DNA from: a virus
Reading direction: 5' to 3' (one strand)
Length of the DNA: 27,125 bases
Virus record (IMG/VR): IMGVR_UViG_3300042555_002425
Location: 1-27,125 of that record
A model generated the notes under the pieces. That model made no database searches. It was not told the DNA's origin and saw only the letters and a program-made list of their open reading frames with translations. Shown one piece after another: positions 1 through 27,125 of the stretch. How positions within the stretch are numbered: position 1 is the first letter of the stretch; every line of letters begins with the position of its first letter. A program made the translations under genes and the position numbers.

Positions 1-418
1 TTGCGCTGGCCCGCTGCCAGCCGTAGATCCGAGCGTCAACAGAAAAACGCGCAGATCCGTTCCTGAGGCGTGGGATGGCAATGGCCATCGCTTCCTCGGG
101 ACCGTCAACCTGAACCGTTCCGATCAAGGCAGCAGAGCCGTCATCGGCGCGGCCCAGGTCCATCGATGTGATCGCTCCCCAGCAGGAGGCTGAAGAACGC
201 TGGTGGTCGATGTCGGTCGGCAGCGGGCGCATAGGCCAGCGGATCGCCGCTCGCTCATGCACCAGCTGCACGCCATCGCCTACATCCGCATCGGTTGAGA
301 TGATCACCGTTGCGGTTCTGGTCTCTTCGTTCCATGAGGATGGAGAGATCAGCGCCATCCTCTTACAGGCTCGGGAGCCTGTTTCCAATGGCATCGCGGC
401 AGGAATGGTCTCGGGCAT
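1..418 (-). CDS. Prohead serine protease (partial, 3' end outside window)
   Basis: The reading frame is open from an ATG at 418 to the left edge (139 residues), so the C-terminus is missing. The protein starts MPETIPAAMPLETG. A histidine in an IDHQR segment is followed about 60 residues later by ARFSVDARIYGW, which resembles the 'lSIGF' serine motif of the HK97/U35-type prohead proteases. Such enzymes cut scaffold and capsid proteins during head maturation. Starting 4 bp after the portal stop fits the usual portal-protease-capsid order and suggests translational coupling. The family call rests on context plus the two candidate catalytic motifs; a ClpP-type head protease is the alternative. 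Confidence 0.65.
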   Translation of the reverse strand, partial: MPETIPAAMPLETGSRACKRMALISPSSWNEETRTATVIISTDADVGDGVQLVHERAAIRWPMRPLPTDIDHQRSSASCWGAITSMDLGRADDGSAALIGTVQVDGPEEAMAIAIPRLRNGSARFSVDARIYGWQRASA

Positions 419-422
419 GGCT

Positions 423-1928
423 TTATGCTACCGATGGCGGGAGAGTGGCCCCCGGCTCCGGGACGCCAGATCCTGCGGGGCGGGCCTGGGTGACGCCAGC
501 ATCAGAAACCAGCCTGGCATCAACGGATAGAGCCAGGCCTTTCTCGCGGGCGCTGGCTAGGTCTTTAGCGAGCTCCTCCAGCACCTGGGCAGGCACATAG
601 CCCAGCGAGCGCTGGACCTCAGATAGGCTGGTCAGGCCGCCCCGGATCGCCGCCACCAGGGCCGGGATCTCCTCGGCCGGGTTGATCATCTCCCTGCGAG
701 GAGGCGTCCAAAGCATCCGGCCGTTGACCCTGTTGGCCATGCCTGCCTGAACCACAGCAACAGCGAACCACTGCGAAACGGGGTTCAAAAACTGCGGGAT
801 TGAAATGTTCCATCGCCAGTGGCTCACGTTCCGGTGAAACTCCAGCCACCCCATCCGGCCGCTTGAGAAGTTCACCTCAGAGAGGATCCCGGTGAGCGCT
901 TCAAATGTGATCCCATAGCCGGCCGCCACGGAATGCAAGTGATGGCGCTGCATCTCAATGAAGTTCCCCGCGCTCGGCGGGGTGCTAAACCTGATCTCCT
1001 TCCCTGGAGGTAGCACCTCAATGGCGCCAGGTTCCAACTTTTCAAATAGGGTCGGGATTGAAGCGTCCGGGCTTTCGGGATCAACTGGCGCATCGTCCGG
1101 GTTGGAGTCAGTGACAAATGCGGTGAAGCACGCCGCCACCTTGTCGAGCGTCAGGCGGGCTTGCGCATGGTCCCCGATGTCGCGCAGCGTCAGCAGCGAG
1201 GATGCGCCCCATGGAACACCGGTTGCCTGCCCAGGCCGGCGCACGTCGTAAACGTGGCAGATTTCCGAGGCCTCGATCAGATCAGAGCCCAGCTGCGACT
1301 GGCGCCAGTCGCTCTCGCCGGGATGATTCTTCCTGATCCAGTAACCAGTCAATCTGCCTTCATCGTCGTATTGCTTGCCAAATACGATTGAGGATCCGTT
1401 GTCTTTCGACATGTCGAGCCAATCCGGCTCTAGTACTTGCAGCGTCAACGGTGGCAAACCCTGCAAGATCAGCCGCTCATCAATCCGTCGTCTAACCAGG
1501 CAGCTGCCACGAACTGCAATGGTGCGAGCTAACAGCGCCTGCAGGCCGTAGAAGTTTAGTTTGCCGTAAAAGTCACAAGCCGTAGAATCGGCCCAATCAT
1601 TCCATAGCTGCGAATACTTTTTGTTTTTATTGACTGGTTCTCCTACAATTCCTTCGCCAATCCAGTTGTTTACAATGACGGCAATAGCCTTGCCTGCCCA
1701 TGTGTCGGAGTCCACCTGATCCTGATGCCTTGAGACAATCCGCTGCAGCACTTGCCGCAGATCGGCGTTAGGGCCTCGGCTGCGTTCGTGCCAGCCATCT
1801 GTGCGGCGGGATTGCTTGCCAGCTTCGTAGGCGCGCAGGTTGGCTTTATATAGCTCAGACTGTAAAACCGTGACTTGCTTTTCAAGCGTTGCGCGATTTC
1901 CTGTGCCAAACTTCTCGCGTTTTCCCAT
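423..1928 (-). CDS. Phage portal protein, lambda gpB family
   Basis: This 501-residue protein has the usual length for lambda-type portals, which form the dodecameric ring at the head vertex through which DNA enters and leaves. The N-terminal third holds DLRQVLQRIVSRHQDQVDSD and then AVIVNNWIGEGI, the typical start of the portal clip/stem region. The middle contains GVPWGASSLLTLRDIGDHAQ and KVAACFTAFVTDSN, and further on SSGRMGWLEFHRN, all characteristic of the family. It lies between the gpW-like joining protein (3 bp upstream) and the prohead protease (4 bp downstream). The ATG at 1928 is used because the frame starts there and it abuts the upstream stop. Confidence 0.9.
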   Translation of the reverse strand: MGKREKFGTGNRATLEKQVTVLQSELYKANLRAYEAGKQSRRTDGWHERSRGPNADLRQVLQRIVSRHQDQVDSDTWAGKAIAVIVNNWIGEGIVGEPVNKNKKYSQLWNDWADSTACDFYGKLNFYGLQALLARTIAVRGSCLVRRRIDERLILQGLPPLTLQVLEPDWLDMSKDNGSSIVFGKQYDDEGRLTGYWIRKNHPGESDWRQSQLGSDLIEASEICHVYDVRRPGQATGVPWGASSLLTLRDIGDHAQARLTLDKVAACFTAFVTDSNPDDAPVDPESPDASIPTLFEKLEPGAIEVLPPGKEIRFSTPPSAGNFIEMQRHHLHSVAAGYGITFEALTGILSEVNFSSGRMGWLEFHRNVSHWRWNISIPQFLNPVSQWFAVAVVQAGMANRVNGRMLWTPPRREMINPAEEIPALVAAIRGGLTSLSEVQRSLGYVPAQVLEELAKDLASAREKGLALSVDARLVSDAGVTQARPAGSGVPEPGATLPPSVA

Positions 1929-1931
1929 CGC

Positions 1932-2135
1932 CTAGGCTCTCTGAAAGGTCTGGTAAATGCGGCGGACTGGCCTGGCTTGCCCTGCTTCAACTTCGGCGGC
2001 CATCTTTCTTTCGGTCTCCAGCATCTCTGCCAGGCTGCGGTAGGTCAGTTCTCGCCCATCCGAAAACCGGACCTTGAGCACGCCTTCGGCGATCGCCGAA
2101 CGCAGCTCCGCTAGTTGCTCTGCTGTGTAGCTCAT
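1932..2135 (-). CDS. Head-tail joining protein, gpW-like
   Basis: This is a 67-residue protein, essentially the size of lambda gpW (68 residues). It starts MSYTAEQLAELRSAIAEGVL, then has a short strand region KVRFSDGRELTYRSLAEML and a basic tail RRIYQTFQRA. That pattern of helix, beta-hairpin with an FxDGRExTYRS stretch, then helix is the gpW fold signature. gpW-type proteins seal the portal after DNA packaging and let the tail attach. It lies between large terminase and portal, exactly where gpW is found in lambda. Spacing is 13 bp from the terminase stop and 3 bp to the portal start. Confidence 0.8.
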   Translation of the reverse strand: MSYTAEQLAELRSAIAEGVLKVRFSDGRELTYRSLAEMLETERKMAAEVEAGQARPVRRIYQTFQRA

Positions 2136-2148
2136 GCCTGCAGTCTAC

Positions 2149-4035
2149 CTACCAGTAGTTGCTAGTCCGACGCTTGGGTGGCCGCTGTGGCTTGGGAGTC
2201 TGAGCCTGTGCCTGTGCCAGCTGCGCCTCAAGCTGGTCCCACATGGTGCCCTTGGCATAGCCCCGCTTGGTTAGCTCCAACATCGCGAGGCAGTAGACCT
2301 CCATATCGAGCGGCTCGTTGCGGGCCTTTGATGGGTTCTTCCATTCATCTATTGCAAATCCTTTGGAATCAAATCTAGTTATCAGTTTTTCACACGTAAG
2401 GCCCTTGAGATATTCATCGCCGTACGTGGTCGCGTTCTGGCCGAAGTGCATAAAGCCCGGCCCCGGCTGCTCGATGCCCAGCCTGGCATACACGGTCCGC
2501 TTTAGCGTGTGAACGCCAACCATGTAAAGTGTGACGCCTTTCTTTATTACTCGACCGTTTTTGCTTACGTCTTGCTTTGTGCCTTTGCCTAGCGCCGGTG
2601 ATGCTTTATCGTTGCTTCCTTTGATTGCCACAACTCCCTCCTTGACCCTTTCACGGCAGTAGTCGTAAGCCTCATGCGTGAACGATCCTCCTGTGTCAAC
2701 GGCAGTTCGGCGAACCGCCATGCTGCCGCCGCCTTCGCGGGTAAATTCAGTCTTGCGGATTGCGTCGATCTGCCGCCATACCTCTTCTTGTGCCGGGTTT
2801 CCATATACTCTTTCATGCCAAATTAACCAGCTCTCCTCCCCCTTGCCGTACCCCTTTACCTGAATCTCAAGCCAGGTATTCTGAACATCGACCGCCGCCA
2901 GCAGCAGCAGCACGCCATCAGGGCAGAACCCTGTCGGGTATGGATTCAGCGCTGCCCGCTCCATCAGTCCATCGGCGCTCACCTTGGCGATGGCCTGGTC
3001 TTCCCAGGCCTCGGCGGCTCGTTTGTTGACCCAGCCCTTGAGCAACATCGTGTCGTCCTTGGCCCGCAAGAACTCGTCGCGGATCTTCTCCCAGCTCAGC
3101 CAGCCATAGGGGGCGTACCAGCCGGGGAGGTGAAACCCAGCCGTCTCCCCGTCTCCCTTCGCGTTGGCCCCCCACCGGCCGCCGGTCAGCATGGCGACCT
3201 TGTGGTGCTGGGCCAGCCGCTCACCGCAGGCCGGGCACTGGCACCACACCTCGCCATCCGGCCGATCCCACACCATGTGTTCCCGCCAGCGAAGCACCTC
3301 ACGCGACCCGCAGCAGGGCAGGAATGCCGCGTAACGGCGCTGGTCGCTCCTGGTCTCGAACTCCCACGTAATCCGACACGCCCCCCGGGTGCCCGGGGTA
3401 GATGTGATCAGCGTCTTTCGGTCTGGGAAGTTGGTCTGTCTCGCCTCAGCGTTCTCGATCGGGTCGCCCTTGTCGTCAATCTCAAGCGGCAGACTCGACG
3501 CCTCATCGACCCAGAGGTTCTGCGCCGGCATCCCCTGGGCGGCGCTGCCGCTGTTGCCGCCGATGATCGACAGCAGCATGTCCCCCTCAAACTCCTTGAG
3601 AAACATCGCGTTGGCTGCGTCCCGGCTCTTGGTGCTGATTTGCTTTGCCCGCACCGCCGGGGTGTCCTTGAACAAGGGATCAAGGCGCTGCCGCACCTGT
3701 CGCTTGGCGAATGCCTCGGTAGGGAACAGGATCAGGAACGGCGCGGGGTCCATGGCGATCGTCCGCCCCAACCAGTTGAGCCCGCACTCAGTCTTGGCTC
3801 CTGACTGGCTGCCGAAGATCAGGATCACGCGCCTGATCTTCTTCTCCCGAGGGCTCAGGAGGTCCATCGGCTCTTTCAGGAATGGCACGCGATCGGTGCG
3901 CCACTGGCCTGGCTCTGAACTGCTGCGGCGGGTGAGCTGCCGCTCAGCATCGGCCCACTCGCTCACAGTCAGATTCAGCGGCGGCTGAATGGCCTCGATG
4001 AAGGCATCCTCATAGGCCTGTGCGGCATCAGGCAT
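2149..4035 (-). CDS. Terminase large subunit, lambda gpA family
   Basis: This 628-residue protein is the ATP-driven DNA packaging motor and nuclease. The N-terminal ATPase has a Walker A-like GSQSGAKT (residues 75-82) and a Walker B LWVDEASS (about 174-181), followed by a motif III-like TLITSTPGT. A cysteine pair near PCCG and a CQCPACG cluster around residues 240-275 form the zinc-ribbon insert common in gpA proteins. The C-terminal nuclease begins near LLLLAAVDVQ, with an Asp expected at the active site. It overlaps the small-subunit gene by 8 bp. The family is lambda-like, so cos-type packaging is likely, though not shown by this sequence. Confidence 0.93.
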   Translation of the reverse strand: MPDAAQAYEDAFIEAIQPPLNLTVSEWADAERQLTRRSSSEPGQWRTDRVPFLKEPMDLLSPREKKIRRVILIFGSQSGAKTECGLNWLGRTIAMDPAPFLILFPTEAFAKRQVRQRLDPLFKDTPAVRAKQISTKSRDAANAMFLKEFEGDMLLSIIGGNSGSAAQGMPAQNLWVDEASSLPLEIDDKGDPIENAEARQTNFPDRKTLITSTPGTRGACRITWEFETRSDQRRYAAFLPCCGSREVLRWREHMVWDRPDGEVWCQCPACGERLAQHHKVAMLTGGRWGANAKGDGETAGFHLPGWYAPYGWLSWEKIRDEFLRAKDDTMLLKGWVNKRAAEAWEDQAIAKVSADGLMERAALNPYPTGFCPDGVLLLLAAVDVQNTWLEIQVKGYGKGEESWLIWHERVYGNPAQEEVWRQIDAIRKTEFTREGGGSMAVRRTAVDTGGSFTHEAYDYCRERVKEGVVAIKGSNDKASPALGKGTKQDVSKNGRVIKKGVTLYMVGVHTLKRTVYARLGIEQPGPGFMHFGQNATTYGDEYLKGLTCEKLITRFDSKGFAIDEWKNPSKARNEPLDMEVYCLAMLELTKRGYAKGTMWDQLEAQLAQAQAQTPKPQRPPKRRTSNYW

Positions 4036-4597
4036 CCTTGAGGCCCTTCAGTGCTCCCTCGATCTCTTGCTCAAGCAGGGCGCGCACATCCTCGGGATCA
4101 CTCATCGCCGCCAGCCTGGCCGCGTTGCGGCTTGGGATGATCAGCAGCAAGTCGCGCACCTGTCGCGCCAGCTTGGCGGCCCTGGTCCGCACCTCGCTCA
4201 GACTGCCAACCTCCTTTCTTTCCATCAGTGCGGCAAGCCTTGCGCGTTCTGCGTTGTAGTGCTCCTTTCTTTTGATGCTGACATCTATAGAAGGGATTTC
4301 ATCTTCTGGCAGCTCCTGAATAAAAGCCTGCAGATCCTTGTTGCTTGGGATGGCGCCCGGCGGCGAGACGCCTGCAGCAGGCGCAGTAAGTGCGGCAGGC
4401 GCCACAGGGCCTTTGCCCTTGTGGCTGTTGCGGACCTTCGCGGCATCCCATAAACGGTCGGCCACGTCGGAATCGATCAGCACCTTGCCGTCCCGCTCCA
4501 CAAGCGCTGGCTTGATGCGGACCTTCTTCGCGTCCTGAACCGTCGGGGCACTGCAGCCTCTGTGCCTGGCGTAGTCCGCCTGGTTCATCAACGGCAT
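4028..4597 (-). CDS. Terminase small subunit (Nu1/DUF1441-like)
   Basis: This 189-residue protein begins MPLMNQADYARHRGCSAPTV, a winged-helix-like N-terminal DNA-binding segment of the type found in Nu1-like small terminases. A Pro/Ala-rich linker follows at about residues 60-85. A helical C-terminal half (SIKRKEHYNAERARLAALME, then VRDLLLIIPSRNAARLAAM) is typical of the oligomerisation and large-subunit contact region. A purine-rich GAGG lies about 8 bp before the chosen ATG at 4597; the internal ATG three codons later is a possible alternative. It sits directly upstream of and overlaps the large subunit, which fits its role in recognising the packaging site. Confidence 0.8.
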   Translation of the reverse strand: MPLMNQADYARHRGCSAPTVQDAKKVRIKPALVERDGKVLIDSDVADRLWDAAKVRNSHKGKGPVAPAALTAPAAGVSPPGAIPSNKDLQAFIQELPEDEIPSIDVSIKRKEHYNAERARLAALMERKEVGSLSEVRTRAAKLARQVRDLLLIIPSRNAARLAAMSDPEDVRALLEQEIEGALKGLKDA

Positions 4598-4798
4598 GGC
4601 ATCGCCTCACCCCTTAGCCTCACCCTTAGGCTAAGCACTAACCTAATGCTAGGCGGGGACAGGCTGGGGTAGGGGTTTGTATAGCTTTAGGGCGATCAGA
4701 TAAGGCTAGCCTTGCCTCACTCGCTAGGAAAAATCTGGGATCGCTAGGACCGGCACTTAGTTTTTTGGGCCAAAGGACCCTGCGACCGGGGGCCACCC
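4598..4798. other. Non-coding gap with short repeats; cos/pac candidate
   Basis: No convincing gene lies in these 201 bases between the small terminase and the gpZ-like gene. The stretch is richer in A/T than its neighbours. It holds TCGCTAGGA twice (4721-4729 and 4741-4749, exactly 20 bp apart), the 12-bp palindrome AAGGCTAGCCTT (4702-4713), a further GCTAGG at 4648-4653, and CTTAG/CTAAG inverted copies near 4614-4640. Repeated GCTAGG-type boxes next to a small terminase resemble the terminase-binding part of cos sites. This is inference from position and repeats only. It would also have to hold the promoter or readthrough region for the packaging operon. Confidence 0.4.
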
Positions 4799-5434
4799 TT
4801 ACCGCCCGCCATACCCCCGGGCGATGTCGCCGAGCTTCTTCTCGAACCCTTTCCTGAACTCGTCGTTGATCAGTCGCGCTGCGTCGTTCTGCAGCCGCTG
4901 AGAGTGGCGCCCTTCACCCAGGAAGATCGAGCCGATCGAGGGGCCATAGACCGCGTGCAGTTTGCCCTGGCTGTCCTTGCGGAACACCACCTGATTGCCG
5001 CCGTTGCCGAGGGCAACGAACGCGCCACGGTAAGCCCTGCGCCCCTCGGCCCTGAGGATCGTGGCGGTGAGCGGTCGGCCTGGCTTGGCTGGCTTGCCCC
5101 ATCCCCTGCCGCGGCCTAGGCCAGGCTGGCCACTGCCTCTGGTGCCGGGCTTCATGCCGAACTGCGTGAGGGTTGGAGGGCGACGGCGAGAAAAGCTGAT
5201 CGTTGCCGATAGGCCATCAGGCGCGATGTATGCCCTGCTGATGTCTCGCTTGATCCGTGCCGCTTTCAGGTTGTAGGCCTCGCCGATGCCCTTGGCTACC
5301 TGCGTTTTGATTGCACCTGTGGCCTTGGCGATCCCTGCCCGGTTCGCCTTGGCGAAGGTCTTTGGGTCGGTGAACTGCAGCATCTTCTGCAGCTGGCTCA
5401 GCCCCTCGATCTTCAGCGTGATCCCCGCCATCAA
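4799..5434 (-). CDS. Minor tail protein, gpZ-like
   Basis: This 211-residue protein begins MMAGITLKIEGLSQLQKMLQ, then ADP-free helical text with AKANRAGIAKATGAIKTQVA and a C-terminal helix DAARLINDEFRKGFEKKLGD. The opening beta strand, 'gLxxLqkxL', and a conserved RAGIxxAtxxixtqva stretch are seen in the prophage minor tail protein Z group, which helps complete the tail before joining the head. A glycine- and basic-rich middle (RGSGQPGLGRGRGWGKPAKP) is unusual and probably a loop. Two adjacent ATGs (5434 and 5431) are both possible starts. A tail gene upstream of terminase is an odd position, which lowers certainty. Confidence 0.6.
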   Translation of the reverse strand: MMAGITLKIEGLSQLQKMLQFTDPKTFAKANRAGIAKATGAIKTQVAKGIGEAYNLKAARIKRDISRAYIAPDGLSATISFSRRRPPTLTQFGMKPGTRGSGQPGLGRGRGWGKPAKPGRPLTATILRAEGRRAYRGAFVALGNGGNQVVFRKDSQGKLHAVYGPSIGSIFLGEGRHSQRLQNDAARLINDEFRKGFEKKLGDIARGYGGR

Positions 5435-5470
5435 CCAATCCCCAATCCATGCCCCTAGTCTGCCGAGCCC

Positions 5471-5941
5471 TCAAGGCTTGGCGAATCGCTGCCGCCCATA
5501 GGCAGCGATCAGCGCAGCCTCGGCTACACCGTCGTCCTTCTTCCTGCTCCACAGGTGGGAGAAGGCTGGAAAGGTGCGGGTGGCGATTGCGATAGCCGCG
5601 GCCTTGTCCGCCGGGACGCTCATTGCCTTTTTCCACACCGCGGGGCGGACAATGGAGAAGGGGAGCATTCTGCCCACCAGAAATCCGCGCAGATCGCCAT
5701 AGTTTTGCCCGGTGCGGAATGACGATGCCACGCCCTGCCGCGGCATGGATTGCTGCTGCTCGATCCACGCGTGGCTTGGGTCCCATGCGGCGAGAGTGGC
5801 ACGCACCGCTGCGAGATCGATCTCGCCTTTGCCGTTGAGGGTGAGCACCGGCATAGGGATGGCGGCCAACTCATCGCCGCAAAGCAGCGCAAGCCCGCCG
5901 TTCAGGCCTGGGTCAATGCCGAGAATGCGAGGGTTCTCCAT
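5471..5941 (-). CDS. RuvC-like Holliday junction resolvase
   Basis: This 156-residue protein starts MENPRILGIDPGLNGGLALL. ILGIDPG is the first acidic motif of the RuvC/RNase H-like fold, AWIEQQ supplies the second acidic residue, and the C-terminal KKDDGVAEAALIAAYG supplies the terminal Asp cluster. Phage RuvC-like enzymes resolve branched DNA before or during packaging. The frame continues upstream to an ATG at 6133, but that extension has shadow-like composition and covers another gene, so I start at the ATG at 5941, 4 bp after the stop of the preceding gene. A general RNase H-like nuclease is the alternative. Confidence 0.8.
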   Translation of the reverse strand: MENPRILGIDPGLNGGLALLCGDELAAIPMPVLTLNGKGEIDLAAVRATLAAWDPSHAWIEQQQSMPRQGVASSFRTGQNYGDLRGFLVGRMLPFSIVRPAVWKKAMSVPADKAAAIAIATRTFPAFSHLWSRKKDDGVAEAALIAAYGRQRFAKP

Positions 5942-5945
5942 GCGC

Positions 5946-6152
5946 TCAGGATGGCGAGGCTGAGGGTAGATCGCCAGGGCCGATCCGGCGCTCGCACTCG
6001 AAGGCGATGATGACCGGCGGGTCGATCCAGCCCCAGTAGCCCGTAGCGGTGCGGCGCAGGCAGTCTTCGCAGCCCTCGCGCCAGTGCTGCTCGCCATCTT
6101 CAAAGCTGCCAACCCCAATGCAGCGGGCAACATCCGCGGGAGGTTCGCTCAC
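5946..6152 (-). CDS. Small Cys-containing phage protein
   Basis: This is a 68-residue protein read from a GTG at 6152 whose GTGA overlaps the stop of the upstream gene by 4 bp. It contains a conserved-looking EGCEDCLRRT segment with a CxxC pair and a preceding ARCIG cysteine, then PPVIIAFECERRIG, suggesting a small metal-binding module. I do not recognise a named family. It belongs to a tightly coupled run of tiny genes and lies 4 bp before the resolvase start. The longer frame up to 6521 has basic, serine-rich shadow composition and was not used. Confidence 0.6.
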   Translation of the reverse strand: MSEPPADVARCIGVGSFEDGEQHWREGCEDCLRRTATGYWGWIDPPVIIAFECERRIGPGDLPSASPS

Positions 6153-6304
6153 ACCACCGGCCCCAATCGCTTGATCACCCAGTGCGCGCCAGGGCCTGTG
6201 CGCCTGGTGGCGTCGAGCAACTGATAGGCTCGCAAGGCGGCCATGCGGCGGGAGACCCATGGTTGGGTGCAGATCCATCGGTCCTGAAGCTCGCGAGCGG
6301 TCAC
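6149..6304 (-). CDS. Tiny helix-turn-helix-like protein
   Basis: A 51-residue protein runs from a GTG at 6304 to a TGA at 6149. Both ends use 4-bp GTGA overlaps, with the 90-residue gene upstream and the 68-residue gene downstream, which is strong support for a real gene despite its size. The N-terminal part reads TARELQDRWICTQPWVSRRM followed by AALRAYQLL, resembling a helix-turn-helix in which PWVSRR would be the turn and recognition helix. The end is HWVIKRLGPVV, a possible wing strand. A small DNA-binding protein is likely; its target is unknown. Confidence 0.6.
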   Translation of the reverse strand: MTARELQDRWICTQPWVSRRMAALRAYQLLDATRRTGPGAHWVIKRLGPVV

Positions 6305-6573
6305 CTCGGAGCCTGGGCCAGGGTCGGCGGGGGCGGCGGGGGGCTGTGGAGGTTGTCGGCGATAGCCTCCAACCCAACAATCTGAGCATCAAAGCCGTAA
6401 TGCTCACATGCCTGCTTCGTCGCCTCCCGCAGAAATGCGGCCTGGCCTTTGCGGTTTGATTCGGTCCAATCCTTTTTGTAGCCTTCGTGCCATGGAAAGG
6501 CGACCTTATAGGCGGCAACAAGGCATTCCTTTGTTTCCGGCGTCAGCTCCGGGAACTCAACGTGGTTGCTCAT
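6301..6573 (-). CDS. Hypothetical phage protein, 90 aa
   Basis: The protein begins MSNHVEFPELTPETKECLVA and continues with aromatic/charged text (FPWHEGYKKDW, AAFLREATKQACEHYGFD). It ends in a proline run (SPPPPPPTLAQAPR). I do not recognise a family. The 4-bp ATGA overlap upstream and the GTGA overlap downstream place it in the same translationally coupled string. The composition is that of a soluble helical protein with a short disordered C-terminus. Confidence 0.65.
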   Translation of the reverse strand: MSNHVEFPELTPETKECLVAAYKVAFPWHEGYKKDWTESNRKGQAAFLREATKQACEHYGFDAQIVGLEAIADNLHSPPPPPPTLAQAPR

Positions 6574-6806
6574 GGCTCTGTCCCCTGCAACAGGAAAGCC
6601 GTGGCGTCCTGCAGCGACAAGGGCCGCCTTGCCAGCTGCTCAAGCGCAATCAGCTCGGCGGCCAGGCTTTGCTGAATGGCGATGACCATGGGCCTAATCC
6701 AGCTGCCGGGGCCGCCTTCAATCTCGTCGGCCTCCAAGATTGCGATAGTGGCCGTGGACACTAGGCGATCGGTGAGGGTGTCCTGGGTGGTGTCGTGGGT
6801 GCTCAT
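6570..6806 (-). CDS. Hypothetical phage protein, 78 aa
   Basis: This small acidic protein starts MSTHDTTQDTLTDRLVSTAT and continues with helical segments (AILEADEIEGG, IAIQQSLAAELIALEQLARR). It overlaps the upstream heptapeptide-repeat gene and the downstream 90-residue gene by 4 bp each (ATGA). No family is recognised. The pattern of amphipathic helices with few aromatic residues suggests a small helical bundle or a protein that pairs with a partner. Confidence 0.6.
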   Translation of the reverse strand: MSTHDTTQDTLTDRLVSTATIAILEADEIEGGPGSWIRPMVIAIQQSLAAELIALEQLARRPLSLQDATAFLLQGTEP

Positions 6807-7240
6807 GATTCTTCAGTCCAATCGGCGAGAGAGCACGGACGGGAATCTGTAGGAATGCCGGAGCAGTCGCCCGACAGGCCGGAGCAGTTGCCCGACAGGC
6901 CGGAGCAGTTGCCCCGCAGGCCGGAGCAGTTGCCCGACAGGCCGGAGCAGTTGCCCCACAGGTCGGAGCAGTCGCCCGACAGGCCGGAGCAGTTGCCCGA
7001 CAGGCCGGAGCAGTTGCCCCACAGGTCGGAGCAGTTGCCCCACAGGCCGGAGCAGTTGCCCCACAGGCCGGAGCAGTTGCCCGACAGGTCGGAGCAGTCG
7101 CCCGACAGGCCGGAGCAGTTGCCCGACAGGCCGGAGCAGTCGCCCGACAGGCCGGAGCAGTTACCTTCCTGCATTGCGCCAGTTTTGTCTACCCAATACA
7201 AACCAGGCGATGAAGCACGGCGAAGCGGTTTAGTTGTCAT
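6803..7240 (-). CDS. Heptapeptide-repeat protein ([N/D]CSGLxG repeats)
   Basis: This 145-residue protein consists of a short lead (MTTKPLRRASSPGLYWVDKT), about 15 tandem heptads of the form NCSGLSG, DCSDLWG or NCSGLRG, and a short tail ending ADWTEES. Position 1 is N/D, 2 is Cys, 3 Ser, 5 Leu and 7 Gly in nearly every unit; position 6 varies (S, W, R). The regularity suggests a beta-solenoid or stacked-turn rod, with the Cys and Leu columns facing inward. It overlaps both neighbours by 4 bp, so it is a true operon member. The repeats are also near-perfect at DNA level (21 bp). Function is unknown; a fibre- or adhesin-like role would be a guess. Confidence 0.75.
   Translation of the reverse strand: MTTKPLRRASSPGLYWVDKTGAMQEGNCSGLSGDCSGLSGNCSGLSGDCSDLSGNCSGLWGNCSGLWGNCSDLWGNCSGLSGNCSGLSGDCSDLWGNCSGLSGNCSGLRGNCSGLSGNCSGLSGDCSGIPTDSRPCSLADWTEES
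6857..7162. repeat. 21-bp tandem repeat array inside the heptapeptide gene
   Basis: The plus strand reads units such as GCCGGAGCAGTCGCCCGACA plus one base, starting at 6857 and recurring exactly every 21 bp to 7151. That gives 14 full units and a partial fifteenth. Variation is limited to a few positions (gtcgcc/gttgcc, cgac/ccac, ggcc/ggtc). Such an array can gain or lose units by slippage without changing the reading frame. Confidence 0.95.
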
Positions 7241-7590
7241 GATCCGGGCCTCTTGATAGTCCAGAAGGGTTTGCCAGTGGTCTTTTTAGCAGTGCCTGCG
7301 GCCATTGCGGCTTCCCTGGCTGCCTTAAGTTTCTCCTCCAGCTCTTGCACGTCGGCTGGGTAGACGTAGGCGACTTTCCCGGCTGACCAGGAGATTCCCC
7401 AATCGTTGTGCGAGAAGCTGGCCCGATCGATCTCGCCGGCATCGGCCAGCTCGTCGAGGCGGTCGAGGGCTTTGGCGTCGGCGGCCTCTAGGGCAGCCTT
7501 GGCTGTGCGCAACTGGATCAGGTGGTCGAGCACTTGATCGGCGGTCGCGGCGCGGAGGTCGGCCAACAGAGCCTGAGCGAGATCAGCCAT
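7237..7590 (-). CDS. Helical hypothetical phage protein, 117 aa
   Basis: The N-terminal half (MADLAQALLADLRAATADQV, then LIQLRTAKAALEAADAKALD) is strongly helical and likely a coiled coil. It is followed by an aromatic-rich middle (NDWGISWSAGKVAYVYPADV), a second helix (QELEEKLKAAREAAMAAG) and a basic tail. It overlaps the heptapeptide-repeat gene downstream by 4 bp, and its own start is overlapped by 8 bp by the tiny membrane-protein gene upstream. No family is recognised. Confidence 0.65.
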   Translation of the reverse strand: MADLAQALLADLRAATADQVLDHLIQLRTAKAALEAADAKALDRLDELADAGEIDRASFSHNDWGISWSAGKVAYVYPADVQELEEKLKAAREAAMAAGTAKKTTGKPFWTIKRPGS

Positions 7591-7681
7591 GAGAAACGAT
7601 CACCGCGAAGAAAGCGCAGAAAGCCAGCCACAGGGCCATATCACCAATGCGTTGGCCGGTGTTGAGGTGGGGGGAAGTCAT
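7583..7681 (-). CDS. Tiny single-pass membrane protein, 32 aa
   Basis: An ATG at 7681 opens a 32-residue frame, MTSPHLNTGQRIGDMALWLA followed by FCAFFAVIVSHG, that stops 8 bp inside the next gene. The segment from MALWLA to VIV is a credible single membrane helix after a short polar N-terminus. The overlap with the 117-residue gene matches the style of this operon. There is no clear Shine-Dalgarno sequence, so confidence is moderate. A holin-like or membrane-anchoring role is possible but not shown. Confidence 0.42.
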   Translation of the reverse strand: MTSPHLNTGQRIGDMALWLAFCAFFAVIVSHG

Positions 7682-7706
7682 GTAGGCGTCGGTGGGTGAG
7701 TTGGAT

Positions 7707-7739
7707 TGGCGCCTCGCCTTGCTATCGGGAAAGGCGCCA
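7707..7739. repeat. Inverted repeat in the gap 7682-7874
   Basis: The 193-bp gap after the exonuclease gene has no gene that I can support. It contains TGGCGCCT (7707-7714) paired with AGGCGCCA (7732-7739) across a 17-nt loop. A shifted pairing, CGCCTT (7715-7720) with AAGGCG (7731-7736), is mutually exclusive with it. No T-run follows on either strand, so it is not a standard terminator. An mRNA processing or attenuation structure between the exonuclease and the downstream genes is possible. Confidence 0.4.
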
Positions 7740-7874
7740 GGGTTTAGGGATTGGCCGGGTTGCGCCCCGGTGAGCTGTGGTCAGAGCATGGCGGGCCTCC
7801 GGGTAAGGGGGCTCAAGCCTCTGAGCCTGCCGGGATCTTAGGGGATCAGGCTGCCGATCCGGTGGCGGCTGTGA

Positions 7875-8795
7875 TCAAACAAAACCAGGCTCAGCAGCCC
7901 GAGCGCGGTAGGTCGCCCAGGCCCCAGCCCATGCCAAGCGCATCTCCTCGACGCCGTAGAGGGGGCTGAAGGTGGCCTGGCCAGGGCGGGCCCAGATGGT
8001 CTGCCCGTAGTCGTACCAGTTGCGAGCCGGGCCGTGGTTCTCAAGGCTGTGGTAGCCCCCCAGCTGGGCGGCTGTGGAGTAGGTGGCGGGCTTGGACACC
8101 TTCAGCTCTGCAGCGTCGCCAGCGGCCAGCAAAAGGGCCGGCGCAGGCATCAGGGGGTCCCAGGTGGATGAACGGGTGGCGCGGATCTCCACGTGGCCTC
8201 CTGAGAGGCGTGCGGCGGCTGTGTCTGCTGGCACCTCGGCGAGCTCCGACCAATCCCTGGCCCCAGCGCGGCGCCACTTGGCCACGGCCGCCCCCAGCGA
8301 CTTGAGGTCAGCCAGCACCCGGGCGGGGCCGGTGACCCATTGCGGGCGGAGCGGTGATGGGGGCATGACTGGATCCAGGAAGGCCACATCGAAGGTGCCG
8401 GCCACCTTGCGGCGCAGGCAGCAGGTTGGGCGCTCGCTGGCGATCACCTGCACCTGGCTCCAGCGGTCGTGGGTGACCAGGGGGGCGATCCAGTGGACGT
8501 AATCGCCCTGCATGAGCTCCACCATCTCGGTGGCTTCATCGGCCAGGCCGCCAGGCCACGGGCCGCTGTGCTCCAGCAGCAGATGCAACTCCAGTGCCCT
8601 GTGACAGCTGTTGCCCCTGGGCTCCCAGGTGGCGCGGGTGGCCTCGATGCGATCCATGGCGTAATCCGATTTGAGCACCGAAAGCACGCCTGTGACCGAG
8701 ACCGGGAACGACACATCCCCGAGCCAGTACCAGTGCCCGGGGTCGCGCCGGTGCAGGCCGGGGATCGGGGGGAGCCAGGTGGTGGGGGTGGTCAT
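7875..8795 (-). CDS. PD-(D/E)XK exonuclease, RecB-like
   Basis: This 306-residue protein carries the core of the RecB-type nuclease fold. RGNSCHRALELHLLLE (about residues 60-75) is the 'GxxxHxxlE' entry helix, VAGTFDVAFLD (131-141) provides the first catalytic Asp, VLADLKSLG (160-168) is the D-x-K motif, and QLGGYHSL (244-251) is the QxxxY motif typical of this clade. In phages such enzymes resect double-stranded DNA ends for recombination, usually beside an annealing protein or SSB. It lies between the primase gene and the small-gene string. The ATG at 8795 gives a natural start, MTTPTTWLPPIPGLHRRDPG. Confidence 0.8.
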   Translation of the reverse strand: MTTPTTWLPPIPGLHRRDPGHWYWLGDVSFPVSVTGVLSVLKSDYAMDRIEATRATWEPRGNSCHRALELHLLLEHSGPWPGGLADEATEMVELMQGDYVHWIAPLVTHDRWSQVQVIASERPTCCLRRKVAGTFDVAFLDPVMPPSPLRPQWVTGPARVLADLKSLGAAVAKWRRAGARDWSELAEVPADTAAARLSGGHVEIRATRSSTWDPLMPAPALLLAAGDAAELKVSKPATYSTAAQLGGYHSLENHGPARNWYDYGQTIWARPGQATFSPLYGVEEMRLAWAGAWATYRARAAEPGFV

Positions 8796-9097
8796 GGGTT
8801 TGGGATTGGGAGGGGGAGCGGCTTGTGGTGGCTCAAAGTTGTGAGGCTGACCAACGTTGAGATCAACTGCGCTGGTGCGGATTTGGGCTGAGTGTTGGCT
8901 TGTTGGCTCTGTTGGTCGTTTTCGCGTGAGTGTGCCTTCCTGTTACAGAAAAAAGAGAGAGAAAAAAAGAGAGACAGAAAAAGACCAACAAACCAACATA
9001 CATACATATATATACGTATATCCCTTATAGGGACTACGTTTTCCCGTGTTGGCTCGCGACCAACAATCGACCACCACAGCCACCATTCCGCGGGCGG
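8796..9097. other. 302-bp gap with TGTTGG boxes and AT-rich core; origin/operator candidate
   Basis: This is the most AT-rich and low-complexity part of the left half. It contains three direct octamers (TGTTGGCT 8893-8900 and 8901-8908, TGTTGGTC 8910-8917), two inverted copies (GACCAACA 8983-8990, AACCAACA 8991-8998) and an inverted pair, TGTTGGCT/GACCAACA (9047-9054/9058-9065), around TCGCGA. Between them lie a polypurine run (about 8948-8982), an alternating AT stretch with the palindrome ATATACGTATAT (9006-9021 region), and CCCTTATAGGG. Iteron-like boxes, a purine tract and an easily melted segment beside the primase-helicase gene look like a replication origin. It also lies where the exonuclease promoter should be. 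Confidence 0.5.
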
Positions 9098-11728
9098 TCA
9101 CGGCAGCACCCCCGTAGCCCGGTAGGACCACGCCCCGCGAGGCGTGCGCTCAACGGCGCCCATCCCCATGCCGGCCAGGGCCTCGACCGCCGCGCCGGCC
9201 GCTGCGGAGTCAACCTCCTTGCGTTGCCCCTTGCTGAGCCGGTGCGCCACGTCGCGCCAGGCGATGGCCTCGCCGCTCGCTTGTGCGATCCGATGAACCA
9301 GTCGCATCAGGTCGGAGGCCTCGCCGCCGGTGGCGGCTTCATGGATCCCCAGGGCCCAGGTGTTGAGGTGATCCACCAGCAGGATTCCACGCTCGATTGC
9401 CCCAGTGCTGATCGGAGTGGAGACCTTGACCCCGAGCTCCCAGCACCAGAGCAGGTGGAGCAGGGCCGCCACGCGCAACACCTTCCCGGGGGCCTTGCCC
9501 ATCAGCGCCCCCTCGGCCGGCAGGGTGGCGCCGAGGGCCTCGCCCTGGCAGTGGGCCTCGTAATCCATGAAGGCCTCGCGGGCGCCGCCGTCAAGGACAA
9601 GGCTGGCCCGCGGCAGCCGGTAAGCGTGATCACAGGCCCGGGCCAGCAGTGCGCCGGCCGCCTCGCTGGCGTCGGCCTCCTCGTCGGACTCCTCGCTGGC
9701 CAGCCTCACCACCACTTCCGGCAGGGGGATGAACAAATACCGAGCCCAGAGGCCCGAGGCGTCGCCATCGGCCACCAGCGCCTGCAGGACCGCCGGCTGG
9801 ATGGTGCCCCAGATCGAGAGGTGGCACCGGCTGTAGGAACGTCCGCCATTGACGGCAGCAACCCGCAGAGACCGGAAGCCCGACCCGTCGTAGGCCTCCA
9901 GCAACTGCTCAGAGTCAGAACCCCGGCCGCTGCGGTACTGGTTCAGGTTCCCGAACAGGCCGGCGAGCTCGTCGCGGTGCAGGAGCAGGCCCAGGCCTCG
10001 ATCCTCCTGAACCTGCAGCTGCTGCGCCAGGGCCTCGGCGGTGGCGTCGCTGATCGACAGGTAGGGCGCCTTTGGAGGGTCGGGCCTCTCTGAAGGCTTG
10101 ACCCCTTTGTTCTGCTCGGTCCACTCCTCCATCGCGCGGCTGTGGGCCCGGGCCAGATCGGCGCGGATCGCCTCGGTGGGCTTACTGACCAGCAGCCGGG
10201 ACAGTGGCGACTTCTTTGCACCAGAACGCGCCACCAGGGCGCCATAGAGGTTGAGGGGCACACGGTAGTCGGCGGCCCGGCTCGCGATCACCTCGGTGCC
10301 CAGCTTGACCACGCCGGAGACGCAGACCAGGAACGCCATGGTGCGGGCCACGTCGTCAGCCGGGAGGTATCGGGTGCGCGTTGTCAGCGCCGCGGCCAGG
10401 CCAGCCGGCAGGAGCTGGCTGATGCTGATGGTGTCGTTGACGCCGGAGCGAGCGATCGCCCGGGCCAGTCGCTCGGCCTCCTGCTCCACCTGCAGGCCGG
10501 ATTCGGCCTCACGCTGAATCGCCAGCAGCAGGCTCTGAAGCGTGGCGGCTGGGATGTCGCTGGCGGTGGCCAGCCGGATCCGCTCGGTCTCCAGGTCCTG
10601 GCGTGATGCACCGGCCTCGACGGCATAGCGCAACCGCTCGCGCACCTCATCGAGGGTGAGCATTGGCGCCCGGGTGGCTGCCTGCTGCTGCCCCTGGGGT
10701 TGCTCATCGGCCGGCGGCGCCTGCTGGCCCTGCTGGGCGCCGCCTGAGGGCTTTCCCCGCAGATCGTGGCGCCTGATGTCAATGCCCCACTGATCGCGCA
10801 GGTAGGGCCACGTTGAGCCGGGGGCGATGCCGCTAGGTGCGGTGACGAAGTAGCTCTCAAGATCGGTGATCTGCGCCGCGCAGGTCTGGCTGAGAAGATC
10901 GATTGCCTCTTGCTTGCCCAGGTCCACCAGCAGGCGCCGCGCCAGCCCGAGCAGGAGCGGGTACTGCCCCTGCTTCGGCGCAAAGGGCGGCACCTGGAGC
11001 AGGGCCTCCTTCAGTGCCCCCGGCGGACGCTCCGGCAGGTCGCCGGCATCCCAAAGCGGAATCCCGGCGAACGGGTTGGCGCCATCGTCGGTGTGTGACT
11101 GCGGCTCCGCTGCTGGTTGCGCCGGGAGCCAGGCTTCCACCTCCTCGACGGAATAGCGGCGGTCGCTGCTGCTGTGGATCTTGGACTGGCCTGAGGCCTT
11201 GCCATCGGGGCCGATGTAGAAGGCGCCGGGCAGGCGCATCACGCGGCTAGCGTTTTTGTTCACCGGATCGGCGCCGGTGGCCGCGATCAGAGCCAGCTGA
11301 ATCGGTCGCCAGCGTTCAACGGCGATCGGCTCGCTGAGCACCCAGTACAGGTGCGCGCTCTTGCCGCCGGTGGCGACGATGATCGACGGTTCGCCAAGGC
11401 CGAACTCTCGCCAGGCCTCCAGCTGCCAGGCGAGCGGCTTGGTGTCCCACTCGACCCAGAAAGCCCGGCAGGAGGTGATGTCGCTGTCAACGTCGCCGCC
11501 GTCGTTGATCACCAGGTAGACGCCGCGCCCCTCACGCTGCCAGCGGCTGGCTTTGTTGAGGTCGTAGGCCCCCTTTCTGGCGCTGATGCCGTTCGGGTTG
11601 GTCTTCTCGTCGTAGCGGTTGGGATTAAGGCGATGGGGAAAGGCGCGCAGCCTGGCTGCCGCTGGGTCTTTGCCCAGAAGCGACAGAAACTGATCAGCCT
11701 GGCCCCGGTCGATCGGGGGAATGGTCAC
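9098..11728 (-). CDS. Primase-helicase: AEP/RepB-like primase fused to DUF3987
   Basis: This is an 876-residue multidomain replication protein. The N-terminal part has AFWVEWDTKP (89-98), SIIVATGGKSAHLYWVLSEP (115-134) and NASRVMRLPGAFYI (159-172), a pattern of archaeo-eukaryotic/RepB-type primases (acidic metal site, Ser-x-His motif, basic motif). A Gln/Pro-rich linker covers about 328-352. From about residue 455 the DUF3987 helicase-like region begins with DDVARTMAFLVCVSGV and the P-loop-like ARSGAKKS (501-508). Such fusions prime and probably unwind DNA at the phage fork. The A/K residues in place of the usual GK(S/T) make the ATPase motif degenerate. It overlaps the upstream gene by 4 bp. 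Confidence 0.82.
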   Translation of the reverse strand: MTIPPIDRGQADQFLSLLGKDPAAARLRAFPHRLNPNRYDEKTNPNGISARKGAYDLNKASRWQREGRGVYLVINDGGDVDSDITSCRAFWVEWDTKPLAWQLEAWREFGLGEPSIIVATGGKSAHLYWVLSEPIAVERWRPIQLALIAATGADPVNKNASRVMRLPGAFYIGPDGKASGQSKIHSSSDRRYSVEEVEAWLPAQPAAEPQSHTDDGANPFAGIPLWDAGDLPERPPGALKEALLQVPPFAPKQGQYPLLLGLARRLLVDLGKQEAIDLLSQTCAAQITDLESYFVTAPSGIAPGSTWPYLRDQWGIDIRRHDLRGKPSGGAQQGQQAPPADEQPQGQQQAATRAPMLTLDEVRERLRYAVEAGASRQDLETERIRLATASDIPAATLQSLLLAIQREAESGLQVEQEAERLARAIARSGVNDTISISQLLPAGLAAALTTRTRYLPADDVARTMAFLVCVSGVVKLGTEVIASRAADYRVPLNLYGALVARSGAKKSPLSRLLVSKPTEAIRADLARAHSRAMEEWTEQNKGVKPSERPDPPKAPYLSISDATAEALAQQLQVQEDRGLGLLLHRDELAGLFGNLNQYRSGRGSDSEQLLEAYDGSGFRSLRVAAVNGGRSYSRCHLSIWGTIQPAVLQALVADGDASGLWARYLFIPLPEVVVRLASEESDEEADASEAAGALLARACDHAYRLPRASLVLDGGAREAFMDYEAHCQGEALGATLPAEGALMGKAPGKVLRVAALLHLLWCWELGVKVSTPISTGAIERGILLVDHLNTWALGIHEAATGGEASDLMRLVHRIAQASGEAIAWRDVAHRLSKGQRKEVDSAAAGAAVEALAGMGMGAVERTPRGAWSYRATGVLP

Positions 11729-12036
11729 AGGATGGCTAGCTGGGTTGGCGTAGTGGTTCGGGATCGGGAGTCTGAGCCTGGGCGGTCACGGTCAGCGCGG
11801 GCCACGCTGGCGATGCCCTGGGCGGTGGCTTTCCGGGCGCGATCGGCGCGCTTCTTCTGGGCCCAGTGCCGCCGGTTTGTGGCGAGCTGCTCAGGCGTGG
11901 GCCAGTTGTCGGCGACGTAGGCCTCGACCTCTGGCGTCCACCAGTTGTCCATGGCTTCGCGGTGCCGGGCCTCCAGCCACTGCGCCCCGGTCAGCCGGCC
12001 CCACTTGGTCTGGAGGGTGGGCTCAGGGCTTGGCAT
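11725..12036 (-). CDS. Hypothetical phage protein upstream of primase, 103 aa
   Basis: The protein begins MPSPEPTLQTKWGRLTGAQW and contains NWWTPEVEAYVADNWPTPEQ and a basic stretch WAQKKRADRARKA, then a polar tail (RDRPGSDSRSRTTTP) that is probably disordered. It is joined to the primase gene by a 4-bp overlap, so it is made together with it. The tryptophan-rich, basic middle could bind nucleic acid or the primase, but I recognise no family. Confidence 0.6.
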   Translation of the reverse strand: MPSPEPTLQTKWGRLTGAQWLEARHREAMDNWWTPEVEAYVADNWPTPEQLATNRRHWAQKKRADRARKATAQGIASVARADRDRPGSDSRSRTTTPTQLAIL

Positions 12037-12181
12037 TGGGCTTCTGCTGCTCGGCTGCCATGGCCTGCTCCAGGGCCAGCTGAACCACGGTCGTGAGGGG
12101 CAGGCCTCGCTCCTTGGAGTGGCGTTCTACCCACTGCCGCTGCTCAACGGTGGGCCAGATGGTGAGACGGGATCTCGGCAT
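12023..12181 (-). CDS. Ribbon-helix-helix-type DNA-binding protein, 52 aa
   Basis: The frame runs from an ATG at 12181 and overlaps the next gene by 14 bp. It reads MPRSRLTIWPTVEQRQWVER, then HSKERGLPLTTVVQLALEQA. A basic N-terminal strand (SRLTIWPT), helix A (VEQRQWVERHSKERG) and helix B beginning after 'LPLTTVV' match the MetJ/Arc/CopG fold, in which the strand of a dimer contacts DNA. As the first gene of the minus-strand replication operon, next to a divergent gene, it is well placed to regulate that operon. Confidence 0.65.
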   Translation of the reverse strand: MPRSRLTIWPTVEQRQWVERHSKERGLPLTTVVQLALEQAMAAEQQKPNAKP

Positions 12182-12340
12182 GCCTGGGGTTGGAGTTCTG
12201 AGTCAGCTTAGGCGGATAGTTGCGGTTTCGCATCAAGCTGTGTAGTCTGAGCCGGTCAGCGCCCCAGCCACTTGGGGCCGGCCGCTGCAGCCGCAGCTCA
12301 AGCGCGGCGCAACCCGCTTCTGCACCCCGCTCTTCGTGCC

Positions 12341-12829
12341 ATGTCAACGCCACAAGTTCTTGCCATCACACTGCAACTTCACCGCTTAATGGTTCAGCTT
12401 GGATCTGTAATCCAAGCTTTTGATAATCTGGCCCCTACTGATCTGGCCGAGCGGGTGAGCATAGACCCTGCACTTCAGCTAGAAGTGGTCCACGCTGCGC
12501 CTTCTGCTGCTAAAAAACTTTGTGCGCCAGTTGGCGCAGACCACACCAGCGCAATGGCGTGGCGCAGCCATCTTTGGGCCCTGCGAGGCGAACTAAAAAC
12601 GCATTTTGGCGAAAGAGAATTTCGCCTTAAGGAGTTATGTTCTTTTTTGGAATGCCGCGTTGACTTACTGCCTCACGACACCGACACTTACATGAGCAAA
12701 AACAGGAAAGTCGTTGTCTGGCATCAGACGGTTCACGGGGCGATCTCCTGTCGCGCTCATGTCTGGGGCAGCCGTGGCGTTGCAATTAGCTACGCCGGCA
12801 CTCGCGACCGCTGGCGTGTTGTCGGCTAG
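12341..12829 (+). CDS. Hypothetical phage protein, 162 aa
   Basis: The first gene of the rightward accessory run. I start at the ATG at 12341 (MSTPQVLAITLQLHRLMVQL) because the 23 codons upstream are Ala/Arg-rich shadow text. The N-terminal half is helical. The C-terminal half (SKNRKVVVWHQTVHGAISCR and SRGVAISYAGTRDRWRVV) is rich in beta-forming residues. No family is recognised. The 159-bp gap to the divergent RHH gene (12182-12340) must hold both promoters, but I see no clear -10/-35 pair there. Confidence 0.55.
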   Translation: MSTPQVLAITLQLHRLMVQLGSVIQAFDNLAPTDLAERVSIDPALQLEVVHAAPSAAKKLCAPVGADHTSAMAWRSHLWALRGELKTHFGEREFRLKELCSFLECRVDLLPHDTDTYMSKNRKVVVWHQTVHGAISCRAHVWGSRGVAISYAGTRDRWRVVG

Positions 12830-12872
12830 CCCCCCTGGGCCTGCCCCGCCTCACGGCAGCGCTGTAAGCCCC

Positions 12873-13334
12873 ATGGCCACCACCCGCCCTGCACCCCCCC
12901 TGATCATGTTTGCTCTCATCGAAACCAAAGGCGCCTCCCACATCGCTATCAACATTCCGCACGAAGGCGCAGACAAAACAATCCCTGCGCTTGTTGGGAT
13001 GCTTGAAAACAACGCAGTCTTCATTGTCAAAGGCTACGGCATGCTCGAAACCCGCGTGCCCGAGATGTCGATCCAGCTGGGCGACAAGATTTTGCTTGAA
13101 AACTCCGAAACCGAGATGGCGATTTGTATTCCAGGCAGCGCCTGGGTCCTAGATGATTCGTTTGTGAACGAGGCGCCCGAAGTCAAGGTCTCCAGCCAAA
13201 AGGCGATCAAAAGGAAGGACGACGAGATTGCTCGGTTGCGGACCGAACTGGCGCACACAAAGCAGCAGCTCACGGATCTGCAAGAACGGATCAACGCGGC
13301 TGCTGAGTCTGAATCCTGCATCGGCCAGCTCTAA
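12873..13334 (+). CDS. Hypothetical protein with C-terminal coiled coil, 153 aa
   Basis: The core begins MFALIETKGASHIAINIPHE and continues with beta-rich text (AVFIVKGYGMLETRVPEMSI, LGDKILLENSETEMAI). It ends in a clear coiled coil (KDDEIARLRTELAHTKQQLT, DLQERINAAAE). The start could be the ATG at 12873 or the ATG at 12906; the 11 residues between them are Pro/Thr-rich and could be either. The frame extends upstream to 12714, overlapping the previous gene, but that part reads as shadow. No family is recognised; a coiled-coil dimer with a small beta domain is likely. Confidence 0.6.
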   Translation: MATTRPAPPLIMFALIETKGASHIAINIPHEGADKTIPALVGMLENNAVFIVKGYGMLETRVPEMSIQLGDKILLENSETEMAICIPGSAWVLDDSFVNEAPEVKVSSQKAIKRKDDEIARLRTELAHTKQQLTDLQERINAAAESESCIGQL

Positions 13335-13579
13335 CCCCCAGGGCATGGCCGGCTTGGACCGCCGACTATCACCCTCCAGGGCGACGCCATCCACTGCCCG
13401 GCCCAGGCGGTGGGATCAAGTAGCCGAGTGTAAGCGGCTGCCGATGGCCTCTCACCTGAATTTGGACCCGTCGAGGTCAATCGCTGGCGCCAAGGGTGCG
13501 ATGCCCTATATGGAGCGATTGCAAAGGGTGTGCCTGTAAGCCCCTGCATTTTTCCACATCCCATACCCCACCACCTCAG
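13335..13579 (+). other. Gap with a possible decayed gene remnant
   Basis: No intact gene is supported here. In the frame of the previous gene's stop, the text GPPTITLQGDAIHCPAQAVG runs up to a TAA at 13431-13433. It resumes in the same frame with FGPVEVNRWRQGCDALYGAI and AKGVPVSPC. Both pieces look like real protein (a short beta strand, then an amphipathic helix), but there is no start codon and there is an in-frame stop, so this may be a relic of a small phage gene. Confidence 0.3.
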
Positions 13580-14005
13580 ATGCCTGAATCACCACCACTC
13601 AATCTGCGCGGCGCCGATCTGGGCGGCGCCAATCTGCGCGGCGCCAATCTGCGCGGCGCCAATCTGGGCGGCGCCAATCTGCGCGGCGCCAATCTGCGCG
13701 GGTGTACTGGTATCGCCATCGCAGCCGATGCTCCTCAACGCATCAAGGCCGCCGCGGCTGCCGCGCTTCAAGACGGCGCGCTGGAGATGGGCGCCTGGCA
13801 CAGCTGCGACACCAAACACTGCCTAGGTGGCTGGCTGATCCACCAAGCCGGGGAGGTTGGCAGGTTGCTTGAGGTGGCAGTCGGCTCGGGCGTCGCCGGC
13901 CTAATGCTCGGCGGCCTCGAAGCTCACAGCCATTTTTACGACAGCAACGAAGCCGCTTCCGAGTGGCTGCGTTCGGTGCTGGCGCAGCCTGAGGTAAAGC
14001 CGTGA
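13580..14005 (+). CDS. Pentapeptide-repeat protein with HCxGGW domain
   Basis: Starting at the ATG at 13580, the 141-residue protein opens MPESPPLNLRGADLGGANLR and has about seven A(N/D)LxG pentapeptides, which fold as a right-handed quadrilateral beta helix. The rest (about residues 50-141) carries GAWHSCDTKHCLGGWLIHQA and FYDSNEAASEWL. I recall a W-x-C-x-T-x-HC-x-(A/G)GW segment of this kind in small cyanobacterial and phage proteins of unknown function. The GGCGCCAATCTGSGC DNA repeat underlies the pentapeptides. Its stop overlaps the next gene's GTG by 4 bp. Confidence 0.75.
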   Translation: MPESPPLNLRGADLGGANLRGANLRGANLGGANLRGANLRGCTGIAIAADAPQRIKAAAAAALQDGALEMGAWHSCDTKHCLGGWLIHQAGEVGRLLEVAVGSGVAGLMLGGLEAHSHFYDSNEAASEWLRSVLAQPEVKP

Positions 14006-14703
14006 TTGAACCGCTATCCCCCCAGGCCAAGGCCTGGGTACGTCAATCTGCCGCCGCTGGCGTCGTCACGTCTCAAGTGCTGGAGCACCTGCTGGAGCGG
14101 GTGGAGGCGCTGGAGGCTGCGCAGCAGCAGCCGCATCAGGACAAGCTCGACCGGCTGATTGAGCTGGATCGCGACGACGACGCCCCCACCCCCGAGACTG
14201 CCACCGTGGCCACGGATGAGGAGCTTTGGAGCCTCTGGGCCGATCGCCCATTTAAACCGCTTTCGGGGGTTGCCTCCCTCCGCGCCATTTACAACCTCGG
14301 CCGCCAGCACGGCGCAGGCCCGGTGGCCACGCTGAGCGATGCGCTGATCAGCGCGGAAGCTGCCCTATCGGACATTGCCGAGGGGGAAGAAACCAACGCA
14401 GCCCCGAACACATATGAGTGGGCCGAGCAGCGATGCGCAGAGGCCCTGGCGATCATCCGCCCGGCGATGCAGCAGCACGGGATCCGCACATCGGAACACC
14501 TCTCACCCGCCCAGCCCCCAGCCCCTCAGCCCGCCCCGCCTGCCGGGGGGTTGGTGGAGAGGGTGGCGGCTGCAATGCACCCCTACTACCCAAGAGCCTT
14601 TCGAGGTGAGGCCCACGCCGCGATCCGCGAGGTAGCGGCGTGGCTTGATCTTGTCGGATACAAAGGCAGCGCCGATGAGCTTCGCCGGGAGGCTGACCGA
14701 TGA
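14002..14703 (+). CDS. Hypothetical phage protein, 233 aa
   Basis: It starts with GTG inside a 4-bp GTGA overlap and reads MIEPLSPQAKAWVRQSAAAG. A coiled-coil helix follows (VLEHLLERVEALEAAQQQ), then an acidic linker, a helical middle (LSDALISAEAALSDIAEGEE; EWAEQRCAEALAIIRPAMQQ), a Pro/Ala linker (PAQPPAPQPAPPAGG) and a C-terminal helical block (AAIREVAAWLDLVGYKGSAD). The alternation of helices and linkers suggests a modular phage accessory protein. No family is assigned. Confidence 0.65.
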   Translation: MIEPLSPQAKAWVRQSAAAGVVTSQVLEHLLERVEALEAAQQQPHQDKLDRLIELDRDDDAPTPETATVATDEELWSLWADRPFKPLSGVASLRAIYNLGRQHGAGPVATLSDALISAEAALSDIAEGEETNAAPNTYEWAEQRCAEALAIIRPAMQQHGIRTSEHLSPAQPPAPQPAPPAGGLVERVAAAMHPYYPRAFRGEAHAAIREVAAWLDLVGYKGSADELRREADR

Positions 14704-14897
14704 CCCACGCCCCTGCCGACTGCGCCGCTAATGGCGGTCCAACAATCAGCCGCGTTACCGGTTGCATCAACGACGAAATGCGTGAGTGCATTGTTTGCCG
14801 TAATTCATGTCTTTGGAGCATGACTGAGCATTCGTTTTTTGGGTTCAGGTTGCTCTGCCCACACGCAGAGCAACTGGGACAGGAGGCCGACCAATGA
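14700..14897 (+). CDS. Small Cys-rich protein, 65 aa
   Basis: The protein is MTHAPADCAANGGPTISRVT, then GCINDEMRECIVCRNSCLWS and a C-terminal FRLLCPHAEQ. Five cysteines in CIVCRNSC plus the outlying C and H residues suggest a small zinc-binding or knuckle fold. It has 4-bp overlaps on both sides. No family is recognised. Confidence 0.6.
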   Translation: MTHAPADCAANGGPTISRVTGCINDEMRECIVCRNSCLWSMTEHSFFGFRLLCPHAEQLGQEADQ

Positions 14898-15073
14898 ACG
14901 CCCGAACACTGCAAGCCGCCATAACCGAAGCTGAGCGCTTCCTGGATCTGGCCAGAGAGCTTCAGCCCAAACGCGCCAACGGCTATTACAACGGCAGCAA
15001 AGTTTCAGGCGCCACCCGCCGCGCATCCATGGACTTGACCCGTGCCCTTGCTGATCTCAGGAGGCCGACATGA
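14894..15073 (+). CDS. Small helical protein, 59 aa
   Basis: An ATG at 14894 overlaps the upstream stop by 4 bp and the TGA overlaps the next ATG by 4 bp. The text MNARTLQAAITEAERFLDLA continues with a KRANGYYNGSKVSGATRRAS loop and MDLTRALADLRRPT. A helix-loop-helix with a basic Tyr-rich loop is likely. The coupling on both sides supports a real gene in spite of its length. Confidence 0.6.
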   Translation: MNARTLQAAITEAERFLDLARELQPKRANGYYNGSKVSGATRRASMDLTRALADLRRPT

Positions 15074-15474
15074 TTAAAATCAGCTGCCACGGCGGCCGGA
15101 TTGGCCGGTTCTGGTGGGAGAACTCCGATCGCGGCGGGTTTTTCCAGCGGTCCGGCGAGAGCTGCACCAGCTTTCGCCCAGGCCGCTGCGGTTGGGATGA
15201 AACCTGGCCAGAGCAGCACAGTTGGCCCGTGAGCCCATGGGGGAAGGGTGACGCTGCTGATGATTACTGGCGAGACTTTGCGGCCTTTGAGCCGTGGCTT
15301 GATCGTCAAATAGAAACCCGCAAGCTAGAACTAGATCTAAACATTACAGAGAAAATTGAGCTTTACGCCATGCTCGTTGATATTTTCCATGCTGGCATTG
15401 ATGCCGGCCGCAACCCGTGGGGCTGGGCTCTGCGGGTTGAACAGCAAGCCACTACCACCACAGAGGCAGCATGA
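15070..15474 (+). CDS. Hypothetical phage protein, 134 aa
   Basis: The N-terminal half is Gly/Trp/Phe-rich (GRIGRFWWENSDRGGFFQRS, CGWDETWPEQHSWP). It is followed by an acidic helix (DYWRDFAAFEPWLDRQIETR) and a helical C-terminal part (EKIELYAMLVDIFHAGIDAG). I do not recognise a family. It overlaps both neighbours by 4 bp. The base composition becomes more AT-rich around 15310-15360 than in adjoining genes, a possible sign of a different origin for that half. Confidence 0.6.
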   Translation: MIKISCHGGRIGRFWWENSDRGGFFQRSGESCTSFRPGRCGWDETWPEQHSWPVSPWGKGDAADDYWRDFAAFEPWLDRQIETRKLELDLNITEKIELYAMLVDIFHAGIDAGRNPWGWALRVEQQATTTTEAA

Positions 15475-15635
15475 GCACCCCCGCCGACCGCCTGGCCCTG
15501 GGGGCCGCTGCCGTCGCCCACGGACTGGCCGCCATCTTCAGGGAGCGCTACGGCAGCAGCGCTCGCGCCGATTGGCTTGACGGGGTGGGATGCCACGCGC
15601 CGGGGGCCCGGCAAACCGTGCAGGAGGGGCGGTAA
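15471..15635 (+). CDS. Small hypothetical protein, 54 aa
   Basis: The ATG at 15471 overlaps the previous stop by 4 bp. The protein begins MSTPADRLALGAAAVAHGLA and ends with RARADWLDGVGCHAPG-like text and QTVQEGR. The first 25 residues form an Ala-rich amphipathic helix. The TAA shares one base with the ATG of the next gene (TAATG). It is supported by its place in the coupled string rather than by a known family. Confidence 0.55.
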   Translation: MSTPADRLALGAAAVAHGLAAIFRERYGSSARADWLDGVGCHAPGARQTVQEGR

Positions 15636-15925
15636 TGGGCGATCTCGTGTTTGGCCTTGTCGCTGGCTCTGGCTTGACCTGGGCCTTCCTGTCCCTTCGC
15701 CGCGACGGCCACTGGCGCGAGTTTGACGCCCGCCGCCGTGGCAGCAAGCCAGCGCCGCCATGCGGAGGCGGTGAGATCACGCTGGCTCAATGGGAGGCCG
15801 CGCGCACTCCCTTCATCGAAGGCAGCGTTCAGCGCGGCAACGGCAACGGCGGCCCCACCACACTCAAGCCGCCGATCAAGCCTCAGCCTCACGGCGGGCG
15901 GCAACTCCCCAACCTGTTCCCATGA
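15635..15925 (+). CDS. Small membrane-anchored protein, 96 aa
   Basis: Starting at the ATG at 15635, the protein reads MGDLVFGLVAGSGLTWAFLS, one hydrophobic helix with a following basic stop-transfer (LRRDGHWREFDARRRG). A cytoplasmic polar tail rich in Gly, Pro and Asn follows. This looks like an N-in/C-in or N-out/C-in single-pass protein. The frame is open further upstream, but those codons overlap the preceding gene and lack a start with context. Function unknown. Confidence 0.55.
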   Translation: MGDLVFGLVAGSGLTWAFLSLRRDGHWREFDARRRGSKPAPPCGGGEITLAQWEAARTPFIEGSVQRGNGNGGPTTLKPPIKPQPHGGRQLPNLFP

Positions 15926-16371
15926 CCGACCCCACGCAACCCCCCGCCCCACCCAGCCGCGCCGCCCTGGCGGCCGTGCTGGCTCAGGCTGCCGAGGGTG
16001 AGCCGCTGCTGGCTGATCGACCTGTGCCTGTCGATGACTGGATCACGCAGCGGGCGGACATGGCCAACGGGTGGAAGCTGTGGATCTGGTGGCTGCCCTC
16101 TGGTCAACTCGACCGACTGCGGGCCGCGACCGCGCCCGATGGCGCCTACTGGACCTACGGCTGCGATCGCTGGCCCGACTGGAACGCCGGCCCTGACGCC
16201 GTGGTGCTCAATCCGCTGGAGCACCTGATCACCCCGGAGCAACGCGAGCGACTGCGGCAGCGCCTGCTGACCTGCAGTTGCTGGCCTAAGCCCGACCCGC
16301 TGCCGGTGCCACCGCCGCCAACCCGGGAGCAGCTCGATGCGCTGTGGCCGCTTGAGGAGATGGCGTCGTGA
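15922..16371 (+). CDS. Hypothetical phage protein, 149 aa
   Basis: The ATG at 15922 gives a 4-bp overlap with the preceding stop. The protein starts MTDPTQPPAPPSRAALAAVL and has a Trp-rich middle (DMANGWKLWIWWLPSGQLDR, then TYGCDRWPDWNAGPD) and a C-terminal helical part (ITPEQRERLRQRLLTCSCW). The mixture of Trp clusters and Pro-rich ends is unusual, but I recognise no family. The upstream extension to 15790 is Arg/His shadow text and was rejected. Confidence 0.6.
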   Translation: MTDPTQPPAPPSRAALAAVLAQAAEGEPLLADRPVPVDDWITQRADMANGWKLWIWWLPSGQLDRLRAATAPDGAYWTYGCDRWPDWNAGPDAVVLNPLEHLITPEQRERLRQRLLTCSCWPKPDPLPVPPPPTREQLDALWPLEEMAS

Positions 16372-16574
16372 ATTGTCCGAAGTGTGAAGGCGCGTCAAAA
16401 GTGATCACCACTCGAAACGTGAAGGACCGGCCCGGCGCAAAGTGCCGTTACCGCCACTGCACTAAATGCCGCCATCGTTGGTATTCATTTACCCCGGCTG
16501 AAATTGCGCTTCCAGATAGCGCCGTGCATTGGTCATACGACTTAATTGAGGTCTATCACAAAGAGGCTCGATGA
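16368..16574 (+). CDS. Zinc-ribbon protein, NrdR/Ogr-like N-terminus
   Basis: This 68-residue protein starts with GTG in a GTGA overlap: MNCPKCEGASKVITTRNVKD, then CRYRHCTKCRHRWYSF. Two CxxC knuckles (CPKC and CTKC), a central R-x-R-x-C and the ending HRW-x-(S/T)F match the zinc-ribbon half of NrdR and of small phage transcription activators such as Ogr/Delta. Without the ATP-cone it cannot be NrdR itself. A DNA-binding regulator of phage genes is the likely role. Confidence 0.65.
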   Translation: MNCPKCEGASKVITTRNVKDRPGAKCRYRHCTKCRHRWYSFTPAEIALPDSAVHWSYDLIEVYHKEAR

Positions 16575-16966
16575 GACTAAGAAAACTTGCCGACCGTGAG
16601 GCCATGGTTCGCGCCGTGCTGGCCTTTGAGCCGACAGCCTTGGCGGCTGATGCCGCTGCAGAGCTGGGGATCCATCGGAGCACGTTCATCCGCATTCGGA
16701 CCGGACAGATGTGGCGCGAGGTGCTCCCGGAGCTGGGGCGATTGACGCGAGAGCAGACGGCGCGAACCTGCCCGGCGTGCGTCCACTGGGATCAACCTAA
16801 AACTGCAGAGACCAACCCTTGCGGCATTGATATTCCAGAGTGCAAGTCTCAGGGCCCCGGCTGGGCCCGGATCTGCAGCGCTTACATGGTTGCCGGAGGC
16901 ACAACGGCCCCCGCGCGAGACGAGAAACCCTCCGGCGATGCCACCCTATCAGGCTCAGGCTCATGA
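16571..16966 (+). CDS. HTH plus Cys-cluster protein, 131 aa
   Basis: Residues 1-55 include DREAMVRAVLAFEPTALAAD and AAELGIHRSTFIRIRTGQMW, a helix-turn-helix of the kind seen in small phage regulators, with HRSTFIRIR as the recognition helix. The following part has CPACVHWDQPK, NPCGIDIPEC and ARICSAYM, five or six cysteines that could bind zinc. The C-terminus is a short disordered tail. It overlaps both neighbours by 4 bp. A small transcription or replication regulator is inferred. Confidence 0.6.
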   Translation: MRLRKLADREAMVRAVLAFEPTALAADAAAELGIHRSTFIRIRTGQMWREVLPELGRLTREQTARTCPACVHWDQPKTAETNPCGIDIPECKSQGPGWARICSAYMVAGGTTAPARDEKPSGDATLSGSGS

Positions 16967-17367
16967 GCCCTTCCACCTGGCTCATGAGCCCTGGCACCAC
17001 CACCGAGGCGATCGATGCTGCCCTGGAGCAGCTGCTGCAGGCCGTCGCTGAGGAGACCGCCGGGCACCGGAGCGCAACACAGCTGCTGGCTGATGCTGAG
17101 GCGCGGCTGGCGCAGATGGAGGCCGACTGCGCCGAGGCAATCGAGCAGTGCTGCCGCCTGGCGGAGGATCGCATCGCCGCCGATCGCCAGGCGGCCGAGG
17201 AGCGAGGCCAGCTGATCGAGCGAACTTGGGTGCTGGGGCTGATCGGGATGATGCTGGAGGGGCTCCAGGAGAGCGGCGCTGCCGCAGCCTCGCTGCAGAG
17301 CCTGCGGCGGATGGTCGAGGAGGGGCCGATAGAGATCGGGGTGCCGGGCTCAGAGTTGGTAGGCTGA
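16963..17367 (+). CDS. Coiled-coil protein, 134 aa (last gene of rightward run)
   Basis: From the ATG at 16963 (4-bp overlap) the protein reads MSPSTWLMSPGTTTEAIDAA, then a long helical region (QLLADAEARLAQMEADCAEA, CRLAEDRIAADRQAAEERGQ) with strong heptad character. It ends in a hydrophobic helix (RTWVLGLIGMMLEGLQE) and an acidic end. The track-like upstream extension is rejected because it covers the previous gene. It is directly followed by a strong terminator, so it closes the operon that starts near 12341. Confidence 0.6.
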   Translation: MSPSTWLMSPGTTTEAIDAALEQLLQAVAEETAGHRSATQLLADAEARLAQMEADCAEAIEQCCRLAEDRIAADRQAAEERGQLIERTWVLGLIGMMLEGLQESGAAAASLQSLRRMVEEGPIEIGVPGSELVG

Positions 17368-17391
17368 GCGAGTGCGTGGGTGCATGAGATC

Positions 17392-17424
17392 AACCCCGGC
17401 CGTCTCTACGGGCCGGGGTTTTTT
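17392..17424 (+). terminator. Rho-independent terminator of the rightward operon
   Basis: AACCCCGGCC (17392-17401) pairs perfectly with GGCCGGGGTT (17411-17420) across a 9-nt loop, followed at once by a T-run (to 17424). It lies 24 bp after the stop of the last gene at 17367. Confidence 0.9.
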
Positions 17425-17463
17425 GTTGGGCTTGGAAATGCGCTTCCGGGAGTCGCACCCGGT

Positions 17464-17529
17464 GTGCAGCTGGCGCCCGGCATTGCAGACGGGTCGCCTG
17501 TGGTTCGGCAATCGATTTGCCAGCTGCAC
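17464..17529. repeat. Long inverted repeat with internal hairpins
   Basis: GTGCAGCTGGC (17464-17474) is the exact complement of GCCAGCTGCAC (17519-17529), 44 nt apart. Inside, GGCGCCCG (17472-17479) can pair with CGGGTCGCC (17490-17498, one bulge), and GGCAA (17507-17511) can pair with TTGCC (17517-17521). The whole can fold as a branched structure. It is not a tRNA, and its strand and role are unclear: structured RNA, recombination site or protein-binding site. Confidence 0.6.
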
Positions 17530-17604
17530 CTATAGCCGCTTACCTGCGCGGCCCACTTCTTAGCCCCTCAGGGAGCGCCAAGCGCATGGCCATCCTAGGG
17601 CATG

Positions 17605-17629
17605 AAAAAGCCCCCCGGTGATCGGGGGC
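17605..17629 (-). terminator. Rho-independent terminator for leftward transcription
   Basis: On the minus strand GCCCCC (17629-17624) pairs with GGGGGC (17615-17610), and the T-run lies at 17609-17605. It would end transcripts coming from the 17725-17994 gene after they pass the two CCCCGC hairpins. Confidence 0.75.
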
Positions 17630-17639
17630 GGTGTAGTAA

Positions 17640-17718
17640 ATGCTCGTCCCCGCGTGTGCGGGGAATTGATGCCAGAAGCCAAGAAGCTACGGGCCATCCC
17701 CGCGCTTGCGGGGACAGG
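17640..17718 (-). repeat. Two type I-E CRISPR-repeat-like stem-loops
   Basis: Two 18-nt units, TCCCCGCGTGTGCGGGGA (17647-17664) and TCCCCGCGCTTGCGGGGA (17697-17714), each form a 7-bp stem with a 4-nt loop. That is the same stem (UCCCCGC/GCGGGGA) and loop size as the E. coli-type I-E CRISPR repeat. They start 50 bp apart. On the minus strand the unit nearer the gene continues as TGGCCCG, like the 3' handle of several I-E repeats. A true I-E array has about 61-bp spacing, so this is not a normal array. The units lie in the 3' untranslated part of the 17725-17994 gene, before the terminator. Confidence 0.6.
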
Positions 17719-17724
17719 TTGAGC

Positions 17725-17994
17725 TTAACAGGGCTCCATGTAGACCCGAACCATCCCGGTAGCAGCTGACAGCTCACAGCCGGAGGAGGGAGGTGCGGCG
17801 GCGTAGCCGTAGCCCGCCTGGCCAGATGGATCTTGGCCAGGGAGGGGGTTGTAGGGATGAAACGCGCAGACCTTGCGGTTGCCGGTCCAGCAGCGGAGCG
17901 CCTTAATCCGGGCCTCGTATTCGTCGGCTGCGGTCACGACCGCCTCAACTGCGTCGGGAAGATTGCGGCCGGTGATGGTGGTTTTGAATTTCAT
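17725..17994 (-). CDS. Hypothetical phage protein, 89 aa
   Basis: The protein begins MKFKTTITGRNLPDAVEAVV and continues TAADEYEARIKALRCWTGNR. That is a beta strand, a conserved-looking 'A-x-Y-E-A-R-I-K-A' helix and a short strand, followed by a Gly/Ala/Pro-rich tail (GQAGYGYAAAPPSSG). No family is recognised. It has its own leader, which is repeated before the 19221-19424 gene, and its transcript would carry the two CRISPR-repeat-like hairpins and then terminate at 17605. Confidence 0.6.
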   Translation of the reverse strand: MKFKTTITGRNLPDAVEAVVTAADEYEARIKALRCWTGNRKVCAFHPYNPLPGQDPSGQAGYGYAAAPPSSGCELSAATGMVRVYMEPC

Positions 17995-18097
17995 GGCTGG
18001 TGGTGGGTGGCGGCGGGATCCCTCCCCCCGGTCCCCATACTGTAACCCATGCGTGACGGCATAGGAGAGTCAGTGCTGGCCGGTTCACGAATTGTCA
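17995..18097 (-). promoter_or_regulatory. Duplicated leader/promoter block, copy 1
   Basis: The first 66 bases upstream of this gene's ATG, taken together with the ATG region (17991-18060), match 19421-19490 at 63 of 70 positions. A second similar patch (around 18071-18097 versus 19501-19526) extends the similarity. Read leftward, the block contains CACGCATGGGTTACAGT, then a G6 run and a conserved stretch up to the ATG. No standard -35 box is visible. The identity of non-coding sequence before two unrelated small genes points to a shared promoter and 5' UTR. Confidence 0.6.
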
Positions 18098-18360
18098 TCA
18101 GCCAGCCGCCGCCGCTGGGCCCTTCTCTGTTGCACCCGCTCTGTTATGTCGGGCCTCGCCCTGCTCTGCCGCACTCGCTCCGCCACGTTGTCCCGCCCCT
18201 CTGGGGTGAGCCTGAGCCAGCAGCGCTGGCACAGATCGCCATGCACTCCGGTGTGAAGGGTCGGGCAGGCCTGGCAGGGCACGCGCACCACGGGGGGCAG
18301 CCGCTCGGCTTGCCGCTCGCGGTAGCGGCGGCTGCGGGCGGCGGCGGTGGGGTCATTCAC
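18085..18360 (-). CDS. Basic zinc-finger-like protein, 91 aa, SRRYRERQAE type
   Basis: The protein starts MNDPTAAARSRRYRERQAER, a very basic helix. It then has VPCQACPTLHTGVHGDLCQR CW-type cysteines (two CxxC pairs) and a basic helical tail (AERVRQSRARPDITERVQQR). The N-terminal 17 residues are shared with the next gene upstream, down to DNA level. The last 13 bases overlap the regulatory block copy 1. A small nucleic-acid-binding protein is likely. The gene start overlaps the upstream stop by 8 bp. Confidence 0.65.
   Translation of the reverse strand: MNDPTAAARSRRYRERQAERLPPVVRVPCQACPTLHTGVHGDLCQRCWLRLTPEGRDNVAERVRQSRARPDITERVQQRRAQRRRLADDNS
18304..18354. repeat. 51-bp direct repeat (copy 1) encoding SRRYRERQAE module
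   Basis: This 51-bp stretch matches 18590-18640 at 49 positions, same orientation, and encodes the shared N-terminal module of two adjacent genes. Confidence 0.9.
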
Positions 18361-18649
18361 TGGGCAGCTTCAGGATGTTGGCACCACAGGCTGGGCATGA
18401 AATCTTGGCCCGTTGCGTCATCGTCCAGGAATCCCACGCTGACATGGACTCGTCGTAGGTTCCGTCTTCACGCCACCAGTTCTTTTGATCAGGAAAAATT
18501 AGCTTGTCAGCGTCAAGCACGACGCCGCAGTTGTCACAGCTTTGTAGGTTCATGGCGGGAGTTGTGGGGTCGTCAGGCATGGCCGCGATCTCGGCTTGTC
18601 GCTCGCGGTAGCGGCGGCTGCGGGCGGCGCCGGTGGGGTCGTTAGACAT
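18353..18649 (-). CDS. Zinc-ribbon protein, 98 aa, SRRYRERQAE type
   Basis: Starting at the ATG at 18649 (TGATG overlap with the upstream stop), the protein reads MSNDPTGAARSRRYRERQAE. After a short linker come SCDNCGVVLDADKLIF and, near the end, ISCPACGANILKLPSE: a two-knuckle (CxxC...CxxC) zinc ribbon separated by about 45 residues with WWREDGTYDESMSAWDSW between. A strong purine-rich AGGGGAAGG lies 6 bp upstream of the ATG. The upstream extension of the frame was rejected. Probably a DNA- or RNA-binding phage protein. Confidence 0.7.
   Translation of the reverse strand: MSNDPTGAARSRRYRERQAEIAAMPDDPTTPAMNLQSCDNCGVVLDADKLIFPDQKNWWREDGTYDESMSAWDSWTMTQRAKISCPACGANILKLPSE
18590..18640. repeat. 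51-bp direct repeat (copy 2) encoding SRRYRERQAE module
   Basis: Second copy of the repeat at 18304-18354; two mismatches. Both copies begin 9 bp inside their gene starts. Confidence 0.9.
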
Positions 18650-18990
18650 CAGCGCCTTCCCCTGGCGCGGCGTGCGCGCCGCTTGCGGCCGATGGGGCTG
18701 CCTCGCTTGGCCCCAATAAGTAGGCGACACAGCGGCTCGAGCCTGGCCGCAGCGCGACGGGCTGCAATGCCAACGGGGCGGAAGGCTGCCACCAGCTGAT
18801 TGGCGGCGGCTTGCAGGCTTTCTAAGGATTGACGTCTTTCTCTATTCCAGCGCTCTGAACTGGTCTCAAGTCTGCTGCCGTCTTGAAGAGCGGCCAAAAA
18901 CCTTTTCTGATAAGGCTGTGGGGCGATTGGGCTTGATGCCATGGCTAGGTAGTCGCTGAGGGTTGGTGGCGGTGAATCGGGGTCAGGCAT
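18649..18990 (-). CDS. Helical protein with very basic tail, 113 aa
   Basis: The ATG at 18990 overlaps the upstream gene by 8 bp. The protein begins MPDPDSPPPTLSDYLAMASS and has a helical middle (WNRERRQSLESLQAAANQLV, AAFRPVGIAARRAAARLEPL). It ends GRKRRARRARGRR, a 13-residue Arg/Lys tail typical of nucleic-acid binding. The ORF start at 19041 would add 17 Pro/Trp-rich residues that lie inside the upstream gene, so it is not used. No family recognised. Confidence 0.6.
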   Translation of the reverse strand: MPDPDSPPPTLSDYLAMASSPIAPQPYQKRFLAALQDGSRLETSSERWNRERRQSLESLQAAANQLVAAFRPVGIAARRAAARLEPLCRLLIGAKRGSPIGRKRRARRARGRR

Positions 18991-19165
18991 CGCCAATCTC
19001 CACCATGGCGGGCCAATCGGGCATGGTCGGGTCGTAGGCATCCTCCAGAGCCGAACGCAGTCGGCGCCGGGTGACGCGGATCACGCCGCCATCGGCGCCC
19101 CATTCGTGGGAGTTGCCGCCCATGTGCGTGCGTGCCAAAACGTCGTCAACGGTTGGGACAGTCAT
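18983..19165 (-). CDS. Small hypothetical protein, 60 aa
   Basis: The ATG at 19165 gives MTVPTVDDVLARTHMGGNSH, then EWGADGGVIRVTRRRLRSAL and a tail MVEIGDA. A TTG three codons upstream is a less likely start. It overlaps the next gene by 8 bp. The VIRVTRRRLRSALEDAY segment could be a strand plus helix. No family is recognised. The 55-bp gap upstream (19166-19220) contains GCCGGA/TCCGGC (19191-19207), a hairpin without a T-run. Confidence 0.55.
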   Translation of the reverse strand: MTVPTVDDVLARTHMGGNSHEWGADGGVIRVTRRRLRSALEDAYDPTMPDWPAMVEIGDA

Positions 19166-19220
19166 TGAAGGCAATGCAGTGGAATGGGTTGCCGGATAGG
19201 CTCCGGCGGGCCGTGGGGGG

Positions 19221-19424
19221 TCAAATGGCAGAGCTGTATTTGCCGGACTCGTAGCGAACAGCGCTGTAGAAGCGCTTGCCGCGAGGGCGTTTCAGGATCA
19301 GCGATTGCCGAGTGATGGGCGTTTTGCACCAGCCCGCCATGTCGGGAGTAACGGTGAAATCCTTTTCTTTGATGATCTGGTAGGTGATGCCTTCAATCGT
19401 GACGGTGGGAAGTGCGATGGTCAT
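19221..19424 (-). CDS. Small hypothetical protein, 67 aa
   Basis: The ATG at 19424 is chosen because it falls at the same place in the duplicated leader as the ATG of the 17725-17994 gene; the 14 codons upstream belong to the leader. The protein begins MTIALPTVTIEGITYQIIKE, then KDFTVTPDMAGWCKTPITRQ and a basic C-terminal strand pattern (LKRPRGKRFYSAVRYESGKY). Its composition is mostly beta strands with a basic face. No family recognised. Confidence 0.6.
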   Translation of the reverse strand: MTIALPTVTIEGITYQIIKEKDFTVTPDMAGWCKTPITRQSLILKRPRGKRFYSAVRYESGKYSSAI

Positions 19425-19526
19425 GGCTGCTGGTGGGTGGTGGCGGGATCTCTCCCCCCGATGCACACACTGTAACCCATGCGTGACGGCCTGCTCTGCC
19501 CATTGGTGGCCAGTTCACGAATCGTC
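19425..19526 (-). promoter_or_regulatory. Duplicated leader/promoter block, copy 2
   Basis: Second copy of the block at 17995-18097, with the same leftward GTTACAGT element, G6 run and ATG position. The conserved TTCACGAAT(T/C)GTC patch lies at 19512-19526. Its presence before a second unrelated gene is the main evidence that it is regulatory. Confidence 0.6.
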
Positions 19527-19530
19527 GCAA

Positions 19531-19707
19531 TCACCCCAGCAGCTGCCGCACCCGCCAGCGGGAGCAATCCAACCGGCGGGCGATCTCGCGCTGACTGACC
19601 CCCTCGCGCCTCCAGCGGCGGGCCCGGTCGCGGTCGGTTTCGAGTGCCCAGGCGAGCAGCAGGACAGGGAGCAGCAGCAGGGCCAGGGCCCAGGCGATGG
19701 TGGTCAT
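19531..19707 (-). CDS. Membrane-anchored helix-turn-helix protein, 58 aa
   Basis: An ATG at 19707 opens MTTIAWALALLLLPVLLLAW, a clean single transmembrane helix. A short charged linker (ALETDRDRARRWRREG) leads to VSQREIARRLDCSRWRVRQL, a textbook homeodomain-like/Sigma70 region 4-type helix-turn-helix. The two features in only 58 residues suggest a DNA-binding domain tethered to the membrane, although the helix could also be a buried strand in a complex. It is divergent from the 19838 operon and may act on the palindromes between them. The larger overlapping frame is compositional shadow. Confidence 0.65.
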   Translation of the reverse strand: MTTIAWALALLLLPVLLLAWALETDRDRARRWRREGVSQREIARRLDCSRWRVRQLLG

Positions 19708-19752
19708 GGTGGGGAATGCTGTGGAAGCCTCCAGGGGGCAGCGCCCGCGCCT

Positions 19753-19816
19753 GGTGACTCAATCACCTTAGCGCTTAGCGGATTCCTTGCCGCTCAGGCT
19801 TCCGATGGCTTAAGAT
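19753..19816 (+). promoter_or_regulatory. Promoter and operator-like palindrome before the rightward early operon
   Basis: TTGCCG (19787-19792) and TAAGAT (19811-19816) are separated by 18 bp, a fair sigma-70-type pair, placing transcription start near 19823, 15 bp before the ATG at 19838. Just upstream GGTGA-CTCAA-TCACC (19753-19767) is a perfect inverted repeat that could bind a dimeric regulator. A GGGG/CCCC hairpin (19820-19833) lies in the short leader. Confidence 0.45.
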
Positions 19817-19837
19817 CTAGGGGTCTGCACCCCACCT

Positions 19838-20545
19838 ATGGAGCCAAGTCTCTCCACTGAACTGGCCATAAGAGCCTTCGACGCTGATGCCGCGTTTTCT
19901 GCGGCGTTGGCGGAGTTTCAGGCGGGCCCCCGCGAAGAGTCGCTCGCCGCCGATGCCCGCCGCGCCAGCGAGCACGGACTCTCCTGGTATGCCCGGCCAT
20001 CAGAGGTAGCCGCCTTTCAGGTCGTGCTCTGTCACAAGGGCGGGGCAGAGAGAGAGGCCGATGGCCAATCGATTTCAGCCCTGCTGGCGGGGCTGCTCGG
20101 GCACCCGCTGGCGCACGATGTTGCGATCCTGGCTGCTCAGGCTTCTGAGCCGGAGCAAAAGGCGATCACGCTGGGCCCTGAGCACGAGGCGACCCCTGCC
20201 GGCGGCGCCACTGCCGCCGCCGGCCGCGTTGCAATGGCCCCCGCCCCCGCCCAGCTCGCCGCCGAATCCCTGGCCGCCGCCACCGGTGGCGTGGTCGTGG
20301 CTGAGGTGGCGGCCGGTCCCGATCCCGATGCAACCCAGCCACTCACCGATGAGCAGAAGGCGGTTTGCGTAGGGATGATCAAGGCGTTGTCGGCGGACCA
20401 GCGCAATAAGTTCACGATCAGTTTCCGCGACGCTTTCCGCGTGCCCCGGGAGGCCAAGGCCATCGCCCCGCTGATCACCGAGGTTCGGCACATGGAGTTC
20501 TGCGACCGCTGGAGTATCGAGGCCTCGGGGGGCGTGGCCCCATGA
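19838..20545 (+). CDS. Hypothetical phage protein, 235 aa
   Basis: First gene of the rightward replication/regulation operon. The N-terminal region (MEPSLSTELAIRAFDADAAF, then FQVVLCHKGGAEREADGQSI) is followed by an Ala/Pro-rich linker (about residues 110-160). A distinct C-terminal domain begins at QPLTDEQKAVCVGMIKALSA and continues DQRNKFTISFRDAFRVPREA. The C-terminal domain has the look of a conserved module (helices plus a short strand), but I cannot name it. It overlaps the next gene by 4 bp. Confidence 0.65.
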   Translation: MEPSLSTELAIRAFDADAAFSAALAEFQAGPREESLAADARRASEHGLSWYARPSEVAAFQVVLCHKGGAEREADGQSISALLAGLLGHPLAHDVAILAAQASEPEQKAITLGPEHEATPAGGATAAAGRVAMAPAPAQLAAESLAAATGGVVVAEVAAGPDPDATQPLTDEQKAVCVGMIKALSADQRNKFTISFRDAFRVPREAKAIAPLITEVRHMEFCDRWSIEASGGVAP

Positions 20546-20847
20546 ATCCACTTCACAGCCGCAACCGCCTGACCCGCGCCATCGACCTGCTGCAACTTGA
20601 ATCTGATGCCCACCAACGAGAGCTACTGCGACTCCGGCACCAGGTTGGCTCCCAGGCCCGTCCCGATCTGGTCGGCCACCTGCTCCACCACTCCCGAGCC
20701 ATCGACACTCTCGAACGCCATCAGCGAGAGCTCCACGAACTCCTCGATCACCCGCCACGGCTGGGTGGTGCAGCACCGCAACGGGCGGTGGCTGGACCCG
20801 CAAGGGATCTGGACCGACCGGCTGGAGTGGGCATGGTGGCTGCTTGA
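20542..20847 (+). CDS. Coiled-coil protein; frame breaks off near 20755
   Basis: The ATG at 20542 overlaps the previous stop by 4 bp. About 70 residues of clear helical text follow (LTRAIDLLQLESDAHQRELL, HHSRAIDTLERHQRELHELL). After about 20750 the frame turns into Ala/Arg/Pro-rich shadow text, while convincing protein sequence continues in the +1 frame (HGWVVQHRNGRWLDPQGIW). Either this gene overlaps a second gene, or the two halves were once one protein of about 142 residues and a frameshift (or programmed slip near CGATCACCCGCCACGG) separates them. Confidence 0.5.
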   Translation: MNPLHSRNRLTRAIDLLQLESDAHQRELLRLRHQVGSQARPDLVGHLLHHSRAIDTLERHQRELHELLDHPPRLGGAAPQRAVAGPARDLDRPAGVGMVAA

Positions 20848-20968
20848 CCCCCACGTGGCCGCTGCCCGGGTGCAGCGGCTGGGCATCAACCTGGCCGTTT
20901 GCCAGCTGGTGCCAATGACCCTCACCGCCCACCCGGCCACCCCTTGGCAGTGGCACGCCGATGGATGA
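20765..20968 (+). CDS. Trp-rich protein or second half of a frameshifted gene, 67 aa
   Basis: If separate, the likely start is GTG at 20765 or 20768. The protein reads VVQHRNGRWLDPQGIWTDRL, then EWAWWLLDPHVAAARVQRLG and a C-terminal HPATPWQWHADG. It is rich in Trp and basic residues, and its real-protein character begins a few codons upstream of the GTG, in line with fusion to the 20542 frame by a +1 shift. The stop overlaps the ATG of the next gene by 8 bp. No family recognised. Confidence 0.5.
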   Translation: MVQHRNGRWLDPQGIWTDRLEWAWWLLDPHVAAARVQRLGINLAVCQLVPMTLTAHPATPWQWHADG

Positions 20969-21224
20969 TCAGGCTCCCGAGTCCAAGCCCCGGCGCCGCT
21001 CACTGCCGCCCCCCGATGGGCCCACGGTTCTTTATGGCCGGCGGGTTTACGGAAGGGCCCAAAAGCGCGCAGAGGCCACTCTCACCGTCATGGTCACTCT
21101 CCGATCTGACAGCGCGGCCGCAGTTCTCAAGCTGGCAAAAAAGCACCGGCTCAGCCGGGCCGGTGCGGCCCACCACCTGATCCGCCTGGCTGCGGGCCTC
21201 AAACCTCTTCCCCCTCTGGATTGA
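20961..21224 (+). CDS. Ribbon-helix-helix-like protein, 87 aa
   Basis: After a basic, Pro-rich N-terminal tail (MDDQAPESKPRRRSLPPPDG) comes ATLTVMVTLRSDSAAAVLKL followed by AKKHRLSRAGAAHHLIRLAA. A short strand (TVMVTLRS), helix A (AAVLKLAKKHR) and helix B after 'LSRAGA' match the ribbon-helix-helix fold used by small phage repressors. A regulator of this operon is likely. Confidence 0.6.
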   Translation: MDDQAPESKPRRRSLPPPDGPTVLYGRRVYGRAQKRAEATLTVMVTLRSDSAAAVLKLAKKHRLSRAGAAHHLIRLAAGLKPLPPLD

Positions 21225-21229
21225 ATCTC

Positions 21230-21790
21230 ATGGCATCCGAAACTTTCTACAGCCCCAAGGCTCCGGTGCGTTATGCGCGCCTGGTTCATGCTGGATTCTA
21301 CAAAGACAAATGGAGCTACAGTGTCGAGTTAATTTTGACCGACGCCGACCCAGCCCATAAAGCCTTTCTGGACAAACTTGAATCAGAGTTTGTAGCTCTT
21401 TACGGCACCAAGCGCCAATCTGCCGAGAACGGTAAGCCTTGGCTCAGCCTTGGCAATGGTACAACTCGCGTCAAATTCAAAACCAACCGATTCGAGAATA
21501 GCGACGGCACTTTGAGCAAAGGGCCTCGACTGGTTGACGCAAAAAAGCAACCCTGGAACGGGCAAGAAATTGGCAACGGTTCCGAGATGATTATTGGATT
21601 CACTGTTGGAGGCTGGAAAGAAGATGTTGGGATCTCTCTTCATCCCAAAGCGTGCCAGGTTGTCTCCTTTGTGCCCCGCGAAGACACTAGCGGCGATGAG
21701 GTTGCCGAAGGTTTCGAGGAGCAGGAGGGCTACAGCGTGGCCGCCGCCGACGGCTACCACGACGAGTTCGGCGACGAGCCCCCCTTCTGA
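21230..21790 (+). CDS. Single-stranded DNA-binding protein (DUF2815/gp2.5-like)
   Basis: From the ATG at 21230 the 186-residue protein starts MASETFYSPKAPVRYARLVH and continues AGFYKDKWSYSVELILTDAD. It has an OB-fold-like beta core and later IGFTVGGWKEDVGISLHPKA and QVVSFVPREDTSG. Its C-terminus is acidic and ends DEFGDEPPF. The acidic tail with a terminal Phe is the hallmark of SSB proteins that recruit replication partners. It would coat single-stranded DNA made by the primase-helicase and exonuclease. An in-frame TTG at 21221 is a weaker start. Confidence 0.75.
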   Translation: MASETFYSPKAPVRYARLVHAGFYKDKWSYSVELILTDADPAHKAFLDKLESEFVALYGTKRQSAENGKPWLSLGNGTTRVKFKTNRFENSDGTLSKGPRLVDAKKQPWNGQEIGNGSEMIIGFTVGGWKEDVGISLHPKACQVVSFVPREDTSGDEVAEGFEEQEGYSVAAADGYHDEFGDEPPF

Positions 21791-21936
21791 TGGACAGGCC
21801 TACCGCCGGCCTTGCAGTCCTGGCGATCCTGCTGGCCCTGGTCGCCATGGCCGTGGGGTTGATGCACCCACCCCTCTGGGGGCTCGCCATCGTGCTCGGC
21901 GTGGTGGCAGTGCTGGGCTCCCCCTCGCCGCCCTGA
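21790..21936 (+). CDS. Two-helix small membrane protein, 48 aa
   Basis: The ATG at 21790 shares its first base with the preceding stop (TGATG). The protein reads MDRPTAGLAVLAILLALVAM, then AVGLMHPPLWGLAIVLGVVA and VLGSPSPP, giving two hydrophobic helices separated by a short HPP turn. Its length and topology resemble class II holins, although the position in an early operon argues for another role. Confidence that it is real comes from the tight coupling. Confidence 0.55.
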   Translation: MDRPTAGLAVLAILLALVAMAVGLMHPPLWGLAIVLGVVAVLGSPSPP

Positions 21937-21939
21937 TCC

Positions 21940-22764
21940 ATGGCCTCTACCGGCGATGACACGATCGCTTATTGGCTGGGGCAGGCCGGCCGGGTTCCGC
22001 TTCTCTCCGCCGCCGAGGCCATCCACCTCGGCGCTCTGGTGAGGAGGTGGCAGGACTGGGAGCCCAGCCCTGACGAGGCCCCTGCAGCAGTCCGCCGCCG
22101 GGGCCTCCGGGCCCGCGACCGGATGGTGTCAGCCAATCTGCGGCTGGTCGTCTCGGTCGCCAAGGAATGCTCCTACCACGACGCGCCCTTAATCGATCGG
22201 TTCCAGAGCGGCTCGCTCGGGCTGGCGCGAGCGGTTGAGAAGTTTGATCCCAGCAGGGGTTACACCTTCGCCACCTACGCCTATTGGTGGATCCGCCAGG
22301 CGATTGACAAAGGGGAGCTGGACGAAAAAACGATTCGGCTCCCAGGCCCGGCTCACGCCGCCCTCCGTGGCCGCAGGAACGGGGCCTGTCCCGCTCACCT
22401 GCTGGAGGCCGCCCTGTCCGTGGCCAGCTTGCTGTCGCTGGATTCTCCGGTCCCCGGGAACGACCGCGACCTAGGCGAGACGCTCGCCGCGCCGACGCCG
22501 GGGCCAGGGTTTGACGCCGAGGAGCTGGACGCCCGGCTGATGTGCCTGGACCCGATCGAGCTCCGGCTGATCGGCGGCCGTTGGGGGCTGAAGGGGCAGC
22601 GTCGCACCCTCTCTCAGCTCGCCGCTCAGGAGGCCGTTTCTCAAGGCGAGGTGCGGAAGCTGCTGGCCATCGCCATGGCCAAGATGCGGGGGGAGCCGGT
22701 GCCGGTGGCGGTGGCGAGGCGGAAGCCCAGGCCGAGGCCGTTGGGTCCGCCGCCGCATCTGTAG
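21940..22764 (+). CDS. Phage sigma-70-family RNA polymerase sigma factor
   Basis: This 274-residue protein carries DTIAYWLGQAGRVPLLSAAE (region 1.2-like) and RARDRMVSANLRLVVSVAKE (2.1). LIDRFQSGSLGLARAVEKFD and PSRGYTFATYAYWWIRQAID (2.2-2.4) are the core polymerase- and -10-binding helices. The C-terminal part has LMCLDPIELRLIGGRWGLKG and QRRTLSQLAAQEAVSQGEVR, a region 4 HTH that reads the -35 box. Region 3 seems shortened, and the tail (about 30 residues) is basic and Pro-rich. It probably directs the host polymerase to phage promoters. The ATG at 21940 is 3 bp after the previous stop. Confidence 0.9.
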   Translation: MASTGDDTIAYWLGQAGRVPLLSAAEAIHLGALVRRWQDWEPSPDEAPAAVRRRGLRARDRMVSANLRLVVSVAKECSYHDAPLIDRFQSGSLGLARAVEKFDPSRGYTFATYAYWWIRQAIDKGELDEKTIRLPGPAHAALRGRRNGACPAHLLEAALSVASLLSLDSPVPGNDRDLGETLAAPTPGPGFDAEELDARLMCLDPIELRLIGGRWGLKGQRRTLSQLAAQEAVSQGEVRKLLAIAMAKMRGEPVPVAVARRKPRPRPLGPPPHL

Positions 22765-22823
22765 GAGCCATGCCGGGCGGTAGAGGGCTGCCAGCTCAGC
22801 CTCGGACTTTCGACTCTGAACCC

Positions 22824-23903
22824 ATGAGTCTCCGCATGATCGACACCTTCAGCGGTATCGGCGGCTTCAGCCTCGCCGCTCGCTGGCTGGGCGGGATTGA
22901 AACCGTGCAGTTTGTGGAGCGTGAGCCGTTCTGCCAGCGCATCCTCGCCAAACACTGGCCCACTGTTCCTATTCACGATGACATCTGCACCTTCCAACCC
23001 CCCCCCAATTCAGCCGACATTGTTTGCGGTGGATTCCCTTGCCAGGACATCAGCCAAGCCGGGAAGGGCGCCGGCCTGGCTGGCAGCCGATCGGGCCTTT
23101 TCTACGAACTGCTCAGAGTCGTTTGCCTTGTGGGACCGCGCTACGTCGTCTTGGAGAACGTCGCAGCGATCACTTACCGAGGGATGGACGACGTTCTCGG
23201 AGCGCTGGCCGAGGCAGGGTATGACGCTGAATGGGCGTGCATACCGGCAGCGGCTGTGGGTGCCTGCCATCAGCGGGACCGCTGGTGGTGCGTTGCCTAC
23301 GCCCAGGGCCGCGCAAGGGATGCTTCACCGCCTCCGGAGTCCAGAGGCGATCGGGGACCATCAAAGCAGGCTGGAGGATTTCATTGCGATGTTGCCCACA
23401 CCAAGAACATGCTCAGCCACGGCGGCTTCGGTCAACAGCAGGGGCAACATCGAGGGCGATCGGTTTCCGAATCTGGAGACAGTGATTGGGCGAATGCTTC
23501 CGACCCCATCAGCCTGCCTGGCAAACGACGGAGAACGCACGGAGACGTGGCTGGCCAGGCGGGAGCGGGTCAAAGCCATAAGGATGAACGGCAACGGGAT
23601 GGGAATGCCGCTGGCGATTGCTGCGCAACTCCTGACTCCATGCGCCAGCGACTGGAAAGGCCGGACGAACTGGGAGGCAGCAGGGCGCCATGGCCCGCAG
23701 CGATTGCCCGATTGTCTCCCGACTGGCGCAGCTACCTATCTGAACCCGTCCTTTGTCGAGGAGATGATGGGCTATCCGGTCGGGTGGACCGCCTGAAGGC
23801 GCTGGGCAATGCCGTGGTGCCTCAGGTGGCGATGGTGCCGCTGGCGCGGGTGCTGGAGCTGGAGTCATGCCTCAGCTTCCCAACCCCCGCAGCCACCCCA
23901 TAA
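22824..23903 (+). CDS. DNA cytosine-5 methyltransferase (Dcm type)
   Basis: This 359-residue enzyme transfers a methyl group from S-adenosylmethionine to cytosine C5. DTFSGIGGFSLAARW (7-21) binds AdoMet (motif I), GGFPCQDIS (69-77) holds the catalytic Cys (motif IV), LENVAA (110-115) is motif VI, QRDRWW (150-155) is motif VIII, and LKALGNAVVPQ (from 324) is motif X. The variable target-recognition stretch is about 165-310. An in-frame ATG at 22770 would add 18 residues. The gene's +1 frame contains a second long protein-like ORF (22978-23796). The 3' end overlaps the convergent minus gene by 32 bp. Confidence 0.9.
   Translation: MSLRMIDTFSGIGGFSLAARWLGGIETVQFVEREPFCQRILAKHWPTVPIHDDICTFQPPPNSADIVCGGFPCQDISQAGKGAGLAGSRSGLFYELLRVVCLVGPRYVVLENVAAITYRGMDDVLGALAEAGYDAEWACIPAAAVGACHQRDRWWCVAYAQGRARDASPPPESRGDRGPSKQAGGFHCDVAHTKNMLSHGGFGQQQGQHRGRSVSESGDSDWANASDPISLPGKRRRTHGDVAGQAGAGQSHKDERQRDGNAAGDCCATPDSMRQRLERPDELGGSRAPWPAAIARLSPDWRSYLSEPVLCRGDDGLSGRVDRLKALGNAVVPQVAMVPLARVLELESCLSFPTPAATP
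22978..23796 (+). CDS. Overlapping +1-frame ORF of the Dcm gene ('ARTSA/SSWRTSQ/LPTP' protein)
   Basis: Read in the +1 frame of the methyltransferase from an ATG at 22978, 272 residues are open. The text has the features of a known hypothetical phage protein type as I remember it: LARTSAKPGRAPAW (21-34), ATSSWRTSQRSL (55-66), FSERWPRQGMTLNGRAYR (73-90), several LPTP boxes (ALPTPR, MLPTPRT, MLPTPSA, LTPCASDWKGR), and a C-terminal LNPSFVEEMMGYPVGWTA. Each block falls on the +1 frame of a Dcm motif (CQDISQA, VLENVA, AEAGYDAEW, SEPVLCRGDDG). Whether it is translated is unknown; no Shine-Dalgarno sequence is evident. Confidence 0.45.
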   Translation: MTSAPSNPPPIQPTLFAVDSLARTSAKPGRAPAWLAADRAFSTNCSESFALWDRATSSWRTSQRSLTEGWTTFSERWPRQGMTLNGRAYRQRLWVPAISGTAGGALPTPRAAQGMLHRLRSPEAIGDHQSRLEDFIAMLPTPRTCSATAASVNSRGNIEGDRFPNLETVIGRMLPTPSACLANDGERTETWLARRERVKAIRMNGNGMGMPLAIAAQLLTPCASDWKGRTNWEAAGRHGPQRLPDCLPTGAATYLNPSFVEEMMGYPVGWTA

Positions 23904-24135
23904 CCCCACGGCCCGGCCGCTCCAGCGCCGCCACCTGTGCCTCCAGCTCTCGCAGCCGCTCGAGCAGCTGCTTCAGTGCCTGAGCCCCGTTCACCTGGGC
24001 CGCCAGACTGAGGGTGAGCTGCCGCTCCAGCTCTTCACGCGAGAGCCGCGGCACCGCCCGCCGGGCCGCCTCAAAGTGCCAAGCCGCCGATGGGCTGACA
24101 TCGGGATCGAGCCACACAGATTCGCCCTCAACCAT
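23872..24135 (-). CDS. Coiled-coil hypothetical protein, 87 aa
   Basis: This is the only leftward gene in the 19838-25352 block. It reads MVEGESVWLDPDVSPSAAWH, then FEAARRAVPRLSREELERQL and a heptad-rich segment (AQVNGAQALKQLLERLRELE, AQVAALERPG), ending GVMGWLRGLGS. The consistent hydrophobic spacing argues for a real coiled coil. The ATG at 24135 sits inside the start of the divergent plus gene (24134), so the two starts overlap almost head to head. A GTG at 24141 is an alternative start. Its 3' end overlaps the Dcm gene. Confidence 0.55.
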   Translation of the reverse strand: MVEGESVWLDPDVSPSAAWHFEAARRAVPRLSREELERQLTLSLAAQVNGAQALKQLLERLRELEAQVAALERPGRGVMGWLRGLGS

Positions 24136-24342
24136 GACCACCGCAGCAGCTCAGCCTCCTCAGTCTGATGAGCCCGTCGAGGCCTACGTGCTGCTGCACC
24201 GTGACACCGGCATGGTCTTGTACTCGACCCATGCCACCGCCACCGCAGTCCACCGGGCAAACCAGCGCCTCGGGGAGTGCGGTGTGCGGCATCGATACGT
24301 GGCCGCCAGGCTGCTGCCGCATGGGGGGGGGTGGAGGCGTGA
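24134..24342 (+). pseudogene. Small gene broken at a G9 tract and split by methyltransferase insertion
   Basis: The ATG at 24134 opens MTTAAAQPPQSDEPVEAYVL, then LHRDTGMVLYSTHATATAVH and RHRYVAARLLPHG, good protein text of about 65 residues. At 24323-24331 a run of nine G throws the frame into shadow text to 24538. With one more G (or two fewer) the frame would end at the TGA of GTGA (24339-24342), a 4-bp overlap with the methyltransferase GTG. The segment encoding ARLLPHG is duplicated after the methyltransferase gene, where the reading frame continues as VAEANQPPSCQTDT and stops. Confidence 0.5.
24303..24326. repeat. 24-bp direct repeat, left of methyltransferase
   Basis: CCGCCAGGCTGCTGCCGCAT followed by four G; matches 25356-25379 at 23 of 24 positions. 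The two copies flank the adenine/cytosine methyltransferase gene. Confidence 0.9.
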
Positions 24343-25352
24343 CGCTGGCCCTGCACCTTGGCGACTGCCTCGACGTGTTGCGCACCCTGCCCGATTGCAG
24401 CGTGGATGCGGTGGTGACCGATCCGCCGTACTACCGCGTCAAGGGAGAGGATTGGGATCGCCAATGGGACAACCCAGAGGCTTTCTTGATTTGGCTAGAT
24501 CAGGTCGCCGAGCAATGGCAACGGGTTCTCAGGCCTAACGGGTCGCTCTATTGCTTTGCCTCCCCGCAAATGGCGGCACGGGTTGAGGTGATGCTGGGGC
24601 GGCGGTTCCAGGTGCTGAACTCGCTGGTGTGGTCCAAGCCTTTTGCTATGCACAATCGTGCGTGCAAGGAAAGCCTGCGGTCCTATTTTCCCGCCACCGA
24701 GCGCATCGTCTTTGCCGAGCAGTTCGGGGCGGATGGCGCGGCTATGGACGGAAGCGGCTACAGCGGCGCCTGCGATAGATTGCGGGGGTTCGTGTTTGAG
24801 CGGCTTCGGCTTTACCTTGACAGCGAGCGCGAAGCGGCTGGCTTCACCGTTCGGCAGGTGGCTGAAGCCTTCCAGGCCAAGTCCGGCAGTCGCACAGTTA
24901 CCGGGATGGCGGGGCACTGGTTCAGCCGTGTTCAGTGGACTTTGCCCACGGCCGAGAATTACGCCTGGCTGCAGGACTTATTCAGCTACGAGTACCTCCG
25001 GCGCGAGTACGAGGACCTCCGGCGCGAGTACGAGGACCTCCGGCGCCCGTTCAGCGTCACCCGTTTTGATCCGTTCACCGATGTTTGGACCTTCCGCACT
25101 GTTCAGGCACGGCCAGGGAAGCACCCATGCGAGAAGCCTCAGGCACTGCTCCGGCACATCATCGGCAGCAGCACCAGGCCCGGCGCCTTAGTGCTCGACT
25201 CTTTTGCCGGCAGCGGAGCAACGGGCCAGGCCTGTCTTGCCTTGGGCCGGGAGTTCATCGGCATTGAGCGCTGCCCCCACTGGCACCGCGTCGCGTCCCA
25301 GTCGCTGAAAGCGATTCAGCCCGACCTGTTCAGCTCAGGCTGCGCAGCATGA
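24339..25352 (+). CDS. N4/N6 DNA methyltransferase (beta class)
   Basis: The 337-residue enzyme (GTG at 24339; an ATG at 24321 would add six residues, mostly Gly) starts VTLALHLGDCLDVLRTLPDC. TDPPYY (27-32) is catalytic motif IV, and DSFAGSGATGQA (from 287) is the AdoMet-binding motif I. This IV-before-I order defines the beta class, which methylates adenine N6 or cytosine N4. The target-recognition region contains EYLRREYEDLRREYEDLRRP, encoded by two exact 21-bp repeats (25005-25046) and a third partial copy. It probably protects phage DNA or regulates it. No restriction partner is visible. Confidence 0.88.
   Translation: MTLALHLGDCLDVLRTLPDCSVDAVVTDPPYYRVKGEDWDRQWDNPEAFLIWLDQVAEQWQRVLRPNGSLYCFASPQMAARVEVMLGRRFQVLNSLVWSKPFAMHNRACKESLRSYFPATERIVFAEQFGADGAAMDGSGYSGACDRLRGFVFERLRLYLDSEREAAGFTVRQVAEAFQAKSGSRTVTGMAGHWFSRVQWTLPTAENYAWLQDLFSYEYLRREYEDLRREYEDLRRPFSVTRFDPFTDVWTFRTVQARPGKHPCEKPQALLRHIIGSSTRPGALVLDSFAGSGATGQACLALGREFIGIERCPHWHRVASQSLKAIQPDLFSSGCAA
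25005..25046. repeat. Two 21-bp tandem repeats in the methyltransferase recognition domain
   Basis: GAGTACGAGGACCTCCGGCG plus C occurs at 25005-25025 and 25026-25046, with a shorter related unit at 24990-25004. Each adds EYEDLRR to the protein. Confidence 0.9.
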
Positions 25353-25423
25353 TCACCGCCAGGCTGCTTCCGCATGGGGTGGCGGAGGCAAATCAGCCGC
25401 CTTCCTGCCAGACCGACACATAG
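25349..25423 (+). pseudogene. Displaced 3' end of the small gene at 24134
   Basis: A 24-residue frame, MITARLLPHGVAEANQPPSC then QTDT, starts in an ATGA overlap with the methyltransferase stop. Its ARLLPHG segment is the same as that at 24303-24326 and in the same phase. Joining the left copy to this one would restore an intact protein of about 78 residues. Its 3' end overlaps the convergent transpeptidase gene by 31 bp. Confidence 0.5.
25356..25379. repeat. 24-bp direct repeat, right of methyltransferase
   Basis: Second copy of 24303-24326, one mismatch. Confidence 0.9.
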
Positions 25424-26115
25424 ATGGTCCCCATCTGGGCCAAGGGGAGCACGCGATCCCTGAGGTCCTTGTTGTGCATCCGAATGCACCCGAGCGTGGG
25501 ATGGAGCGGCTGCAGTGGCAGCCACGCGCCAGGCCATCCGCAGGCGGTGCCGCCCCCGTGGATCATGATGCCGTCCCGCCCGTCCCGGCTGCCTGGCCCT
25601 TCCTGCCCTTCCATGCCCTCCAGGTCGAACGAAAACCACCCATAGGAACGCCGATCGATTGAGAAGGTAGTGGTCGGATCAGCCTCGTAATCCCGATAGA
25701 TGGCGCCGACGCGATAAAGCCCCGGCGGGGTGTCGCTGCTGCGCGATCTCCAGTCCGTCTCGGTGGACTGCCCCCGCGCCAGGGCCGCCACCTTCCAGAG
25801 CTGCTGCCCCTTGTGATCAAAAGCGGCGATCGTTTCGGCCCGGTCGTCCATCACCAGGTGGTGATCACCGGGCTTCAGGTGGGGCCGCCTCTTCGGCCCC
25901 ACCAGCCCGACCCGCTGCGGCTCGGGTGCTGGCGGCTTCGGTGCCGCCGCCGGGCTGCCCGCGGCCCTCCAGTCCGCCGTAAAAGCGCGGCGCTGCTCAG
26001 GCGTCAGAGCCTGATCCAGGGCCGAGAACGCAGCCAGCTGATGGGGCTCCAGCTTGCCAGCCTTGACGGCGTGCTCGACGGCGGCGCGGACTGATGCGGT
26101 GGTGAGGTTGGTCAT
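25393..26115 (-). CDS. L,D-transpeptidase-type (YkuD) wall enzyme
   Basis: From the ATG at 26115 the 240-residue protein begins MTNLTTASVRAAVEHAVKAG. The N-terminal 50 residues are helical (QLAAFSALDQALTPEQRRAF), followed by an Ala/Pro linker (54-66). The C-terminal catalytic domain has the YkuD signature: GIMIHGGG (182-189, His186) and HPTLGCIRMHNKDL (205-218, Cys210). Such enzymes cut or cross-link peptide stems of peptidoglycan. There is no signal peptide, and it sits next to tail genes, so it may be a virion-associated or lysis enzyme rather than a housekeeping transpeptidase. Confidence 0.8.
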   Translation of the reverse strand: MTNLTTASVRAAVEHAVKAGKLEPHQLAAFSALDQALTPEQRRAFTADWRAAGSPAAAPKPPAPEPQRVGLVGPKRRPHLKPGDHHLVMDDRAETIAAFDHKGQQLWKVAALARGQSTETDWRSRSSDTPPGLYRVGAIYRDYEADPTTTFSIDRRSYGWFSFDLEGMEGQEGPGSRDGRDGIMIHGGGTACGWPGAWLPLQPLHPTLGCIRMHNKDLRDRVLPLAQMGTIYVSVWQEGG

Positions 26116-26119
26116 GGGG

Positions 26120-26488
26120 TCATCCAACAGAGAGCAGGGACACGGCCACGTCGTAGAGACCCCCGTCCAATGGGGTTTCCTCCGGAGGGCCGGAATAGCG
26201 CCAGACAAACCCGATCGGCACCACGTCGTAGCGGTTGCTGTGCATGCGCCAGAGATGAACCGGGATTGTGAACGACCGGGTGAGACCGTGGGCGTCGAAG
26301 TGGCCGGTGATCTGCCGGGCCTTGGTCAGCGACAGGGCCGGGAAGCCCAGGACCATGGGCACGTCCACCGCAACGGTGCCATGCAGGAACCGCGTCTCGT
26401 CCCCGTTGTTGAAGCTGGCCGTGCTGATTGGATGCGCCCCCAGGTCGTAGGAGCGCTTCAGCGGCTCGATGGAGGGGAAGATCGTCAT
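26120..26488 (-). CDS. Putative tail protein, 122 aa
   Basis: The protein begins MTIFPSIEPLKRSYDLGAHP and continues STASFNNGDETRFLHGTVAV, VPMVLGFPALSLTKARQITG and WRYSGPPEETPLDGGLYDVA, ending SLLSVG. The order 'FPS-x-P-x-R-x-Y-x-x-G', a GFPALS helix and a final WRYxGPP beta region resembles small tail/baseplate-type proteins as I remember them. It lies 1 bp from a structural-type gene and 4 bp from the wall enzyme. The family call rests on pattern and position. Confidence 0.55.
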   Translation of the reverse strand: MTIFPSIEPLKRSYDLGAHPISTASFNNGDETRFLHGTVAVDVPMVLGFPALSLTKARQITGHFDAHGLTRSFTIPVHLWRMHSNRYDVVPIGFVWRYSGPPEETPLDGGLYDVAVSLLSVG

Positions 26489-26913
26489 CAGACCGGCGCG
26501 GGGAGGGGGAGCGTCCAGGTGCTGGCGTTCCAGGTCATGGTGGTGGAGCTGCTCACCAGATCAGTGCCATTGTCGATGCAGCACACCAGCTCATCGGCGC
26601 TGCTGGCGCCGCCGCGGGCCCGGTAGACGATCATTTTACGTGCCGTCAGGGAGCTGTTTAGCCAGCTCACCGCCGGGATTGTGAGCGTGAGAACGTGCGT
26701 GGTGGTGTTGAGGCTGGCCGTGAGAGTGAGCGCCACGCCCCCGGCGGTGTAGCCGGTTCCGCTGACCTCGTTGGTGATGCTGCTGCGCTTGCTATGGGCG
26801 CCCCGATCCTCGGCATAGGAGCCGGTCACCAGCATGGCCTTGTAGCTGTGCGAGGTGTTGGCAGCCCCGCTGGCCATGTCAGCCAGGAAGGAATCGTAAA
26901 TGATGCTGGCCAT
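26488..26913 (-). CDS. Virion/tail-associated protein, 141 aa
   Basis: It begins MASIIYDSFLADMASGAANT and has SYKAMLVTGSYAEDRGAHSK, RSSITNEVSGTGYTAGGVAL, a Thr-rich beta region, and ARKMIVYRARGGASSADELV. The opening ('x-I-Y-D-S-F-L-A-D'), 'VTGSYxxDxGAHSxRS' and 'TNEVSGTGYTAGG' are, as I recall, typical of a widespread phage structural protein of about 140 residues. It shares its last base with the start of the next gene. Location beside a LamG-like protein supports tail or fibre function. Confidence 0.65.
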   Translation of the reverse strand: MASIIYDSFLADMASGAANTSHSYKAMLVTGSYAEDRGAHSKRSSITNEVSGTGYTAGGVALTLTASLNTTTHVLTLTIPAVSWLNSSLTARKMIVYRARGGASSADELVCCIDNGTDLVSSSTTMTWNASTWTLPLPAPV

Positions 26914-26938
26914 TCAGCCTCGGGAGTCTGAGAGCATG

Positions 26939-27125
26939 TTAGGTATCAGGGAATGCCCCAGTTGGCGGGGTAAATGTCGAGGTATACAAGGCGGTTCCTT
27001 TCGTAACTCTAAACTCATCGACCCTAGCATTGATCGCAAAGCCGCTGCTATAGTAATATCCTATTATTAGCTGGTTGCCTGTGAGGTCGATTGAGGTGCT
27101 TATGGTTGCGCCTATTTGCGTTCCA
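26939..27125 (-). CDS. LamG/concanavalin-like tail protein (partial, N-terminus outside window)
   Basis: The last 62 residues end DEFRVTKGTALYTSTFTPPT then GAFPDT and a TAA at 26939. The pattern 'DEFRVTKG-x-A-x-Y-x-x-x-F-x-P-P' is the closing part of LamG-like jelly-roll domains found in phage tail fibres and surface proteins. The gene continues beyond the right edge. Base composition is more AT-rich than in neighbours, often seen in receptor-binding genes exchanged between phages. Substrate unknown. Confidence 0.7.
   Translation of the reverse strand, partial: GTQIGATISTSIDLTGNQLIIGYYYSSGFAINARVDEFRVTKGTALYTSTFTPPTGAFPDT

What the first reader, a model, noticed from the sequence alone, without database searches (positions are those of the whole stretch)
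6803..7240. Heptapeptide-repeat rod protein built of 21-bp units
Fifteen [N/D]CSGLxG heptads with an invariant Cys column and near-identical DNA repeats are not the usual pentapeptide repeat. The regular Cys/Leu/Gly pattern suggests a distinct solenoid whose length can change by unit gain or loss. It sits unexpectedly in a run of small regulatory-type genes.
Basis: partly seen in the sequence, partly recalled or inferred. Interest (0 to 1): 0.5.

Follow-up and report, generated by a model that had tools for sequence, protein, structure and literature searches.

The report
Fast-changing phage heptad-repeat rod protein
A virus of bacteria carries a small gene made of near-identical seven-amino-acid units, one of a large family of phage proteins that probably fold into a stiff rod and change length and surface quickly, so it is a good lead on a new phage tool and not yet a solved one.

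Summary
The array is real: minus strand 7240-6803, 145 aa, N-cap, 14 full [N/D]CS[G/D]L[S/W/R]G heptads, a broken 15th and a C-cap, in a gene run with 4-bp overlaps. It belongs to a large phage family that I did not find described: 126 distinct ORFs with four or more units in the fetched loci (cut copies included, 11 loci doubtful). Position 2 is Cys or Val, so Cys is probably buried and not a ligand. AlphaFold2 on 70 rows gives a beta-solenoid (repeat blocks pLDDT 76-88) without a significant Foldseek match. Unit number changes fast: contig pairs about 99.9% identical outside the arrays carry 16 versus 24, or 28 versus 34, units. Codons 1, 4 and 6 evolve near or slightly above neutral; 2, 3, 5 and 7 are constrained; 12 of 72 arrays have no synonymous change (3.4 expected). 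Named neighbours are mostly recombination and replication genes. Best reading: an accessory solenoid rod of the early module with a rapidly reshuffled surface, probably binding a host target. Fold moderately supported, function inferred. Main rivals: passive spacer; coiled coil, since a Bacillus phage minor capsid protein has similar heptads without the glycines.

The parts
6803..7240 (-). heptad-repeat gene, 145 aa
   Evidence: relatives with the same architecture
7163..7240 (-). N-cap MTTKPLRRASSPGLYWVDKTGAMQEG, like the N-caps of relatives (pattern read by eye)
6869..7162 (-). 14 complete 21-bp units, [N/D]CS[G/D]L[S/W/R]G
6803..6868 (-). broken 15th unit plus C-cap (DCSGIPTDSRPCSLADWTEES) and stop; the same type of cap in L002, L003, L011, L018, L019
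7237..7590 (-). upstream gene, 117 aa, unknown function, ATGA overlap with the heptad gene; homologue in the same place in L011 and L002
6570..6806 (-). downstream gene, 78 aa, unknown function, ATGA overlap
6301..6573 (-). gene of 90 aa, unknown function, ATGA overlap
5471..6133 (-). Holliday junction resolvase (RuvC-like)
   Evidence: PHROG 1770 E 7.8e-25
7875..8795 (-). exonuclease (weak PHROG 298 match)
   Evidence: E 5e-5; homologue upstream of the heptad gene in L011
9098..11728 (-). DUF3987 protein, DNA helicase-like
   Evidence: Pfam PF13148 E 6.7e-41, PHROG 36873 E 4.9e-33

Best explanation
An accessory protein of the phage's recombination/replication gene module that folds as a capped beta-solenoid rod: each heptad is a short strand C/V-S/T-x-L-x followed by a tight Gly-[Asn/Asp] turn, probably two heptads (14 residues) per coil, with C/V and L buried and positions 1, 4 and 6 exposed. 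Because the units of one array are nearly identical DNA, recombination or slippage adds, deletes and copies whole units, so that rod length and surface pattern change within a phage lineage while buried residues, turn glycine and caps are kept. The rod most likely binds or blocks a host macromolecule during infection (counter-defence or host takeover), with selection tolerating or favouring new surface patterns. Shown: architecture, family, unit differences between assemblies, constraint pattern, gene context. Predicted: fold. Inferred: coil size, buried or exposed positions, early expression, mechanism of unit change, target binding.
For: Family with two main cap types and 5 to 34 units in the ORFs seen. 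Unit differences between contigs nearly identical outside the arrays: L045/L046 99.96% over 4811 bp, 16 vs 24 units, reading as one eight-unit duplication, and a second array 6 vs 11; L098/L126 99.86% over 7013 bp, 28 vs 34; L109/L132/L121 99.96-99.99%, 9/10/5; L006/L007 100% over 9967 bp with one G-to-D change at position 4 in the array. Codon events over 72 arrays: codons 2, 3, 5 omega-like 0.44 and codons 1, 4, 6 1.25 at kappa 2; codon 7 has 0 nonsynonymous of 70 events, but Gly was imposed by the search. 12 of 72 arrays have no synonymous event against 3.4 expected under neutrality, in phages of GC 0.35-0.65 with different codons. AlphaFold2 mean pLDDT 71.9, pTM 0.60; VIA second look: Ag43b Z 9.4, rmsd 2.8, 126 aligned. 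Neighbour families: YqaJ/RecE nucleases, ERF/Sak annealing proteins, helicases, resolvases, methylases. Same order DUF3987, exonuclease, orf117, heptad gene, TerS, TerL in L011.
Against: No experiment or annotation gives a function. The excess of nonsynonymous change depends on the assumed transition bias (P 0.30 at kappa 1, 0.007 at 2, 1e-5 at 4), the events are not fully independent, over all seven codons the synonymous fraction (0.335) is not below the neutral 0.29, and pN exceeds pS in only 37 of 82 arrays. A family profile matches coiled coils among PDB sequences, and PHROG 19577, matched by 49 of 70 relatives, is a Bacillus phage minor capsid protein with D-V-S-x-L heptads. Unit order shows no clear coil period (largest z 2.4). 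Window and L002 (14 vs 25 units) are 99.0% identical over 2438-6319 but about 91% in the alignments that include the array. Arrays come from assemblies, some of which break inside them.
Confidence: 0.42

Rival explanations
1. Passive spacer or scaffold rod: same fold, but surface positions are simply unconstrained and unit number drifts by slippage; no selected target.
For: Codons 1, 4, 6 are close to neutral at kappa 1 (omega-like 1.05); unit order looks random; unit number varies from 8 to 34 among the 75 arrays counted there.
Against: 12 of 72 arrays without synonymous events against 3.4 expected; two or three paralogues in some phages (L009, L019, L045) suggest use; similar caps across the family.
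Confidence: 0.25
2. Trimeric coiled-coil fibre, possibly of the virion: position 2 (C/V) is a, position 5 (L) is d, as in phage tail needles and some minor capsid proteins.
For: The spacing of 3 and 4 fits; the family profile matches SlaB 8qox (7.1e-11) and tail needle gp26 4lin (6.6e-10); Pfam LPP matches 21 of 70 members, PHROG 1219 tail needle 16 of 70 and PHROG 19577 minor head protein 49 of 70, best 1.1e-16. That PHROG is full length Bacillus phage BSP18 putative minor capsid protein 1 (E 7.2e-239), whose repeats read DVSTLKTDMTTAKSDISTLKS: same residues at 1, 2, 3 and 5.
Against: Position 7 is Gly in 1000 of 1005 units where that count did not impose it, and position 4 is Gly in 55%, both absent from the BSP18 repeats; Gly twice in seven residues disfavours a helix. 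AlphaFold2 gives no helix in the repeats. Named neighbours shown are mostly not virion genes (first 25 families of each).
Confidence: 0.18
3. DNA-mimic inhibitor in the manner of Ocr or MfpA/Qnr: an acidic rod that blocks restriction, gyrase or another DNA enzyme.
For: Rod-like predicted fold; QnrB1, EfsQnr and MfpA are among the structural neighbours (Z 7.1, 6.6, 6.3); Asp in 62% of position 1; mean charge -0.29 per unit, negative in 62 of 75 arrays.
Against: The charge is weak (window repeats -5 over 14 units, L003 repeats +1) and Arg is the commonest residue at position 6; the tool warns that Z under 8 may mean only a common arrangement.
Confidence: 0.08
4. Assembly artefact: the differences in unit number are errors of assembly in 21-bp repeats.
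For: 39 of 126 parsed ORFs touch an end of their fetched stretch, and one contig breaks inside its array at both ends (L004/L005).
Against: Differences are whole units with caps in frame, and unit types mark the copied block in L045/L046. It would explain only the length change, not the family or the codon pattern.
Confidence: 0.07

Closest known systems
Pentapeptide repeat proteins (PF00805; MfpA, Qnr)
   Same: short-unit solenoid of stacked coils with free outer positions (predicted here); a pentapeptide protein occurs in the same window and near the heptad gene in some relatives
   Different: seven-residue unit with Gly-[Asn/Asp] turn and C/V-x-x-L core, not [STAV][DN][LF][STR]G; no PF00805 match for the window protein; about 14, not 20, residues per coil (inferred)
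Grass antifreeze beta-roll (LbR_Ice_bind, PF21300)
   Same: short Asn/Val/Gly repeats, 14-15 residues per coil (recalled)
   Different: different residue order (recalled); weak matches only: window E 0.37 and 11.3 bits against a cut-off of 30; 12 of 70 relatives, best E 7.7e-5
Bacillus phage BSP18 minor capsid protein 1 (PHROG 19577) and tail needle gp26: heptad coiled-coil type
   Same: D-V-S-x-L heptads in BSP18; sequence profile matches
   Different: no Gly at positions 4 and 7; virion gene by annotation; coiled coil is recalled for gp26 and assumed for BSP18
Haloarchaeal virus VP2 heptapeptide repeat (HCIV-1, PMC4958249, passages seen)
   Same: viral heptapeptide repeats with conserved flanks
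   Different: unit DXAARGY, described there as characteristic of coiled-coil proteins

Membership tests
Pentapeptide repeat proteins | tandem pentapeptides [STAV][DN][LF][STR]G (consensus as quoted in PMC8145042, passages seen) | tested here: not met
   period is 7 residues / 21 bp; no PF00805 match to the window protein at E up to 1
Pentapeptide repeat proteins | right-handed quadrilateral helix, 20 residues per coil | tested here: inconclusive
   solenoid predicted, Qnr and MfpA at Z 6.3-7.1; span ratio suggests about 14 residues per coil; coordinates not available to me
LbR_Ice_bind (grass antifreeze beta-roll) | profile match above the curated cut-off | tested here: not met
   window 11.3 bits against 30; relatives' bit scores were not listed
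Trimeric coiled coil (gp26 / PHROG 19577 type) | helical heptads with a/d hydrophobics | tested here: inconclusive
   sequence profile matches but predicted beta and Gly-rich; the window protein itself has no PHROG match
Major surface glycoprotein (PF02349) | profile match above the curated cut-off | tested here: met
   38.3 bits against 22, best stretch covers profile positions 3-40 of 76; 50 of 70 relatives match; the exact reverse, one hand-made scramble and three exact shuffles do not match
Major surface glycoprotein (PF02349) | surface protein of Pneumocystis with signal and anchor (recalled) | tested here: not met
   a virus record; no hydrophobic leader or anchor seen by eye in the sequence
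DNA mimic proteins (Ocr, MfpA type) | strong negative surface charge (recalled) | tested here: inconclusive
   -5 over 14 units in the window, family mean -0.29 per unit: weakly acidic; surface not computed
DNA mimic proteins (Ocr, MfpA type) | inhibits a DNA-binding enzyme | not testable with these tools
   needs biochemistry

The most novel reading that the evidence does not exclude
The array is a modular recognition rod: each heptad shows a few exposed residues from a small alphabet (N/D, then G/D/R and others, then S/W/R and others), and the phage re-arranges units by recombination to follow a changing host target, comparable in logic to TALE or other modular repeat codes but on a seven-residue beta-solenoid.
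Probability: 0.11. Interest if true: 0.82.

Novelty: new variant of a known kind. Interest (0 to 1): 0.5.

Why it matters
It looks like a phage protein family that the libraries searched do not recognise convincingly (the matches in Pfam, PHROGs and NCBIfam are to heptad-type or unlikely families) and that is nearly missing from the phage records searched: one clear member found in 50,697 (MW202691; BLAST masks repeats, so this is a lower bound), itself listed with a spring as source and no host. If the rod binds a host factor, the array is a readable record of a phage-host contest and a simple natural scaffold with exchangeable seven-residue modules. The length and surface hypothesis can be tested directly with long reads and with laboratory expression.

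Tried and rejected
Cys as metal ligand or disulphide ladder: rejected as a general role, since Val replaces it in about 30% of units. RiPP precursor (NCBIfam TigB matches 44 of 70 relatives, best 6.7e-14): rejected, window score 16.3 against a cut-off of 70, and Val members lack the Cys. Diversity-generating retroelement: rejected by eye, because the second A of the AAC codon never changes in the window array; I did not search for a reverse transcriptase. Coil period from unit order: 77 arrays, lags 1-8, no clear period (largest z 2.4, R6-R6 at lag 2). First AlphaFold2 model on 12 sequences was poor (pLDDT 54.7); its PDB search gave nothing at E 0.001. No family's absence from the fold lists is taken as a difference of fold.

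tblastn with a Val-type relative (L065) gave 182 phage records (70 rows seen, with overlap). Four look-alikes were read: BSP18 and MT835826 are coiled-coil-like heptads, S-RIM2 is a VTGN-type repeat, the Priestia plasmid protein is a SHAEG-type repeat; a Salmonella plasmid match lies antisense to its annotated gene. None of these five has the G-[DN]-[CV]-[ST]-x-L-x-G unit; the other records were not checked one by one. A relative's C-cap alone (26 aa) found nothing. After the first check of this report I raised the coiled-coil rival (0.13 to 0.18) and lowered the best reading (0.45 to 0.42), the other rivals and the novel case slightly, because.

Literature: motif strings as text (27 papers, none on this by title and start of abstract); 'heptapeptide repeat' with solenoid or beta-helix terms (0 papers); with phage terms (5,319 papers hold two terms, 20 listed); 'seven-residue repeat' with 'solenoid' (0); tandem-repeat terms (28 papers, 10 listed). 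No description found in these; a description elsewhere is possible.

Rows dropped: one search left out five near-duplicate arrays of 82; one search left out 11 doubtful loci (L031, L034, L038, L043, L047, L049, L054, L057, L076, L077, L137) and four near-duplicate loci; the same and L001 (the window's own copy); searches left out near-duplicates, leaving 72 of 82 arrays, the window's array among those left out in favour of L002. The 82 arrays contain near-duplicates, both ends of one gene (L004, L005) and a few doubtful loci. Neighbour scan: 34 loci chosen, 30 gave 124 ORFs (same strand, 120 aa or more, at most five per locus); only the first 25 families of 74 and of 189 were shown.

Full report
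What is there. The window is a 27,125-base virus record. On the minus strand, 7240-6803 encodes a 145-residue protein: an N-cap of 26 residues, 14 complete heptads, a 15th that breaks off, and a C-cap. TRF scores the 21-bp array at 521 with 14.6 copies and 92% matches. Start and stop overlap the neighbouring genes by ATGA at 7237-7240 and 6803-6806, and the next pair does so at 6570-6573 (sequence, ORFs), so it is part of a tight gene run.

Family. One protein scan of viral contigs gave 12 loci, most with the same plan in the ORFs read. Scans for three tandem heptads gave 66 stretches with Cys and 46 with Val in viral contigs, and 9 with Cys in a collection of one genome for each of 84,980 bacterial and archaeal species, of which three (L029 Prolixibacteraceae, L032 Desulfovibrio, L033 Patescibacteria) show arrays with caps. 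In all, 126 distinct ORFs of four or more units were parsed, the window's own included; 39 touch an end of their stretch and I regard 11 loci as doubtful. Over 1255 units the positions are D/N 91%, C 67% or V 30%, S/T 98%, free (G 55%), L/I 99%, free (R 38%, S 23%), G 99.8% (the units were found with patterns that favour this make-up). Two main kinds of C-cap recur, read by eye: GDLDxCEITDEERxxGVDIxDLI and IPxxxRPCxLxDWVxE; the window has the second. A strict text pattern found the first in 46 and the second in 19 of 114 ORFs of five or more units, and the N-cap in 44; 29 of 114 showed neither cap by that pattern, some being cut or doubtful.

Not in the usual libraries. Pfam gives MSG at 1.5e-9, a Pneumocystis surface family (50 of 70 relatives). 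The exact reverse, a scramble and three shuffles do not match, so it is not composition alone; I read it as a chance agreement of Cys and Leu spacing, since Val members belong to the same family. PHROGs had no match for the window protein. Of the relatives, 49 of 70 match PHROG 19577, best 1.1e-16; this is full-length Bacillus phage BSP18 minor capsid protein 1, whose heptads (DVSTLKT, DISTLKS) share positions 1, 2, 3 and 5 but lack both glycines. Of 50,697 phage records, MW202691 is the only clear member I found; BLAST masks repeats, so others may be missed.

Evolution. Near-identical contigs differ by whole units: L045/L046 (99.96% over 4811 bp) have 16 and 24 units, which reads as one duplication of eight units, and 6 and 11 in the next paralogue; L098/L126 (99.86% over 7013 bp) have 28 and 34. 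L006 and L007 are identical over 9967 bp outside the gene and their arrays differ by one residue, G to D at position 4. The window and L002 have 14 and 25 units; they are 99.0% identical over 2438-6319 but about 91% in alignments that include the array. Within arrays, pS is zero in 14 of 82, two genes or phages being counted twice or more there; pN exceeds pS in 37 of 82. After removing near-duplicates, 375 synonymous and 743 nonsynonymous events are counted in 72 arrays, a synonymous fraction of 0.335 against a neutral 0.29; 12 arrays have no synonymous event against 3.4 expected. Codons 1, 4 and 6 carry 595 nonsynonymous and 150 synonymous events, omega-like 1.05, 1.25 or 1.46 for kappa 1, 2 or 4 (P 0.30, 0.007, 1e-5); codons 2, 3 and 5 0.41-0.48. 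So the outer positions are free or weakly favoured to change and the inner ones are held. The zero-synonymous arrays occur at GC 0.35 to 0.65 with different codons, which fits repeated homogenisation of each array from its own unit.

Fold. With 70 in-register rows AlphaFold2 reaches mean pLDDT 71.9 and blocks of 76-88 over residues 31-120: in the better-formed half a five-residue strand C-S-x-L-x and a Gly-[Asn/Asp] turn per heptad, in the other half shorter bridges at the same places. No Foldseek match reaches E 0.001. VIA puts antigen 43b first (Z 9.4, 126 aligned, rmsd 2.8) and many beta-helices at Z 6-8, a level at which the tool warns of chance. The spans (124 model residues against about 180 of QnrB1, whose coil is 20 residues) suggest about 14 residues, two heptads, per coil; this is inference. 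A coiled coil remains the structural rival: a profile of the family matches SlaB and tail-needle sequences, and BSP18 has similar heptads; the near-invariant Gly at position 7 and the beta prediction speak against it.

Place and role. In the window the gene lies between an exonuclease and a Holliday junction resolvase, with small unnamed genes on both sides, and L011 has the same order from DUF3987 to TerL. Among 124 neighbouring ORFs from 30 loci, the commonest families shown are YqaJ/RecE nucleases, helicases, ERF/Sak annealing proteins, NinB, HNH and methylases; a few are virion proteins, and most families were not shown. The large terminase is nearest to Synechococcus phages S-CBS3 and S-CBS1; no annotated gene of S-CBS3 between 18,000 and 33,004 is named as a repeat protein and the window protein finds no match in the phage collection (masking applies), so the gene seems to be accessory. 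From this I infer an early, non-virion role, with binding of a host factor as the likeliest use; nothing here demonstrates it.

Verdict.

Noticed in passing
13496-14005 (+), array 13600-13701: A pentapeptide-repeat protein (NLRGADLGGANLRGA...) with a 15-bp tandem array (6.8 copies) in the same phage: two different short-repeat proteins in one genome. Pfam Pentapeptide also matches 2 of 124 neighbours of heptad genes.
   Followed up: partly
24987-25046, inside ORF 24168-25352 (+): A second 21-bp tandem repeat (2.9 copies) encoding YEDLRRE-type heptads in an ORF with a DPPY motif (DNA methylase motif, recalled).
   Followed up: no
22542-23903 (+): ORF with a DTFSGIGGFSLA motif that looks like a C5-cytosine methylase (motif recalled), overlapped by another long ORF in a second frame.
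   Followed up: no
25393-26208 (-): ORF ending with an HGGG...LGCIRM motif that looks like an L,D-transpeptidase (motif recalled).
   Followed up: no
L009, L019, L045, L056, L135, L124: Two or three heptad genes in one stretch, in L009, L019 and L045 close together and in L124 on opposite strands.
   Followed up: partly
6309-6640: Between window and L002 identity drops from 99% to patches in this stretch (orf90 only 48% identical in protein), which looks like a recombination border beside the heptad gene.
   Followed up: partly
L077: A stretch of a 115,719-base contig with several ORFs of looser GDVSxIxG heptads, perhaps a more distant branch.
   Followed up: no
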